Below, piece after piece: positions 1 to 64,000 of a stretch of DNA of 64,000 bases (position 1 is the first letter of the stretch; each line of letters opens with the position of its first letter). The stretch is from contig JAJDTB010000011.1 in the NCBI GenBank assembly GCA_022827345.1, positions 1-64,000 of the forward strand, written 5' to 3'. The notes under the pieces were generated by a model that saw only the letters and a list, made by a program, of their open reading frames with translations, searched no databases and was not told the origin of the DNA. This stretch comes from Gemmatimonadota bacterium (GTDB lineage: Bacteria; Gemmatimonadota; Gemmatimonadetes; Longimicrobiales; Gaopeijiaceae). A program made the position numbers and the translations under genes.

Positions 1-124
1 AGTGAGTTCCTATGGCATCCCGTGCGGTCGATTGGATTCCCGTTCGGGAAGAGGGATGCAATGAGGTAACCGCGCGAACGCAAATCCTGTAAGTTATGTC
101 ATAACATTGGGTTATCACGTTCCA

Positions 125-1000
125 TTACACCTTCACCGTCACCGCACCATTGCTCACCGCCGTGACCAGCCCGGACGCGTCGACGACCGCGACGGTCGTG
201 TCGGCGCTCGACCAGGCAACCGGGATCCCATCCATCACGCGGCGGCCTTGATCGCGCACTTCGGCGGTGAGCTGTGCGGTTTGTCCCACCGCGGTCAGCA
301 CCACCGTGTCGGGGGTGACGGCGATGGTCGTGGGCAAAGGAGTCACGACCGCCAGCTCCGCGCGTCCCGTAACCCCCGCCGCAGTGGCCGTGACCTCCGC
401 CTGACCCACGCCGACCCCGGTTACTAGCCCGGTCGAGTCCACCGCGGCCACCGAAGTGTCTGCCGACGCCCACACAAACGCGACCCCGGTCACCACCTGT
501 CCGTTCGCGTCTGTGGCGGTTGCCGCCAGCCGCAACGTATCGCCCACCACAACCGTGGCCGTATCCAGCACAACCGCCACGGCGCTGACCTCCTGGGCCA
601 CGGTCACCGCCGCGCTTCCCGAGGCCGATCCCGCGGTGGCGGTGATCGTGGCATTCCCGTTGGCCACGGCCGTCACCAGCCCGGCCGCGCCTACGGTCGC
701 TGCTCCAGTGGCGCTGCTCGCCCAAGTCACCGTGGCTCCCGCCATCACTTGACCGTTCTGGTCCCGCACTTCTGCGGAGAGCTGTACGGTCGCGCCCAGT
801 GCAGTCAACTCAGCCGTGGCCGGGCTCACCCTGACGGTGGTGGGCTCAGGGAAATAGGGCCGAGGCTCGGTGGCCCCGTCGCCGCAGGCCGACGCCCAAG
901 GCACGACTCCCGCCAGCACGGCCGCGAATCGGACCAAGGCCCCTTGGCCGCTCATCCAATTCAGCGGCCATCGGGACGGCGGAACGCGACGAGGTGCCAT
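125..1000 (-). CDS. Exported protein with three BIG2 (Ig-like) repeats
   Basis: Predicted surface or periplasmic protein of 291 residues. The first 40 residues are basic then hydrophobic and end in A-S-A-C, a lipobox-like cysteine, so it may be a lipoprotein. The rest is three tandem repeats of about 85 residues, each with the bacterial Ig-like group 2 pattern (V-x-P-x-x-x-x-L-x-x-x-G, then W-x-S-x-D, then G-L-V-T-x-V). The ATG at 1000 is chosen because AGGAG lies 7 bases upstream. The frame also opens nine codons earlier, without a ribosome site. BIG2 proteins are often longer or end in an anchoring domain. This one stops right after the third repeat, so it may be a shortened copy. Binding partner unknown. 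Confidence 0.75.
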   Translation of the reverse strand: MAPRRVPPSRWPLNWMSGQGALVRFAAVLAGVVPWASACGDGATEPRPYFPEPTTVRVSPATAELTALGATVQLSAEVRDQNGQVMAGATVTWASSATGAATVGAAGLVTAVANGNATITATAGSASGSAAVTVAQEVSAVAVVLDTATVVVGDTLRLAATATDANGQVVTGVAFVWASADTSVAAVDSTGLVTGVGVGQAEVTATAAGVTGRAELAVVTPLPTTIAVTPDTVVLTAVGQTAQLTAEVRDQGRRVMDGIPVAWSSADTTVAVVDASGLVTAVSNGAVTVKV

Positions 1001-1537
1001 GAGTTCACTCCTGAGAATGCGAGACAAGTCAGGTCACTGTTCCTCAACCTAAACTATGCCGCGGTTCGGACCTGCTCCAGATCCTTGCGTCCTGCCGTGA
1101 ACCCGTAGCCATCCGGCCGTGGAAGGCTTGGGGGTGGGTGGGTTGCCGACGAGTTCTGCGGCTGCCCTGCGAAGCACAGCAGGTGGGCGGGGAGCGTGGC
1201 CTGATGGCACGCCCTCTGCCGAGCGGGTGATTCCGCTTGCGGTGGCTTGGCTTTCCACCCGTCATCAGAGGGACGACCCGGCATCTGTAGAGCTGGTTGG
1301 ACCTGCACCACGCGTCGCAACTCCCGCCATCCAGATCCGGTTTTCCCGCTTTTGCGGCACGGTCCAGATGGGTCCAGTACAACGGCAGTAAACGCAGATC
1401 GTGCAGCCCTGTAAGTAGTTAGCTGATTTCCTGCCGGGATTCAGACCTCAGGCGATCCGCTGTTTCAGTGTACGGAGTTCACTAAGGCCGACGTCCTCAA
1501 GCTGCTCCGGTCGATCAACAGGGAAGGCAGATCATCG
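1001..1537. other. Intergenic stretch, no supported gene
   Basis: About 540 bases between the Ig-like gene and the small winged-helix gene. Short frames exist on both strands but none has a recognisable product or a good ribosome site. The last 110 bases (from the TGA at 1424) are open in the frame of the downstream gene, so that gene may begin further upstream than annotated. Confidence 0.5.
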
Positions 1538-1909
1538 GTGTCCTCGAAGCAGCTCACGACTGGCCTCGACTACTCATGGGCGGCGCTTCGCGAGCAGGTG
1601 GACGGCATCGATCTATCCGGAGTCGAAGACCGTGGAAACGGCACTCAGAAGCATGAGGGAGAATCCGAGGTATTGGACAACGACGCGGAGCAGATACTCG
1701 TTCTGGTAGGGACCAAGCGTGTTGAAGACGAGGTGCGAGCGACTTATGCGGTTTTCATGTTGGATTTGAAGCCTATCCTGGCGCAGTACCACCTCGATCG
1801 GTTGGTGAAGATGGGGTTCCTTGAGGAGGATACCTCTCGGGGGCCAGATCCGACGTACGGCATCACCCGAAAGGGTCGTGCCTATGTGGTGGAGAGTGGA
1901 TTAGTCTGA
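1538..1909 (+). CDS. Small winged-helix-like protein
   Basis: Protein of 123 residues, not assigned to a named family. Residues about 75-123 look like a winged helix: a predicted recognition helix (Y-H-L-D-R-L-V-K-M-G-F-L), then a wing with a G-P-D-P-x-Y-x-I-T-x-K-G-R pattern as in MarR/PadR-like and phage regulators. The first 70 residues are acidic and unrecognised. The GTG start at 1538 has AGGGAAGG about 10 bases upstream. However, the frame is open back to the stop at 1424 and reads plausibly as protein (F-T-K-A-D-V-L-K-L-L), with no ATG, GTG or TTG in that part. It converges on the large nuclease/UDG-like gene, 32 bases away. DNA binding is inferred from the pattern only. Confidence 0.5.
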   Translation: MSSKQLTTGLDYSWAALREQVDGIDLSGVEDRGNGTQKHEGESEVLDNDAEQILVLVGTKRVEDEVRATYAVFMLDLKPILAQYHLDRLVKMGFLEEDTSRGPDPTYGITRKGRAYVVESGLV

Positions 1910-1941
1910 CGGGACCTCCCAACACCCGGCAGACCCGATCC

Positions 1942-4212
1942 TTACCGTACTGACATAGCACCGGGACTCCGCACCCAAAGCGCCGCCGCCACGTCCCTCG
2001 GACGCCGCTTGCCGCGCATTGACGGATGTCTGAGCACTCGCACCTCCGACTTACGAGCCAGATTCTCGACAACCTCCAAATGGGTCCGATTCCTGAAACC
2101 AGCTCCCTGGAACACCACAACTTCCGGCCGATAGATCCGAATCTCGTCCAACAGAAATCGCTGCTCGATCTCGGGAGATAGGTGTTTCCGATCCGCGCCG
2201 CCTGAGGCCCGATCCCGACGTATCGTCGTCCACTTGTAGAAGTTCGTCAGCCCGACGAACGAAAGCGGATTCGCCCTCCAATGCGATTCCGGGTATTGGC
2301 GCAAGACTTGTTGACACGTGAGATCACTGTCGGCGATGTCATCCCACCCGTACTCGGCCGGCAGGAGTGAGAGCGCCACGCACCAAGTGCCCGCGATGTG
2401 AGGATTGTGATCACGCGGTCTCTTCTCCTCGATATTCCGCCGTCGGGTCTCGAACGATTGGAGGTGCCCGGGATCCCCGCCGATGTCCAAGCCAATGAAG
2501 AGTATCCGTGTGCTTTCTCCATACCTGGACCCCACATACGGATGGCATGCGAATCGTCTTTCGCTGTCAGGAAAGCGAGCCGGCATCCCCGTTTTTCGAT
2601 TGATTCCCATGTCGCGGAAGAATCGGTGATGTCTCTCGTCCAAGCGGGCGACAACGTCGTCGCGGGTGGTCACCGGGGGTTGATCGTCCTTTTGTTCGCC
2701 AATTCGAGGCCGATGTGGCGGACAAATGCCAACCCGCGGCTCCATCTCCGCGAGCACACCGCCCGGAACCGTGGCCTCCGCCAACAATGGCGAGTCGTGA
2801 TGCCAGAACCTCCGCTCGGTCGTTGGCCTCAGGGAGAGAGTGCTGCCGACGAAGCGTCGGTCGTAGATCGCGTACAGTCTCCGGAACATCCGGTTGTAGT
2901 CGAGTAGCGATTCAGGTGGCGGGTAGTGGGGAGGTGGGATGCCTTGCTGGGGTCCGGTGCCCTGCTCAACCACAGTGACAGCACAGGATTCGTAACGTGA
3001 CGGGTCGTCACGGATGTCTCCGCGCTCCGAGAGGCGAGCCAGGGCGTCGCAGTAGCGCCGGAGTTCCGCCGCAAGTTCGCCGGTACACGTCCGGGCGTGG
3101 TCGCCGTTATCGCCCGGGCCACCGACCGGGTCGGGCACGCCGCCCGCCACAAGATCTTGGACCCGGCTCACGCCGAGGACATGCCAGAATCCGTACACCA
3201 GCGCCGGATAGATCATGTGGAGATTCACGCAGGCTCCGGCGATACGCTCCAGGCCGCCGGTCAGTTCGGGGACTCGACCGCGAGTGACCGCTGCGCTCTC
3301 AGTCCCTTCCAAAGACAATGCGAGCACGGGGCCGATGGTGGGAATTGTGACCGTCACGTCCGGCTTCGCGGCCTTCAGTCCGCCCGGAAGGGTCAGCCGG
3401 TCAGCATTGGCTGCATCCGGATCATGGGAGAGGAGCAATCCGTCCCGGGCTCGATCCACGGTGATCGGTGGACGCGGCCATATCCAGTCGGGGTCGAACC
3501 CTCCCTCGATGACGAGGCGGTTCGCGACGTACCGTCGGAGAGAGCTGACGAGTTGTCCGGGCTGGGTCGGTGGTATGGTTGGGAAGCGGATTTCCGGCGG
3601 CTCGCGACTGGTAAGCCCTTGATGGATCAGGTCCAGAAAGCGCTGCCGGTCTTGACTGTTTTCCGGATCAAGCGAGCACCACACCTGATCGCGGGCATAG
3701 AGCCTCACCGTTGGCCGCAAGCCCTTAGCGACCGGAACGAGGTCACGCAGCGTGTCGTACCAAGCTCTTTGTTCGTCGCGGTATGGCGGACTTCCGTCCT
3801 TTGCGTCGTGTTTTTCGCAGAGTTCCAGCCACCGCTTTGCCGGGAATCCCAGGGGGTGATGGCCCGCATACACGGAAAGCGCGAGCCTTCTTGGGCTCGT
3901 AAAGTGCTGTCTCTCATCGAATTCGACGACGAAACCGGGATCGGGAACCCAGTAGTCGCAGGCGGCCAATTCCTTGCTGCGCACAAACTCGTCGATTCCG
4001 AATCCTCGATGCCCCCGGAGCACTTGGGCTACGTCTTGCAGAGTGGAGCCGATTGGGGATCCTGCGTAGTCGGCGAGGCCGGTACCCCATCGGAATCTGT
4101 GATTGCGCACGCACGTTCCGTAGACGCGCTCCAGCAGCTGGTGGACCCGGGTCTTGCACTCGCTACAACTCTGGGAGTGGCGACGTGAGGGGATGGTACG
4201 CGTCCTGGTCAT
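1942..4212 (-). CDS. Large protein with nuclease-like N-terminus and UDG-like C-terminus
   Basis: Protein of 756 residues with no full-length family that I recognise. Residues 17-19 start a C-x-x-C pair. Around 87-100 there is D-Y-W-V-P-D-P-G-F-V-V-E-F-D-E, resembling a PD-(D/E)XK nuclease core, followed by R-Q-H-F. A second K-P-D-V ... L-A-L-S-L-E-G-T segment lies near 283-304. Residues about 569-745 resemble the uracil-DNA-glycosylase fold: motif 1-like F-I-G-L-D-I-G-G-D-P-G, then F-V-G-L-T-N-F-Y-K-W, then V-V-V-F-Q-G-A, then motif 2-like H-P-S-M-R-G. The ATG at 4212 is chosen over one 19 codons earlier because a near-consensus promoter (4229-4256) lies between them. A DNA-targeting or defence role is inference from domains; neither activity is shown. 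Confidence 0.6.
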   Translation of the reverse strand: MTRTRTIPSRRHSQSCSECKTRVHQLLERVYGTCVRNHRFRWGTGLADYAGSPIGSTLQDVAQVLRGHRGFGIDEFVRSKELAACDYWVPDPGFVVEFDERQHFTSPRRLALSVYAGHHPLGFPAKRWLELCEKHDAKDGSPPYRDEQRAWYDTLRDLVPVAKGLRPTVRLYARDQVWCSLDPENSQDRQRFLDLIHQGLTSREPPEIRFPTIPPTQPGQLVSSLRRYVANRLVIEGGFDPDWIWPRPPITVDRARDGLLLSHDPDAANADRLTLPGGLKAAKPDVTVTIPTIGPVLALSLEGTESAAVTRGRVPELTGGLERIAGACVNLHMIYPALVYGFWHVLGVSRVQDLVAGGVPDPVGGPGDNGDHARTCTGELAAELRRYCDALARLSERGDIRDDPSRYESCAVTVVEQGTGPQQGIPPPHYPPPESLLDYNRMFRRLYAIYDRRFVGSTLSLRPTTERRFWHHDSPLLAEATVPGGVLAEMEPRVGICPPHRPRIGEQKDDQPPVTTRDDVVARLDERHHRFFRDMGINRKTGMPARFPDSERRFACHPYVGSRYGESTRILFIGLDIGGDPGHLQSFETRRRNIEEKRPRDHNPHIAGTWCVALSLLPAEYGWDDIADSDLTCQQVLRQYPESHWRANPLSFVGLTNFYKWTTIRRDRASGGADRKHLSPEIEQRFLLDEIRIYRPEVVVFQGAGFRNRTHLEVVENLARKSEVRVLRHPSMRGKRRPRDVAAALWVRSPGAMSVR

Positions 4213-4228
4213 GGTGAGGGGATTGGGA

Positions 4229-4256
4229 ATGATATTGGCGTGCTCACAAATGTCAA
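4229..4256 (-). promoter_or_regulatory. Sigma70-type promoter of the nuclease/UDG-like gene
   Basis: On the minus strand TTGACA (4256-4251) is followed after 16 bases by TATCAT (4234-4229). The ATG at 4212 lies 16 bases beyond the -10 box, so the transcript would have a leader of only about 8-10 bases. It is the clearest -35/-10 pair in the window. Confidence 0.6.
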
Positions 4257-4354
4257 GCGAACCTGTCATTATGTGAACTGGAGATTACATTTTGGATCCG
4301 TGAAGCGGCATTTCACTGACGCTGCGGCCCGTGTCCCGTCCGAGAGGCCCGCAA

Positions 4355-4636
4355 GTGAACCCTCGCCTGAGGAGCGACCGAGCGCCCAACTTCATGGAGC
4401 CGTTCGCGCTTTCCTCCAACGCTCTTGCCCGGGCGCTCGGGGTCACGCCTGCGCGAATCAACGAGATCGTGCGGGGACGGCGTGGTATCACCGCGGAGAC
4501 CGCCCTGCGCCTCGCCAGGTATTTCCGTACGGACGCCCAGAGCTGGATGAACCTGCAGGATCGGTACGAACTCGCGGTGGCTGAGCGGAAGGTGGGTGAG
4601 GCGGTGGCCGCGATTCGGCCCATGGATGTTGTCTAG
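4355..4636 (+). CDS. HigA-type Xre-family antitoxin, no toxin partner visible
   Basis: Protein of 93 residues with a helix-turn-helix of the HigA/VapI antitoxin family: L-S-x-N-A-L-A-R-A-L-G-V-T-P-A-R-I-N-E-I, then R-G-R-R-G-I-T-A-E-T-A-L-R-L-A-R-Y-F, then W-M-N-L-Q. In the family it neutralises the HigB RNase and represses its own operon. The usual N-terminus (H-P-G-E-x-L-x-E-E-F) is absent and replaced by an unrelated arginine-rich stretch; only F-M-E-P of it remains. GTG at 4355 is preceded by GAGAGG 7 bases upstream. HigB normally lies just upstream, and no intact toxin frame is there. It starts about 140 bases from the divergent nuclease/UDG-like gene. Solitary antitoxin or decaying remnant. 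Confidence 0.7.
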   Translation: MNPRLRSDRAPNFMEPFALSSNALARALGVTPARINEIVRGRRGITAETALRLARYFRTDAQSWMNLQDRYELAVAERKVGEAVAAIRPMDVV

Positions 4637-4938
4637 GGTCGCCGGGGACGGTTCCGTGCGCGGGATGCACAACGCACCCGCAATAGCATGAATGGCGCGA
4701 TTCCAATCGTTGACCCGGCACCGTACAGATCATCCGCAAACTCACGCAGGCGCCGGTGCGCGCGTCAGGTCGCCGGTGGTGCCTGGATCCATGCCGCACC
4801 CACCCCCTCCACCCCCTCCAAACACACTGTGAGCACAGGGCCAAAGCCGGAAGCGTGAACACCGCCTCAGGTCTTGCGAGCGCCGCCGTAACCACATCGT
4901 GCCGCCGGCGTACACAAACCACGAAAGGGGACGAACCA
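4637..4938. other. Intergenic leader of the first beta-propeller gene
   Basis: About 300 bases with no gene. It contains a C-rich direct repeat (CACCCCCTCCACCCCCTCC near 4799) and, at its end, AAAGGGGACG serving as ribosome site for the next gene. No convincing -35/-10 pair was found. Confidence 0.4.
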
Positions 4939-6105
4939 ATGACAAAAGATCCTGCTACCCTGATCTCCTGCGCTGGTCGCTTGACGGCATCCATTGCTCT
5001 TGTGTTCGCGATAACCGCGCTGCCGCCGGTCGCCTCGCCCAATGTCAGCAGGGTGCTGTCGGCCCAGCCGGGGCCCACGCTGGTCCTGGAAGACAGCATC
5101 ATCCTGCGCGAGACCGATGATCACCCCATCGGCCAGCCGGTGAGCCTGATCACCGTGGACGATGGCTCGTTTCTCATCGCCGACGGCTATTCCAACAGCG
5201 TCCTGCACTTCGATTCCCGTGGCCGGTTTCTGCGGAACTTCGGGCAGAAGGGAGAGGGACCCGGAGAGTTCGAGTTTGTCAGTTACGCCGGGTTTGTGGC
5301 AGGCGACGTGGTGGGCATCGGCGACGACCATGCGTTCGAGTTGGAGTTGTTCGAACTTGGCAGCGGAGCCCACATCGGTGCCGTGAAGATGGGCTCCCTG
5401 ATTGAAGCGTATGTCGTGCGCGGGAATACTGTCTGGTTCGTTGGGATCGATACGGAGAGCTCGACCACCCTCGGAGCCGTTGAGCTGGATGACCTGTTGG
5501 CTGCCGCGTCCGCCGGCGGGAGCGATGGTACGACCCTCTCGCCGGATCGAGTCGGCGTGCCCCGGATCTACACGGAGAACGATGTGGTCATGGGCATGCT
5601 GTCCGGCGTAACGTTCGATGTCCGCGAGGGTGTTTCGGTGGTCGGTTTCCTGGCGTCTCCCTCGTTGCTGATCGTGAATTCCTCAGGTGCCGTCGTGGAT
5701 TCGCTTGAGGTGCCTGTCGCCAGGCGCCGAGGGCTTCTTGACGAGGAGGAGTTCCTTGGGATGGGCCGGGGACCCGAGTCCACCGGGATCTGGGGCAGGA
5801 TATCCGCCCTGGTGAAGGTGTCGCATGACTCACGCGGATACGTCCACACCGTCCACCAGGAGAGCAACTACGATCCCGAGTCGCGCCAGATGCGGGCGAC
5901 GTTCTTCGTGTCGAGCGTGAAAGCGGACGGCACGCGCGCCTGTCCCGACACCCTCGTCCCGACCTCGGACGCGGGACTCGCGGAGCTGACGCTGGACGGG
6001 GATCGGCTTCGTGTGCTGGACCAGCGCCTGGCGGGAAGCGGAGTGCGGACGGTCGTGCGGACCTTCAGAATCGATCCGGACGACTGCACGGGCAGGATCA
6101 AGTGA
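4939..6105 (+). CDS. Exported 6-bladed beta-propeller protein (1)
   Basis: Protein of 388 residues. The first 35 residues form a signal peptide ending near V-L-S-A-Q. The body repeats a propeller-blade pattern (D-G-S-F-L-I-A-D; F-D-S-R-G-R-F-L-R) and carries the family motif K-G-E-G-P-G-E-F near residue 105. Such proteins resemble the NHL/TolB-like 6-bladed propellers that are expanded in Gemmatimonadota, where they are cell-surface or periplasmic with unknown ligands. ATG at 4939 follows AAAGGGG. The frame is open 61 codons further upstream without signal-peptide character. A second propeller gene follows 46 bases downstream on the same strand, probably one transcript. Confidence 0.75.
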   Translation: MTKDPATLISCAGRLTASIALVFAITALPPVASPNVSRVLSAQPGPTLVLEDSIILRETDDHPIGQPVSLITVDDGSFLIADGYSNSVLHFDSRGRFLRNFGQKGEGPGEFEFVSYAGFVAGDVVGIGDDHAFELELFELGSGAHIGAVKMGSLIEAYVVRGNTVWFVGIDTESSTTLGAVELDDLLAAASAGGSDGTTLSPDRVGVPRIYTENDVVMGMLSGVTFDVREGVSVVGFLASPSLLIVNSSGAVVDSLEVPVARRRGLLDEEEFLGMGRGPESTGIWGRISALVKVSHDSRGYVHTVHQESNYDPESRQMRATFFVSSVKADGTRACPDTLVPTSDAGLAELTLDGDRLRVLDQRLAGSGVRTVVRTFRIDPDDCTGRIK

Positions 6106-6151
6106 GACGCCTGCGGCCCCCTTGGGCCCGCGAGACCAGAGGCATGCCGGA

Positions 6152-7420
6152 TTGAGGTGCTCGACCAATGCCGATTGGCACGTCGCTGTCCTGGTGTGGA
6201 TCAGCATCGCTGGATGCGCTCAGACCGAGAACGATGGTTGGGCATACACGGAGTCCGATAGTGCAGGCGTGCGCGTTTATGACAACCATTACTCCTCTCG
6301 TCCCATCCAATGGAGATTCCTGGCCGAGCCACGGGAAGTCGTCAACATCGGCACGCCCGACGGTAGCGAGCCCTTCTTCGGACTTCGGGGCATTGTCCTG
6401 CTGGATGACAACCGGATGGCAGTGGCCGAGGAAACGCGCGTCCAGATAATGACGCTGACCGGGAGCGACGTTGTCTCGGTCGGGAGGGACGGAGAAGGGC
6501 CTGGAGAGTTTCGGGATATTGCTGGGATCGCGCGACTTCCGGGTGACAGCGTTCTCGTTCTCGACGGCGACTTGATGCGTCTGTCCGCGTTTGATTCTGC
6601 GGGAAGACTGGCCCACGTGACCCGGCTCGAGACGGACGGCGGCGAACGGCTCTGGGGTCTGTATGCAGCCGATGACCGCACGGTTGTGGTGGGAACGGCG
6701 ATGTCTGGTCGCTTGCTCGGGGCGGACCGTAGTCCCGGACGGCGCCGCCTCCCCTACCGAGCATTTCGCTACGAGCGGACCGGCAAGCTATTGGATGTTG
6801 TTGGCCCCCTTCCCGGCACTGAAGTCGTCGTTGGTGAATCGGGCGGACTGCTGTCGATGGGAATTGCGCCGTTCGCACACCAAACCACCATCGGGGTGGC
6901 GGGGCAGCACCTGTATTTGGGAACGGCGGAGCAGTTCGAGATACTCGTGACCCGCCTTGACGCGACGCCCGTCGCGATCATGCGGCTCGGACCGCTCGAT
7001 CTGGCCCTCGATGAGCGGGAAGTCGAGGCATGGATCGACAACTACGCCGCACAACTGCGCAGTCCAGTGGCGCAGGATGCCTTCCTGCGCGCCATGGCTC
7101 AGGCCGAACCGCCAACAAAGCGACCCGCATTCGAAGCACTGGTCGTCTCGGATGCGGGCGACCTGTGGATCAAGGAGTTTGACGGAGATTCGACTCGAGA
7201 CGTTCTCTGGCACATGGTGGCGGGCGCCGACGGCAGGTATTGCGGTTCCCTCTCGCTCCCGGGCGCATTCTGGTTGATGGATGTCAGGGGTGGCAGGTTG
7301 GCCGGGATGTGGAAGGACGAGATGGAATTGGAATACGTGCGGTTGTACGAACTCGACGGCAACCTGCTTGAGGGGTGCAGGAACGAGATCGTCAGCAGGG
7401 GCCCGCCGGTTCGCAGGTGA
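6152..7420 (+). CDS. 6-bladed beta-propeller lipoprotein (2)
   Basis: Protein of 422 residues. The N-terminus has a short hydrophobic segment ending I-A-G-C, a lipobox. Blade-like repeats follow, with D-G-E-G-P-G-E-F near residue 118, matching the preceding gene. The start is uncertain: TTG at 6152 gives a signal peptide of normal length, while the frame is open far upstream inside the previous gene. It likely sits on the periplasmic or outer face as a lipoprotein. Role unknown; tandem arrangement with a paralogue suggests duplication. Confidence 0.7.
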   Translation: MRCSTNADWHVAVLVWISIAGCAQTENDGWAYTESDSAGVRVYDNHYSSRPIQWRFLAEPREVVNIGTPDGSEPFFGLRGIVLLDDNRMAVAEETRVQIMTLTGSDVVSVGRDGEGPGEFRDIAGIARLPGDSVLVLDGDLMRLSAFDSAGRLAHVTRLETDGGERLWGLYAADDRTVVVGTAMSGRLLGADRSPGRRRLPYRAFRYERTGKLLDVVGPLPGTEVVVGESGGLLSMGIAPFAHQTTIGVAGQHLYLGTAEQFEILVTRLDATPVAIMRLGPLDLALDEREVEAWIDNYAAQLRSPVAQDAFLRAMAQAEPPTKRPAFEALVVSDAGDLWIKEFDGDSTRDVLWHMVAGADGRYCGSLSLPGAFWLMDVRGGRLAGMWKDEMELEYVRLYELDGNLLEGCRNEIVSRGPPVRR

Positions 7421-7441
7421 TCGCACGGCGCCCGAGAGTGA

Positions 7442-7903
7442 TCAGGTAGCGCCAAACAGACTCAGCCACATGACGGCCAATTGGAGCGCAGCGAACGTCA
7501 TTGATAGCAGTATCCGCCGCGCACGCCCGATGGTCGGTTCGGCACCCCAAGAAGCAGCGATGCCCACGATCGACAACCCGCCGATGAGGATCGTCAACAC
7601 AATTTCCACCGGTGTGTAGTTGCCCGTGAAGAAAGTCTGCACTCCAGCGAGGTACAGCCAGATCAGTCCCATGAAAAAGGCCCAGCAACCGAACAGGCCA
7701 AGGGCCGCAGGCGCCGTCCAGCGCTGTCGGCGGACGGCGAACGCCAGCACGACGACAATGGGCGTGATCTGAAAGACGTGTCGAAGGAAGGTTCCGCTCT
7801 CGATCCCGACGATCAGGAGACATGCGGCAACGCCGGTCAGGCAAGCGACTCTGACGCGTCCGCCGGAACGGCCGCTGCGGGTGGGTTTCGTCAGGTAGTC
7901 CAA
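7442..7903 (-). CDS. Small integral membrane protein, four helices
   Basis: Protein of 153 residues with about four hydrophobic segments (roughly 20-38, 45-60, 68-92, 100-118) and a fifth near 130-150. No family recognised. The start is taken as TTG at 7903 with GGAGCG about 7 bases upstream; the first 18 residues are basic. It converges on propeller gene 2, and its 5' end abuts the decayed HicB copy. Function unknown. Confidence 0.5.
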   Translation of the reverse strand: MDYLTKPTRSGRSGGRVRVACLTGVAACLLIVGIESGTFLRHVFQITPIVVVLAFAVRRQRWTAPAALGLFGCWAFFMGLIWLYLAGVQTFFTGNYTPVEIVLTILIGGLSIVGIAASWGAEPTIGRARRILLSMTFAALQLAVMWLSLFGAT

Positions 7904-8045
7904 GATCTACGCTCCATCTTCCGGGCTACCGGGCCCGGGTGGCCGTCGCTTCCCGCCGCCTGGTCCACGATGACGAGGACGCGAGCCGGCAATGGAGGTT
8001 GATACGGCTGATCTCCTTGGAGAGATTCCGGGTATCCACGGCCAA
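7891..8045 (-). pseudogene. Decayed HicB antitoxin C-terminus
   Basis: The minus-strand DNA aligns with the C-terminal ribbon-helix-helix part of the intact HicB gene at 10605-11108. One frame reads A-V-D-T-R-N-L-S-K-E-I-S-R-I-N-L, then after a one-base deletion near 7994 another frame reads L-P-A-R-V-L-V-I-V-D-Q-A-A. The intact gene has A-V-D-I-S-K-L-S-S-K-T-K-R-I-N-I and L-P-E-R-V-L-A-I-V-D-Q-A-A. The N-terminal HicB domain is not recognisable. This explains the gap between the membrane protein and DinB. Confidence 0.6.
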
Positions 8046-8085
8046 ACCTCACCGAACCCGTCGCACTGTAGAATCCGGTCTGCAA

Positions 8086-8595
8086 ATGAGCCGAGACGCT
8101 GTCCTGGAAGCCCTCGCGCGGAGATACCGTTACAACTCGTGGGCCAACGATCTGGTGTTGGAAGCGCTCGTTCGGAGCGCCGCAAGCTCCGGTGGATCCC
8201 GGGCCTCCAGTGATCCGCTCGAGCAAGCCACGCTGCTCCTCACGCACGTTCTCCGGGCGGAGCGAGTGTGGCATGCCCGGATCCACGAAGGGCCGGGCCC
8301 TATTGCACAGCTATGGGAGCCCCTTCCGCTCGCGGACCTGCCCTCACTTGCCGAAGCGTGCGCCCTCGGCTGGCAAACCCTCCTCGCCGATCTGTCAGCC
8401 GAAGGCCTCGCGAGCATCGTCGCCTATCACAACAGCAAGGGTGAGCAATTCGAGCAGCGCCTCGGTGACGTACTGGACCATGTGGTGAATCACGGCACCT
8501 ACCACCGTGGCCAGATCGTCCTGCTGCTGCGTCAGGCTGGGTTCGCCGCTCCCGTCACCGACCCGATCGCGTATCAGAGAACAGGCGAGGGATAG
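8086..8595 (+). CDS. DinB-family metalloprotein
   Basis: Protein of 169 residues of the DinB/YfiT four-helix-bundle superfamily. Three histidines fit the usual metal triad: H54 in L-L-T-H-V-L-R, and H136 and H140 in N-H-G-T-Y-H-R-G-Q. Members bind Zn or Ni and include thiol-transferases such as bacillithiol transferase, but most are uncharacterised. The opening residues A-x-R-Y-R-Y-N-x-W-A-N are typical. ATG at 8086 is used; the frame continues upstream across the HicB remnant, where it is not coding. Cytoplasmic, substrate unknown. Confidence 0.8.
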   Translation: MSRDAVLEALARRYRYNSWANDLVLEALVRSAASSGGSRASSDPLEQATLLLTHVLRAERVWHARIHEGPGPIAQLWEPLPLADLPSLAEACALGWQTLLADLSAEGLASIVAYHNSKGEQFEQRLGDVLDHVVNHGTYHRGQIVLLLRQAGFAAPVTDPIAYQRTGEG

Positions 8596-8638
8596 ACACG
8601 GACCCCGTCGCGCTACGCCCCGGAGGGGGCAGACGAGT

Positions 8639-9874
8639 TCAAGAGGGATCAGTGGCTGAACCCGTGAGCTGGTTCGGCCACGAATGGCGGCTCAAGGTCA
8701 AGAGGTCCAAGTCGTCCTTCTGCATGACATAGAGCGACGAGCGACCGAAACCGACGATGGTCCGGTCCGGCGGCAGGCGGATGACCCCGCGCAACACTCC
8801 CTGCCGGTCCACCACGTCGTAGCGCCTTTCGGAGTGCTCGGCCAGGTACGCTCGAGCGATCAGCACCATTCCATTGGGCGCGGGGTGAAGCGCCGTGCCC
8901 CCTGGAGAAGACCAGGTACGGTCCATGGTGAACGGGGGCAGAAACTCCGGCCACGGCCAAAGCTCGGGCCGACACTCCCCGGAAGGGAGCTCGCCGACGA
9001 TGGTACACTGCGCCTCGCGGGTCACCTGGACTTCTGTGAACGGAAGCGGAGCCCCGCGGATCCACTGGCCTTCGGGCGTACGCCAGTCCACCCGGTAGGG
9101 ATCCGGATGCGCCAGGGCAATCCATCCGTCCCCGAAGAGCCACGCCTGACCCTCGCTTGCCAGTGGGCTCGTCAGGTTGGTGGTCCTGCCGGGCATCCCC
9201 AGGGCGGATCTCTCCACTTCGTTCACGCCGAACAGCCCCTGGCCACCCAGTTCGGCGATGGTGTCGAACCCGCCTGGCTCCTCGTCGAGGACGCTGCCTG
9301 TGGTGAGGAGGATCCTTACCGAGTCCGCCAATGTGCGTGACATCGGCACTACATCCGGTGGAAAGGCGAAACCCTCGACGCCGAGCAGCCGACCGGTACG
9401 GTCCGCGCCCCACGGCGGTTCGGCACCGAATCGCTCCACCAACGGCGCCGCGCTGACCAACGTCTCCACGATGTCGTCACCCACCAGGAGCAACGCCAGG
9501 TGTGTTGCAGGATCCGTGAACATCGTGGAGTCGCCATCGAGGGCGTAGAGAGATCCGGGCGACAGATACTCACCCGGCCCGTCGCCGACCGACCCTACCG
9601 TGCGCACATCTCCAGACTCGAAGTCCACTACGAAGAGGGCCCTCTCCAGAACATCGGACAACAGCACCCGGCCATCGGCAAGCTCCCGGACGGGAGAGAG
9701 GACGCCGGAAAACTGCTTCTCCGACAGCGTAGAATTTGCGGGTGGGAGTTCGACGGATACGGGCTCGTAAACTGGTTGATCCCCGGAGCACGCAGCCACC
9801 AGAAGCAACAAGCCCCAGCGGGAGCCGCCAAGGCCCGCTCCGCCAGTCGGGACTGCGCGCCTCAAAGGTTCCAC
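8639..9874 (-). CDS. 6-bladed beta-propeller lipoprotein (3)
   Basis: Protein of 411 residues, lipoprotein signal ending L-L-V-A-A-C-S-G. The body has blade-like repeats and G-D-G-P-G-E-Y near residue 88, a variant of the motif in the neighbouring propellers. Start taken as GTG at 9874, 5 bases after the stop of the upstream membrane-protein gene, so translation is probably coupled. The open frame extends 284 codons further upstream but overlaps that gene and has no signal-peptide character. Periplasmic or surface location; ligand unknown. It converges on the DinB gene, 43 bases apart. Confidence 0.7.
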   Translation of the reverse strand: MEPLRRAVPTGGAGLGGSRWGLLLLVAACSGDQPVYEPVSVELPPANSTLSEKQFSGVLSPVRELADGRVLLSDVLERALFVVDFESGDVRTVGSVGDGPGEYLSPGSLYALDGDSTMFTDPATHLALLLVGDDIVETLVSAAPLVERFGAEPPWGADRTGRLLGVEGFAFPPDVVPMSRTLADSVRILLTTGSVLDEEPGGFDTIAELGGQGLFGVNEVERSALGMPGRTTNLTSPLASEGQAWLFGDGWIALAHPDPYRVDWRTPEGQWIRGAPLPFTEVQVTREAQCTIVGELPSGECRPELWPWPEFLPPFTMDRTWSSPGGTALHPAPNGMVLIARAYLAEHSERRYDVVDRQGVLRGVIRLPPDRTIVGFGRSSLYVMQKDDLDLLTLSRHSWPNQLTGSATDPS

Positions 9875-9879
9875 TCCGC

Positions 9880-10455
9880 CTATACCCCCAGGGCTCTGAC
9901 AACCACCTCGCACCCAAGCGTCAACCCCGCACCAAGCACGAAGCCAAGCACGAGCCACAACCCGTTCATCAACTGCTTGCCGGTCGTATCGTTGGCGGCC
10001 GCCACTTGTGACGCTTGCTCTGCCCAGGACTCGGGATCCTCGTCCTCCTCCGGGGGGTCGGACTCTGCGGCGGCCCATCGTTTCCAGCCCTTGCGCAAGC
10101 CATTGGCGGCGTGCCTGCCCATCAAGAGGGCGACGATGAAGAACAGGGCTCCGGCTCCATCCAGGCCGTCGGCCACAATGATCGCAGTCATGACGGCGAC
10201 CCCGAAGAGAAAGCCCGTCGTGAGCACAAGGCGGATACGCTCCGAGAGTGCGGTCGGCTCCGCGTCGGCGCTCAGGTAGCGCTTCAGTTCCACCCCGATG
10301 ATCTCGGTGGCGATGGCACCCATCGCGAGGCCGCAGAGGATCAGCCAGAACGCTCGGACTTCCGCGTTCGCCAGGGCAAGGGTGACGACTGTGGCAAGCC
10401 CGAGGCCGAAGCTTAGCAGGGCCAGGGACGGCTGGCGATTCGAACGCTCGGCCAT
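9880..10455 (-). CDS. Membrane protein of unknown function
   Basis: Protein of 191 residues with about five hydrophobic helices (near 10-30, 33-50, 75-95, 98-112 and 165-185) and a soluble acidic segment (D-P-P-E-E-D-E-D-P-E) near 128-140. No family recognised. ATG at 10455 is preceded by GGAGGG at 4-5 bases. The stop is 5 bases from the GTG of propeller lipoprotein 3, so the two form an operon and may work together. Confidence 0.65.
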   Translation of the reverse strand: MAERSNRQPSLALLSFGLGLATVVTLALANAEVRAFWLILCGLAMGAIATEIIGVELKRYLSADAEPTALSERIRLVLTTGFLFGVAVMTAIIVADGLDGAGALFFIVALLMGRHAANGLRKGWKRWAAAESDPPEEDEDPESWAEQASQVAAANDTTGKQLMNGLWLVLGFVLGAGLTLGCEVVVRALGV

Positions 10456-10604
10456 TGATCCCTCCGGGAAAAGGAATCGGCCCCTGCACCACGTGGGGCC
10501 GAAACCCGCTTGGATCATCGACGTGGCACAGGGGCCTTCTTGGTAATGTGCTCGCACCATCGGACGGCAGGCGCGCTTTGTCAAGTTGTGAGCCGGTGCG
10601 AATT

Positions 10605-11108
10605 CTACTCGCCGCCCTTCCAACCACGCCGGGCTCGCGGCGCCGCGCCGGCGCGATAGGCCTGACTTGCATCGGGCCGGTCGGTGAGGAGACCCGGCAA
10701 GTCCCTGGCCGACTGGCGCTGGACATAGCTGAGCGCCGCCCGAGCCAGCAGCCCCGACCTCGACTGGCCTTCCCTCACCGCGGCCTGGTCCACGATGGCC
10801 AGCACCCGCTCGGGCAACGTGATGTTGATCCGTTTCGTCTTGCTCGAGAGCTTCGAGATGTCCACGGCGACAATCGCCCACACGCCATCGCGGTAGTCCT
10901 CGTTCCCCTGGTGCTGTTCCAGCGAGGCCCTGGCCGGAACCGGTTCGCCGTCCATCAGCAGCCTCTCGATATGGCACGCGATCGCCTCGCTGGCGGACTC
11001 GATGGCCTCGTCGAGGGTGTCACCGGCCGAAAAACAGCCGGGGAGGTCGGGCACGGTGACGCCGTATGCGCTGCCTGCGTCCTTGTGAATCACGATTGGA
11101 AAGCGCAT
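10605..11108 (-). CDS. HicB-family antitoxin with C-terminal ribbon-helix-helix, toxin absent
   Basis: Protein of 167 residues. Residues 1-70 are the HicB partial RNase-H fold (V-T-V-P-D-L-P-G-C-F-S-A-G-D-T-L-D-E-A). Residues about 100-135 form a CopG/Arc-type DNA-binding ribbon-helix-helix (R-I-N-I-T-L-P-E-R-V-L-A-I-V-D). The last 30 residues are arginine-rich and unusual. HicB normally neutralises the HicA mRNA interferase and represses the operon; HicA is a short gene next to HicB, and none is visible on either side. ATG at 11108 follows AAAGGA; an in-frame ATG 12 codons earlier lies inside the operator region. Autoregulation is likely through the palindrome at 11146-11162. Confidence 0.8.
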   Translation of the reverse strand: MRFPIVIHKDAGSAYGVTVPDLPGCFSAGDTLDEAIESASEAIACHIERLLMDGEPVPARASLEQHQGNEDYRDGVWAIVAVDISKLSSKTKRINITLPERVLAIVDQAAVREGQSRSGLLARAALSYVQRQSARDLPGLLTDRPDASQAYRAGAAPRARRGWKGGE

Positions 11109-11145
11109 CAGCGGTCCTTTGCGAATGATCTGCCTGCTGGACATG

Positions 11146-11162
11146 GTGTGTATTATACACAC
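11146..11162 (-). promoter_or_regulatory. 17-bp palindromic operator overlapping -10 box of hicB
   Basis: Perfect palindrome GTGTGTAT-T-ATACACAC, 37 bases upstream of the HicB start. Read on the minus strand it contains TATAAT, so a repressor bound here would cover the -10 box. A weak -35 (TTGGAG) lies 15 bases further upstream. The ribbon-helix-helix of HicB is the obvious candidate binder. Confidence 0.6.
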
Positions 11163-11196
11163 TCTGTCTTCTCCAAGGAATCGACACCTGCCGTTC

Positions 11197-11241
11197 GTGG
11201 GCGGGACAGAGATTGATCCGGCTTGTGATGAGTTGGGCTGA
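11197..11241 (+). pseudogene. Scar of a DUF4143-type ATPase 3' end
   Basis: The frame reads V-G-G-T-E-I-D-P-A-C-D-E-L-G-stop. The intact DUF4143 gene at 12606-13772 has G-G-A-E-I-D near its nuclease motif and ends C-D-E-L-G-stop, with the same bases after the stop. This looks like a second copy reduced by deletion to its last codons. Confidence 0.4.
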
Positions 11242-11247
11242 GGTGCC
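11223..11247 (+). repeat. 25-bp direct repeat, copy 1
   Basis: Matches 13754-13778 at 24 of 25 positions (begins TTGTGA, ends GAGGTGCC). In copy 2 it is the last codons of the DUF4143 gene plus 9 bases beyond the stop. The two copies bracket about 2.5 kb holding the frameshifted propeller gene and the DUF4143 gene. Confidence 0.7.
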
Positions 11248-11344
11248 CCAACGGCTACTATCAGGGTCCTGACGATCCTTTCCTTGGCCTGGCGGTCATG
11301 CGAGATGGAAAGGTCGTTCGCAATCTGAATGTCCTGGAGGGGAA

Positions 11345-12609
11345 TTGACCGAGCCGGCCTCAGTTCGTCTCCGAGCTCCCACCACAGCCGTCGTGGCCTG
11401 TCTGGCCGCGGCCCTTGCCGGCCCCCGGGTCCCGCCGAGTCCCAGGAGGTCACCATCAGGCGCGACAGCGCCGGGATCGAGATCCTGACCACCGATCCCT
11501 CGCGTTCAGATGCCATGTGCACCCTTGGGGACGAGCCCATCTTCCGCGTCGGCAACGACGAAAGTGACGAGGCCACCTGGTTCAGCACGGTCAGGGGCGT
11601 CGGACGTCTCTCGGACGGCTCGGTGGCCGTGCTCGATCGCCTGAGTGCCGAGATCCGGATCTTCGATGCGAACGGTCGGCATGTGCGTTCGATGGGAAGG
11701 CGCGGAGAGGGCCCCGGCGAGTTCCGCAGCGCCTGGAAGCTCTGGGTGCTCCCGGGCGACACGTTGTGGGCCGGCGATTACCGCCCGTGGCGCTACAACG
11801 TCTTCACTGCCGACGGCGAATGGGTGCGGGCCGTGGAGATGCAGCCGCCCTACATCAACCCGTCCAGGCGTGGCGGGGTGCTGGACACCGGGGTCTCGAT
11901 CACCACGATCGACAAGAGGGCCGAGCTGCGGGACTACCAGGTGCCGGATACCGTGGAGGTCGAAGTTCACGGGCGCGATGGCCAGCGGCTCGCGACTCTC
12001 GATCGCATTCTCCACACCGTGTATGGGCCCATCGGCATGTACCAGATCTTCACCCCCTCCGGCGTGATCGAAGCCAAAGGGCACACGATTGCGTTGGGGC
12101 GGACGACCGACGCGGAGGTACGCCTGCTGGATGACGAGCTACGGTTGCGCCGCATAGTGCGGTGGTCCGTTTCCGGCCGCGATGTCACTCGGGCCGATGT
12201 GCGGGCGTGGCGCGACGACTATCTCGAGCGCACGGCGGGCTCGCCCTTTCAGGACGAAACCGCCATTGCCGTTGAAAGAAACGAGGTTCCCGCCGCGGAT
12301 GTCTTTCCGGCGTTTTCCGCTGTGGAGATCGGTCGGGATGGGCGGGTGTGGATTCTGCCCTACCAACGGCCACGGGCGGAGCCGCCGCGCTGGATGGGTT
12401 TCGATGCGGACGGCCGGTTCCTCTGTCATCTCGACAATCCCCACGACGGGCTCACCACCTACGAGTTCGGGGCCGACTACTGGCTGAGCGTCCACACCGA
12501 CGAGTTGGGTGTGGAGACGGTCGTCGTGTATGAACTGGCGGTGCCGGCACCAGTCAGTCTTCATAACCTGACACATCTTACACGTCACGTTACATTTGCA
12601 TTGTTATGA
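11345..12609 (+). CDS. 6-bladed beta-propeller protein (4), frameshifted in signal peptide
   Basis: The propeller body (from about 11440 to the stop at 12607-12609) has blade repeats and the motif R-G-E-G-P-G-E-F. Its own frame has no signal peptide. A good one lies in the frame beginning TTG at 11345 after GGAGGGG (R-L-R-A-P-T-T-A-V-V-A-C-L-A-A-A-L-A-G). Restoring one base in the GGCCCCCGGG run near 11420 joins the two into a normal exported protein of about 421 residues. So this is either a broken gene, a phase-variable tract or a sequencing error. It is a paralogue of the propellers at 4.9-9.9 kb. Confidence 0.6.
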
Positions 12610-12617
12610 TGCAAATG
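12593..12617. repeat. Inverted repeat over the start codon of the DUF4143 gene
   Basis: Arms CATTTGCAT (12593-12601) and ATGCAAATG (12609-12617) are perfect, with a 7-base loop. The ATG at 12606 lies in the loop/right arm. It could be an operator or an RNA hairpin hiding the start. The surrounding 40 bases are AT-rich compared with the flanks. Confidence 0.5.
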
Positions 12618-13772
12618 ATCCCACGCGAGAGCAAGTTGCGGTTGGAACACCTGCTGGCGCGGGCCCCGGCCGTCGTGCTGACCGGACCCCGGCAGGTCGG
12701 CAAGACGACGTTGGCGCTCGAGATCGCCGGCGAGCGGAACGCCACCTATCTCGACCTGGAGCGCCCATCTGATCGTGCCAAACTCACGGATGTCGACGCC
12801 TACTGTCGGCGCAATGCGGATCGGCTGATCGTCTTCGACGAGATTCAGCGCGTCCCGGGACTCTTCGAGCCACTCCGCGGGGTGATCGACCGGCGCAGGC
12901 AAGCCGGCCTGCGCACGGGTCATTTTCTCTTTCTCGGCTCGGCTTCGATCGATCTTCTCCGGCAGTCGGGCGAGACGCTTGCGGGCCGCGTGGCATTCTG
13001 CGAAATGCATCCGCTCAATGTCCGAGAGGTGGGCGAGGCGCGCCTCGATGATCTCTGGCACCGCGGCGGATTCCCGGAGAGCCTGCAGGCCGGTGAAGAC
13101 GAGGCCAGCTTCGAGTGGCGCCTCGATTTCATCCACACCTACCTCGAGCGCGACATCCCGGCCCTGGGACCGCGGATACCGAGCGAGACGCTGCGGCGCT
13201 TCTGGACCATGCTCGCCCACAATCAGGGGCAGACCTTCAATGCGGCGGGCCTGGGCAAGTCGCTGGCACTCAGCGGCGTTACGGTCGGCCGCTACCTCGA
13301 CCTGATGGTCGACCTGTTGCTCGTCAGGCGGCTCGTCTCATGGCGGGGAAACCTGGGCCGGCGACTCGTGAAGGCCCCCAAGACCTACCTGCGGGACAGT
13401 GGCATCTGTCACGCCCTGCTCGGCATCGGCTCGCTGGACGCGCTGTTGGGTCATCCGGTGGCCGGGGGCAGCTGGGAAGGGCTGGTGATCGAGAACATTG
13501 TGGGTCGTCTGCCGGCACACGCCTCATTCGGATACTATCGCAGCGCGGGTGGGGCGGAGATCGATCTTGTGATCGAGTTCGGGGGCGGCGAGACGTGGGC
13601 GGTCGAAATCAAGCGCAGCACCGCCCCGAGAGTTACGCGCGGCTTCCACAGCGCGTGCAAGGACCTTCGGCCTGCGAGGAAGCTTGTCGTGTATCCCGGC
13701 CGCGAGAGTTTTCCGCTCGGTCGCGGCATCGAGGCGGTTTCGCTGCACGGGATTTGTGACGAGTTGGGCTGA
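12606..13772 (+). CDS. AAA+ ATPase with DUF4143 C-terminal domain
   Basis: Protein of 388 residues. Residues 27-35 are a Walker A (G-P-R-Q-V-G-K-T-T) and about 74-81 a Walker B (L-I-V-F-D-E-I-Q). A sensor-like G-S-A-S follows near 116. The C-terminal DUF4143 domain contains G-G-A-E-I-D-L-V and W-A-V-E-I-K-R-S (about 315-336), the PD-(D/E)XK-like signature of this family. These ATPases are widespread in bacteria and archaea, often mobile or toxin-antitoxin-associated, and their role is unsettled. The start lies in an inverted repeat; no clear ribosome site. Next gene on the same strand, 99 bases on, is an OLD-like ATPase. Confidence 0.85.
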   Translation: MMQMIPRESKLRLEHLLARAPAVVLTGPRQVGKTTLALEIAGERNATYLDLERPSDRAKLTDVDAYCRRNADRLIVFDEIQRVPGLFEPLRGVIDRRRQAGLRTGHFLFLGSASIDLLRQSGETLAGRVAFCEMHPLNVREVGEARLDDLWHRGGFPESLQAGEDEASFEWRLDFIHTYLERDIPALGPRIPSETLRRFWTMLAHNQGQTFNAAGLGKSLALSGVTVGRYLDLMVDLLLVRRLVSWRGNLGRRLVKAPKTYLRDSGICHALLGIGSLDALLGHPVAGGSWEGLVIENIVGRLPAHASFGYYRSAGGAEIDLVIEFGGGETWAVEIKRSTAPRVTRGFHSACKDLRPARKLVVYPGRESFPLGRGIEAVSLHGICDELG

Positions 13773-13778
13773 GGTGCC
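13754..13778 (+). repeat. 25-bp direct repeat, copy 2
   Basis: Partner of 11223-11247 with one mismatch (C for T at the seventh base). It covers the last codons and stop of the DUF4143 gene. Confidence 0.7.
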
Positions 13779-13871
13779 GAGCGGCGTCCGTGGGTTGCTC
13801 GCCCTTAGCGAACTCGCCATCGTTTGCGGCAATCGGCACGCCGCCTCTCGCTCTCGTCTTCACCCGGCCCC

Positions 13872-15602
13872 ATGCTGACCAACCTCACGATCCGCAACTT
13901 CAAGCGCTTCGGCTCGGTCGACGTCGAGCTGGGGAGCCCCGTGGTCTTCATCGGGCCCAACAACTCGGGCAAGACCTCGGCGATGCAAGCGCTCGCATTG
14001 TGGGACATCGGCCTGCGACGCTGGAATGAGAAGCGATCCGGACAGCAGGCGCCCGAGAAGCGGCCCGGCGTGGCGGTCAACCGCCGGGACCTTGTCTCGA
14101 TTCCGGTTCCGCACGCCAATCTCCTGTGGCGCGGACTCAAGGTTCGCAACGTGCACCGCGTCGATGGCAAGCAGACGACCAGCAACATCCGGATCGACAT
14201 CACGGTCAGCGGAGTCGGTGAGGACAGAGAATGGGTCTGCGGGCTCGAGTTCGACTACGCCAACGAAGAGTCCTTCTACTGCCGACCGCTGAGACTCTCG
14301 GAGGACCGGAACCCTCAACGGATGGTCGTGCCGGACGCCGCCGGGAAGGTTCCGATCGCGTTTCTCCCCCCGATGTCGGGCCTTGCCGCCACGGAAACAC
14401 GACTCGACCATGGCGCCGTCAACGTCCGGGTCGGAGAGGGCCGCACGGCCGAAGTGTTGCGCAATCTCTGCCACCGCGTCCACGGGGAAGGGACCCGCTG
14501 GGCCGACCTGGTAGGGCGCATCCGCAGTCTGTTCGGGGCCGAACTGCGACCGCCGCGCTACATCCCGGAACGTGGCGAGATCGCGATGAGCTACGTGGAA
14601 CACGACATCGAACTCGACCTTTCCTCTGCAGGACGGGGCCTCCAGCAGACGCTGCTCCTGCTGGCCTACATGTACGCAAACCCTGGTGCGGTGCTGCTGC
14701 TGGACGAGCCTGACGCGCATCTCGAAATCCTTCGCCAGCGGCAGACCTACCAGATGCTGACCGACACGGCCGAGGGGACGGGCAGCCAGATCATCGCCGC
14801 CAGTCACTCTGAAGTACTTCTCAACGAGGCCGCGGGCCGTGATCTGGTGATTGCGTTCGTGGGTGATCCCCACCGGATGGACAATCGTGGCAGCCAGGTC
14901 CAGAAAGCCCTCAGGGAATTCGGGTTCGAGCACTACTACCAGGCAGAGCAGACCGGCTGGGTCCTTTACCTCGAAGGGTCGACCGACCTGTCGATCCTGC
15001 GGGCCCTGGCCGCGCGTCTTGATCACAGGCCCGCCCTCGGCGCTCTGGAGCGTCCGTTTGTTCACTATGTCCGCAACCAGCCGTCAGCGGCGGCAAACCA
15101 CTTCCACGCCTTGCGGGAGGCGCTGCCCGGGCTCCGTGGGATTGCCGTCTTCGACAACCTGGGGAAGCAGTTGGTGGACACACTGCCCCTGGAACAGCGG
15201 ATGTGGAAGCGGAATGAGATTGAGAACTACGTGGCTACCAAGCGCACGCTGGAGCGATATGCAGCCGCTTCGGCTCAGGAAGCCACGCCGGGGCCGCTTT
15301 TCGCAGCTACCGAGCAGACAAGGCGGATCAGCGCCATGCGAGAGTCGATCGAAGCCATCGAGGCGGCACTGGATAAGCTTGGGAAAGGGTCTCCCTGGGA
15401 TCCGGGCATCAAGGCCAGCGATGATTTCCTCAACCCGCTCTTCGCGGAGTACTTCGCAAGGCTGGGCCTCCCCAACGTGATGCCAAAGAAGAGCTACTAT
15501 GTGCTTGCCCGCCATGTACCGAATGAAGAGATCGACTCGGAGGTGATCGGTACGCTGGACGCCATAGGGCGGATTGCCGAGAGCGCGCAAGCGCGGGCGT
15601 GA
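13872..15602 (+). CDS. OLD-like ATPase with TOPRIM domain
   Basis: Protein of 576 residues. Residues 28-36 are Walker A (G-P-N-N-S-G-K-T-S), about 273-284 Walker B with D-loop (V-L-L-L-D-E-P-D-A-H-L-E), about 310 the switch histidine (A-A-S-H-S-E). Residues about 360-460 look like TOPRIM: Y-L-E-G-S-T-D, V-F-D-N, W-K-R-N-E-I-E-N-Y. This is the layout of overcoming-lysogenisation-defect (OLD) nucleases, which act in phage defence either alone or as GajA with a UvrD-like GajB. No UvrD-like gene is adjacent. ATG at 13872 matches the usual N-terminus (L-T-I-R-N-F-K) although no good ribosome site is seen. Nuclease activity is inferred from the family. Confidence 0.8.
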   Translation: MLTNLTIRNFKRFGSVDVELGSPVVFIGPNNSGKTSAMQALALWDIGLRRWNEKRSGQQAPEKRPGVAVNRRDLVSIPVPHANLLWRGLKVRNVHRVDGKQTTSNIRIDITVSGVGEDREWVCGLEFDYANEESFYCRPLRLSEDRNPQRMVVPDAAGKVPIAFLPPMSGLAATETRLDHGAVNVRVGEGRTAEVLRNLCHRVHGEGTRWADLVGRIRSLFGAELRPPRYIPERGEIAMSYVEHDIELDLSSAGRGLQQTLLLLAYMYANPGAVLLLDEPDAHLEILRQRQTYQMLTDTAEGTGSQIIAASHSEVLLNEAAGRDLVIAFVGDPHRMDNRGSQVQKALREFGFEHYYQAEQTGWVLYLEGSTDLSILRALAARLDHRPALGALERPFVHYVRNQPSAAANHFHALREALPGLRGIAVFDNLGKQLVDTLPLEQRMWKRNEIENYVATKRTLERYAAASAQEATPGPLFAATEQTRRISAMRESIEAIEAALDKLGKGSPWDPGIKASDDFLNPLFAEYFARLGLPNVMPKKSYYVLARHVPNEEIDSEVIGTLDAIGRIAESAQARA

Positions 15603-15632
15603 TCGAGTGTCCCCACTGCCAGGGCGGAAGGC

Positions 15633-17411
15633 ATGACATTCGAAATCGTGTTCGTGCTGCTGGTTGCGGCGGCGGCCCTGGTGCTCTTCGCCATGGACCG
15701 GATCCGGCTCGACCAGCTCTCCATGTCGGTTCCGGTGGTGCTCCTGCTGGGCGGGATCATCGGTCCGGCCGAGGCGCTCTCCGGCCTCTCGAGCGAGGCG
15801 ACGGTGACCGTGGCGGCGATGCTGGTGCTCGGGCTGGGGCTGCGGAAGACGGGACTGGTGGCGGCGATCGGGATCTGGGCGCGGACGGCGCCGCTGGGCG
15901 GCAAGACGCTGCGCATGTTCATCCTCTGCCTGCTGGTGGCGTTTCTCTCACCGTTCCTGAACAACACCGCGGTCGTGATCGTCTTCATCCCGGTGTTCGC
16001 GGCGCTGGCGGATCAGGCCGGCGAGCCGGTCTCGATGTACCTGATGCCGCTGTCGTTCGTGGCCATCATGGGAGGCACGGTGACGCTCATCGGCACCGCG
16101 ACCAACCTGGTCGTGCACGGGGAGGCGGTCGCGCGCGGGTACGACGAGCTGACCATGTTCTCGATCGCGCCGGTGGGGCTGATCTGTCTGGCGGTGGGGA
16201 TGCTCTACCTCTTCACCGTCGGGCGCCGCTACATGCCCCGCCGGGAGCAGCCGCCGGACCTGTCCAGCCGCTACGGGGTGCGCCGGTTCACCACCGAGCT
16301 GAGGGTGGGGCCGGATTCGTCCGCGGCCGGGCGATCGCTGGCCGAACTGCGCTGGGGAGAGCGTTTCGACGTCGTGATTGTGGGGGTCGAGCGGGCCGGC
16401 CGGATCATCTCCCTGCCGGCGGGTGAGCGCGTGATCGAGACCGGGGACAGGCTGTTCGCCCAGGGTGCGGCGGCCAATCTGCTCCGCCTGGCCCAGTCGC
16501 AGAAGCTGGACACCCCCGAGGGAGGGACACCGCGGGAATCGAGCGACAAGGTGGCCGGCGGACGCATGGTGGAGGTGATCATGGGACCCGGTTCGGCGCT
16601 GCTGGGCCGGACGCTGAAGGATCTGCACTTCGCCCAGCGCTACGACGTCACGGTGCTCGGGGTGCAGAGCCACGGCACGGCGGTCACCGATCGAATCGCG
16701 CAGCTGGAGTTCTCCGTGGGCGACATCCTCCTGGTGCGCGGAGAGTCGGATGCGCTGGATCGCCTGGTCGAGGAGCCCGGGTTCATCCCCATGGCCGAGG
16801 TGGACCACCCGGTGGGGAGCAGGCCGCGAGCCGCGTACGCCGCCGCGATCATGGCCGGGGTCGTGCTGGTCGCCAGCCTGGGCATCTTCCCCATCTCCAC
16901 CGCGTCCATGGCTGGGGTCGCGTTCATGGTGTTCACGGGGTGCGTGCGCGTCAGCGAAATCTACGCGGAGCTCGACTGGCTGGTGGTGTTCGTGATGGCC
17001 GGCCTCATTCCGCTGGGGCTGGCAATGGAGTCGACGGGGGCGGCCGCGTGGATCGCTTCGGGCGTGGTGGGGGCGACCTCGGGGCTCGGTGAGACCGGGA
17101 TGATCGCGGCATTCTACCTGCTAACTGCCGTCATGACAGCGGTCGTGGCCAACACCGCGACCGCCGTGATGCTCACGCCGGTGGCGATCCTGGTCGCCCA
17201 GAGCGCGGGGCTCAACCCGTACGCCCTCCTGGTCACGGTGATGTTCGGGGCCTCTGCCTCGTTCGTGACCCCGTTCGGGTACAAGACCAACGTGATGATC
17301 TATTCGCCGGGCGGATACCGCTTCATGGACTTCGTGAAGGTTGGGGGGCCGCTCAACCTGCTGCTCGCGATCGTGGCCTCGATCTGCATTCCGTTCTTCT
17401 GGCCGAGTTGA
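15633..17411 (+). CDS. SLC13-family permease with two TrkA-C (RCK_C) domains
   Basis: Inner-membrane protein of 592 residues. N-terminal and C-terminal membrane halves flank a soluble centre. Family motifs are seen in both halves: S-P-F-L-N-N-T-A-V (about 105-113) and G-T-A-T-N-L (about 155-160), then V-A-N-T-A-T-A-V-M near 505. Residues about 215-300 and 310-390 are two regulatory TrkA-C domains. SLC13/DASS permeases with this insert carry sulfate, dicarboxylates or related anions, driven by Na+; the substrate cannot be read from sequence. It starts 30 bases after the OLD-like gene, but the pairing may be accidental. Confidence 0.85.
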   Translation: MTFEIVFVLLVAAAALVLFAMDRIRLDQLSMSVPVVLLLGGIIGPAEALSGLSSEATVTVAAMLVLGLGLRKTGLVAAIGIWARTAPLGGKTLRMFILCLLVAFLSPFLNNTAVVIVFIPVFAALADQAGEPVSMYLMPLSFVAIMGGTVTLIGTATNLVVHGEAVARGYDELTMFSIAPVGLICLAVGMLYLFTVGRRYMPRREQPPDLSSRYGVRRFTTELRVGPDSSAAGRSLAELRWGERFDVVIVGVERAGRIISLPAGERVIETGDRLFAQGAAANLLRLAQSQKLDTPEGGTPRESSDKVAGGRMVEVIMGPGSALLGRTLKDLHFAQRYDVTVLGVQSHGTAVTDRIAQLEFSVGDILLVRGESDALDRLVEEPGFIPMAEVDHPVGSRPRAAYAAAIMAGVVLVASLGIFPISTASMAGVAFMVFTGCVRVSEIYAELDWLVVFVMAGLIPLGLAMESTGAAAWIASGVVGATSGLGETGMIAAFYLLTAVMTAVVANTATAVMLTPVAILVAQSAGLNPYALLVTVMFGASASFVTPFGYKTNVMIYSPGGYRFMDFVKVGGPLNLLLAIVASICIPFFWPS

Positions 17412-17608
17412 GGATCGGGCGCGGGTGAAGTGGCGGATTGCTCCCGGAATCTGATGAACTCTTCATGGCTACCGGGGGTATCAACACCGATGCCCACGGT
17501 CCAACTCGTTTTACTTAGTTTTGGGACGCAACTCGCGGATGGACGCAGGATTCGGGGGGCGCGGCAAGTCCGCCGGAGTGGAGGTGACGGGATCGCCAGG
17601 ACATGACA

Positions 17609-19969
17609 ATGGCCAATTGGAGGACGGTGGACACGATTTGCCCGCGAAGCGCGACGAGGGCGCTCTTCCTGCTTTCGCTCCTCTTCCTTGCCGCTGTTCC
17701 ACCCGCATCCGCGCAGACGAACCAGCTGACCGGCCGGGTCAGATCCGGCGATGGCCGTCCCATCGAGGGAGCACTGGCGGAAATCCATCCGGCTTCGGAC
17801 TCCACCCTGGCGGAGTACACGCTCTCGAACGAGCTCGGATACTTCGCCTTCCGTGACCTGGAGCCGGGGTCGTACGTGCTCACGGTGACCCAACTCGGCA
17901 TGGAGGAGTACCGGGAACAGGTGAGCGTCAACGCCGGCCCGACCTCCGTCGAGGTCGTGATGACCGCGCAGGCGTTCGAGCTCGAGGGCGTGACGGTCGA
18001 GGCCGAGCGCAGCCGCGCCAAGACCCGCTTCGAGGAGTCGGCCGGGATCACCGTCCAGGAGATCGAGGCCGGCGACCTCAAGTCGATCCCCGTACTGATC
18101 GAGTCGGACCCGCTGCGCGCCGTGGAGGTGCTCCCGGGGGTGACGACGGTGTCGGATTTCTCCGGATCCTACAACGTCCGGGGCGGTTCCGCCGACCAGA
18201 ACCTCATTCTCCTCGACGAGGTCCCGATCTTCAATCCGTTTCACCTGGGCAACATCTTCTCGGTTTTCAACGCGGACATGGTGGATCGCGTCGAACTCCA
18301 GTCCGGCGGCTTTCCGGCCGAATACGGCGGCCGCGTGTCGTCGGTGCTGACGATCGCCAGCGACCCGGGCGACGGGCTCTTCGGGGTCGACGCGGGCGTC
18401 AGCCTTCTGGCGACCCGGGTTGCGGTGAAGGGGGCCCTTCCCGAGAGCGCCGCGGAGAAGCTGGGATTCACCGCTACCCGCTGGCGCGCGTCGGCCCGCC
18501 GGTCGTACATCGACGTGCTCATCAAGCCCTGGGCCGACTTCCCCTACCATCTGACCGACCTGCAGGGCGTCTTCGAGGCCTGGACCGAGGGCGGCAGCCG
18601 GCTCCGGTTCGTCGGGTACAGCGGCCGGGATATCGTCGACCTGTCGGGGATCTCGGACTCGCCGATTCCGATCCGGTGGTGGTGGGGCAACGACGCGATC
18701 GGCGGTTCGTGGACGCATTCCATGGGAGGAGGCGCGTCGATGGCGGTTCGCGCCTCATTCTCGCGCTTCCGGTCCGACCTGGCGTTTCCGGAAGTCGACA
18801 CGGAGTTCCAGACCGGGGTCGAAGAGGCGACCTTCCGCGCCGATATCGAACAGCGTCCCGCCTGGGCCACGAGCTGGAAGTCGGGCGTGTCGGTGAAGCG
18901 GGTCTCGTACAACAACGGGCTGGTGGGTGGCGGAGCGACCTTCCTCGACCAGCAGGGCAACGGCCTTGAGTTTGCCGGCTACAGCCAGGCGCACTGGAAC
19001 CCCAACCCGGGCTGGCTGGTGGAGGGCGGCCTGCGTCTCGACTACTGGCAGCCCAACGCAGGGGCGACGGCAACGACGCTCTCGCCCCGCTTCGCCGTCA
19101 GACGCTTCCTGCGGGACAGGAACTCGGCGGTGCGCCTCGCGGTGGGCCGCTACAGCCAGTTCATCCACTCCACCCGCGACGAAGAGTTTCCCTTCGGGCT
19201 CGACACGTGGATCCTGGCAGGCGCCGAAGCCCCGCGCGTCCTGTCGGATCAGGTGCAATTGGGGGCCGAGACCTTCTTCGGCGACGATGACGAGTGGTTC
19301 GCCTCGCTGGAGGGCTACTTCCGCGATTTCGACGGCGTGGCCGCCCTCAACTCGGCCGAGGACCCGAACGACGATACCGATGCGCTGGTGGCGGGCAACG
19401 GCGACGCGTACGGCGTCGACCTTTTCCTGAAGCGGGACCGCGGCAACACCACCGGCTGGCTCTCGGTCTCGTTCCTCAAGACCGTCAGGTCATTCCCGGA
19501 CACGCGCGTAGGCGTCGATCCCCAGCCGTGGATCACCTATCCGCCTGTCTTCGACCGCCGCTTCGAGGTCGATCTCTCCCTGCGCCGGGACCTCGGCTGG
19601 TGGGGACTGGAGACGGGGATCAGGTGGAACTTCGGGACCGGCCTGCCCTACACGAAGCCGCTCGGCACCTTTCAAATCTATCGCACGCAGTTCGTAACCG
19701 GGGCTCTCGGAGTCGAAGACGACAACGCAGTCGTGCTCGGACCGCGCAACGGTTCGCGCTATCCCGCCCGCCACCGGCTCGACCTCTCGCTCCGAAAGAC
19801 CGTGACGAAGGGCTGGGGCACGATGACGCCCTACATGAGCATCATCAACGTCTACAACAAGAAGAACGTGCTCTTCTACTTCTTCGACTATCAGGCCTCG
19901 CCGCCCACGCGCCAGGGCGTGTCGATGATCCCCTTCCTCCCCACGGTGGGCGTCGAGGTGTCGTTCTGA
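17609..19969 (+). CDS. TonB-dependent outer-membrane receptor with carboxypeptidase-regulatory-like N-terminus
   Basis: Protein of 786 residues. Signal peptide ends P-P-A-S-A-Q near 32. Residues about 36-115 are a CarboxypepD-reg-like beta-sandwich (G-R-V-R-S-G-D-G-R-P-I-E-G-A). Residues about 130-250 are the plug (N-V-R-G-G-S-A-D-Q-N; L-L-D-E-V-P-I-F; F-P-A-E-Y-G-G-R-V-S-S). The rest is a beta-barrel ending with a C-terminal phenylalanine (V-E-V-S-F). ATG at 17609 has AGGA 7 bases upstream; another ATG lies two codons earlier. The stop overlaps the next start (TGATG), so the receptor and the following lipoprotein are co-translated. Ligand unknown. Confidence 0.85.
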   Translation: MANWRTVDTICPRSATRALFLLSLLFLAAVPPASAQTNQLTGRVRSGDGRPIEGALAEIHPASDSTLAEYTLSNELGYFAFRDLEPGSYVLTVTQLGMEEYREQVSVNAGPTSVEVVMTAQAFELEGVTVEAERSRAKTRFEESAGITVQEIEAGDLKSIPVLIESDPLRAVEVLPGVTTVSDFSGSYNVRGGSADQNLILLDEVPIFNPFHLGNIFSVFNADMVDRVELQSGGFPAEYGGRVSSVLTIASDPGDGLFGVDAGVSLLATRVAVKGALPESAAEKLGFTATRWRASARRSYIDVLIKPWADFPYHLTDLQGVFEAWTEGGSRLRFVGYSGRDIVDLSGISDSPIPIRWWWGNDAIGGSWTHSMGGGASMAVRASFSRFRSDLAFPEVDTEFQTGVEEATFRADIEQRPAWATSWKSGVSVKRVSYNNGLVGGGATFLDQQGNGLEFAGYSQAHWNPNPGWLVEGGLRLDYWQPNAGATATTLSPRFAVRRFLRDRNSAVRLAVGRYSQFIHSTRDEEFPFGLDTWILAGAEAPRVLSDQVQLGAETFFGDDDEWFASLEGYFRDFDGVAALNSAEDPNDDTDALVAGNGDAYGVDLFLKRDRGNTTGWLSVSFLKTVRSFPDTRVGVDPQPWITYPPVFDRRFEVDLSLRRDLGWWGLETGIRWNFGTGLPYTKPLGTFQIYRTQFVTGALGVEDDNAVVLGPRNGSRYPARHRLDLSLRKTVTKGWGTMTPYMSIINVYNKKNVLFYFFDYQASPPTRQGVSMIPFLPTVGVEVSF

Positions 19970-21003
19970 TGATCGCCCCGCCGGATTTGCGGCGCGGACG
20001 CCCACGGGTGCGGCGGTTCGACGCCGGCCTGGTGCTGTCGGCCGTGCTGGCCACAAGCCCGGTTCTGGCAGGATGCGCGCTGACCGAGGTGACGATCACG
20101 GAATCGGAAGACGTGGTGATCGCGGAAGCGCAGCTGACGATCAACCTGCAACACGACGGCGGGACGTCGCTCAGCGTATACGCCTATCTCCACCGAACGC
20201 TCAGCGGAGCGCGCACCGACGAGGTGGAGGGTGCCATCGTGCGCGTTTCGGGGGCGTCGAACGCGGTGGTGCATCTGGAGGCGGCGGACAGCGGCGGCGT
20301 TTGCCTGGCGCCGTTGCGGGAAGAGGACGACGAAGAGGAGGACGACGAGTTCGAACCGGATGTCGGGTCTTGCTACCGGGCCAGCGTTGCCCCCTCCCCG
20401 TTCTCTCCCGGGGAGACCCTCGAACTCGAGATTGTCGTCCCGGACGGCCGCACCCTGACCGGAGTCAGCCGCGTGCCCGCAGCCTTCGACTTCATCGGAC
20501 TCACGCACGAGGACGGAAACTGCCGCATCGAGCCCGACACCAACTACCGCTTCAACTGGACGGAGGCCGCCGGCACCTGGTCGTATCTCTCAGACGCCTG
20601 GATCGAGGGGTTGCCGGAGGCGTTGGCGGGCCGGGACGTGGAAGCGCCCGATTCGCTGTACCTGACGGGTTTCGCGATCGGAGAGAAGGACACCGATGTC
20701 CTCTTCCCGGGCGAGTACGGGCTGTTCGATCTGGGTGAGGGGGCCGACGCCGACCTCCTGCGCATTCTCGACGACGGACTGCCCGGAGGCGCCTCGGCGG
20801 AGGTCGCATTCGCCGCCACCGACCGGAACTGGGTGAACTGGGCCCGGGGCGGGAACTTCAACCCATCAGGGCTCATCCGCATCCCGTCCGTATTCGGCGA
20901 CGGGACCGGTTTCTTCGGCACGGCGACGCAGCGCAAGCTGACCGTAAGCGCCCAACCGGACGGAGAAGGGAAACCGCCGCTCTGCGGCCCCGCCGAAGCT
21001 TGA
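19969..21003 (+). CDS. DUF4249-like lipoprotein
   Basis: Protein of 344 residues. Signal peptide ends V-L-A-G-C, a lipobox. The middle holds a very acidic run (about 118-130). The end pattern (F-N-P-S-G-L-I-R-I-P-S-V-F-G-D-G-T-G-F-F-G) resembles DUF4249 proteins, which in Bacteroidota and Gemmatimonadota are encoded right after TonB receptors with a carboxypeptidase-like N-terminus, as here. It overlaps the receptor stop by one base. Probably a surface partner of the receptor, by analogy with SusD; ligand unknown. Confidence 0.65.
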   Translation: MIAPPDLRRGRPRVRRFDAGLVLSAVLATSPVLAGCALTEVTITESEDVVIAEAQLTINLQHDGGTSLSVYAYLHRTLSGARTDEVEGAIVRVSGASNAVVHLEAADSGGVCLAPLREEDDEEEDDEFEPDVGSCYRASVAPSPFSPGETLELEIVVPDGRTLTGVSRVPAAFDFIGLTHEDGNCRIEPDTNYRFNWTEAAGTWSYLSDAWIEGLPEALAGRDVEAPDSLYLTGFAIGEKDTDVLFPGEYGLFDLGEGADADLLRILDDGLPGGASAEVAFAATDRNWVNWARGGNFNPSGLIRIPSVFGDGTGFFGTATQRKLTVSAQPDGEGKPPLCGPAEA

Positions 21004-21017
21004 GGAACGTCGGTTCA

Positions 21018-21761
21018 ATGCCTGACTGGTCGCGAAGACGGTTCCTCGAGAGCGGATCGGCGGCTGCCGCGATCGCCACCGTTTGGGGATGCGCGCCGGA
21101 TGGGCCGTCGGTGGCGGACGACGCTCGGCCGTCGCCAGACACAACCCAGACCAGCCCCCCGCCGCCCCTGACCGGCCCTCGCCGCCCGCTCGCGGCTCCC
21201 GGCCCGATGCTCCCACCCGTCCCGGCCATCCTGCTTACGGTGAACGGTCGGCCCGGCGACCCCGACGAGATCTCGGTGCTATGGACCTTCGTCGTGAACG
21301 GCGACCCGCCCCAGATCGGCGTCAGCGCGGGCCGGGAGCATCAGGCGAGGGAACTCCTGGAGATCCACGACGAGTTCGTACTGAACGTCCCGGTTGCACC
21401 GATGGTCGAGGCGTTCGACACCGTCGACATGAACTCGGGGCGCGTGGCCGACAAGTTCGAACTCTCGGGCCTGACGCGCGGCGCGGCGACCGTAGTCGAT
21501 GCGCCCACGGTGGAAGAGTCCCCCATCCACTGCGAGTGCCGCACCATCGACTCGCTCGAGGTGCCGCCGGAGCGGAAGCTCTTCATCGCGGAGGTCGTGG
21601 CAACGACCGCCGTCGAGGGCGCCGTCGACGACAACGATCGCCTGATCGTGCCCGCTGTGGACTTCTTCGGAATGACCGCCGGGAGCGGCGAGCACTATAC
21701 GATGGGTCGCCGGGTCGGCAACATCGGCGTGACGGCCGGGCGGAGCGATATCAGGTACTGA
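21018..21761 (+). CDS. Flavin-reductase-like (split-barrel) protein with Tat signal
   Basis: Protein of 247 residues. The N-terminus reads W-S-R-R-R-F-L-E-S followed by a hydrophobic run ending V-W-G-C, i.e. a twin-arginine signal with a lipobox. Residues about 70-240 match the flavin reductase-like FMN-binding split barrel (V-N-G-R-P-G-D-P-D; F-V-L-N-V-P; K-F-E-L-S-G; C-x-x-R-x-I; G-R-R-V-G-N-I-G). Family members reduce or bind FMN in the cytoplasm; here a folded, cofactor-loaded export is inferred. ATG at 21018 chosen since it places the R-R motif normally. Third gene of the TonB receptor cluster, 14 bases after the lipoprotein. Confidence 0.7.
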   Translation: MPDWSRRRFLESGSAAAAIATVWGCAPDGPSVADDARPSPDTTQTSPPPPLTGPRRPLAAPGPMLPPVPAILLTVNGRPGDPDEISVLWTFVVNGDPPQIGVSAGREHQARELLEIHDEFVLNVPVAPMVEAFDTVDMNSGRVADKFELSGLTRGAATVVDAPTVEESPIHCECRTIDSLEVPPERKLFIAEVVATTAVEGAVDDNDRLIVPAVDFFGMTAGSGEHYTMGRRVGNIGVTAGRSDIRY

Positions 21762-21791
21762 CGGGGCGGGCGGTTCAGGCAATCGCACCCC

Positions 21792-23066
21792 TCAATACCC
21801 CAACACCCCCGGCAGCCACAGCACCACCCCCGGCAACAGCGCAATCACCACCGTCAGCGCCAGCATCAGCGCCAGATACGGCCACAGCGGCCGCGCGACC
21901 TCACCGGGCTCGACGCCTCCCACCGAGCACGCCACCAGCAGGCTCACCCCCACGGGCGGCAGGAACACCGAGATCCCCTGGGTCGCCACGATGACCGCGC
22001 CGTAGTGCACCGGGTCGATCCCCAGCTCCCTCGCCAGCGGCAGCAGCATCGGCGTCAGCAGCACGACCGCGGGCACCCCCTCCAGAATCGCACCGAGCAG
22101 AAGGAAGATGAGGATGGTAAGGACCATGAACCCGGTCTGGCCGCCACCCATCGCGACCACCGACGATGCCAGCGACTGCGGCACCTGCATGACGGCCAGC
22201 ACCCAACCCAGCAGCCGGGCGGCGCCTACGACAAACAGCACCATCCCCGACACCATTGCGGTCTGGACGACTTTCTTCCACAACTCCGCCGCGGTGAGCG
22301 ACCGGTACACCGGCCCGGCCAGGAGCAGCGCGTAGGCGACGGCCACGGCGGCGGCCTCGGTCGGCGTGAAGAGCCCGAAGCGGATGCCGCCCAGGATCAC
22401 CACGATCATGAAGAGGGGGAGCGCGGCGTCGATCGCCGCACGACGGACCTCTGCAAGCGACGCCCGCTCCCCGCGAGGCCACCCTTCCCTGCGCGCCTGC
22501 CACCCGATCTGTGCCATCAGCCCCACGGCGATCAGGAGCGCGGGCGCGATCGAGGCGACGAACAGCGCACCGATCGAGACGTTGCCAATCACGCCGTACA
22601 CCACCATCACGATCGCCGGCGGAATCAGGATCCCCATCCCGCACGCGGCCGACACGATCGCGGTGGCGCGCGCCCGGCTGTACCCGTTCGCGGTCAGCTG
22701 CGGCACCATGATGCCCCCGATGGCCGCCGCGTCCGCGGAAGTCGACCCCGATACGCCCGAAAAGAACATCTCGGCCATGATGACCACTTGCCCGAGCCCG
22801 CCCGGAAGGTGCCCCACGAGCGTCCGCGCCAGCGTCACCAGGCGGCGGCTGATCCCGCCCACGTCCATGAGAAAGCCGGCCAGAATGAAGAGCGGCACCG
22901 CGAGCATGGGGAACGAGTCCATCCCCGCGACGATCTGTTGGGGGATGATGATGAGGGGCAGGTCGGCCGCCACGATGGCGATCACGGCGGCGATCGCGAG
23001 GGCGAACCCGATGGGCACGGCGATCAGCACCAGGACGCCGAATGCGAGGATCAGGAAGCCGCCCAT
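21792..23066 (-). CDS. dctM: TRAP transporter large permease (DctM-like), system 1
   Basis: Inner-membrane protein of 424 residues with about 12 hydrophobic segments. DctM signatures are present: L-F-I-L-A-G-F-L-M, F-F-S-G-V-S-G-S-T-S-A-D-A, G-I-L-I-P-P-A-I and L-P-P-V-G-V. It forms the ion-driven translocation unit of a tripartite transporter for carboxylates or related anions. Its start directly abuts the stop of the small permease upstream. It ends 30 bases from the convergent flavin-reductase-like gene. Confidence 0.9.
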   Translation of the reverse strand: MGGFLILAFGVLVLIAVPIGFALAIAAVIAIVAADLPLIIIPQQIVAGMDSFPMLAVPLFILAGFLMDVGGISRRLVTLARTLVGHLPGGLGQVVIMAEMFFSGVSGSTSADAAAIGGIMVPQLTANGYSRARATAIVSAACGMGILIPPAIVMVVYGVIGNVSIGALFVASIAPALLIAVGLMAQIGWQARREGWPRGERASLAEVRRAAIDAALPLFMIVVILGGIRFGLFTPTEAAAVAVAYALLLAGPVYRSLTAAELWKKVVQTAMVSGMVLFVVGAARLLGWVLAVMQVPQSLASSVVAMGGGQTGFMVLTILIFLLLGAILEGVPAVVLLTPMLLPLARELGIDPVHYGAVIVATQGISVFLPPVGVSLLVACSVGGVEPGEVARPLWPYLALMLALTVVIALLPGVVLWLPGVLGY

Positions 23067-23546
23067 TCAGCGGGTGTCCTCATCGGCGCCACCCCACCCC
23101 GCCAGCATGTGAATCACCATCAGCGCACCCGACACCGGCGCCGCGGCGTAAACGAGCGCGACGGGCAGGTTGAGCGCCGGCGAGCGCTCCGCCATGGTGA
23201 GATCCATCAGCGCGATGCCCGTGCCGATCAGGAGGAGCGCGAAGATCAGCACGGTCGCTCGCGCGAGCGTCTCCACCGTGCGCCTCACGCCCGGGGTCAG
23301 CTTCCTGGTCACCTGGTCGAACCGGAAGTGCGCCCGGTGCTCCACCGCCAGCGACGCCCCGAGCAGCGACAGCCAGATGAAGCAGAAGCGCGAGACCTCC
23401 TCGCTCCAGGGGTTCGGATAGGCGAAGAGGTAGCGCATCAGGACCTGGAGGAGGACCACGGCGGCAACGGTGATCAGCAGGGCGCCCGCGGTGCAGGTTT
23501 CGAGCGCGACCAGAGCCCGATTCAGCCCTTGGAGTCGACGGGTCAC
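23067..23546 (-). CDS. dctQ: TRAP transporter small permease (DctQ-like), system 1
   Basis: Protein of 159 residues, four hydrophobic helices. It has the family feature N-P-W-S-E-E-V-S-R-F near residue 45. It pairs with the large permease in the inner membrane. Its ATG overlaps the stop of the binding-protein gene by four bases, and no gap separates it from the permease gene. Confidence 0.85.
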   Translation of the reverse strand: MTRRLQGLNRALVALETCTAGALLITVAAVVLLQVLMRYLFAYPNPWSEEVSRFCFIWLSLLGASLAVEHRAHFRFDQVTRKLTPGVRRTVETLARATVLIFALLLIGTGIALMDLTMAERSPALNLPVALVYAAAPVSGALMVIHMLAGWGGADEDTR

Positions 23547-24682
23547 CTGCTCACTTCCTCGACCGCGGTCAGCGCCTCGGGCTCCATGACCGCCTCAGCC
23601 TCTGACATGCCCGCGGGCCCGACGTCCCTCACCACGGCACGTTCGGCCTCCGCCACCAGCCTTGCGATCAGCGCCTCGCCATCCGGCAGCCGATCGGCCA
23701 GTTCGTCCCAGATGCGCGGGCGGACGGCCGGGGCGAAGGGAGCGAGCTCCGGGCGCGAGACCTCCACCCCGTTGGCGCGCATCTGCTCGATCGCATCCGC
23801 CTCCATCTGGCGTGCGACTTCGCTCTGGTAGGCGAGCGCTTCGGCGGCGGAGCGGTCGACGGTCTCCCTGATGTCGCGCGGAAGCGCCTGGTAGAACGGC
23901 TCGTTCACCAGCAGCGTGATCGGGTTGTAGGTGATGGACGTGAAGCTGTAGAACTTCGCCACCTCGTAGAGCCGGCTGCTCACGAACCCGATGGCGTTGG
24001 CCTCGCCGCCGTCGATCACGCCCTGCTGGAGCGCGGAGTAGACCTCGCCGTAGTTCATCGGGGTCGCCTGAACGCCCAATGCGGAATAGGCCGCCAGGTA
24101 TGTCGCATTCTGAAGAACCCGCAGCTTGAGGCCGGCAAGATCCTCCGGCGCCTCGACGGGCCGCCGCTTGTTGTAGACGTGGCGGAACCCGTAGTCGAGG
24201 AAGCCCAGCGAGCGGACGCCGGTGCGCTCGAGCAGGAGATCGCGCCACCAGTCCCCTACGGGGCCGTTCAACACCGCCAGCCCGTGGTCCCTGGTTTCGA
24301 AGACGAAGGGGAGGTCGAAGATCTGCGCCTCGGGCACCCAGCCCGAGAGCACGGGGGTGCCGGAGATGGCCATGTGCACCGCACCGACCTGGATCTGCTC
24401 GAAGGCCACGCGCTCGCCGCCCAGCTGTCCCGACGGATAGATGACAACGCGGAATCGCCCGCCCGTGCGCTCGTCCATGAGGTCGCGGAAGCGCTCCGCC
24501 ATGAGGTGGAGCTCCGAGCCGGTCGACAGCACGTGGGAGAAGCGGACTTCCCAGGTGGGCGGTCCGTCCCGGGCCGGGATTTCGGAGCCGCCCGATCCGG
24601 GGCCGCGGCAGGACGCTGCCAGAAGCGCTGCCGCCAGCGCCGGGCCGAATCCGCGACGAAGCCAGGCGACCCGCGTCGTCAC
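23543..24682 (-). CDS. dctP: TRAP transporter substrate-binding protein (DctP-like), system 1
   Basis: Protein of 379 residues, lipoprotein-type signal (A-A-L-L-A-A-S-C-R). Residues about 45-330 fit the DctP fold: F-S-H-V-L-S-T-G-S, Y-P-S-G-Q-L-G-G-E-R, and the substrate-contact region with F-R-H-V-Y-N-K-R-R-P and Q-G-V-I-D-G-G-E-A-N. The conserved arginine that binds the ligand carboxylate is present (K-L-R-V-L). About 50 extra C-terminal residues are acidic and unusual. Substrate unknown, probably an organic acid. An SDR and katG lie upstream on the same strand, but a 69-base gap with a palindrome suggests a separate promoter. Confidence 0.88.
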   Translation of the reverse strand: MTTRVAWLRRGFGPALAAALLAASCRGPGSGGSEIPARDGPPTWEVRFSHVLSTGSELHLMAERFRDLMDERTGGRFRVVIYPSGQLGGERVAFEQIQVGAVHMAISGTPVLSGWVPEAQIFDLPFVFETRDHGLAVLNGPVGDWWRDLLLERTGVRSLGFLDYGFRHVYNKRRPVEAPEDLAGLKLRVLQNATYLAAYSALGVQATPMNYGEVYSALQQGVIDGGEANAIGFVSSRLYEVAKFYSFTSITYNPITLLVNEPFYQALPRDIRETVDRSAAEALAYQSEVARQMEADAIEQMRANGVEVSRPELAPFAPAVRPRIWDELADRLPDGEALIARLVAEAERAVVRDVGPAGMSEAEAVMEPEALTAVEEVSR

Positions 24683-24719
24683 GAGCTACCTTGGCGCCTC
24701 TGAATGTACGGTAAACATG

Positions 24720-24733
24720 ACATTATGTAATGT
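24720..24733. promoter_or_regulatory. Palindrome upstream of TRAP system 1
   Basis: Perfect palindrome ACATTATGTAATGT, 38 bases before the dctP start, in an AT-rich patch that also contains GTAAACATG and TTTACATT. Position fits a regulator site for the TRAP operon. The regulator is not in the neighbourhood. Confidence 0.4.
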
Positions 24734-24751
24734 TGGCTTTACATTGCATCA

Positions 24752-25510
24752 TCACCAGATCGTCTGGCCACCGTCGACAAACACCGACGCGCCAGTCATG
24801 AGTCGCGCCTCGTCGTTGGAAGCGAGGAAGACCACCGCGCCCGCCACGTCGTCCGGAGCACCGATCAACCCGAGCGGGATGCGCGCGAGACGGCCCTCGC
24901 GGAAGGCGTCCTGCGCGATGTCGGCCCGGTTGATGTCGGTCTCGATCAGCCCCGGCGCGACGGCGTTCACCCGGATGTTGTGGGGTGCGAGTTCGAGCGC
25001 CATCTCCTTGGTCAGCATCGCGACGCCGGCCTTCGACACGCAGTAGTGGGCAAGGTTCGGCCCGGCCACCGCCTGCCCCGCCGACGACACGTTGACGATC
25101 GCGCCCGGCGTCCCCGCCGCGACCATGCGGCGCGCCACCGCCTGCCCCACCAGGAAGCAGCCCTTCAGATTCACGTCGAGAATGGCGTCCCACTCCTCCT
25201 CTGCGATCTCCAGGAACGGCGTGCGCTTCAGGATCCCGGCGTTGTTGACCAGGATGTCGAGGCCGCCCAGCCCGTCGTGCGCCTCGGCGACGAACCGCTC
25301 CACATCGGCGCGGGAGTCCGTCGATCCCTGCACGGCGACCGACCGCCGTCCCATCCGCCCGATCTCGCGGACGGCGCTCTCGGCATCCCCACGGCTCCGC
25401 CGGTAGTTGACCGCCACATCCGCGCCCTCGCGGGCGAGTCCCAGGGCTATGGCCCGGCCGATGCCCCGGGACCCGCCGGTCACCAGCGCCCGCTTGCCTT
25501 CGAGACGCAT
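24752..25510 (-). CDS. Short-chain dehydrogenase/reductase (SDR)
   Basis: Protein of 252 residues of the classical SDR family. NAD(P) site T-G-G-S-R-G-I-G (about 11-18), N-N-A-G (about 88-91), catalytic serine in N-V-S-S-A-G and Y-C-V-S-K for tyrosine/lysine, then P-G-L-I-E-T-D, and C-terminal G-A-S-V-F-V-D-G-G. Closest in pattern to FabG-like 3-oxoacyl or sugar dehydrogenases; substrate undetermined. The ATG at 25510 follows the katG stop by 2 bases, so translation is coupled to katG; a longer frame upstream overlaps katG and is not needed. Confidence 0.88.
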   Translation of the reverse strand: MRLEGKRALVTGGSRGIGRAIALGLAREGADVAVNYRRSRGDAESAVREIGRMGRRSVAVQGSTDSRADVERFVAEAHDGLGGLDILVNNAGILKRTPFLEIAEEEWDAILDVNLKGCFLVGQAVARRMVAAGTPGAIVNVSSAGQAVAGPNLAHYCVSKAGVAMLTKEMALELAPHNIRVNAVAPGLIETDINRADIAQDAFREGRLARIPLGLIGAPDDVAGAVVFLASNDEARLMTGASVFVDGGQTIW

Positions 25511-25512
25511 GA

Positions 25513-27732
<2,220 letters not shown>

Positions 27733-27779
27733 CTATAGTATCGGGCACGGCAGGTCCATTCCATATCCCGGAGCGATCC

Positions 27780-29384
27780 ATGAGACCCTCGGTTCGAGTC
27801 GTTTTCGCCTTTGTTCTCGCATTTCTCGCCCCACCGACGGTTCCGCTCGAACCGGTGGCGGCGCGGGCGTTGGCCGCCCAGACGTTCCCCTCCGACAATC
27901 CGGTGATCCGGGCGATCTGGGAGGAGGGCGTCGAGCGCTCGCAGGTCTACGAACTCGGCCAGGTGATGATGGATTCGATCGGGCCGCGGCTGACCGGCTC
28001 GCCCGCCATGGCCGGCGCGAACGACTGGGCGCTGGCAAAGTACGCGGAGTGGGGGATCGAGGCGTACAAGGAGCAGTACGGGACATGGCGGGGCTGGGAG
28101 CGGGGGATCACCCACATCGACCTGGTCGCGCCGCGCGTGCGGTCGCTCGAGGGGATGGCGGCCGCGTGGAGCCCGGCCACGGACGGGCCCGTCGAGGCGG
28201 AGGTGGTGATTCTGCCGGACGCGGGCAGCCCCGGAGCCTTCCAGGCATCGCTGTCGGAGCTGCGCGGCAAGTTCGTGCTGGTCTCGCGCCCGGAGCCGAG
28301 TTGCCGTGCGCCCGACAACCTGGAGTGGTTCGCGCGGCCGGAGACCATGGCCCGCATGACCGCGGAGCGCGAGCGCGCAATCGCGGAGTGGAACGAACGG
28401 GTGGGGAACACGGGGTTCGCTGAGCGCTCGCTGCCGGAAGTGCTGAACGTGGCCGGACCCGCCGGGATCATCCGCTCGCAGTGGTCGGAGGGCTGGGGCG
28501 TGAACAAGATCTTCGGCACCCGCGCGGACCGGGCACCGGTCCTGGACCTGAGCTGCGAGGCTTACGGGCTCCTGTACAGGCTGGCCGAAAACGGCCAGGG
28601 GCCGGTGCTGCGCGTCGACGCCCAGGCCCGCTTCCTGGGAGAGGTGCCGGTCTTCAACGCCTTCGCGGTGATCCCCGGCAGCGCGGAGCCTGAGGAATAC
28701 GTGATTATCGGCGGCCACTACGACTCCTGGGACGGCTCGGACGGTGCGCTGGACAACGGCACGGGAGCGGTCGCCGTCATGGAGGCGATGCGCATCCTGA
28801 AGAGCGCGGTTCCGAACCCGCGCCGCACGATCATCGGCGCGCTGTGGAATGGCGAGGAGCAGGGCTTGAACGGGTCGCGCGCGTTCGTCGAGGACAACCC
28901 CGAGATTCTCGAGCGCACCCACACGGTATTCAACGTCGATCACGGGAACGGACCGGTCACCTTCATCCCGATGCAGGGATTCGCCGGGGCGGCAGGACGA
29001 TTCGGCGCGTGGCTGGCGCAGGTCCCGAGCGAGCTGGCGGACCTGGTCACCCTCGAAATCCCCGGGGTGCCCGAATCCGGCGGGACCGACCACGCCTCCT
29101 TCCTGTGCGCGGGCGTGCCGGCGTTCAGCTTCCACGTGGGCGACGGCCGCAGCACCAGGAACATTGCCGACAACCGGTGGGACACGAGCATCTACACCTG
29201 GCACACCAACCGCGACACCTTCGACAAGATCGTCTTCGAGGACCTGAGGGACGACGCGGTGATGACCGCGATGTTCGCCTACCTGGCGTCGGAGGACGCG
29301 GAGATGATGCCGCGGACGCGGCGGGCGATGCCGGATGGCACGGAGTGGCCGGAGTGCCGGGCGCCGGCACGGAGGTCGGGGTAG
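27780..29384 (+). CDS. Exported M28-family zinc peptidase
   Basis: Protein of 534 residues. Signal peptide ends near A-L-A-A-Q (about 35). A PA-type insert region (about 120-280) precedes the catalytic domain. Zinc ligands and catalytic residues are visible: G-G-H-Y-D-S-W-D (about 317), D-G-A-L-D-N-G-T-G, N-G-E-E-Q-G (about 358), F-N-V-D-H-G and G-T-D-H-A-S-F. M28 enzymes are aminopeptidases or carboxypeptidases (including Q-type). This one should act in the periplasm or outside. ATG at 27780 follows CGGAG. A possible -10 (TATAGT) lies 40 bases upstream. Confidence 0.88.
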   Translation: MRPSVRVVFAFVLAFLAPPTVPLEPVAARALAAQTFPSDNPVIRAIWEEGVERSQVYELGQVMMDSIGPRLTGSPAMAGANDWALAKYAEWGIEAYKEQYGTWRGWERGITHIDLVAPRVRSLEGMAAAWSPATDGPVEAEVVILPDAGSPGAFQASLSELRGKFVLVSRPEPSCRAPDNLEWFARPETMARMTAERERAIAEWNERVGNTGFAERSLPEVLNVAGPAGIIRSQWSEGWGVNKIFGTRADRAPVLDLSCEAYGLLYRLAENGQGPVLRVDAQARFLGEVPVFNAFAVIPGSAEPEEYVIIGGHYDSWDGSDGALDNGTGAVAVMEAMRILKSAVPNPRRTIIGALWNGEEQGLNGSRAFVEDNPEILERTHTVFNVDHGNGPVTFIPMQGFAGAAGRFGAWLAQVPSELADLVTLEIPGVPESGGTDHASFLCAGVPAFSFHVGDGRSTRNIADNRWDTSIYTWHTNRDTFDKIVFEDLRDDAVMTAMFAYLASEDAEMMPRTRRAMPDGTEWPECRAPARRSG

Positions 29385-29400
29385 GCGAATCGATCGCAAA

Positions 29401-29435
29401 CGTGAAAATCGGCAAGTGACTTGCGGATTTTCACG
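29401..29435. terminator. Long hairpin between convergent genes
   Basis: Arms CGTGAAAATCGGCAAGT (29401-29417) and ACTTGCGGATTTTCACG (29419-29435) pair at 16 of 17 positions, with one base between them. It lies 16 bases past the M28 stop and 5 bases before the stop of the convergent SRPBCC gene. No T-tract follows on the plus side, so it is a structured element of terminator-like position, not a textbook terminator. Confidence 0.5.
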
Positions 29436-29440
29436 ATTTC

Positions 29441-30199
29441 CTAGTCCTCAAGAGACGTGATCACCCTGGCGCTCAGGAGGGAGTGGAGGGCGGCACACGC
29501 GATGGAAGTGCTGCCCGTGCGCGGGATTCTGCGGCCCTGCGTTCCCGTTGGACTGTATCGGCCCCCTTCCACCGGCTCCCCCGTGTAGAACGCGGTCGTG
29601 CGCCGTGCGGCCGCTCGTGCCGTGTCGGGATCCGTCCCGGCCTCGACCGACGCTTCCCCCCACGCCTCGCCGCTGCCCGCGAGCAGGGCCTTCCCGTCCG
29701 GTGAGGCCGCGAACTCGGCCGGGTCCGGTTTGGGCGCGGCCGGATCGGCGAGGTGCAACGCCAGCCCCAGCAGACCCATCTCCCAGCCGACGCCGGTGGC
29801 GCCTGGGCCATACTGGTCCCAGTGCTCGGAAAGCGGCGCGATGTGCGTGATGGTCATCCGCGCCCGCCCGGATCCGTCGTCCGCGCAACGCACCTCGACC
29901 CAGCTCATCATCTCGCCGAACTCCCAGGTGACTGCCAAGCGCGTGGGCGGTTCGCAGTCGGTGATCTCGCCGCCGGCGTTGCCTTCGAACTGAAAGCGTC
30001 CGCCGAGTCTGAGATCGCCGCTGATCGGCAGGAACCAGCCCGGAATGCGGTCGCCGTTGGATACCGCGTCCCAGAGGTCCCCGGCCGTAGTCGCGAAGCT
30101 GCGCGACAGCGTGACCGCACTGCAGGGCTGGCCGTCGCGTTCGAGAGACGACACCGAGCGCTCCACCGCGCCGAGGTGACTTTGCACATCGAAGTTCAT
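29441..30199 (-). CDS. SRPBCC (AHSA1-type) protein
   Basis: Protein of 252 residues. Residues about 22-150 fit the SRPBCC/AHSA1 fold (L-W-D-A-V-S-N-G-D-R-I-P-G-W-F; G-G-R-F-Q-F-E-G-N-A-G-G-E-I; R-L-A-V-T-W-E-F-G). The family binds hydrophobic ligands, but exact roles are mostly unknown. The last 50 residues are arginine- and serine-rich with no match. Its ATG overlaps the stop of the membrane-protein gene by four bases, so the two are co-translated. No ArsR-type regulator, often seen with this family, is adjacent. Confidence 0.8.
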   Translation of the reverse strand: MNFDVQSHLGAVERSVSSLERDGQPCSAVTLSRSFATTAGDLWDAVSNGDRIPGWFLPISGDLRLGGRFQFEGNAGGEITDCEPPTRLAVTWEFGEMMSWVEVRCADDGSGRARMTITHIAPLSEHWDQYGPGATGVGWEMGLLGLALHLADPAAPKPDPAEFAASPDGKALLAGSGEAWGEASVEAGTDPDTARAAARRTTAFYTGEPVEGGRYSPTGTQGRRIPRTGSTSIACAALHSLLSARVITSLED

Positions 30200-30585
30200 T
30201 GGTGCTCCAGGTTGGTGGCAGGCAACGTCGCGGCGCGGTGAAACAGCCAGGCCGACGAGAGGAACAGCGCCACGAAGATACCGTTCGAGAAGATGATCTC
30301 CAGCGGTCCGCTCCAGGGGCGACCCAGGCCCCCGAACAGGGCGATCGCGGCGACCACCGCCTGAGCGACCGCCATGCCGCACAATGTGCGCGCCATCCCG
30401 AGAGGTCGAAGCCGCGCGAGGGCGGTACCGACGGCTCCGGCGGAGAATACGCCCAGGTACATCCAGTTGGCGGGGTCGCCATCCGCCCCGATGAGGCCGA
30501 CGCCGGCACTCACCCAGGCAAGGAGGAATGCCGCCGCGAGCACGATGCCGACGGCGAGTCGGTAGGTGGTTCTGGCTGTTTGCAT
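30196..30585 (-). CDS. Small four-helix membrane protein
   Basis: Protein of 129 residues with four hydrophobic segments (about 8-28, 40-55, 65-85, 95-115). Pattern resembles uncharacterised DoxX-like or DUF4345-type proteins, not firmly assignable. ATG at 30585 used; a GTG six codons earlier (30603) is also possible and neither has a strong ribosome site. Overlaps the SRPBCC gene by four bases. Function unknown. Confidence 0.6.
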   Translation of the reverse strand: MQTARTTYRLAVGIVLAAAFLLAWVSAGVGLIGADGDPANWMYLGVFSAGAVGTALARLRPLGMARTLCGMAVAQAVVAAIALFGGLGRPWSGPLEIIFSNGIFVALFLSSAWLFHRAATLPATNLEHQ

Positions 30586-30712
30586 CGACTTGGTAGATCG
30601 CACGGCAGCGTATGCATATCAAGTGTGCCGAGCTCCGCTCGTCGCTCCGCAAGGCCGGTTTGTCCGCCAATTTCGGCCCCTTTTGGCGGACAACGGCGGA
30701 AGACGGGTGCCG

Positions 30713-31879
30713 CTATTCCGGCAGCAAGCCCCCGTGGGCGCCACCCTGCCTGATATACAGCTCCCGTTTGGGATACGGGATCTCGACTCCGGCCTTGTGG
30801 AACTTGACCATCGCCTTCTCGGTGATCTCGTCCGCGATGCGGCGGCGGTTGCGCGCCTCCAGGATCCACACGCGCAGCTGGAGATTCACCTCCGAAGGCC
30901 CGAATCCCCGGACGATCACGATCGGCGCCGGGTCGAGCTTGACGCCCTGCACCTCGTGTGCCGCCTCCCTCAGCAGCACCTTCGCGCGGTCGATGTCCGA
31001 CTCGTAGGCGCACGAGAAGGGGATGCGGAGGCGGATGTCGTCGCCCGACATCGTGTAGTTGATGATGTCGCGCCGCATGATCTCGTTGTTCGGCACCACG
31101 ACCACGAGGTTGTCGGGGTTGCGGATCTTGGTCGCGCGCAGGCCGATCTCGATCACGTCGCCCCAGGTGCCGGTCTCGCGGGGCGCGTTCCAGAGCTCGA
31201 TCCTGTCCCCCACCTGGAAGGGCCGGTCCATGATGAGGAGGACGCCGGCGATCAGGTTCGAGAGTGTGTCCTTGGCGGCGAGCGACAGCGCCAGGCCGGC
31301 CACCCCGGCACCCGCGAGGAGGGGAGCGATCTGGAGCCCCAGATGCGTCATGGCGAGCAGCAGGCCGATCGCGATCACGATGAAGCGCACGAACCGGTTG
31401 ACCATCGGCAGCGCGGTCTCGTCCAGCGCCGTATCGCCGGTGCGGGATATGATCCGCGTCTCGAAGCTGCGCATGACGTGGCCGACGAAACGGCTGAACG
31501 GGAAGAAGACGACCGCGATCCAGATCCCCCACACCCAGTCGCGGGGCTGGGTCGCGTAGGCCACCCAGTCGCCGTCCGTGTTCTCGGCGCCGAGGATGGG
31601 CACCCACAGCCCCACGACCTGCCACAGCGCCCAGGCGATCACCGTCAGCTTGAACGCATGCCGCATGGTGCGCACGAGTTCGTCGTCGAGGTCGGTTTCG
31701 GTCTTCGCGGCGAGCCGCTTCTGCACGCGCCGCAGAATCCAGCCGCCGACGAAGTACAGGACGGCGGCGAGCAGAACGGAGCCGACAGTCGGCACCAGCT
31801 TCGGCACTGAATAGCCGACCAAGCCGTTCCACAGCTCGATCAACCGGTCGAAGCTGAAGTCGATTCCGAGCAAATCCAC
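30713..31879 (-). CDS. MscS-family mechanosensitive channel
   Basis: Protein of 388 residues with four to five membrane helices, then the MscS beta domain. The pore helix is recognisable in G-V-A-G-L-A-L-S-L-A-A-K-D-T-L-S-N-L (about 195-212), followed by the cytoplasmic lining (R-P-F-Q-V-G-D-R-I; G-D-V-I-E-I-G-L-R-A-T-K-I-R; V-V-V-P-N-N-E-I). Family members release solutes on osmotic downshock. Its start lies 3 bases after the stop of the CocE-like hydrolase, so it may be carried on the long upstream transcript. Confidence 0.88.
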   Translation of the reverse strand: MDLLGIDFSFDRLIELWNGLVGYSVPKLVPTVGSVLLAAVLYFVGGWILRRVQKRLAAKTETDLDDELVRTMRHAFKLTVIAWALWQVVGLWVPILGAENTDGDWVAYATQPRDWVWGIWIAVVFFPFSRFVGHVMRSFETRIISRTGDTALDETALPMVNRFVRFIVIAIGLLLAMTHLGLQIAPLLAGAGVAGLALSLAAKDTLSNLIAGVLLIMDRPFQVGDRIELWNAPRETGTWGDVIEIGLRATKIRNPDNLVVVVPNNEIMRRDIINYTMSGDDIRLRIPFSCAYESDIDRAKVLLREAAHEVQGVKLDPAPIVIVRGFGPSEVNLQLRVWILEARNRRRIADEITEKAMVKFHKAGVEIPYPKRELYIRQGGAHGGLLPE

Positions 31880-31882
31880 GGT

Positions 31883-33769
31883 CTAGGGCCTCCGGATCAC
31901 GGGTAGCACCACCTTGGACGGGTACGTCGGTCCGTGGTGAATGGTCTGGGTGGCGACGACGATCTCGTCCGGCGTGGCAAGGCCCGCGTTGTCGCGACCC
32001 GAGTTGAGGTTGCGCAGGTAGAAAGGATAATAGCTGCTCGAGACCTCGACGCGGATCCGGTGGCCAGGGCCGAAGACGTTGCCGGTCACGCGCCAGAACT
32101 CCATCTGGTAGCGGTAGACCTGGCCGGGCTCGATCTCGCTGAGGCGGTTGGCGTTGAAGCGGCCTTCGTTGTCGGGGTCGCGGTGGCGCGCGCGCAGGAT
32201 CGCCTCGGCAAGGAGCATGGCCGAGCCGTCGGGACCTACATCGACGAGGCGCACCATCCAGTCGGTGTCGCGGGCGGAGGTCGATGCGTAGAGGACGGCC
32301 TCGATCGGGCCCGTGACCTCCATGGGCTCCTGGAAGACGGGGGTCTGGTAGACGAGGACGTCGTCGCGCAGCGCGGGCTGTCCGGCTTCGACCGCGCCGG
32401 GGATGTGGCCGTGGTCGCCGTAGGGGGACGGGGTGGGGTCGTTCGGGTCATAGACGTATGTGTCCGACCCGTCGGCCGCGGGCATGTCCCATTCGAGTAT
32501 GCCGTCGCCCCGGATGGTGTTGGCGCCGCCGCCCGACGTGAGGTACAGGTCGGTCCACTCGGTCCCCGGCAGCGGCCAGTCGGCGGCCGTGTACCAGCGG
32601 TTGGGTCCCATGACGAAGACGTACACCGGCGGGTCGTTTTCGACGCCGTTGTCGATGCCCTTGAGGTGGTGGTCGTACCAGCGCGTGATGTAGCCGTCGA
32701 GGTCGATCCGCGCTTCCGGACCGTAGTCGATGCCGCCGACGACGCGGTCGTTGAGGCCGTGGAACCAGGGGCCGACGATGAGGCTGGGACGCCGGGACTC
32801 GGGGGTCGCGCCGTGGGCCTTCATGCCGAGGTAGTTGATGGGCGAGCCGGGGAAGTCGGCGTCGAACCAGCCGGTCATGTTGAGCGCCGGCACCGTCATG
32901 CGCGAAAAGCTCTCCGGCGACTGGTACTCCATCCCGTCCCAGTACGGGTCGGAGGCCAGGTAACCGTTGATCCAGGACTTCCACCAGCCGCCGTCCTGCA
33001 TCCCCCGGGCGTCGTCGATGGTCAGGTAGGGGGCGTGCAGCAGATCTTCCCAGCGTGAGTTCGTGAATCCTCCGTACGGCCCCTCCTCCTTCACCTGAGC
33101 CGTGCGCCCCGACATCCACGCGGCCCAGTCCACGAAGGGCCCGAGCATGATGCCCTGCTGGTAGGGGATGTTGTGGAAGGGGTCGGGGGGCGCGACTTCG
33201 GGCGCGATGGCCTTGAGCGAGGGCGGGGCCTGGCTCGCGGTCCACCATTGCGTCCAGCCAAGGTAGGAGCCGCCGATCATGCCGACGTTCCCGTTCGACC
33301 ATGCTTGCGCCCCGATCCACTCCACCAGGTCGTAGCCGTCGGTCTTGTGCTCGACGATGAAGGGGTCCCACTCGCCGCCCGAGTCGTAGCGCCCGCGCGA
33401 GTCGGCGAGCACAACCACGTAGCCCCGACGCGCGAACCAGCGGGCCCGGTCGCGCGGGCCGTTGTTGTCGTAGGGGGTGATGGTCAGGATCGCCGGAAAG
33501 GGGCCGTCGCCGTCCGGGAAGTAGATATCGGTCGAAAGGCGGACCCCGTCGCGCATGGGGACGAGGTGGCCGCGCTCCTCGATGACCTCGTGGACGGCCG
33601 GCGAATAGCTGCCGGGGTCGGGGGCCTGGGCCGTGGCGGCGGCGGGCTGCCACGCCAGGGCGAGGCCCGCGGCGAGCAGCAACGGAGTCACGCGGTCACG
33701 CTGTCGCCTGAACCGCGACAGACCATCGAACCGGTCGGAGAAGAGGCTGAATCGCGATCGATTGGTCAT
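31883..33769 (-). CDS. Exported CocE/NonD (S15-type) hydrolase
   Basis: Protein of 628 residues. Signal peptide ends near A-A-A-T-A-Q (about 43). The alpha/beta-hydrolase core has V-P-M-R-D-G-V-R-L-S-T-D, nucleophile serine in I-G-G-S-Y-L-G-W (about 165), and the X-Pro dipeptidyl-peptidase C-terminal jelly-roll (about 400-620; V-Y-D-P-N-D-P-T-P). Related enzymes are cocaine esterase, glutaryl-7-ACA acylase and S15 peptidases; substrate here unknown. ATG at 33769 has GCAGGA 8 bases upstream, better than the GTG six codons earlier. Follows the CaiB-like gene by 32 bases in the same operon. Confidence 0.87.
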   Translation of the reverse strand: MTNRSRFSLFSDRFDGLSRFRRQRDRVTPLLLAAGLALAWQPAAATAQAPDPGSYSPAVHEVIEERGHLVPMRDGVRLSTDIYFPDGDGPFPAILTITPYDNNGPRDRARWFARRGYVVVLADSRGRYDSGGEWDPFIVEHKTDGYDLVEWIGAQAWSNGNVGMIGGSYLGWTQWWTASQAPPSLKAIAPEVAPPDPFHNIPYQQGIMLGPFVDWAAWMSGRTAQVKEEGPYGGFTNSRWEDLLHAPYLTIDDARGMQDGGWWKSWINGYLASDPYWDGMEYQSPESFSRMTVPALNMTGWFDADFPGSPINYLGMKAHGATPESRRPSLIVGPWFHGLNDRVVGGIDYGPEARIDLDGYITRWYDHHLKGIDNGVENDPPVYVFVMGPNRWYTAADWPLPGTEWTDLYLTSGGGANTIRGDGILEWDMPAADGSDTYVYDPNDPTPSPYGDHGHIPGAVEAGQPALRDDVLVYQTPVFQEPMEVTGPIEAVLYASTSARDTDWMVRLVDVGPDGSAMLLAEAILRARHRDPDNEGRFNANRLSEIEPGQVYRYQMEFWRVTGNVFGPGHRIRVEVSSSYYPFYLRNLNSGRDNAGLATPDEIVVATQTIHHGPTYPSKVVLPVIRRP

Positions 33770-33801
33770 GGGACGTCCTGCTGCCACGGGTTACGGCTGG
33801 G

Positions 33802-35031
33802 TCACGCGTTGAACCTGCCCGCGGCACCCGACCGGAGCAACTCTGCGATCTCCGCCTCGGCGAAACCGTACTCGCGGAGCACCTCCCCGGTGTGCTCGCC
33901 CTGCTCCGGGGCGCCCCGCCCGATTCCGGCCGGCGCCTGGGAGAACTTCACCGGCATCCCGAGCGTCTCGGCGGTCGTCCCCCCCTGCTCCACCTCCACC
34001 ACCATTTCGCGCGCGACCGTCTGCGGGTGCCGCAGCATCTCCAGAATGTTCGAGACGGGCCCCGCGGGGACGTTCGCCGCCTCGAGCCGCCGCAGCCAGG
34101 CCTCGGTGGTCGCCGTGCGCAGGCGCGCCGCGAGGATTTCGCGGAGTTCGTTCAGGTTGGCCATCCGGTCCGCGTTCGTGTCGAACCTCGGATCGCCCGT
34201 CAGTTCCTCCAGATCCATCGTTTTCACAAGCCGGACCCAGTTCACCTGGTTCCAGCCGCCGACCGTGATCCAGCCGTCAGCCGTGGGCAGGGCCTCGTAG
34301 GGCGCCGCCAACGGATGCGCCGATCCCAGCGGACGGGGCGACTCGCCGGTGGCCAGTCCTACCGCCGACTGCCAGAAGGTCTGGACGATGCCCGCTTCGT
34401 AGAGCGACGTGTCCACCCGCTGCCCCACCCCGGTCTTCTCCCGCGCATACAGCGCCGACACGACGCCCATCGCGCCAAGTATCCCGGCGGTGATATCGGT
34501 CAGCGGCGGTCCGCACTTCACCGGAGGCCGCCCTTCACCCTCGCCCGTGACGCTCATCAGTCCTGTCATGCCCTGCGCGATCAGGTCGAAGCCGCGGGCA
34601 CCGGCCATGGGACCGGTTCGGCCGTAGCCGGTAATCTGGCAATAGACGAGCCCGGCGTTCTCGGCCCGGAGCGACTCGTACCCCAGCCCCAGTTCCTCCA
34701 TGACGCCGGCGCGGAAATTCTCGATCACCACGTCGCAGCGCGTCAGCATGCGTCTGGCCGCCGCCCGGCCCGGCTCCGACTTCAGGTCGATCACCATGCC
34801 GCGCTTGTTGCGATTCATCATGACGAAAGCCGCGGCGAGCCCCGCCATCCGCGGCGGCGCGAAAGCACGCGTGGGGTCTCCGGGCCCCGGCGGCTCGACC
34901 TTGACGACATCGGCGCCCATGTCGGCGAGCATCCTCCCGCACACCGGCCCCGCCATGACGTGGGCCAGCTCGACCACGCGGACGCCCGCGAGCGGTTGGG
35001 CGGCGGCCGTCCGGTCCGTCCCGGGGCTCAT
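33802..35031 (-). CDS. CaiB/BaiF-type (class III) CoA-transferase
   Basis: Protein of 409 residues. Family III signatures: R-V-V-E-L-A-H-V-M-A-G-P (about 18-29), L-A-D-M-G-A-D-V-V-K-V-E-P-P, N-R-N-K-R-G, and the catalytic aspartate D149 in R-G-F-D-L-I-A-Q-G. These cytoplasmic enzymes move CoA between carboxylates (carnitine/crotonobetaine, bile acids, succinate, formate/oxalate). Exact substrate cannot be read. It follows the enoyl-CoA hydratase-like gene by 22 bases and a TRAP transporter, which suggests activation of an imported acid. Confidence 0.9.
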   Translation of the reverse strand: MSPGTDRTAAAQPLAGVRVVELAHVMAGPVCGRMLADMGADVVKVEPPGPGDPTRAFAPPRMAGLAAAFVMMNRNKRGMVIDLKSEPGRAAARRMLTRCDVVIENFRAGVMEELGLGYESLRAENAGLVYCQITGYGRTGPMAGARGFDLIAQGMTGLMSVTGEGEGRPPVKCGPPLTDITAGILGAMGVVSALYAREKTGVGQRVDTSLYEAGIVQTFWQSAVGLATGESPRPLGSAHPLAAPYEALPTADGWITVGGWNQVNWVRLVKTMDLEELTGDPRFDTNADRMANLNELREILAARLRTATTEAWLRRLEAANVPAGPVSNILEMLRHPQTVAREMVVEVEQGGTTAETLGMPVKFSQAPAGIGRGAPEQGEHTGEVLREYGFAEAEIAELLRSGAAGRFNA

Positions 35032-35053
35032 GGGTGCGCTGCTCCCACCGGCC

Positions 35054-35830
35054 CTACTCCCCCGAGAAACGGGGCGTGCGCTTCTCCAGGAAAGCGGCGG
35101 TCCCCTCGCGGTAGTCGCGGGTGCGGAAGGCCTCGTAGGTCTCCGCGCGCTCCTCCTCGGTGAGGGGACGCGGGTCCGACAGGCGGCGCACGAACTTCTT
35201 GTGCCACCGGTGCACCAGCGGCGCCCCGCCGGCGATGTTGCGCGCGATCCGCTCCCCGGCGACCGCCACCTCGTCGTCGGGCACGACCCGGTTCACCAGC
35301 CCCACCTCGCGGGCCCGGCGCGCGTCGACCAACTCGCCCGTCAGCAGAATCTCCAGCACGGCCCCCGCCCCGCACGCGGCGAGCAGCGGCGCCATCTCCT
35401 CGTAGGCCATCGTCAGCCCGAGCCGGTTGATCGGGGCGCCGAAGCGGCTCGACTCGCCGCACACCGCGATGTCGCAGCAGGCGGTGACGATCATTCCGCC
35501 GCCCACGCACAGCCCCTCCACGATGGCGACCGTCGGGTGCGGGCAGTCATGCACGCCCTTCAGCCCGCGCTCCACCGCGGCCGCATAGCGCGTCACCTGC
35601 TCCGGCGTGCTCCGCTGCTCCGGGAATGCGCCGATGTCGGATCCGGCCGAGAAGGCCCGCCCCCCCGCCCCGCGCATCACCACGCAACGCACCGAGCCAT
35701 CGCCCCCGACCTCCTCGAAGAAGGCGCCGAGGGCATCCCAGCCCGCGCGGTCCAGAACGTTCAGTTTCGCGGGGTGGTCCAGGGTCACGGTGACGATCCC
35801 GCCCTCGCGGCTGGTCGTGAATCGGTTCAT
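35054..35830 (-). CDS. Enoyl-CoA hydratase/isomerase-family protein
   Basis: Protein of 258 residues of the crotonase fold. First oxyanion loop F-S-A-G-S-D-I-G (about 60-67), second G-L-C-V-G-G-G-M-I-V (about 105-114). The position of the first catalytic glutamate, usually in F-G-x-P-E, reads F-G-A-P-I-N here, so simple hydratase chemistry may be lost; other crotonase reactions remain possible. The ATG overlaps the stop of the TRAP permease gene by four bases. Together with the CaiB-like gene downstream it mirrors the CaiB/CaiD pairing of carnitine metabolism, but identity is not shown. Confidence 0.88.
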   Translation of the reverse strand: MNRFTTSREGGIVTVTLDHPAKLNVLDRAGWDALGAFFEEVGGDGSVRCVVMRGAGGRAFSAGSDIGAFPEQRSTPEQVTRYAAAVERGLKGVHDCPHPTVAIVEGLCVGGGMIVTACCDIAVCGESSRFGAPINRLGLTMAYEEMAPLLAACGAGAVLEILLTGELVDARRAREVGLVNRVVPDDEVAVAGERIARNIAGGAPLVHRWHKKFVRRLSDPRPLTEEERAETYEAFRTRDYREGTAAFLEKRTPRFSGE

Positions 35831-37107
35831 CGATAGAACAGCTCCACCAGGAAGAGCGACACCGACGGAACGTACGTCACCGTCAGGAGCACGGCCATGA
35901 GCACCCCGATGAACCCCAGGTTGGCCTTCGTGACCGCCCAGATGTCGGCCTTTGCGACCGAGCACGCGGTCACCAGCACCGACGCGACCGGCGGCGTCTG
36001 CTGACCGATCCCCAGGTTGAGGGTGACGATGAGGCCGAAGTGGATGGGATCGATGCCCATCGCCTGCACCAGCGGCATCACGATCGGAACCACCAGGATG
36101 ATCGCGGCGGCCGAGTGGAGGAAGAGGCCGATCACCAGCAGGAAGACGTTGAGCAGCGCCAGGATCGCGAGCTTCGAGTCGGTGAGGCCGATGATGGCCG
36201 CGGCGACCTGCTGCGGCACGCGGACCTGGGTGAGGTAGTCGCCCAGGAGCGCCGACGCGGCAACCAGCAGCATCACCACCGCGGTCTGGTGTCCGCACTC
36301 CAGCATTGCGCGGCGCAGGCGGGCCAGATCGAGTTCGCGGTAGACGACGCCCCCGATGAAGAGCGCCGCCAGCACCGCGATGCCCGCGCCCTCGGTCGCC
36401 GTCACCCAGCCGCTGAAGATCCCACCCAGGATGATCACCGGCAGGAGAAGCGACCACCCGGCGTCGCGGAAGGTCTCGGCCACGTGCCGGATCCGGAACG
36501 CTTCCTCCATGGGGAGGTTCGCTCGCCGCGCCCACAGGTAGGCCACGAACATCATCAGGAGGCCGCCGATGACCCCCGGGATGATCCCCGCGACGAAGAG
36601 CTCCACCACCGAACTGCCCGACATCACGCCGTAGAGGATCATCGGGATGGAGGGCGGGATGATGACGGCCAGTGTGGCCGAGGACGACGTCACGGCGGCC
36701 GCGAAGTTGCGCGTATAGCCGCGCCGCTTCATGGCCGGGATCAGGATCGACCCCAGCGCGGCCACGTCCGCCACCGCGCTGCCCGAGATCTCCGCGAAGA
36801 ACATCGAGGCCGAAATGCTCACCATCGACAGGCCGCCGCGGATGAACCCGAACACCGCCGACGCGAACGCCACCAGACGGCGCGAGATTCCCGACGTGTT
36901 CATGATCGTGCCGGCCAGGATGAACAGCGGGATCGCGATCAGCGGGAACTTGGTGGCGCCCGAGAACATCACGAGCCCGACGTTCGGCAGCGCCTCCACG
37001 CCTCCGGAGGCCAGCATGGCGACCACGGTCATGATCGCAAGCGCGACCGCGATCGGCACGTTGACGAGGATCAGGATGAGGAGCAGACCGAAAAGGACGA
37101 GGCTCAC
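35827..37107 (-). CDS. dctM: TRAP transporter large permease (DctM-like), system 2
   Basis: Inner-membrane protein of 426 residues with the DctM pattern: I-P-L-F-I-L-A-G-T-I-M, F-F-A-E-I-S-G-S-A-V-A-D-V-A, A-V-I-I-P-P-S-I-P, N-L-G-I-G-Q-Q-T-P-P-V. It overlaps the small permease by four bases upstream and the hydratase-like gene by four downstream, so transport and CoA metabolism genes are co-translated. Confidence 0.92.
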   Translation of the reverse strand: MSLVLFGLLLILILVNVPIAVALAIMTVVAMLASGGVEALPNVGLVMFSGATKFPLIAIPLFILAGTIMNTSGISRRLVAFASAVFGFIRGGLSMVSISASMFFAEISGSAVADVAALGSILIPAMKRRGYTRNFAAAVTSSSATLAVIIPPSIPMILYGVMSGSSVVELFVAGIIPGVIGGLLMMFVAYLWARRANLPMEEAFRIRHVAETFRDAGWSLLLPVIILGGIFSGWVTATEGAGIAVLAALFIGGVVYRELDLARLRRAMLECGHQTAVVMLLVAASALLGDYLTQVRVPQQVAAAIIGLTDSKLAILALLNVFLLVIGLFLHSAAAIILVVPIVMPLVQAMGIDPIHFGLIVTLNLGIGQQTPPVASVLVTACSVAKADIWAVTKANLGFIGVLMAVLLTVTYVPSVSLFLVELFYR

Positions 37108-37619
37108 GCCTTGAACCTCACCCTTCTCTCACGCAGCGCATCGGGGATGCTGAGGAGTTGGGCGACGATGTACAGCACGGCCCCGATCGGGATGACGGAC
37201 TGGGCCAGCGCGCTCGGCACGCTCGGCAGGCTGACCAGCGGGATTCCACCCAGGGCCGCCTGGACCTGCATCCCGGCCCACGCGAGAACGACGAAGAACC
37301 CGATGACCGCGGCTTCCCCGACCAGCACCGCGAAGGTGCGCGCGCGGCCCCGCAGGGCCTGGACGAGCATGGGCACTCCGATATGCCCCCGCTGCAGCGC
37401 GACGAGCGCGGCCCCGTAGTAGGTCAGCCAGGCGAGGAGGATCGCCGCGACCTCATCGTACCAGACGAGCGCGGCCCCGGCCTTCCTGGACACGACGCCG
37501 ACCAGCACGACGACCGCGAGGGCCGCCACCACGGCCAGTACTGCGACCTCGAGGATCCTCTGGAACACGAGGCGCGCGCGGCGCAGGCGGCCCGTCCGCG
37601 AGCCCTCGGACGGTGTCAC
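37104..37619 (-). CDS. dctQ: TRAP transporter small permease (DctQ-like), system 2
   Basis: Protein of 171 residues, four hydrophobic helices (about 22-42, 57-75, 95-118, 138-158). W-Y-D-E-V-A-A-I-L-L-A-W-L-T-Y-Y-G-A matches the DctQ core. GTG start one base after the stop of dctP and a four-base overlap with dctM. Confidence 0.87.
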   Translation of the reverse strand: MTPSEGSRTGRLRRARLVFQRILEVAVLAVVAALAVVVLVGVVSRKAGAALVWYDEVAAILLAWLTYYGAALVALQRGHIGVPMLVQALRGRARTFAVLVGEAAVIGFFVVLAWAGMQVQAALGGIPLVSLPSVPSALAQSVIPIGAVLYIVAQLLSIPDALRERRVRFKA

Positions 37620-37620
37620 G

Positions 37621-38649
37621 CTACTGTTGTGCCAGCCGCAGGACCCGGTCGATCAGCTCGCGGCCCCCCTCCACGCTGGCGCTGAACTCGTCGTAGACCA
37701 GCTCGCTGGCGCGCTGGAAGGCCACCTTGTCCGCCCAGTTGACGGATATCTCGGTGGCGGCCATTTCGACCAGCAGTTCCCGGTCAAGCCGCCTGGCGGT
37801 CTCGTAGACGAACGCCTGCGCCGTCCTCGCCTCCTCTTCGACCACGGTCCGGATCTCCTCGGGCACCGCGGGCCAGTGCTGGCTCGACACGGTGACGAAG
37901 GCGGGCGTGTACACGTGCTCGGTGAGCGAGAGAAACTGCTGCACCTCGTTGAGTTTCGAGGCGTGGATCTGGGCGAGGGGGTTCTCCTGACCGTCCACCA
38001 CCCCGGTGCGGAGCGCGAGGAGGACCTCCGAGAACGCCATCGGCACGGGATTCGCACCGAAGTTCTGGAACAGCTTGACGCGCCAGGTCCCGCGCGGCGT
38101 GCGGAGCTTCAACCCGTCCAGGTCGTCGGGCGCGCGAATGGGGCGGAGGTTGTTGGTGACATGGCGGTAGCCGTTCTCCCAGACCGCGATGATGTGGTAG
38201 CCCTGCTCCTCGGCGAGAGGGACGAGGTCGGGCCAGACGACCTCCTGCTCGATCCGGGTCATGTGGTCGCGGTCCTCCACCAGGTACGGCATCTCGAAGA
38301 GGCCGAACTCGGCGATCCGCGAGGACATGATCGAGGAAGGCAGCGCCAGATCGACCGTCCCCAGCCGAAGCTTCTGCAGCAGGACATCGTCTCCGCCCAG
38401 CTGGCTCGACCCGTACACGACCACCTCGGCCTTGCCGGCCAGGCGTTCGTTGACCCTCGCCGCGAATTCCTCGGCGGAGAGTGCGAAGAGCGATCCCGGC
38501 GCCCCCACATGTCCGAAGCTGAGCTCCAGGATCCGGTCTTCCTGCGATGCCGAATCGGAGCATCCGGCAGCGAAGAATGCCAGCACCAGAGCCGTCGCCG
38601 CGCGCGGAAAAATCCCCGGATTACAAGCCGAAAACGGCGGTGCCCGCAT
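37621..38649 (-). CDS. dctP: TRAP transporter substrate-binding protein (DctP-like), system 2
   Basis: Protein of 342 residues with a lipoprotein signal ending F-A-A-G-C. DctP features: F-G-H-V-G-A-P-G-S, V-Y-G-S-S-Q-L-G-G-D, E-N-G-Y-R-H-V-T-N-N, L-K-L-R-T-P-R (ligand arginine) and T-G-V-V-D-G-Q-E-N-P. AAGGAGG 4 bases before the ATG at 38649 is strong. First gene of a run (dctP-Q-M, hydratase-like, CaiB-like, CocE-like) on the minus strand. Likely cargo is a carboxylic acid, inferred from the downstream CoA enzymes. Confidence 0.92.
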   Translation of the reverse strand: MRAPPFSACNPGIFPRAATALVLAFFAAGCSDSASQEDRILELSFGHVGAPGSLFALSAEEFAARVNERLAGKAEVVVYGSSQLGGDDVLLQKLRLGTVDLALPSSIMSSRIAEFGLFEMPYLVEDRDHMTRIEQEVVWPDLVPLAEEQGYHIIAVWENGYRHVTNNLRPIRAPDDLDGLKLRTPRGTWRVKLFQNFGANPVPMAFSEVLLALRTGVVDGQENPLAQIHASKLNEVQQFLSLTEHVYTPAFVTVSSQHWPAVPEEIRTVVEEEARTAQAFVYETARRLDRELLVEMAATEISVNWADKVAFQRASELVYDEFSASVEGGRELIDRVLRLAQQ

Positions 38650-38693
38650 CCTGCCTCCTTGGGTGTCTTGACGCCTGCTGCCAGGTCATTCCC

Positions 38694-38708
38694 GTCCTGA
38701 TTCAGGAC
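38694..38708. promoter_or_regulatory. 15-bp palindrome in dctP/susC divergent region
   Basis: Perfect palindrome GTCCTGA-T-TCAGGAC, 45 bases before dctP system 2 and about 215 bases before the SusC-like gene. A plausible repressor or activator site for the TRAP operon; regulator not seen nearby. Confidence 0.4.
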
Positions 38709-38924
38709 AATTCAAGATAGCCCACACTGCGCCGAAAGTCTTGCGTCTCCCGACCGCCCGGGGTCGCCGATCAGCGCATCACGGGGGTGCATTCGGCGGT
38801 GCCGGGATCCCCTTGCGGATATTGCATGCACATTTCAGCGCATTTTTGCATCCCGCATTGCCGGCATGCCTGGCCGCGGTCTACGTTCACTCCCAATGTT
38901 TCTTTCGCTGGAAAGGAGGATTTC

Positions 38925-41900
38925 ATGAAAGGAATCCCGAATCCGGAGTCCCGGATTCCGTCGCGCCTCGCTGCGATTCTCTGGCTCCTGGCGGTCGCCC
39001 TCTCGAGTGGACCAGCCGCCGCCCAGCAGGCCATCGTCGCGGGGACCGTAGTCGACGAGCAGGGGACTCCTGTCGCCAACGCCCAGGTCTACGCCGAAGA
39101 AACCGGCGCCGGGACGTTGACCAATTCGCAGGGAGCGTTTCGCCTTGCCGTGCCGCCGGGAGAAGTCACCATTCGGGTGGTGATCCTTGGATTCCGCACC
39201 GAGACGCGAACCGTAACGGCGCCCGCCGAGGGGGTGAGCTTCAGCCTCGTCACCGCGGCGATCAACCTGGACGCGCTCGTAGTCACCGGTACCGCCGGCG
39301 CAGTGGAAAGAAGGGCCGTGGGCACCGCAATCGCGACGATCAACGCCTCGGACCAGGTTGCGCTCGCGCCGACGCCCGACGTCAGCCAGCTGATCAACGG
39401 GCGGGCTCCCGGCGTCGTGGTGACTCCCGGGACCGGAATGGTGGGGAGCGGACCGACGATTCGCATCCGCGGCGCGTCCAGCTTTTCCCTGAACACCCAG
39501 CCGCTGATCTACGTTGACGGCGTGCGCCTGGACAACGGCGTCGGTACGGGGATCTCGATCCAGGGCTTCGGTTCGGGCGTCATCAACCGCCTGAACGACG
39601 TCAATCCCGAGGATATCGAGAGCATCGAGATCATCAAGGGACCGGCGGCGGCCACGCTGTACGGCACCGAAGCGTCCAACGGCGTGATCCAGATCCTCAC
39701 CAAGAAGGGGAGATCGGGAGCGCCCGAGTGGGGCGTGACCATTCGCCAGGGCGCCAACTGGTTCCACAACGCGGAGACGCGGATCGAGCCCAACTGGGGG
39801 TTCGACCCGGTAACCGGCGAGCCCTATCAGCACAACCTCTTCGAGAGCGAGCGGGCGCTCGGGAACACGATCTTCGACACCGGCCACCTCCAGAGCTACG
39901 GTGTGAACGTGCGCGGCGGGACCGACGACGTCCGGTATTACCTGGGTGCCGACCTCGAGAGGAACGAGGGCATCGAGCCCACCAACAGCCTGTGGCGGCT
40001 CACGACGCGCAGCAACCTGACGTTGTCCACCGACCCGCGGTACGACCTGACCGCGTCGATCGGGTACAACCAGGGCAGGACGAACCTGGCTTGCGAAGCG
40101 GGGTGCGGCGGGCGCATGTGGGCGACGATGTTCGCCCTGCCGGCCAACCGCGACAATCGCTTCCGCGGCTTCATCAGCTATCCGCCGGAGGTCATCTCCG
40201 AGGCGTTCGACTTCTGGCAGGACACCGAGCGCTTCACCCTGAGCGTGTCCGCAAACCACCGGCCGACCTCGTGGCTCAGCCACCGCCTGAACCTGGGCCA
40301 GGATCGGGTGTTCGAGGACAACATCCAGCTCTGGGAGCGGATGGCGCCCGAAATCGCGATTTTCTTCGGGGCCAACACCGCCCGGGGCGGAAAGTTCGTC
40401 CAGTCGCGCGATGTCGAGAACACGACCTTCGACTACAGCGCCACGGCCTCCTTCGACCTCACGGGATCGATTCGTACCGCCACCACCGCGGGCGCACAGT
40501 ACTACCGCAGGTTCACCGAGTTCCTGGTGACCGAGGGGAACAACTTCCCCGCTCCCGGACTTACGGTGGTCGACGCTCTGGCTCAGACCTTCGGCGGCGA
40601 GGATTTCGTCGAGAACAGCACCGTCGGCCTCTTCGTGCAGGAGCGCGTCGAGATCGGCGACCGGCTCTTCCTGACCGGCGCCGTGCGGGGCGACGACAAC
40701 AGCGCTTTCGGCAAGGACTACGACTTCGTGGTCTACCCCAAGGCGAGCATTGCGTGGGTGCTGAGCGACGAGGACTTCTTCAGCCTGCCGGGAGTCAGCG
40801 AATTCAAGCTGCGCTCCGCCTTCGGGATGTCGGGCCAGCAGCCGGCCGACTACGCCGCGCTCCGCACCTTCGCCCCGATCACGGGCGGCGGCGGCATCGC
40901 GGCGGTGACCCCGCAGTTCATCGGCAACGACGCGCTCGAGCCGGAGAAGGGCTCGGAGGTGGAGATCGGCTTCGACGCGGGACTCTTCGACAGCCGGCTC
41001 GGGGTCGATTTCACCTACTACAACACGCGCACCAGGGACGCGATCCTGTCGCGCAATCTGCCGCCTTCCCTGGGCTTCCCGGGCAGCCAGTTCGTCAACG
41101 CGGGCGAGATCAGGAACCAGGGAATCGAGGTGCAGCTGAACGCCGCAGCGTACCAGTCGGACGCGATCAGCGTCGACTTGAATCTCAACGTTGCGACGAA
41201 CAACAACGAGATCATCGATCTCGGCGGGATCGACCAGGGGACGGGGTTCATCGCGGCGGGCAGTCAGCGGCGGGTCCCGGGATTCCCCGTGGCTTCGTGG
41301 TTCCGCCGCAAGGTGGTCAGCGCAACGCTGAACGGCACCGGTCCGACGGCGCGCGCGGTCGATCCGATGTGCGACGGCGGCGACCCCAACGGCAAGAAAC
41401 TGCCCGATGGCACGCCGCTGGAACTCGGCGGCGCACCGGTGCCCTGCGCAATCGCGCCGCGCCTGTACCTGGGCCACGTGACCCCCGACATGGAAGGCTC
41501 GCTTGGGGCGACGCTGACCCTGTTGGGCGAAATCCGGCTCTACGCGCTAGTGGACTGGAAGACCGGCTACACGAAGTTCGACAACAACCTCCGGGCGCGC
41601 TGCCAGGTCTTCAACCAGTGTCATGAGAACTTCTTCCCCGAACAGTACGATCCGGCTCTGATCGCCGAGATCCAGTCGGGGAGTCCGCTGAGGTCCTTCA
41701 TCTTCAGCGACGGGAGCTTTGCAAAGCTGCGCGAGGTTTCCGCCAGCGTGAACCTGCCGGAGCAGCTGCTCGGTCCCATCGGCGCATCGAGGGCGACCCT
41801 GACGCTGACCGGGCGCAACCTCATGACATGGACCAACTACACGGGGCTCGACCCCGAGGCATCCTTCGTCGAGTTCGGGTACACGCTCCTGGAGCAGGAC

Positions 41901-41951
41901 AACACGCCCCAGCTCAATCAGTTCACCGCGACGCTGAACCTGTCGTTCTGA
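38925..41951 (+). CDS. SusC/RagA-family TonB-linked outer-membrane protein
   Basis: Protein of 1008 residues. Signal peptide ends A-A-A-Q-Q (about 35). CarboxypepD-reg-like domain at about 38-115 (G-T-V-V-D-E-Q-G-T-P-V-A-N-A), plug at about 120-260 with SusC hallmarks (I-R-I-R-G-A-S-S; P-L-I-Y-V-D-G-V-R; I-E-S-I-E-I-I-K-G-P-A-A-A-T-L-Y-G). The barrel ends L-N-L-S-F. AAAGGAGGA precedes the ATG at 38925. SusC forms the transport barrel lidded by SusD, and the SusD-like gene follows 10 bases later. No glycan-degrading genes flank the pair, so cargo may be peptide or glycan. Confidence 0.93.
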   Translation: MKGIPNPESRIPSRLAAILWLLAVALSSGPAAAQQAIVAGTVVDEQGTPVANAQVYAEETGAGTLTNSQGAFRLAVPPGEVTIRVVILGFRTETRTVTAPAEGVSFSLVTAAINLDALVVTGTAGAVERRAVGTAIATINASDQVALAPTPDVSQLINGRAPGVVVTPGTGMVGSGPTIRIRGASSFSLNTQPLIYVDGVRLDNGVGTGISIQGFGSGVINRLNDVNPEDIESIEIIKGPAAATLYGTEASNGVIQILTKKGRSGAPEWGVTIRQGANWFHNAETRIEPNWGFDPVTGEPYQHNLFESERALGNTIFDTGHLQSYGVNVRGGTDDVRYYLGADLERNEGIEPTNSLWRLTTRSNLTLSTDPRYDLTASIGYNQGRTNLACEAGCGGRMWATMFALPANRDNRFRGFISYPPEVISEAFDFWQDTERFTLSVSANHRPTSWLSHRLNLGQDRVFEDNIQLWERMAPEIAIFFGANTARGGKFVQSRDVENTTFDYSATASFDLTGSIRTATTAGAQYYRRFTEFLVTEGNNFPAPGLTVVDALAQTFGGEDFVENSTVGLFVQERVEIGDRLFLTGAVRGDDNSAFGKDYDFVVYPKASIAWVLSDEDFFSLPGVSEFKLRSAFGMSGQQPADYAALRTFAPITGGGGIAAVTPQFIGNDALEPEKGSEVEIGFDAGLFDSRLGVDFTYYNTRTRDAILSRNLPPSLGFPGSQFVNAGEIRNQGIEVQLNAAAYQSDAISVDLNLNVATNNNEIIDLGGIDQGTGFIAAGSQRRVPGFPVASWFRRKVVSATLNGTGPTARAVDPMCDGGDPNGKKLPDGTPLELGGAPVPCAIAPRLYLGHVTPDMEGSLGATLTLLGEIRLYALVDWKTGYTKFDNNLRARCQVFNQCHENFFPEQYDPALIAEIQSGSPLRSFIFSDGSFAKLREVSASVNLPEQLLGPIGASRATLTLTGRNLMTWTNYTGLDPEASFVEFGYTLLEQDNTPQLNQFTATLNLSF

Positions 41952-41961
41952 GACCGGGAGG

Positions 41962-43260
41962 ATGAGAACAATGACATACGGAATCAATCGACCGGTCCAC
42001 TACGGCAGCAGACCGGAGCATCGCGGATCCCTGCGGCGCTGGCTCTTCGCCGCCGTGCTGGTGGGGGCGATCCCGCTGGCCGGGTGTGACTCCCTGCTGG
42101 AGATCGACGCTCCCAGCCGCGTCCGGGCCGACGACCTGGCCAACCCCGACAACGCGCCGCTTCTGGTTGCGAGCGCTGTTGCCGACTTCGAGTGCGCCTT
42201 CGCCGAATGGGTCGCGGCAGGCGGCCTGATGGGGAACGAGCTCGTCGACGGGCAGCTGGCGGCCCGCATGTGGCCGTACGACCGCCGCAGCTTCGAAGAG
42301 TCGGGCGGCATCTACGCCAACTTCACCTGTGCGGACGCGGACCCGGGCGTCTACACGACCCTTTCGACCGCCCGCTGGGCCGCGGACAACGCGCTCGGCG
42401 TCTCCCAGGAGGTCGGGGACGCGGAGCTCATGGCCACTTCGGCGGCCTACTCCGGGTACGCCCACCTGCTTCTGGGCGAGGCCATGTGCACTGCCGCGGT
42501 AGATGGCGGACCCGAGCTCACTTCCCAGCAGATGTTCGGGCTGGCGGAGGAGAAGTTCAGCATGGTAGCGAGCGGAGGCGGGCCCGCGGACATCACCAAC
42601 ATGGCGATCGTCGGCCGTGCACGCGCGCGCCTGAACCAGGGCAACCTCTCGGGCGCCGCATCGGACGCCGCACAGGTGCCGGCGGGCTTCGTCCGCAACG
42701 CGCGCTTCAGCCCCGCGTCGTTCCGCTCCTCCAACCGCATCTGGACGCTGAACAACCGCGACGAGCGGATGAGCGTCGAGAGTGTGTACTGGGACCTCGA
42801 ATACATGGGGGTGCCCGATCCGCGGGTGCCGGTCGTCAACCAGGGGCGCACGGCCGCCTCGGACGACCTGACGCCGCTGTGGACCCAGCAGAAATACCCC
42901 GTGCAGGACAGCCCCATGCCGATCGCGCGCTACGCCGAGGCTCAGCTCATCATGGCCGAGGCAGCGGGCGGACAGACGGCAGTGGACATCATCAACGAAC
43001 TGCACGCTGCTGCCGGGTTGCCGGCGTTCCCGGGAGGAAGCGACGCCGAAATCCGGGAACAGCTGATCGAGGAGCGCGACCGCGAACTGTTCCTGGAGGG
43101 CCAGCACTTCTACACCAAGATCCGGCTGAACCTGCCCTTCACGCCCGCAACCGGCGTGGTGTTCCAGGAGGGATCGGGGCCCAAGGGCGGCTTCTACGGC
43201 AACACGACCTGTCTGCCGCTGCCGCTGCTGGAGAGGAACAACAACCCGAATATCCCGTAG
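41962..43260 (+). CDS. SusD/RagB-family lipoprotein
   Basis: Protein of 432 residues, lipobox I-P-L-A-G-C at about 38. SusD features: L-E-I-D-A-P-S-R-V near the N-terminus, helix-rich TPR region (A-R-A-R-L-N-Q-G-N), then R-Y-A-E-A-Q-L-I-M-A-E-A and I-E-E-R-D-R-E-L-F-L-E-G, which is the standard C-terminal pattern. It caps the SusC barrel at the cell surface and binds the substrate. Co-transcribed with the SusC gene. The 103 bases after its stop hold two palindromes and then the convergent TonB receptor. Confidence 0.9.
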   Translation: MRTMTYGINRPVHYGSRPEHRGSLRRWLFAAVLVGAIPLAGCDSLLEIDAPSRVRADDLANPDNAPLLVASAVADFECAFAEWVAAGGLMGNELVDGQLAARMWPYDRRSFEESGGIYANFTCADADPGVYTTLSTARWAADNALGVSQEVGDAELMATSAAYSGYAHLLLGEAMCTAAVDGGPELTSQQMFGLAEEKFSMVASGGGPADITNMAIVGRARARLNQGNLSGAASDAAQVPAGFVRNARFSPASFRSSNRIWTLNNRDERMSVESVYWDLEYMGVPDPRVPVVNQGRTAASDDLTPLWTQQKYPVQDSPMPIARYAEAQLIMAEAAGGQTAVDIINELHAAAGLPAFPGGSDAEIREQLIEERDRELFLEGQHFYTKIRLNLPFTPATGVVFQEGSGPKGGFYGNTTCLPLPLLERNNNPNIP

Positions 43261-43318
43261 GCGGATTGCCTTGCGCTGGAGTCCCGCCCGCGCGTTTTGG
43301 CGGGACTCCGGCCCTGGC

Positions 43319-43358
43319 ATGTAAACGCCGCTTTACATTCTGTAAACTAATGTTTACA
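43319..43358. repeat. Two tandem TGTAAA...TTTACA palindromes
   Basis: TGTAAACGCCGCTTTACA (43320-43337) and TGTAAACTAATGTTTACA (43341-43358) have the same half-sites TGTAAA/TTTACA with 6 bases between, and their centres are 21 bases apart (two helix turns). They lie between the 3' ends of the SusD-like gene and the convergent TonB receptor, not in a promoter position. Confidence 0.6.
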
Positions 43359-43363
43359 TCGCG

Positions 43364-45511
43364 TCAATTGGCAAACAGTTCATTCACCGCAACACTGACG
43401 CGGAACCTGCGCTCGATCAGCCCATGCCATCCGGCGGGGCGGGCATCGAAGACGTTGTCGACGCCGGCGATGACTTCGAGGTTGCGCCAAACCTCGGTCG
43501 ACATCTGCAGGTCGACCGCGGCGAAACGCTCCTGGACGCCGGTCCGCGTGACCGGGCCGCCCCGGGCGGCCCCCAGGACGGGGGCTTCGCCGGTATAGTG
43601 GGCGGTGGCGTCGAACCGCATCGTCGTCGGGACGGTCACCATCCAGGACGCGCGCACGCGAGCGGAGTGCTTCGGACGACGGTCAAGCGGTGTTTCCGAG
43701 TCCGGTGAGCGCGCGTCGAGGTAGGCGTATCCGGCCGCGATGTGGGCCGCGCTCGACACCGCGCGAAGGCTCACCTCCACGCCGCGCGTCGTAACCTCCG
43801 ATACGTTGCGGGGCGAGTAGATCAGGAGCCCGCTGGGGGTGTTGCCCACGAACCCGGGCTCAATCAGGTCGGCGACCCGATTGGAATAGGCTTCGACATC
43901 GACGCGCACGTGCGGACGCGGGCTCCACTCCACCCCGCCGGAGACGTTCCACGAGCTCTCCGGCAGCAGGTCCGGGAAGCCCTGGAGGACGTATCCCCCG
44001 CCCAGGTTCACGAACTGCCAGGTCAGTTCCTTGAACGACGGGGCGCGGAAGCCGCGCGCAACCGTGCCCCGCACTCGAAACCGGTCACCGACGGCACGCG
44101 TCAGCCCCACGGTCGGCGACAGGTTCGAACCCCAGCGGCTGTTCCAGCTGAGGCGCGCCCCACCGGTCAGGATCAACGCGCCGAGACGCCAGGCGTCCTG
44201 CGCGAAGAGGGCAGCCTGGCTGTCTCCCACGCGCTCCTCGATCAGCTTGTTCGGCGATCGAATCGCCCGGCGCAGCCCTTCGATGCCGATGTCGAGTTCA
44301 TGCTGTCCTAGTGTGGCGGCGTACCGGGTGACCAGGCGGCCCTCGCGCTCCCACTGGGTCTCGTCCCTTTCGCTGACGATCGGTGCATCGCCGCGGGCGC
44401 TGCGGTACAGATGGTCGTAGTCCTGAACGAACGCGGTGGTCGTCCACTCGCCCGGGCCGGCGAGCCTCCGCGCCTCCAGCCAGCCCGAGATTCCCGTGTT
44501 GTCGTTGAACCCCGAGAAGCCGCCGCCGACCGGCCAGCGCTGCCGCTCCCGCAGCAGGTTCAGGCCGCCGCCGAGATCCCAGATGTCGTTCGCGTCGAAG
44601 CGCCAGTCCGACCGGAGATCCCACACCCGCGCGAACCCCTCGTCGCTGGCTGCGATCAGGCCCGGCATCCGGTCCTCCTGCCGCCAGGCCCCGGTCGCAC
44701 GGTAGCGGAGCCGCCCGCCCCCGCTCACTGTCAGGTCCGCCTGGCGGCGTCCCGCTCCCCCCGAAAGGGCCCGTCCGTCGATCCGGAATCCGTCCGACGG
44801 GGCGCGGGTGATGACGTTCACCACGCCCCCCAGCGCGTCCGAGCCGTACAGCGATGACAGGGGGCCCTTCACCACCTCGACGCGCTCCACCCCTGCGAGC
44901 GAGATCCGGCTCAGGTCCCGGTTCTCGATCAGCGCGCCCGGTGCCGGCTTGCCGTCGAGAAGCACGAGAACCCGCGACCCCCCGATGCCCCGGATCAGGA
45001 GATTCGACCCCGTGGGCACGCCCGCCGTGACCTGCACCCCGGGCAGTTCCCCGAGCAGGCGGTCCACGGACGGAGCGGCGGCCGCACGGATCGCGGTGGC
45101 CTCGACGGTCTGGATCGGTACCGCCACCTCGGAGCGGCGGCGCGGCCGTCCACCTGCGGTCACCACAATGCCGTCGAGCGCGAGAGGGTCGCGTTCGAGT
45201 CCGATGCGCCAGTTGGCCCGCTCGGCATCGCGCCACGCCACCGAGCGCACCCTGTATCCGAGCGCCGACACCACGAGGGTGCCTTCCGGTCCCCACGACG
45301 CCGGCGCCTCGAACAGGCCGCGCGAATCGGTGAATGCGTCGCCGTCCCCCGCCTCGGTACCGCCCCCCCGCGACCATGCCACCCGTGCCCCCGCGATGGC
45401 CGCACCGGACGCCTGGTCGTGGACGCGTCCCTGTTGCTGCGCGGCCGCCGATGCCGCCCACAGGAAACCCGCGAGCGCCAGCACGGCAAAGCGGCGCGGC
45501 GAAGCAGTCAT
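43364..45511 (-). CDS. TonB-dependent receptor, likely haem (HmuR-like)
   Basis: Protein of 715 residues. Signal ends A-S-A-A-A-Q (about 24), then a short CarboxypepD-like segment (about 27-95). The plug has P-G-V-Q-V-T-A-G-V-P, L-I-R-G-I-G-G-S-R-V-L-V-L-L-D-G and V-E-V-V-K-G-P-L-S-S-L-Y-G-S-D-A-L-G-G-V-V-N-V-I. The barrel has the FRAP-type box R-G-F-R-A-P-S-F-K-E-L and ends in F-A-N. Family covers vitamin B12, siderophore and haem receptors. The HmuY-like gene just upstream (23 bases) favours haem. The barrel end lies next to the tandem palindromes. Confidence 0.85.
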   Translation of the reverse strand: MTASPRRFAVLALAGFLWAASAAAQQQGRVHDQASGAAIAGARVAWSRGGGTEAGDGDAFTDSRGLFEAPASWGPEGTLVVSALGYRVRSVAWRDAERANWRIGLERDPLALDGIVVTAGGRPRRRSEVAVPIQTVEATAIRAAAAPSVDRLLGELPGVQVTAGVPTGSNLLIRGIGGSRVLVLLDGKPAPGALIENRDLSRISLAGVERVEVVKGPLSSLYGSDALGGVVNVITRAPSDGFRIDGRALSGGAGRRQADLTVSGGGRLRYRATGAWRQEDRMPGLIAASDEGFARVWDLRSDWRFDANDIWDLGGGLNLLRERQRWPVGGGFSGFNDNTGISGWLEARRLAGPGEWTTTAFVQDYDHLYRSARGDAPIVSERDETQWEREGRLVTRYAATLGQHELDIGIEGLRRAIRSPNKLIEERVGDSQAALFAQDAWRLGALILTGGARLSWNSRWGSNLSPTVGLTRAVGDRFRVRGTVARGFRAPSFKELTWQFVNLGGGYVLQGFPDLLPESSWNVSGGVEWSPRPHVRVDVEAYSNRVADLIEPGFVGNTPSGLLIYSPRNVSEVTTRGVEVSLRAVSSAAHIAAGYAYLDARSPDSETPLDRRPKHSARVRASWMVTVPTTMRFDATAHYTGEAPVLGAARGGPVTRTGVQERFAAVDLQMSTEVWRNLEVIAGVDNVFDARPAGWHGLIERRFRVSVAVNELFAN

Positions 45512-45534
45512 CTCGTTTGACGTTGCCAGGGGAG

Positions 45535-46608
45535 TTACCTCAGCCGCTGATACCTCAGCGTCGGATGTCCGGAGTTGCCGCCTGCGTCGTAGTAGTCGGT
45601 GATCTGCACCTTGTAGACCTGCTCGCCGGCCTGCACCAGGAAGACGTTGTAGGTCGGCCACATGCGGCTGTTCTCCTGGATATCGTACCAGAAGAAGCCA
45701 CTGGCGTCGTCCACCGTGGCCGGGAAGGCGCCGCTGATGGTCGACAGGAAGCCGCCGTACTCCGGCGCGTCGTCGGCCTGAGACAGGGCCGTGAAGTCCT
45801 CCGCCACGTCGAGCGGGAAGGTGCCGGCACCGCAGTCGGCGTTCACCTCGATGGACAGATCCGGCGTCGCGGCGAGGTCCCATCCGCACCCCGCGGGACT
45901 CATCGCGAGTCCATTGGCCAAACTGAAAAACACGGGACCACGCCGCAGGTCGGCGGACAGGGTCTCCGCAGCGCCGAGCGTGCCGCCCGGGGCGTGTCTG
46001 CGGAACTCGAATGTCGCGCCGACGGGCCGCTCTCCTTCCATCTCCAGCGCGGCGACCCGAAAGATGCCGAATCCGCGCCCGGACGACTCGCGCAGCTTCC
46101 ATGCGGCCCCGGGGTTGGCGACGAGGACGCCGGTGCGGAAGTCGAACCGGAACCAGGAGGCGCCGGGGTCGGGCGCCAGTCCGTCCACCATGAAGGAGGA
46201 CGAGGTCGGGATGTGGGCATCGGTCACGGCCTGAAAAGCGGCGATTCCGTCCTGCTCCGTCATGGCCGTGACTTCTTCGGCGGACATGTTCGCGTTGTTG
46301 CCGAGGTTCAGTCCCGACACCGACCCGGGCCCCGCCACACCCCCGTTCAGGCGGATGGAAAAGCGCCGGAACGCCATGTGCCAATCGGTGGAGGTGTCCG
46401 GATCCGAAGGCGTGACGACGGCCCCGTCATCGAGGTTCACGTATGCGGGGGCGATCGGAGACGATGCGTCGATCGCGATCATCCCCTCCTCGAAGACTGC
46501 TTCGGGAGCGGTGGCCTCGGATTCGCAGGCAACGAGGACGGCCAGGATTGCAGGTATTGCGGCAGCGAAAGGGACGCGCCGGGCGCGGCACGTTCGGGTG
46601 ATCTTCAT
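45535..46608 (-). CDS. HmuY-like haem-binding lipoprotein
   Basis: Protein of 357 residues, lipobox-type signal (L-A-V-L-V-A-C-E-S). The body resembles the HmuY family: Y-V-N-L-D-D-G-A-V-V followed by D-W-H-M-A-F-R-R-F-S-I-R-L-N-G-G near residue 75, and G-F-F-W-Y-D-I-Q near 312. In Porphyromonas HmuY takes haem from host proteins and passes it to the TonB receptor HmuR. Order here is HmuY-like then receptor, as in hmuYR. AAGGAAA precedes the ATG at 46608. The longer frame upstream lacks a signal peptide and is rejected. Axial haem ligands cannot be assigned from the sequence alone. Confidence 0.72.
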   Translation of the reverse strand: MKITRTCRARRVPFAAAIPAILAVLVACESEATAPEAVFEEGMIAIDASSPIAPAYVNLDDGAVVTPSDPDTSTDWHMAFRRFSIRLNGGVAGPGSVSGLNLGNNANMSAEEVTAMTEQDGIAAFQAVTDAHIPTSSSFMVDGLAPDPGASWFRFDFRTGVLVANPGAAWKLRESSGRGFGIFRVAALEMEGERPVGATFEFRRHAPGGTLGAAETLSADLRRGPVFFSLANGLAMSPAGCGWDLAATPDLSIEVNADCGAGTFPLDVAEDFTALSQADDAPEYGGFLSTISGAFPATVDDASGFFWYDIQENSRMWPTYNVFLVQAGEQVYKVQITDYYDAGGNSGHPTLRYQRLR

Positions 46609-47028
46609 TGTGGTTTCCTTCAGGATGGATTTGCCCGCCCGATGATCGCGGCGGAGTTGGAGTATCGGGTCATTGCCGGGTTGCACGGCCCCAGCGGAGA
46701 CGGCAGGCCGGAGGCGCAGAAGATTGCGGTCGCTCTGCCGCTGATCCGCTGGGTGACGAGTTCGTGCGGCAGAAGCCCGTCCGTGCCCACGTATTCTAAT
46801 CCTTCCAGCACCATGGCATACGGGCCGACCCGAATACGCGGCAGGGCATGACGACGACTGCACATGTCAGGTGCGGTCTCCGGCCGAACCGCATCAATCC
46901 GGCGATTCGACATCTGAAACCGCTCCCGTCGGGTCCTTCGCCTTCAGCGGTACGCCGCGCCCCCCCGCCCGCCGCCCGAGCCACGTAGATTACCGATGAC
47001 CTGCAACTCAATGAGTGGAGGCGCCCAC
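46609..47028. other. Divergent intergenic region, no supported gene
   Basis: About 420 bases between the HmuY-like gene and the fused oxidase. Open frames on both strands (for example about 70 codons from 46641 on the plus strand) have no recognisable product. It should hold promoters for both directions, but no clear Fur box or -35/-10 pair was seen. Confidence 0.45.
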
Positions 47029-50000
47029 GTGCCCATTCAGCCCGCCGGCGCGAGTTCCCTCGCCGGCCGCCTGCGAAGACACGTCGAGGGGGATGTCCGC
47101 TTCGACGCGATGACGCGGGGCCTCTACGCCACCGACGCCTCCATCTACCAGATCGCGCCGCTGGGCGTGGTGCTGCCGCGCACGCTGGACGACGTCGACG
47201 CGACCATGGCGATCGCGCGCGAGGAGGGCGTGCCGGTGCTGCCCCGCGGCGCGGGGACGTCCCAGTGCGGCCAGACGGTGGGCCGCGCGGTGGTGATGGA
47301 CACCTCGGGCCACCTCGACAGGGTGCTGGCAATCGATCGCGAAGCGCGCACCGTGACGGTCGAGTCCGGCCTCGTCCTCGACCAGCTCAACCGCCGCCTC
47401 GCCCCGACCGGCCTCTTCTTCCCCGTAGACGTCGCCACCGCCAGCCGCGCCACGATCGGCGGGATGGCGGGCAACAACAGCGGCGGCGCGCGTTCGATCC
47501 GCTACGGCATCATGGCCGACAACGTGCTCGAGATGGAGGTGACGCTCGCCGACGGGCGGATCGCGACCTTCGGCGCGGACGGCGATCCGGCGGCAGCGAG
47601 TGAGCTGGCCGGACTCCTGCGCACCGTCGCAGCCCGCGAAGCCGGCGAACTGGACGCACGCGTCCCCCGGGTCCTCCGTCACGTTGCCGGCTACAACCTG
47701 CACCGCCTCCTCCGCCCCGGCGCCTCGCTGGCCGAGGCACTCGTCGGGTCCGAGGGTACTCTGGCGTTCTTCCGCCGGCTGACGCTGAAGCTGGCGCGGC
47801 GGCCGGCCCGGCGCGTCCTCGGCGTCTGCGCCTTCCCGTCGCTGCTGGAGGCGCTGGACGCGGTTCAGCACATCGTCGAACTCGACCCCCACGCCGTCGA
47901 GCTCATGGATCACACGCTCATCGAACTCGCGCGCGAAAACGCCGCCTTCCGCGCGACGGTCGAGGCGCTCGTTCCGGCGTCGGCCCACAGCCTGCTTCTG
48001 GTCGAGTTCGCGGGCCACGAGACCGCGGCGCTGTCCCGCAAGCTCACCCGCCTTGACGATGTGGTGCGCGCGACCGGGCCGGGATGCGACGTCACCCGCG
48101 CCGAGGACCCCGCCGCCCAGGCCGCGATCTGGAACGTGCGCAAGGCGGGCCTCAACATCGTGATGTCGATGAAGGGCGAGCGGAAGCCGGTGTCGATCGT
48201 CGAGGACTGCGCGATCCCGCTCCCCGCGCTGGCCGGATTCGGCGCCTTCGTCGAGGATTCGTTCGCGCGGCACGGCACCAGCGGCACCTGGTACGCGCAC
48301 GCCTCGGTCGGCCTGCTCCACGTGCGTCCGTCGCTCAGCATGAAGGACTCCGCCGACATCGCGGCCTTCCGCTCCATCGCCGAGGAGGTGCTGGCCGAAG
48401 CCGCGCGGCTGGGGGGCTCGTATTCGGGCGAGCACGGCGACGGCATCCTTCGCTCCGAATTCATCGAGCCGCTGCTCGGGGGCCGCCTGGCCCGCGCCTT
48501 CGAGGAGGTCAAACGCGCCTTCGATCCCACCGGGATGATGAACCCCGGCAAGATCGTGGCCGCGCCCCGGATGGACGACCGCGAGCTCTTCCGCTACGGG
48601 CCGGGGTACCGCCCGGTGTCCCTGCCGACCGTCCCGGCCGCGTCCGATCGCCCCTCGCCCGTCATCCCCCCGGGGAAGGCTGGCCCGCCGGCTCCCCCCG
48701 CGCCGGGCGGCCACTTCGCGCGCAACGTCGAGGCGTGCAACAACAACGGCGCCTGCCGCAAGATGCACGAAGGCGTCATGTGCCCCTCCTACCGCGTCAC
48801 CCGCGAGGAAGCGGACACCACCCGGGGCCGCGCCAACGTCCTCCGCCTCGCCATGACCGGCCAGCTCGGTCCGGAGGGGTTGGAGGGGGATGAGGTCGCC
48901 GAGGTCCTCGAACTCTGCGTCGGCTGCAAGGCCTGCAAGCGCGAATGCCCGGCAGGGGTGGACATGGCCCGGCTGAAGTCCGAAGTCCTGCACCTCAGGA
49001 ATGGCCGCCGCGGCATCCCCATCAGGGAACGGCTCTTCGCGTCCCTGCCCCGGATCGCTCCGCTAGCGTCGCGGCTGCCCCGGCTCCTCAACCTGCGCAA
49101 TCGCAGCCGGGTGCTGGCGTGGCTCGGCGAGCGCGCACTGGGCATCGCGGCGGCCCGGAACCTGCCCGAATGGCACCGGCGGCCCTTCAGGGACGAGGAG
49201 TTGGCTGAGAGCGGTGCGGGAATCGTACTGACAAAATCAAATGTGTATCTGTCATCCAATGGCATTACTGGAGAGCGTACGCAGCCTTCAAGCGAAGAGG
49301 TGAGTCTGTTTGTTGACACATTCTCCAGATATTTTGACCCAACCGTGCCCAGGGCCGCGCTGAATGTCCTGCGGCGGTTGGGCATCGAGACTGTGACCTC
49401 TGATCCGTCCCCATCGGGAACCCGGCCCCTCTGTTGCGGCCGCACCTACATCAGCGCCGGCCTCCTCGATCACGCGCGTGCAGAGCTGCAGCGCACCGTC
49501 ACCGCCCTCGCCCCGCTCGCACGGCGCGGCCTGCCGATCCTCGGTCTTGAACCCTCCTGCCTGCTCACCCTCCGGGACGAGGCACTCTACCTCTGCCCCG
49601 GCGACGATGCCCGTGCGGTGGCCGAACAGGCCCTGCTGATCGACGAGTACCTGGCGAAGCGGCCCGGCCTTTCGCCAGAGGACGCGCCCGCGGGCGGTCG
49701 GGCCAGCGGAATGACGGCAACCATCCACGGCCACTGTCACCAGAAAGCGGCCGGAACGGGCGGGGCCACCGCTGAAGCACTGTCGGCATTCGCAGGTATT
49801 GAGGGCAGGCTCATCGACTCCAGCTGCTGCGGCATGGCCGGCTCCTTCGGCTACACGGCCAGGCACCTGCGCACGTCTCGTGCGATGGCTGAGTTGAGCA
49901 TGCTTCCCGCCTTGCGGGCGACCTCCCCGGAGGAGACAGTGATCGCCAACGGCTTCAGCTGCCGCGCCCAGATCGAGGCGGGAACGGGTCGGCGGGCACG

Positions 50001-50046
50001 GCACATAGTGGAGGTTCTGAACGGATGTCCAAACGATCCCACGTAG
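47029..50046 (+). CDS. Fused FAD-linked oxidase/Fe-S oxidoreductase (GlcD-GlcF type)
   Basis: Protein of 1005 residues. Residues about 20-240 bind FAD (P-R-G-A-G-T-S-Q-C-G; G-G-M-A-G-N-N-S-G-G-A-R-S), 240-510 is the FAD-oxidase C-terminal domain (G-E-H-G-D-G; N-P-G-K-I-V). Residues about 560-650 carry two Fe-S clusters (C-N-N-N-G-A-C-R-K ... C-P-S-Y; C-V-G-C-K-A-C-K-R-E-C-P). Two CCG domains follow (C-C-G-R-T; S-S-C-C-G-M-A-G-S-F-G). The layout matches YdiJ-like D-2-hydroxyacid dehydrogenases. GTG at 47029 is chosen for GGAGG 7 bases upstream; ATG at 46996 is possible. An AT-rich patch interrupts the linker before the first CCG domain. Confidence 0.88.
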   Translation: MPIQPAGASSLAGRLRRHVEGDVRFDAMTRGLYATDASIYQIAPLGVVLPRTLDDVDATMAIAREEGVPVLPRGAGTSQCGQTVGRAVVMDTSGHLDRVLAIDREARTVTVESGLVLDQLNRRLAPTGLFFPVDVATASRATIGGMAGNNSGGARSIRYGIMADNVLEMEVTLADGRIATFGADGDPAAASELAGLLRTVAAREAGELDARVPRVLRHVAGYNLHRLLRPGASLAEALVGSEGTLAFFRRLTLKLARRPARRVLGVCAFPSLLEALDAVQHIVELDPHAVELMDHTLIELARENAAFRATVEALVPASAHSLLLVEFAGHETAALSRKLTRLDDVVRATGPGCDVTRAEDPAAQAAIWNVRKAGLNIVMSMKGERKPVSIVEDCAIPLPALAGFGAFVEDSFARHGTSGTWYAHASVGLLHVRPSLSMKDSADIAAFRSIAEEVLAEAARLGGSYSGEHGDGILRSEFIEPLLGGRLARAFEEVKRAFDPTGMMNPGKIVAAPRMDDRELFRYGPGYRPVSLPTVPAASDRPSPVIPPGKAGPPAPPAPGGHFARNVEACNNNGACRKMHEGVMCPSYRVTREEADTTRGRANVLRLAMTGQLGPEGLEGDEVAEVLELCVGCKACKRECPAGVDMARLKSEVLHLRNGRRGIPIRERLFASLPRIAPLASRLPRLLNLRNRSRVLAWLGERALGIAAARNLPEWHRRPFRDEELAESGAGIVLTKSNVYLSSNGITGERTQPSSEEVSLFVDTFSRYFDPTVPRAALNVLRRLGIETVTSDPSPSGTRPLCCGRTYISAGLLDHARAELQRTVTALAPLARRGLPILGLEPSCLLTLRDEALYLCPGDDARAVAEQALLIDEYLAKRPGLSPEDAPAGGRASGMTATIHGHCHQKAAGTGGATAEALSAFAGIEGRLIDSSCCGMAGSFGYTARHLRTSRAMAELSMLPALRATSPEETVIANGFSCRAQIEAGTGRRARHIVEVLNGCPNDPT

Positions 50047-50300
50047 TTCTCGGCGCCCTCTGTGCCATTGCCGCACTCGCCTTCCCGGCTGGAGCAGTCC
50101 ACGGGCAACAGGCAGTCGAGCTTCCGCTGGCCGATCACTACCTCGACTCCGACTTTCCCGAGGTGTACCGGATCGGCGACGGGATCCAGGAATGGGAGTT
50201 GTTGTCGCGGGTGACCTCGGTTTCCTTCGATGCCCTGGGCAACCTGCACATCGGGGACCTTGCCGGCGACGAACTGTCGCCGGTCGAGATTCGGCAGTAG
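50025..50300 (+). pseudogene. N-terminal fragment of a 6-bladed beta-propeller protein
   Basis: Frame of 91 codons with a signal peptide ending V-H-G-Q-Q and then V-Y-R-I-G-D-G ... V-T-S-V-S-F-D-A-L-G-N-L-H-I-G-D, the first blade of the propeller family. It stops after about 65 mature residues, before the G-E-G-P-G-E motif, and the rest of the gene is missing: endonuclease IV starts straight after. The ATG at 50025 overlaps the end of the oxidase gene. Likely a deletion remnant. Confidence 0.55.
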
Positions 50301-50327
50301 TTGTCTTCCGGTGACCGGAACAAGGGC

Positions 50328-51188
50328 TTGACCCCCGACGAACTCGGCGCCCACGTCTCCGTCGCCGGCGGCGTCCACAATGCTCCCGGCCGTGCTGCAG
50401 ACATCGGTGCGGTGGTCTGCCAGGTCTTCACCAAGCAGCCCAACCGGTGGGCGGAGCCGGCTATCGCGGATGAGATCGCGGCCCGGTACCGCGTCGCGGC
50501 CGCGGATCTCGCCTATGTCGCCTCGCACGACTCGTACCTGATCAACCTCGCCAGCCCGCAGCCGGACTTGTGGCGGCGCTCCACCGACTGCTTCACCGGG
50601 GAGCTTCAGCGCGCGGCGCAACTGGGCCTCGACGCCGTCGTCACGCACCCCGGCAACGCCACGGACGGAGACCGCGCCAGCGGCATCGTGCGCAACGCGG
50701 ACGGACTTGTCGAGGCGCTGGAGGCGACGCCCGGCGGACCTTGCGTGTTGCTGGAGCTGACTGCGGGCGCCGGAACCTCGGTCGGCGGCACCTTCGAGGA
50801 GTTGGCGAGCATCATCGATGCGATCCCCGAGCCACACGGCGCGCGCGTCGGCGTCTGCTTCGACACCTGTCACGCGTGGGTGGCGGGGATGGATCTCCGC
50901 GACGACTTCGAAGGCGTGTGGCAGCGGGCCGACGACACCTTCGGCGCCGACCGCATCGAACTCTTCCACCTCAACGACGCGAAGACCCCCTTCGGCTCAC
51001 GCCTCGACCGTCACGAGAACATCGGCGAAGGGACCATGGGGATTGCGCCGTTCCGCCAACTCATGAACGCCGAGCGGTTCCGCAAGGTGCCCAAGATCCT
51101 GGAGACGCCGAAGGGCGACGACCTGGTGACGGCCGACCGCAGGAACCTGGCGGTGCTGCGCGGTCTTCGGGACCAGCCGGGGGCCTGA
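50328..51188 (+). CDS. nfo: Deoxyribonuclease IV (AP endonuclease)
   Basis: Protein of 286 residues of the Nfo/EndoIV TIM-barrel family, which cuts at abasic sites using three Zn ions. Seen: G-A-H-V-S-V-A-G-G, F-T-K-Q-P-N-R-W, S-H-D-S-Y-L-I-N-L-A, T-H-P-G-N, L-L-E-L-T-A-G-A-G, F-D-T-C-H-A-W-V-A-G, H-L-N-D-A-K and D-R-H-E-N-I-G-E-G, covering the metal ligands, and L-E-T-P-K at the end. Start uncertain: TTG at 50328 fits the family N-terminus, with a further TTG at 50301. It directly follows the propeller fragment. Confidence 0.92.
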   Translation: MTPDELGAHVSVAGGVHNAPGRAADIGAVVCQVFTKQPNRWAEPAIADEIAARYRVAAADLAYVASHDSYLINLASPQPDLWRRSTDCFTGELQRAAQLGLDAVVTHPGNATDGDRASGIVRNADGLVEALEATPGGPCVLLELTAGAGTSVGGTFEELASIIDAIPEPHGARVGVCFDTCHAWVAGMDLRDDFEGVWQRADDTFGADRIELFHLNDAKTPFGSRLDRHENIGEGTMGIAPFRQLMNAERFRKVPKILETPKGDDLVTADRRNLAVLRGLRDQPGA

Positions 51189-51276
51189 ACCGACGCACCA
51201 AATCCGGCCGGAGGCACCGGTCGGGACGCGCCGGCAAGCCCCCTGCGCCTCGGCAGGCGGCCCGGCGGGTCAGCCG

Positions 51277-52041
51277 TCAGCGATTCCGCCGCCGCTCTAT
51301 CCGGGCCGCGGCGATCTCAACCAGGCGGCGCATTTCGGCAATCGGCTCGTCGTGGTCGTCCACCTGCAGCCGCAGCACGACATCGTTGTTGAGCCAGACG
51401 CCGCCATCCTCCTGCACGATCAGCATGGCGGCCGACTGCATGCCGCGCGTGTCGCCCCCCGCAGCCTGGCCGGCCTCGAGCGCTGCCTGCAGCCGCAGCG
51501 AGAGGTGACCCTCCGTCGACTCGAAGGCCGCGACCATGTCTTCCACCACGGCGGGGCCCGCCAGGATGTTCCCCTGCGCAGAGCAGTACTCGCCGATCCG
51601 GTGCCCCGCCCAGTCGCTCGCCCGCGGGCCGGTGTGCGTGGCGACCTCGCCGCGGGCGTTCATGATCGAGAACTGGCGGCCCTGCTTCGTCCACCGCTCC
51701 GGATCCGGATCCGGGTCGCGCGCGAGGATCTCCCGCACGGCGTCGGCGGGCGAATATCCCTCGCGCAGCAGGGCCAGCCCCTGGGGCCCGTAGCTGACAT
51801 CGACGATCGCCTGCGTGGCGACTACGCCTACGCCGGCCTCCCCCCAGATCACCCCGTTGCCCACGGCGAAGACGCGTGACTGCACCGCCACCCCCACCTC
51901 CCCGGTCGCAGGATCGTAGCCCACGATCGAGAATGTCCCCACCGGCGGCCACGGCGAACCTTCCTGGGCCAGAACGGGTACGGATCCGGAAGCGGCGACG
52001 GCAAACGCGACCGCGGCAATACGCACGAACCTTCTCATCAT
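51277..52041 (-). CDS. Exported DUF1028 protein
   Basis: Protein of 254 residues. Signal peptide ends V-L-A-Q-E (about 26). The body is the DUF1028 domain, related to Ntn-hydrolases: T-F-S-I-V-G-Y-D-P-A-T-G-E-V-G-V-A-V-Q-S, V-G-N-G-V-I-W-G-E-A-G-V-G-V-V-A-T-Q-A, and G-N-I-L-A-G near 150. Biochemical role is unproven for the family. ATG at 52041 follows AGAGGAGGG; the frame upstream of it is noncoding. Divergent from the membrane-protein gene that begins the MoxR locus. Confidence 0.88.
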   Translation of the reverse strand: MMRRFVRIAAVAFAVAASGSVPVLAQEGSPWPPVGTFSIVGYDPATGEVGVAVQSRVFAVGNGVIWGEAGVGVVATQAIVDVSYGPQGLALLREGYSPADAVREILARDPDPDPERWTKQGRQFSIMNARGEVATHTGPRASDWAGHRIGEYCSAQGNILAGPAVVEDMVAAFESTEGHLSLRLQAALEAGQAAGGDTRGMQSAAMLIVQEDGGVWLNNDVVLRLQVDDHDEPIAEMRRLVEIAAARIERRRNR

Positions 52042-52123
52042 CCACCCTCCTCTGCGGGGTTGAGGTGTCGGATTCCGACCCCAATCTGGCACTCCGTGCC
52101 CGGAATTGGCTAGCTTGCTGACC

Positions 52124-53029
52124 ATGTCCATGATTCCGATGCGGCCCCTCGGGTTCGGCGAGATCGTCGACGGGGCCCTGCAAATCTACCGGCGCGACTT
52201 CGGCCTGTACTACCTGATCGCGCTGGTGGCGACGTTCCCCGGGTACGTGCTGATCCTGGCCTCCGGGGTGGACGCCTCGGCGGTCGCGCAGGGCGGCGAT
52301 GGCAATCCCTTTGAAGCGCTCGGCGCGATGGGAGCCTTTTTCGGGGTGACGCTGGCGGCGGGCGCGATCGCATGGGTGGGCATGGTGGCGGTCGCGGCGG
52401 CGATGGCGGACCGCATCGGCGAGGGCCCGGCATCGCTCGGGCGGGCCTATCGGGTCGCGCTGCGCAATCTTCCGAGTGCGGTGGGCGCTACCGTACTGGC
52501 GCTGATCATGTACCTGTTCGTGGCAATTGTGGTGTTGTTCGGGTCTTTCGCGCTCCTTGCCCTGCTTCTGTCGAGTGGCGGGCTCGTCGGCAACCTGGTG
52601 GGCTTCCTGCTCACGATGTTGCTGGTTGGCCTGATCACCGCGTTCTGGCTGGCAGCGACATTCGGGATTCTCCCCGCGGTGATCATCGAGGGCCGCGGTG
52701 CGATCGACGCGTTGGGGCGCTCGTTCAGCCTGTGTAGAGGCGGCTGGCTGCGCGTGTGCGGAATCATGGTGGTGGCCATGATCATCAACGTCGTGCCATC
52801 GATCGGGGTCAGCGCGCTGTTCGGGATGGGCGACCTCTTCGTCTCGCCGGACGCGATGGATCAGATCAGCTCCACCGAGCAGTGGCTGATGAACACGATC
52901 GACCTGGTGGTGGGGCCCCTCACCACTCCGTTCCTGGTCGGGTGCATCATCGTGCTCTTCCACGACCGGAGGGTGCGCAGCGAGGCCTTCGACCTGGAGA
53001 CGCTGGCCGGGGCGATGGACACCCGGTGA
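52124..53029 (+). CDS. Polytopic membrane protein, first gene of MoxR locus
   Basis: Protein of 301 residues with about six long hydrophobic segments. It resembles the GDPD-type membrane domain proteins (P-L-x-x-G-E-I-V-D-G-A-L-Q-I-Y-R-R-D-F at the start; amphipathic G-R-S-F-S-L-C-R-G-G-W near 205) that often accompany DUF4129 and MoxR genes. Exact role unknown. ATG at 52124 lies close to a second ATG two codons later; no strong ribosome site. Confidence 0.7.
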   Translation: MSMIPMRPLGFGEIVDGALQIYRRDFGLYYLIALVATFPGYVLILASGVDASAVAQGGDGNPFEALGAMGAFFGVTLAAGAIAWVGMVAVAAAMADRIGEGPASLGRAYRVALRNLPSAVGATVLALIMYLFVAIVVLFGSFALLALLLSSGGLVGNLVGFLLTMLLVGLITAFWLAATFGILPAVIIEGRGAIDALGRSFSLCRGGWLRVCGIMVVAMIINVVPSIGVSALFGMGDLFVSPDAMDQISSTEQWLMNTIDLVVGPLTTPFLVGCIIVLFHDRRVRSEAFDLETLAGAMDTR

Positions 53030-53066
53030 CGCCGGCTCCCGGCGCCAAGACGAGATCCGCGGGCCC

Positions 53067-53756
53067 GTGATGCGACTCTTCGCCCGGCAACAACCGCCGC
53101 AGGAGCCGCTTCCCTCGGCGGAGGAGGTGTCGGAGGTCCTGCGGGAGATCCTCGCCGACCCCGAATTCGCGACCTTCGACCCCTCGCTGCGGCAACAGGC
53201 CATCGAGTGGGTCCTGGAGACGCTGTCGCGGGTGTGGGGGTGGATCCGGCGGCTCATGGGGGAAGACGGCACCGGCGCGATGGAGATCGTGGTCGTCGTC
53301 GTGGCGCTGGCGGCGCTGCTGATCATGGTGCGGGTGGCGTCGAGGCACGCGCCGAAGTGGATGGGCCAGGCCGAGGAAGGTGACGACGCGGACGCGCCAC
53401 GGGCTCCCGCTACCGCCAACGAGTGGCTGAGGACGGCGGATCGGCGGGCGGGACAGGGCGAATACCGGCCGGCAGCCAGTGCCCTGTACCAGGGATTCCT
53501 GCTGACTCTGGAGCAACAGGGCGCGCTGTCCTTCCACAGCTCCAAGACCCCGGGCGACTACGCCGACGAGATCGCCCGCGGCGACACCGGCCCAGGTGAG
53601 GGCGCGGCGGTGGGCGGCAGGTTCCTGGACTCGTTTCAGGACTACTCGTTCGGCCAGGAGGAACCGACCCTGACCGGGTACGCCACCCTGGCAGAGATCG
53701 CGAAGGACGCGGGTTGTCCGGCCGCAATCCCCGAATCCGGGGTGCGGGACCCATGA
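53067..53756 (+). CDS. DUF4129 protein
   Basis: Protein of 229 residues: N-terminal soluble region, one membrane helix (about 72-92), then a C-terminal cytoplasmic domain with the DUF4129 pattern (A-D-R-R-A-G-Q-G-E-Y-R-P-A-A-S-A-L-Y-Q; L-S-F-H-S-S-K-T-P-G-D-Y). The family occurs in MoxR/DUF58 and transglutaminase-like operons; role unknown. GTG at 53067 and ATG at 53070 are adjacent choices. Its stop overlaps the next ATG (ATGA). Confidence 0.8.
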   Translation: MMRLFARQQPPQEPLPSAEEVSEVLREILADPEFATFDPSLRQQAIEWVLETLSRVWGWIRRLMGEDGTGAMEIVVVVVALAALLIMVRVASRHAPKWMGQAEEGDDADAPRAPATANEWLRTADRRAGQGEYRPAASALYQGFLLTLEQQGALSFHSSKTPGDYADEIARGDTGPGEGAAVGGRFLDSFQDYSFGQEEPTLTGYATLAEIAKDAGCPAAIPESGVRDP

Positions 53757-55012
53757 ACGGGGTTGGAGGCCCGACGCCCAGGATGCGCAACCAGCCGCTG
53801 TTCTGGGTCGTCGTGGTTCTGTTTGCCGCGCTGCTGGCCGGCTTCCTGTTTCGGCCCGAGGGTCAGCGGTCGAACACCGTCCTGCGCAGCTTCTTCAGGA
53901 CCACGCCCGACGGCGTGGCCGCTCTGGCCCGCGGGATCGAGCGTCTGGGACGCGCGGTCGAGCCCCGAATCACGCCGCTGGTCGATGCGGATGCTGTGCG
54001 CGGCACCGTCGTGCTGTTGCGGCCGCGCTTGCCCCCCACCCCCCGTGAGATCAATGCCCTGCTCGAGCATGTGCGCGCCGGCGGCCTGTTTGTCTACGCT
54101 CCCCCGTATCTGACCGGACGACGGTGGACGGAGCAGACGCCGCTCATGGACTCGCTCGGCGTCTGGTTCCGGTTTCGCCCGGTGACGGAGGAGGCTCGGG
54201 AGGAGACGCTGCTGGAGCCTCGGTGGCGGGCGCATGCCCTTACGGAAGACCTGCCGTCGCCGCAGGCACCGGCACACGGGTTCCGGATCTTCGGCTTCAG
54301 CGATGGTGACGAGGCGAACGACTCGGCGAAGGTGGCGGCCCTGAACCCTCTGCTGACGGCGACCGACAGCGACGACGAAGAGTGGATGGCCGCCGCGGAA
54401 GTCGCACTGGGCAATGGGCGCATTGTGGTACTGTCAGGCGCCGACGCGCTTTCCAACGCCGATGCCGTGGCCGATCCCCTCGCGGCCCTCGCCGTGCGCG
54501 CCGCCCTGGCCTACACCGGCGAGGCCGACACCGTCTTCTTCGCCGAATACCACCAGGGAATCCGGGGTCATCGCACGCCCGCCGAGGTAGTGCGGGGGTT
54601 CTTTCTGGGAAGCCCCGGCGGCCGGGTGCTGCTGCACCTGGTCATCCTCTCTTTCCTGATCCTGGCCTGCCGGGGACTCCGGTTCGGCGCTCCCGCGCCG
54701 GCGGTCGCTCCGCCCGACCGCGAACGCAGGTCACCGCTGGAACACGTCTCCGCGCTCGGCGATCTGTACCGCAAGGCCGGGGCTGCCAGGACGGCGGCGC
54801 TGCTCCTTCTCACCCGCCTGGCGAGAGCCACCCGACAACCGCCGCCGCGCGACACGGCCGAGGCGGACACGCTCCTGCGCCGACTCGACGGGGAGGAGAG
54901 CACCGATACGCCCCTGGCCCGGGCACGAAAGGGCCTGCACGCGGATCCGCCGGACCTCACGGCGGTGGCCGCCGGAATCGATGAACATCTAGAACGGAGA
55001 ATCAACCCATGA
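53753..55012 (+). CDS. DUF4350 membrane protein
   Basis: Protein of 419 residues. Helix near 14-36, then the DUF4350 domain (about 40-270; N-T-V-L-R-S-F-F-R-T-T-P-D-G; V-V-L-S-G-A-D-A-L-S-N), a second helix near 295-315, and a helical tail with arginine-rich stretches. It overlaps DUF4129 and MoxR genes by four bases at each end. In related loci these proteins are thought to help the MoxR ATPase act on membrane or cell-envelope complexes, not proven. Confidence 0.8.
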   Translation: MNGVGGPTPRMRNQPLFWVVVVLFAALLAGFLFRPEGQRSNTVLRSFFRTTPDGVAALARGIERLGRAVEPRITPLVDADAVRGTVVLLRPRLPPTPREINALLEHVRAGGLFVYAPPYLTGRRWTEQTPLMDSLGVWFRFRPVTEEAREETLLEPRWRAHALTEDLPSPQAPAHGFRIFGFSDGDEANDSAKVAALNPLLTATDSDDEEWMAAAEVALGNGRIVVLSGADALSNADAVADPLAALAVRAALAYTGEADTVFFAEYHQGIRGHRTPAEVVRGFFLGSPGGRVLLHLVILSFLILACRGLRFGAPAPAVAPPDRERRSPLEHVSALGDLYRKAGAARTAALLLLTRLARATRQPPPRDTAEADTLLRRLDGEESTDTPLARARKGLHADPPDLTAVAAGIDEHLERRINP

Positions 55013-55950
55013 CGACGCCCGATGGGGCGCTGCGCCTCCTCTCGGACCTCGAGCAGGTCGTACTCGGCCAGCAGGTCGTGCTGAGACAGCTCATGATCAC
55101 CCTTCTCGCTCGCGGGCACGCGCTTGTCGAAGGCGTCCCCGGCACGGCCAAGACACTCGCGGTCCGGGCCCTCTCCAGGGGGCTGGGACTCGACTTCGGC
55201 CGCGTGCAGTTCACCCCCGACCTCATGCCGACCGACCTGGTCGGCGTGAATATCCTCGGGGACTCCGGATTCACCTACCGGCCCGGCCCCGTCTTCGCCG
55301 ACCTGCTGCTGGCCGACGAGGTCAACCGGGCCCCGCCCAAGACCCAGGCGGCCCTTCTGGAGGCCATGGAGGAGCGCCAGGTGACCGTGGACGGCACCAC
55401 CCGCGCGCTGCCCGCCCCGTTCACCGTCTTCGCGACCCAGAACCCGGTCGAGTACGAGGGGACCTATCCGCTTCCCGAGGCGCAGGTCGACCGCTTTCTG
55501 ATGAAGATCGTGATCGGATACCCTCCCGAAGAGGCCGAGCAGGCCATCCTCGACCGCCACGAGAGCGGCTTCAGGGCCGATGACGAGCTGACCTACCCGA
55601 TGGGCGACCCGATGACCCGCGACGAGCTGCTCGGCATGCGTGCAGCCGTGAACGAGGTGCACGTGGACGAACGGGTGCGCCGGTACGTGACCGACATCGT
55701 GCGGGCCACGCGCGACGATGCGGCCTTCGTGCTGGGCGCGAGTCCCCGGGCCGGCGTGGCGCTCTTCCAAGCCGCGCGCGCGGAAGCGTACCTGCGCGGA
55801 CGCGACTTCGTGACCCCCGACGACGTCAAGTCGCTCTCCTTCCCCGTGCTGCGGCACAGGGTGGTGCTGACCGCCGAGGCCGAGGTCGAAGGGCGGTCCT
55901 CGGACGATGAGCTGACGTCTCTCCTGGAGACGCTGGAGGCTCCCCGGTAG
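55009..55950 (+). CDS. MoxR-family AAA+ ATPase
   Basis: Protein of 313 residues. Walker A G-V-P-G-T-A-K-T (about 42-49), Walker B with L-L-L-A-D-E-V-N-R-A-P-P-K-T-Q (about 101-115), sensor 1 A-T-Q-N-P-V-E-Y-E-G-T-Y-P-L-P-E-A (about 141-157), sensor 2 S-P-R-A (about 245). MoxR ATPases act as chaperones for complex assembly, usually with a VWA or DUF58 partner, here the next gene. Overlaps at both ends show co-translation. Confidence 0.95.
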   Translation: MTTPDGALRLLSDLEQVVLGQQVVLRQLMITLLARGHALVEGVPGTAKTLAVRALSRGLGLDFGRVQFTPDLMPTDLVGVNILGDSGFTYRPGPVFADLLLADEVNRAPPKTQAALLEAMEERQVTVDGTTRALPAPFTVFATQNPVEYEGTYPLPEAQVDRFLMKIVIGYPPEEAEQAILDRHESGFRADDELTYPMGDPMTRDELLGMRAAVNEVHVDERVRRYVTDIVRATRDDAAFVLGASPRAGVALFQAARAEAYLRGRDFVTPDDVKSLSFPVLRHRVVLTAEAEVEGRSSDDELTSLLETLEAPR

Positions 55951-57272
55951 TGCGGGTCACGCTGTTTCCCGGTGGGCGCACCCTCGCGCTCCTCGGCGCG
56001 GCGTCGCTGCTCTTCCTGGTGAGCACGCCGCTCGCGCTGGCCGTGGACGCCGTCGTGCTGCTGCTGGCGCTGGTGGACGGCAGGCGCACGCGCGCGCCCT
56101 CGGCCCGGCGCGAGGTGCCGCGCATTTCGGCGCTGGCGGCCGTGACGGAGGTGGTGATCACGTTGGAGAATCCGACTGAACGGACGGTTACGGCGAAGGT
56201 GACCGACGACCTCGACCCCTGCCTGCGGCGGGTAGCCGGTCCCGGTGGTGTGGATGGCTGGGAAGATGGGAAGCCGGCCGAGATCGCGCCGCGGGATTCC
56301 GTGCGCTGCCACTACCAGCTTACGCCCCGCACCCGGGGCTTCCTGCCGCTGGGCGCCGTTCACCTGCGCACGCTCTCGCCGTGGGGTCTCGCGTGGCGCC
56401 GTTCAAGCGTGAAGCTGTCCCATACCCTGCAGGTGCAGCCGGGCGTGCGGGATCTGCTCCGCGACCGCAGCGGGCACGCCATCCGGAAGCGGCTGCGCAC
56501 TCCCGGGCAGCGCCGCACCCGGCAGTGGGGCGAGGGCCGCGAGTTCGAAAGCCTGCGCGACTACGTGCAGGGAGACGACCCCCGCACCATCGACTGGAAG
56601 GCGTCGGCGAAGCGGCGGAAGTACGTGGTGCGGAACTACGAGGCCGAGCGAAGCCAGAACATCGTCCTGGCGATCGACGCCGGACGGCAGATGCGCGAAC
56701 GCCTGTCCCCGGTCCGGGAGCGGATCGACTACGCGCTCGGGGCCTGCATGATGCTCGCCAGCCGCGCCCAGAACTTCGGCGACCGGATCGGGGTCGTGGT
56801 CTTCGACGACCGCATCCGCCATGTGTCCCCGCCGCGGAGCGCGGATCCCCCGTCGCTGGCCAGGGTGCTAGCCGGGGTGGAGACGCGCCTGGTCGAGCCG
56901 AACTATCCGCTGGCCTTCGCCACGCTGGGCCGGACCTTCCGCAAGCGGTCGCTGGTCATCCTCTTCTGCGACATCATCGACGGGTCGGTGTCGCGGGCGC
57001 TTGTGAATTCGTTCACAAGGATCGGGCGGGCCCATCTGCCGCTGGCGATCGCCATCCGGAACCCCGCCCTGGAGGCAGCTGCCACACGCCGGGTGGCCGA
57101 GGAGGAGGACGCGTACTACCGCGCCGCGGCCGAGGAACTGGTGCAGGCACGCGCGACGACGCTGCAGGTCATGCGCCAGTCGGGGATCATGGTGGTGGAC
57201 ACGCCGCCCGGCGACACCCTGGTCCGTACGCTGGACAAATACGTGGAGATCAAGGAGCGGGGACTGCTGTAG
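55950..57272 (+). CDS. DUF58 protein, MoxR partner
   Basis: Protein of 440 residues. Two N-terminal helices (about 10-45), a beta domain, then the DUF58 core (Y-V-Q-G-D-D-P-R-T-I-D-W-K-A-S-A-K-R near 205) and a VWA-like segment with a degenerate metal site (V-L-A-I-D-A-G-R-Q-M). GTG start overlaps the MoxR stop by one base. Works with MoxR at the membrane by family analogy; client unknown. Confidence 0.9.
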   Translation: MRVTLFPGGRTLALLGAASLLFLVSTPLALAVDAVVLLLALVDGRRTRAPSARREVPRISALAAVTEVVITLENPTERTVTAKVTDDLDPCLRRVAGPGGVDGWEDGKPAEIAPRDSVRCHYQLTPRTRGFLPLGAVHLRTLSPWGLAWRRSSVKLSHTLQVQPGVRDLLRDRSGHAIRKRLRTPGQRRTRQWGEGREFESLRDYVQGDDPRTIDWKASAKRRKYVVRNYEAERSQNIVLAIDAGRQMRERLSPVRERIDYALGACMMLASRAQNFGDRIGVVVFDDRIRHVSPPRSADPPSLARVLAGVETRLVEPNYPLAFATLGRTFRKRSLVILFCDIIDGSVSRALVNSFTRIGRAHLPLAIAIRNPALEAAATRRVAEEEDAYYRAAAEELVQARATTLQVMRQSGIMVVDTPPGDTLVRTLDKYVEIKERGLL

Positions 57273-57307
57273 GGGGCGGCTCCCGGAGGCTGTTCCGGGG
57301 GACTGCC

Positions 57308-59092
57308 TCAGCTCGCCGGGGCCGGGTCGGCGGGCACCCGGTTTCGGGCCCTGCCGCCAAGCCCGAAGTACAGCACCAGCAGGACCGCGGTCGCGCTGCC
57401 GAAGGCGAACTTCGCTGCCGCCGGCAACTCCAGCGGCGAATAGAAGCCCTCGATCAGCCCCGCCACGACGAGCATGAGCGCCGTCCCGGCGATGAGTGAG
57501 AGAAAGGCGCGGCCCCGTTCCATCAGCGCCTCGGCGCGGGTGCGCCTGCCCGGCATGAGGAGCGCCGATCCCAGCCCGAACCCGGCGCCTCCCGCGATGC
57601 AGATCGCCGTCAGCTCGATGAAGCCGTGGGGGAAGACCCAGGCCAGGATGACACCGAGAACCCCCTCGTTGGTCCAGGCCCCGAGCGCGGCGCCCAGGCC
57701 GACTCCGTTGAGCAACATGACGTAGAGAGTTCCGGCTCCGGCCAGCAGCCCTCCCACGAATGCGTAGAAGGTGACGCCGACATTGTTCGTCATCAGGGCG
57801 GACGCCAAGACCGGCATGTCGGACCCCTCGACGTCTTCCTCCAGGTATCGGGCGTTGATGTTGCCCTTCTCGGTGTTCTCCGCCCGCGTCATCATCCCCT
57901 GCCCCGCCAGCGCGCGCCCCAGAAGCGCGTCGTCGCGCACGGCGACGTAGGTGAGTGCGCCGGATCCGTAGAAGAGCACCGTCGCCAGGACGATGGGCCG
58001 CCAGAACAGACGCACGGCACTCGGGAACTCCGCAGCCACCCAATGGCCCAGCGAGACCGCCACCTGGCCCCGCGCGCGGTAGAGCAGGTTGTGCCCCGCC
58101 CCGGCCCATCGCTGGACGGTTCCGAGGAGCCCCGGCGAGGCGCCGTAGGTACGCGCCCGCGCCATGTCCGCCGTGACGCCACGGTAGAGCTGTCCAAAAG
58201 CTCGCACCTCGGCCTCCGAGAGGCTTTTCAACCCGCGTTTCCGGCCCTTCTCCACCAGCTCCACGTACCTGGCCCACTCCTCGCGCCGTTCACGGGCCAT
58301 GGTCGCTGCCTGGAGGCTTGCGCCCCCACGCCGGGCGGCGTGCCGGGGGGCTTCATCGGCGTGCAGCGCGACCAGGTTCTCGTCGGCGGTTCTGGTGATC
58401 GCGACGGTGTCTCCCTCCAGCGAGAAGGCGAGCGCATTCTGGACGGAAGCGGACACGCGGCGCCGGATTCCCGGATCCAGTCCCTCCCGGCGGGCCATGT
58501 ATCCCGCCAGCAGCTCGAACTGCTCCACGGAAAGCACCGGCCGTCCCACTCGGCCGGGGGGCAGTGCGTCGGCGCCGAGGAGCTCGCTGCCGCCGGCGTC
58601 GCGCACCACGATGGTGCCGGCGACCAGGTCCCCCAGCCGTTGCGCCTGCTTGTTGACAAGGATGCACACGGCACCGGCCAGGCCCGATCCCACCGGCTGC
58701 AGGTCGACGATCCTGATCAGGTTGCGCAGCACCGAGCCCTGAAAGGTCAGGGGTTCGCCCCCCGTGTGGATGACCCGCAGCCCGATCGCGCGTTTGCCGG
58801 GGGTCCTTCCTCCGCTCAGTCCCTCCAGGAGCATGAAGTATCCCCACTGCGCGAAGAAGATGGCGAAGATGAGGATCGTCGCGCTGAACGACTCCATGAT
58901 GTCGCCCAGCGCGCCCGCGTAGTACATGCCCAGCCCGAGGACGAGAAACGCGCCGAGCAGGATGGCGACGTCGACCGCGAAGGCCGCCACGCGGGAACCC
59001 AGGTCGGCGAGCACGTAGTCGAGGCGTACATGCTCGGGGGTATCGACCGTGACCCGCCGGTGGAGGGCCGCGGGCGGAGAGGGTGTATTCAT
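57308..59092 (-). CDS. RDD-SpoIIM fusion membrane protein
   Basis: Protein of 594 residues joining two families that are usually separate genes. Residues about 25-170 form an RDD domain (R-V-A-A-F-A-V-D; G-R-T-P-G-K-R-A-I-G-L-R-V). Residues about 260-590 match SpoIIM/DUF95 (E-E-W-A-R-Y-V-E-L-V-E-K; N-N-V-G-V-T-F-Y-A-F-V-G-G; F-P-H-G-F-I-E-L-T-A-I). SpoIIM-like proteins remain in non-sporulating bacteria next to MoxR/DUF58 genes, as here. Convergent with the DUF58 gene, 35 bases apart. A tRNA gene lies just upstream. Confidence 0.88.
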   Translation of the reverse strand: MNTPSPPAALHRRVTVDTPEHVRLDYVLADLGSRVAAFAVDVAILLGAFLVLGLGMYYAGALGDIMESFSATILIFAIFFAQWGYFMLLEGLSGGRTPGKRAIGLRVIHTGGEPLTFQGSVLRNLIRIVDLQPVGSGLAGAVCILVNKQAQRLGDLVAGTIVVRDAGGSELLGADALPPGRVGRPVLSVEQFELLAGYMARREGLDPGIRRRVSASVQNALAFSLEGDTVAITRTADENLVALHADEAPRHAARRGGASLQAATMARERREEWARYVELVEKGRKRGLKSLSEAEVRAFGQLYRGVTADMARARTYGASPGLLGTVQRWAGAGHNLLYRARGQVAVSLGHWVAAEFPSAVRLFWRPIVLATVLFYGSGALTYVAVRDDALLGRALAGQGMMTRAENTEKGNINARYLEEDVEGSDMPVLASALMTNNVGVTFYAFVGGLLAGAGTLYVMLLNGVGLGAALGAWTNEGVLGVILAWVFPHGFIELTAICIAGGAGFGLGSALLMPGRRTRAEALMERGRAFLSLIAGTALMLVVAGLIEGFYSPLELPAAAKFAFGSATAVLLVLYFGLGGRARNRVPADPAPAS

Positions 59093-59117
59093 GGCACTGT
59101 GGGCTGCGGACAGCCAG

Positions 59118-59191
59118 TGCCGGAGGAGGGACTTGAACCCCCGACACGCGGATTATGATTCCGCTGCTCTGACCAACTGAGCTACTCCGGC
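59118..59191 (-). tRNA. tRNA-Met (anticodon CAU)
   Basis: Folds as a 74-base cloverleaf on the minus strand. Acceptor GCCGGAG/CTCCGGC, discriminator A, D arm GCTC/GAGC, anticodon stem GCGGA/TCCGC with loop ATCATAA, variable loop of five bases, T arm with TTCAAGT. CCA is not encoded. Elongator Met is likeliest; a lysidine-modified tRNA-Ile2 also reads as CAU and is not excluded. TTGACA on the same strand at 59228-59223 could be its -35. Confidence 0.92.
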
Positions 59192-59356
59192 AAGCGACAC
59201 CAAAGCTCCAAATGAGCCGGTACCTTGTCAAGCGGTCGGCGCGTCCCGATTCGGCCGGCGCGGTGCGACGGCCTGCAGCCGAAGCGCCCTGCCCTTGTCA
59301 AGCGACGCGGGCAGCCCCTTATTCGGGGCATCACCTCCTGCTACGGAGAACGGCAC

Positions 59357-60316
59357 ATGGATTTGGGTTTCTTCTTCATCCCGGGGCTCGCCGCCTTCGG
59401 GCTCATCGGGATCATGAGCTCGCTTCGGATCCTCTGGGAGTATGAACGCGGGGTGGTCTTCCGCCTCGGCAAGCTCACGCGCGCCAAGGGCCCCGGGATC
59501 GTCTTCCTCGTTCCCTTCGGGGTCGAGCGCATGCGCAAGATGGACCTGCGGATCATCGCCCTCGACATCGCGCCGCAGGATACCATCACGAAGGACAACG
59601 TGAGCTGCACGGTCAACGCAGTTGTCTACTTTCGGGTCGTGGATCCCTCCAGGGCCGTGGTGGAGGTGGAGGACTACTACTTCGCGACCAGCCAGATCGC
59701 GCAGACGACGCTGCGGAGCGTGGTGGGCCAATCCGAACTCGACGAGCTGTTGGCGCAGCGGGAGCGGATCAACGAGATCGTGCGGCGCATCATCGACATG
59801 GAGACCGATCCGTGGGGGATCGAAGTGACCGCCGTCGAGATCAAGGACATCGATCTGCCGAAGGAGATGAAGCGCGCGATGGCCAAGCAGGCCGAGGCCG
59901 AACGCGAGCGGCGCGGCAAGGTGATCGCGGCCGAGGGCGAGTTCCAGGCGTCGCGGAAGCTGTCGGCGGCCGCAAAGATCATCTCGCAGCACCCGGTGGC
60001 GCTTCAGTTGCGGTTCCTGCAGACGGTGGTCGAGGTGGCGGCGGAGAACAACTCCACCACGTTGTTCCCGATCCCGGTGGACCTGTTCGCCCCCTTCGTG
60101 GAGAAGGCGACGGGCGTCCCCCGCGGCGGGTTCCCGAAGTCGCTGAGCAAGGCCGACGCGGAGGCGCTGGCAGCGGCGGCGGTGGACGCGCTGGGCGCCG
60201 GTTCGGGCGAGGTGATGGAGGCGCTGGAGGCGGGGGACGCGGAGAAGGTGCTGGAAGGGGCGAAGCGGGCGCTGGGGATGGGGGAGGCGCAGGACGCGGA
60301 GGACGAGGAGGCTTAG
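59357..60316 (+). CDS. Slipin (stomatin/SPFH-family) protein
   Basis: Protein of 319 residues. One N-terminal membrane segment (about 4-24) is followed by the SPFH domain ([36 protein letters not shown]) and a coiled coil rich in A-E-R-E-R-R (about 175-205). Family members scaffold membrane microdomains and often pair with a NfeD protease partner, not present here. The C-terminal 60 residues are an alanine/glutamate-rich tail. ATG at 59357 has GGAG about 9 bases upstream. An 11-bp repeat (CTTGTCAAGCG at 59224 and 59294) lies in the leader. Confidence 0.9.
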
Positions 60317-60385
60317 CGACTGCGGCTGCGGCTGGCCCGCGGCGGTGGCCACGCGCCTGACGCGGGCGGCCGCGCCGGGAAACGG

Positions 60386-62046
<1,661 letters not shown>

Positions 62047-62760
62047 CTATCCCTCCCCGTTCAGGAGCGAGGTGATCACCTCACGGCACTCCCGGGACAG
62101 CCGGTTGCGGTCCCTCGCGGTCAGCCCCTCGGTGCTGATCGGGCGGCCGACCGAAACGGTGGCGGTGCCGGGCGAGATCAGCCAGCTCCCCTTTTTCATG
62201 ATCCCGCGCGTGCCGTGAATGGCAACGGGAACCACCGGCACCTGCGACTTGATCGCCATCATGAAGGCGCCCTTCTTGAAGCGCCCCATCTCGCCGGTGG
62301 GGGATCGCGTGCCTTCGGGAAACATGATGATCGTGCGTCCCTCCTCCAGCAGGTCGTCGACTCTCTGGAGGGATTCGATCGCCGCCTCCCGGTCGGAGCG
62401 ATCGATGGCGATGTTGCCGACCTTCTGCCAGGCCGCGCCCACGACCGGGATGCGGTTCAGCTCCTGCTTGCCGACGAAGCTGAACTTGTGCCGCAGCGCG
62501 GTCCCGAGCGCGAAGATATCGAACCAGCTCTGATGGTTCGCCACCAGGACCTGTCCGCGCCCCAGATTCAGGCGTTCACCGTGCCTGACGATCAGCCGGG
62601 CCCCCGCGCCCTTCATGCAGATGGATGTCCACTCGCCGGTCAGCTGGTCGGCGCGCTTGCGGAAGTGGCTGGGCCACGCGAAGTGGTAGAGTACCGCGCG
62701 GCCGCCGGAGTAGAGCGTGGCGGCCACCATCGTGGCGTAGGCCCATGCGACGCGGATCAC
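62047..62760 (-). CDS. plsC: 1-acyl-glycerol-3-phosphate acyltransferase (PlsC-like)
   Basis: Protein of 237 residues. One hydrophobic N-terminal segment. Motif I N-H-Q-S-W-F-D (75-81, the H-x4-D catalytic box), motif II G-K-Q-E-L near 97, motif III F-P-E-G-T-R-S (147-153), motif IV V-P-V-V-P-V-A-I near 171. It makes phosphatidic acid at the inner membrane. GTG start; 75 bases after thiL and 6 before eno. Confidence 0.92.
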   Translation of the reverse strand: MIRVAWAYATMVAATLYSGGRAVLYHFAWPSHFRKRADQLTGEWTSICMKGAGARLIVRHGERLNLGRGQVLVANHQSWFDIFALGTALRHKFSFVGKQELNRIPVVGAAWQKVGNIAIDRSDREAAIESLQRVDDLLEEGRTIIMFPEGTRSPTGEMGRFKKGAFMMAIKSQVPVVPVAIHGTRGIMKKGSWLISPGTATVSVGRPISTEGLTARDRNRLSRECREVITSLLNGEG

Positions 62761-62835
62761 GGCGCCAGACGGGCGGGAGACGTGCCTGGACGCGATCCGG
62801 ACCCGGTGCGGCGGTCCATGCGTTGCGCCTGGTGG

Positions 62836-63762
62836 CTACGCAAAGTGGTCGTAGCCTCCGCGGCCGGCGGCGGTGCGTCCGCCCTCGCCGTCTTCCAGAA
62901 CGACGCCCGCGCCTGCATCGACCGAGCCGATCCGGGTGAGTCGTACCGACAGCTCGCGTCCCAGGTCCAAGATCGCTGCCTCCTTGCCTGCCGGGGCGGT
63001 AAACATCAGTTCATAATCTTCGCCCCCTTCGAGGGCGAGGTTCAAGTCCCCCCCCGCCGCGGTGTCGACAGGGACGGCGTCCTGGAGGATGCGGAGTCTG
63101 GCTCCGGAGGCCCTCGCGACCTGTCCGGCGTCCCTCACGAGCCCGTCGGAGATGTCGATCATCGCGCGCGCCAACCGCCGCTGTGCGAGCGCCTTCCCGA
63201 GCGGGACGCGATTCGGCGGAGAGGCGAAGCGTTCCCTCGCTGCCGGCGCGGGCCGGCCACCCGCCGACCACGCGGCCACGGCGGCCGCGGCCCCGCCCAG
63301 GACACCGGACACCCACACCTCCTGCCCCGCCTCCGCCCCGCTCCGCCGGCACGGCTCCCGCACCCTGCCGACGGCGACCACATCCACCACGGCCGGGCCC
63401 GGCGACCGGCTGACATCGCCCCCGGCCACCGCCACCCCCACCCGATCCCCCGCCCGGCGCACGCCGCGCTGTAGCTCCTCGCACAGCGACGGGTCGCCGG
63501 CCACCGCCAGCGAGACCAGGACCGCTTCCGGCGCCGCCCCCATCGCGGCCATGTCGCTCAGCGCCGCGGCGCCCGCCCTGAACCCCGCTTCGGCGGGCGC
63601 GATCCAGTCGAAGCTGAAGTGCACCCCCTCGACCATGAGGTCCGTCGAGATCGCGATGCCGCCGCGGAGTACGGCCGCGTCGTCCCCAGGCCCCTGAATC
63701 ACCGCGCGGCTCCCCTTCCAGCCGATGGCGACAAGCCGCTCGATGAGACTCAGTTCGTCCAC
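62836..63762 (-). CDS. thiL: Thiamine-monophosphate kinase
   Basis: Protein of 308 residues. Makes thiamine diphosphate from the monophosphate with ATP. PurM-like signatures: G-P-G-D-D-A-A-V-L (24-32), S-T-D-L-M-V-E-G-V-H-F (about 39-49), G-G-D-V-S-R-S (about 113-119), I-D-I-S-D-G-L-V-R-D-A-G (about 207). ATG at 63762. It lies between the partial nnr gene and plsC on the minus strand. No thiamine riboswitch is seen because the upstream gene runs into it. Confidence 0.94.
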   Translation of the reverse strand: MDELSLIERLVAIGWKGSRAVIQGPGDDAAVLRGGIAISTDLMVEGVHFSFDWIAPAEAGFRAGAAALSDMAAMGAAPEAVLVSLAVAGDPSLCEELQRGVRRAGDRVGVAVAGGDVSRSPGPAVVDVVAVGRVREPCRRSGAEAGQEVWVSGVLGGAAAAVAAWSAGGRPAPAARERFASPPNRVPLGKALAQRRLARAMIDISDGLVRDAGQVARASGARLRILQDAVPVDTAAGGDLNLALEGGEDYELMFTAPAGKEAAILDLGRELSVRLTRIGSVDAGAGVVLEDGEGGRTAAGRGGYDHFA

Positions 63763-63774
63763 ATGCGGACCGCG

Positions 63775-64000
63775 CTAGCGGGGCGGCGCCTGGTCGAAGG
63801 TGACGAAGGGGAACGGCAGCTCCGTGACGGGCTCCGCGTCGACGTCGAGCGCGCCGGGGATCGCCTCCACGACATCCGACGGCATCATGGCCGCGCCCAG
63901 ACCGGTGGCCGAGGCGGCGCGCCCGGTTGCGTGCAGCGCCAGGCCCGATGCCTTGAGGGGGGGCGCGCCCTGTGCGAGGAAGGCGCCGACGGCACCCGTG
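63775..64000 (-). CDS. C-terminus of NAD(P)H-hydrate dehydratase (YjeF/Nnr), partial
   Basis: Seventy-four codons of a gene cut by the window edge. The C-terminal pattern (G-A-V-G-A-F-L-A-Q-G-x-P-P near the start, then A-L-H-A-T-G-R-A-A and M-M-P-S-D-V-V-E-A-I-P-G-A-L) fits the ADP/ATP-dependent NAD(P)HX dehydratase domain, where the preceding residues bind the nucleotide. Its stop is 12 bases before the thiL ATG. The N-terminal part, possibly an epimerase domain, lies outside. Confidence 0.7.
   Translation of the reverse strand, partial: TGAVGAFLAQGAPPLKASGLALHATGRAASATGLGAAMMPSDVVEAIPGALDVDAEPVTELPFPFVTFDQAPPR

Follow-up and report, generated by a model that had tools for sequence, protein, structure and literature searches.

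An unusual open reading frame that joins nuclease-like, restriction-enzyme-like, and UDG-like blocks in a Gemmatimonadota bacterium

The window analyzed here is a 64,000-nucleotide stretch of contig JAJDTB010000011.1 (assembly GCA_022827345.1) from a Gemmatimonadota bacterium. An open reading frame (ORF) on its minus strand extends over positions 1942-4269 and encodes 775 amino acids, counted from the first ATG. A previous interpretation, made from the letters of the DNA only (the sequence-only reading), had placed this gene at 1942-4212 and described it as one unrecognized protein in which a PD-(D/E)XK-like segment is joined to a UDG-like domain. The frame is indeed open on the minus strand, but it is longer than was proposed; position 4212 marks the second ATG of the ORF, which encodes residue 20. 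The motifs on which that description was based can all be located in the translation, specifically PDPGFVVEFDE (residues 109-119), FIGLDIGGDPG (591-601), NFYKW (676-680), QGA (721-723), and HPSMRG (748-753).

The full-length protein has no family match above the cut-off in Pfam, NCBIfam, PADLOC, or PHROGs, no match in phage records, and no credible match by sequence among solved structures, whether the whole protein or profiles of its parts are used. A whole-protein search of the phylum produced matches in 19 of 395 genomes, nearly all of which are confined to about residues 1-225, 226-530, or 531-775. These stretches define three blocks, all on the minus strand: A (3595-4269), a Vsr-like PD-(D/E)XK nuclease related to DUF7255; B (2680-3594), a homologue of Type II restriction enzymes; and C (1942-2679), a UDG-superfamily-like domain. 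Each block has homologues in other genomes at strong E-values, and tblastn with the three pieces confirms that nearly all relatives encode them as separate genes.

Neighboring genes had been taken to suggest a setting in defense. A HigA antitoxin gene (4331-4636) does adjoin the ORF, and an OLD/AbiEii-like AAA ATPase gene (13824-15602) is located about 9 kb from it. However, the other neighbors are beta-propeller genes, a DinB-family gene, and a gene for a DUF4143 ATPase, and the locus is a variable region rather than a clear defense island. A 123-amino-acid ORF at 1538-1909, convergent with C, weakly matches DNA-binding proteins of the Sso10a type.

Block A homologues are present in many phyla. 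An alignment with 19 homologues identifies a set of family-shared residues (D105, E116-F-D-E-x-Q-H-F, R127, R164, R168-A, D172, D176, and R189), all of which are kept in the window. These include the acidic active-site residues D105, E116, and D118, as well as Q121 and H122. An AlphaFold2 model of the block, built with homologues, is confident over about residues 31-219. The best five structural matches of this model are, every one, PD-(D/E)XK nucleases, with Z scores of 4.5-6.4 that lie below 8; Vsr (6.4), TnsA (5.3), NGO0050 (5.2), and Hjc (4.5) are among them, whereas Foldseek with the whole model gave no significant match. Thus, the proposal that the N-terminal third is a restriction-type nuclease agrees with moderate evidence that A adopts the restriction-endonuclease fold of the PD-(D/E)XK superfamily.

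Vsr endonuclease and small PD-(D/E)XK nucleases (DUF559, DUF7255) appear to have this fold in common with A; the structure 1vsr ranks first over 113 residues, and the acidic motif D-x10-E-x-D-x2-QH is shared with Vsr-type nucleases. Block A differs from Vsr in that it has no Pfam Vsr match, falls near DUF7255, and carries other invariant residues downstream. The best Pfam family for A is DUF7255 (PF23913), for which we found no functional description in the literature. The window scores 15.9 bits, below the cut-off of 27, and two homologues (27.6 bits in L039 and 30.2 bits in L040) exceed it. Block A is likely an intact DNA cutter.

Block B, the middle third, had gone unrecognized as a restriction-enzyme homologue. 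Six plasmids each carry a homologue of B, an unnamed gene roughly 300 codons long that begins before the preceding gene has ended. This preceding gene is annotated as N-6 DNA methylase or restriction subunit M on four of the plasmids and as hypothetical on the other two. An Eco57I-type methylase (PF22837) adjoins the homologue within the phylum, and most relatives of B have an N6-adenine methylase gene next to them. Because B adjoins or overlaps methylase genes on both plasmids and chromosomes, it represents a restriction-enzyme lineage; Type II enzymes with an Eco57I-type N6 methylase belong to the same gene family. The match of B to the PADLOC REase_II family is weak (E 0.0048). XhoI was considered as the identity of B and rejected, since the similarity is too weak (one homologue, E 0.063).

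The motif D-x14-S-x-K-x13-E is found in 12 of 16 aligned B proteins. In the window, however, the catalytic motif of these homologues is not complete (D304 ... S319-x-K/E321 ... E341), for the codon at 3307-3309 (minus strand) specifies Glu321 where methylase-linked homologues have a conserved lysine. Glutamate replaces lysine only in the window, L024, L043, and L044, and these four also have six extra residues ahead of the last glutamate. The arrangement in Lys-type relatives, D-x16-K-x13-E, resembles in sequence the alternative PDx21-53Kx12-13E site of the CCGG-family enzymes NgoMIV, Cfr10I, and PfoI (PMC4652773), although the D-K spacing is shorter. The window protein differs further from them in its glutamate, its six-residue insertion, its fusion to A, and its lack of a methylase. 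In PfoI, cutting was abolished by mutation of the active-site lysine, and a DNA-bound structure was obtained with the K187A protein (PMC6344858).

A search for PF22837 in the window's own genome gave no match but had no positive control, and thus the methylase itself was searched alongside genomes that are positive. It was detected in seven of 10 genomes tested, the exceptions being the window's genome (G000, a 97% complete assembly), G173, and G247. The positive genomes include G058, whose B protein (in L043) is of the Glu type and retains its adjacent methylase; the glutamate is therefore not strictly tied to methylase loss. BamHI has glutamate at the corresponding position, and so glutamate there need not abolish cutting.

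Relatives of B are found in several other settings. In L043 (1783-8969) and L046 (1151-8316), a five-gene operon consists of B, an Eco57I-type methylase, a GHKL (MORC-like) ATPase, and two unknown proteins of 377 and 250-270 amino acids. The only viral-contig match for B is in L069 (1156-3451), a 46-kb contig from IMG/VR in which a 482-amino-acid methylase-like ORF overlaps a Lys-type B gene.

Block C is found in 12 of the 395 phylum genomes, in three genera, and is often broken; it is broken or partial in G042, G152, G148, and G394. Among the genomes sampled it is found only in this phylum, and outside the window it is a stand-alone gene. No copy was detected in 398 and 296 genomes sampled from two other phyla or in 14 genomes carrying A, searches that had no positive control, and none was present in phage records or viral contigs. 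In L051 (5090-7517), a stand-alone C gene, which encodes an additional C-terminal domain, is immediately preceded by two genes for putative endonucleases of the Uma2 type.

UDG is the sole Pfam family matched by the C family (five of six members, best E 3.8e-4), which bears out the UDG-like assignment at the level of motifs. The motifs TN-x-x-K, P-x-[VI]-V ... Q, and H-P of C homologues agree with the latter half of the UDG profile (PF03167), and the window protein has T675-N676-F-Y-K679 and H748-P749-S750, in which T, N, K, H, and P are invariant in the C family. The TN-x-x-K segment, the P-x-V-V strand, and the H-P motif occur in the same order as in the Pfam profile and in UDG families 4/5. 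However, the window protein scores 17.2 bits against a cut-off of 24.3. Its motif 1 (GLDIGGDPG, or G-L-D/Q ... D-PG in the family) is unusual, with extra residues relative to the G-x-x-P-G type, and the Pfam match begins downstream of it. A profile of C matches true UDGs of the host genome weakly (probability 9%), at a score that 13 of 300 column shuffles also reach; a single-sequence model (pLDDT 39) is unusable for fold comparison. On balance, the motifs make it quite likely that C is related to the UDG superfamily.

Contig L024 of genome G173, the only other place where A and B are fused, bears on how the blocks are joined. Its DNA is 88% identical to the window over window positions 4321-2550. 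In L024, the A-B frame ends with CGG TGA, and this TGA overlaps the GTG at which C begins; the equivalent GTG in the window (2671-2673, minus strand, residue 533) is probably the original start of C. The C gene of G392 has its own AAAGGAG and GTG at nearly the same place. A run of five C (2675-2679, minus strand) in the window has one base more than that of L024, and because of this extra base the stop of B is bypassed and B and C are in one frame. Thus, the A-B fusion is common to the window and L024, whereas the A-B-C arrangement is a one-genome, one-base condition; the B-C join is seen in the window genome only. The sequence-only reading of the ORF as a single protein family with a new layout is therefore not sustained.

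Between the window and L024, dN/dS is 0.33 for A (P 1e-5) and 0.39 for B (P 5e-6). Since all three blocks have homologues and substitutions in A and B are mainly synonymous, the ORF is more than a product of chance. Pairs of B proteins that include a Glu type have dN/dS values of 0.33-0.50, compared with 0.09-0.24 for Lys-type pairs, and all depart significantly from neutrality. The A-B fusion is thus under purifying but relaxed selection.

These values bear on the main rival explanation, in which the locus is decaying and remnants of a restriction enzyme and neighboring genes read as one frame by chance, with no present function. This explanation is serious because each of the parts shows losses somewhere in the group. 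L024 has no equivalent of window positions 1976-2549, which make up most of C, and C is disrupted in the four genomes named above. Block B lacks its lysine and, in the window genome, its methylase; moreover, dN/dS of Glu-type B proteins is raised, and an N-terminal module associated with B is only a fragment in L044. However, 775 codons remain open, every family-invariant residue of A is kept, and purifying selection on A and B is significant. We therefore regard decay without function as somewhat unlikely.

The locus in L044 occupies the same chromosomal site as the window ORF, for window positions 4391-4629 and 6197-7740 match there at 93-95%. In L044, B is preceded by part of an N-terminal module of 90 residues; the complete module precedes B in L043 and A in L025. 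That the same module precedes A or B in different genomes suggests module swapping, and A may have replaced the module by recombination. The module has the pattern GG-x-S/E-x-N/V-x-x-LRxxGF and is present in L043 (8706-8969), L025 (7722-7985), L044 (7806-7874), and L032-L036.

The gene contexts of C raise another explanation. In L054 (G239) and L061 (G394), C is within about 6 kb of genes for a C5-methylase and a GHKL ATPase, and loci with HEF_HK, Response_reg_2, and C5-methylase genes often carry vsr (PMC8011034). By analogy with Vsr, C could be a repair glycosylase serving C5-methylase restriction loci, where it would take T or U out of mispairs left by deaminated 5-methylcytosine, and would be an orphan behind A-B in the window. 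However, this context is shared by just two of the roughly eight distinct C loci, and the L061 copy is a fragment; L051 and L053 carry Uma2-type genes instead, and no such methylase lies near the window locus among the genes examined. This role for C is accordingly improbable. The order in L061 (2037-8587) is C5-methylase, HEF_HK/GHKL ATPase, and Response_reg_2 genes, followed by the C fragment on the opposite strand. The proximity of GHKL ATPase and methylase genes to B relatives in L043 and L046, and to C relatives in L054 and L061, recalls the MORC/paraMORC restriction loci (PMC2292703, PMC8011034), from which the window locus differs in having neither gene.

A role in defense had also been proposed for the ORF, as a protein that recognizes modified or damaged bases and cuts DNA. 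For the parts, an origin in defense is plausible, given that B derives from restriction-modification loci and two C copies are near C5-methylase and GHKL-ATPase genes, but the B lysine is lost and the methylase is absent. As an anti-phage enzyme, C would excise the base, A would cut, and B would aim the two. The single frame of A, B, and C is consistent with this idea, and a modification-dependent enzyme would not require a methylase. Brig1, a single-domain UDG-superfamily glycosylase of shown activity, can defend against phages with modified bases (PMC11078745). Both Brig1 and C are UDG-superfamily-like and proposed to act on unusual bases, which is a likeness of description. However, the three-part frame occurs in one genome and hangs on one base, C is absent from the phage records and viral contigs, and the window neighborhood has no consistent set of defense genes. 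We therefore give the anti-phage role very little weight; nothing in the analysis specifically favors a base-modification-dependent defense enzyme, which seems a remote prospect. There is not yet evidence for a new defense system.

We tentatively prefer to view the ORF as a mosaic of three DNA-processing modules at a variable chromosomal site, which would constitute a solitary, repurposed restriction- or repair-type protein under relaxed selection. The occurrence of A, B, and C as separate genes elsewhere, and the replaced N-terminal module at the same site in L044, argue for this mosaic, although the relaxed dN/dS fits decay as well. Block B may still bind its DNA site but have lost cutting, which would allow the host to survive without a methylase; survival of a restriction lineage beyond its methylase fits the loss of the cutting residue. 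Block A would then supply a nuclease site on the same chain and cut, and C, translated either from its own GTG or as part of a recent fusion, would excise an unusual or damaged base. Most likely, C is newly attached or being lost, rather than part of an established fused glycosylase-nuclease. A more elaborate version, in which the silenced B aims A and C at an unusual base and one methylase-free restriction enzyme chain performs both excision and strand cutting, is highly improbable.

The ORF is thus a patchwork of mostly familiar DNA-handling parts and not clearly a new kind of system; its arrangement of known kinds is real and unusual, and it includes one little-known family, C. If A-B works, it would exemplify a restriction enzyme that outlives its methylase by losing the cutting lysine, turning into a DNA-binding module, and gaining another nuclease. 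Block C would represent a branch close to the UDG superfamily, one that is narrowly distributed and has gone unstudied.

Outside this phylum, block-A nucleases have a context of their own. In L025 (7722-10031), the nuclease is fused to a CN_hydrolase domain (E 2.6e-11); in L037 (7932-9369) and L038 (145-1551), as well as in L032, L033, L034, L036, L039, and L040, it adjoins proteins that appear nitrilase-like by eye. A block-A nuclease and a nitrilase-like protein may therefore form a pair, perhaps an undescribed one.
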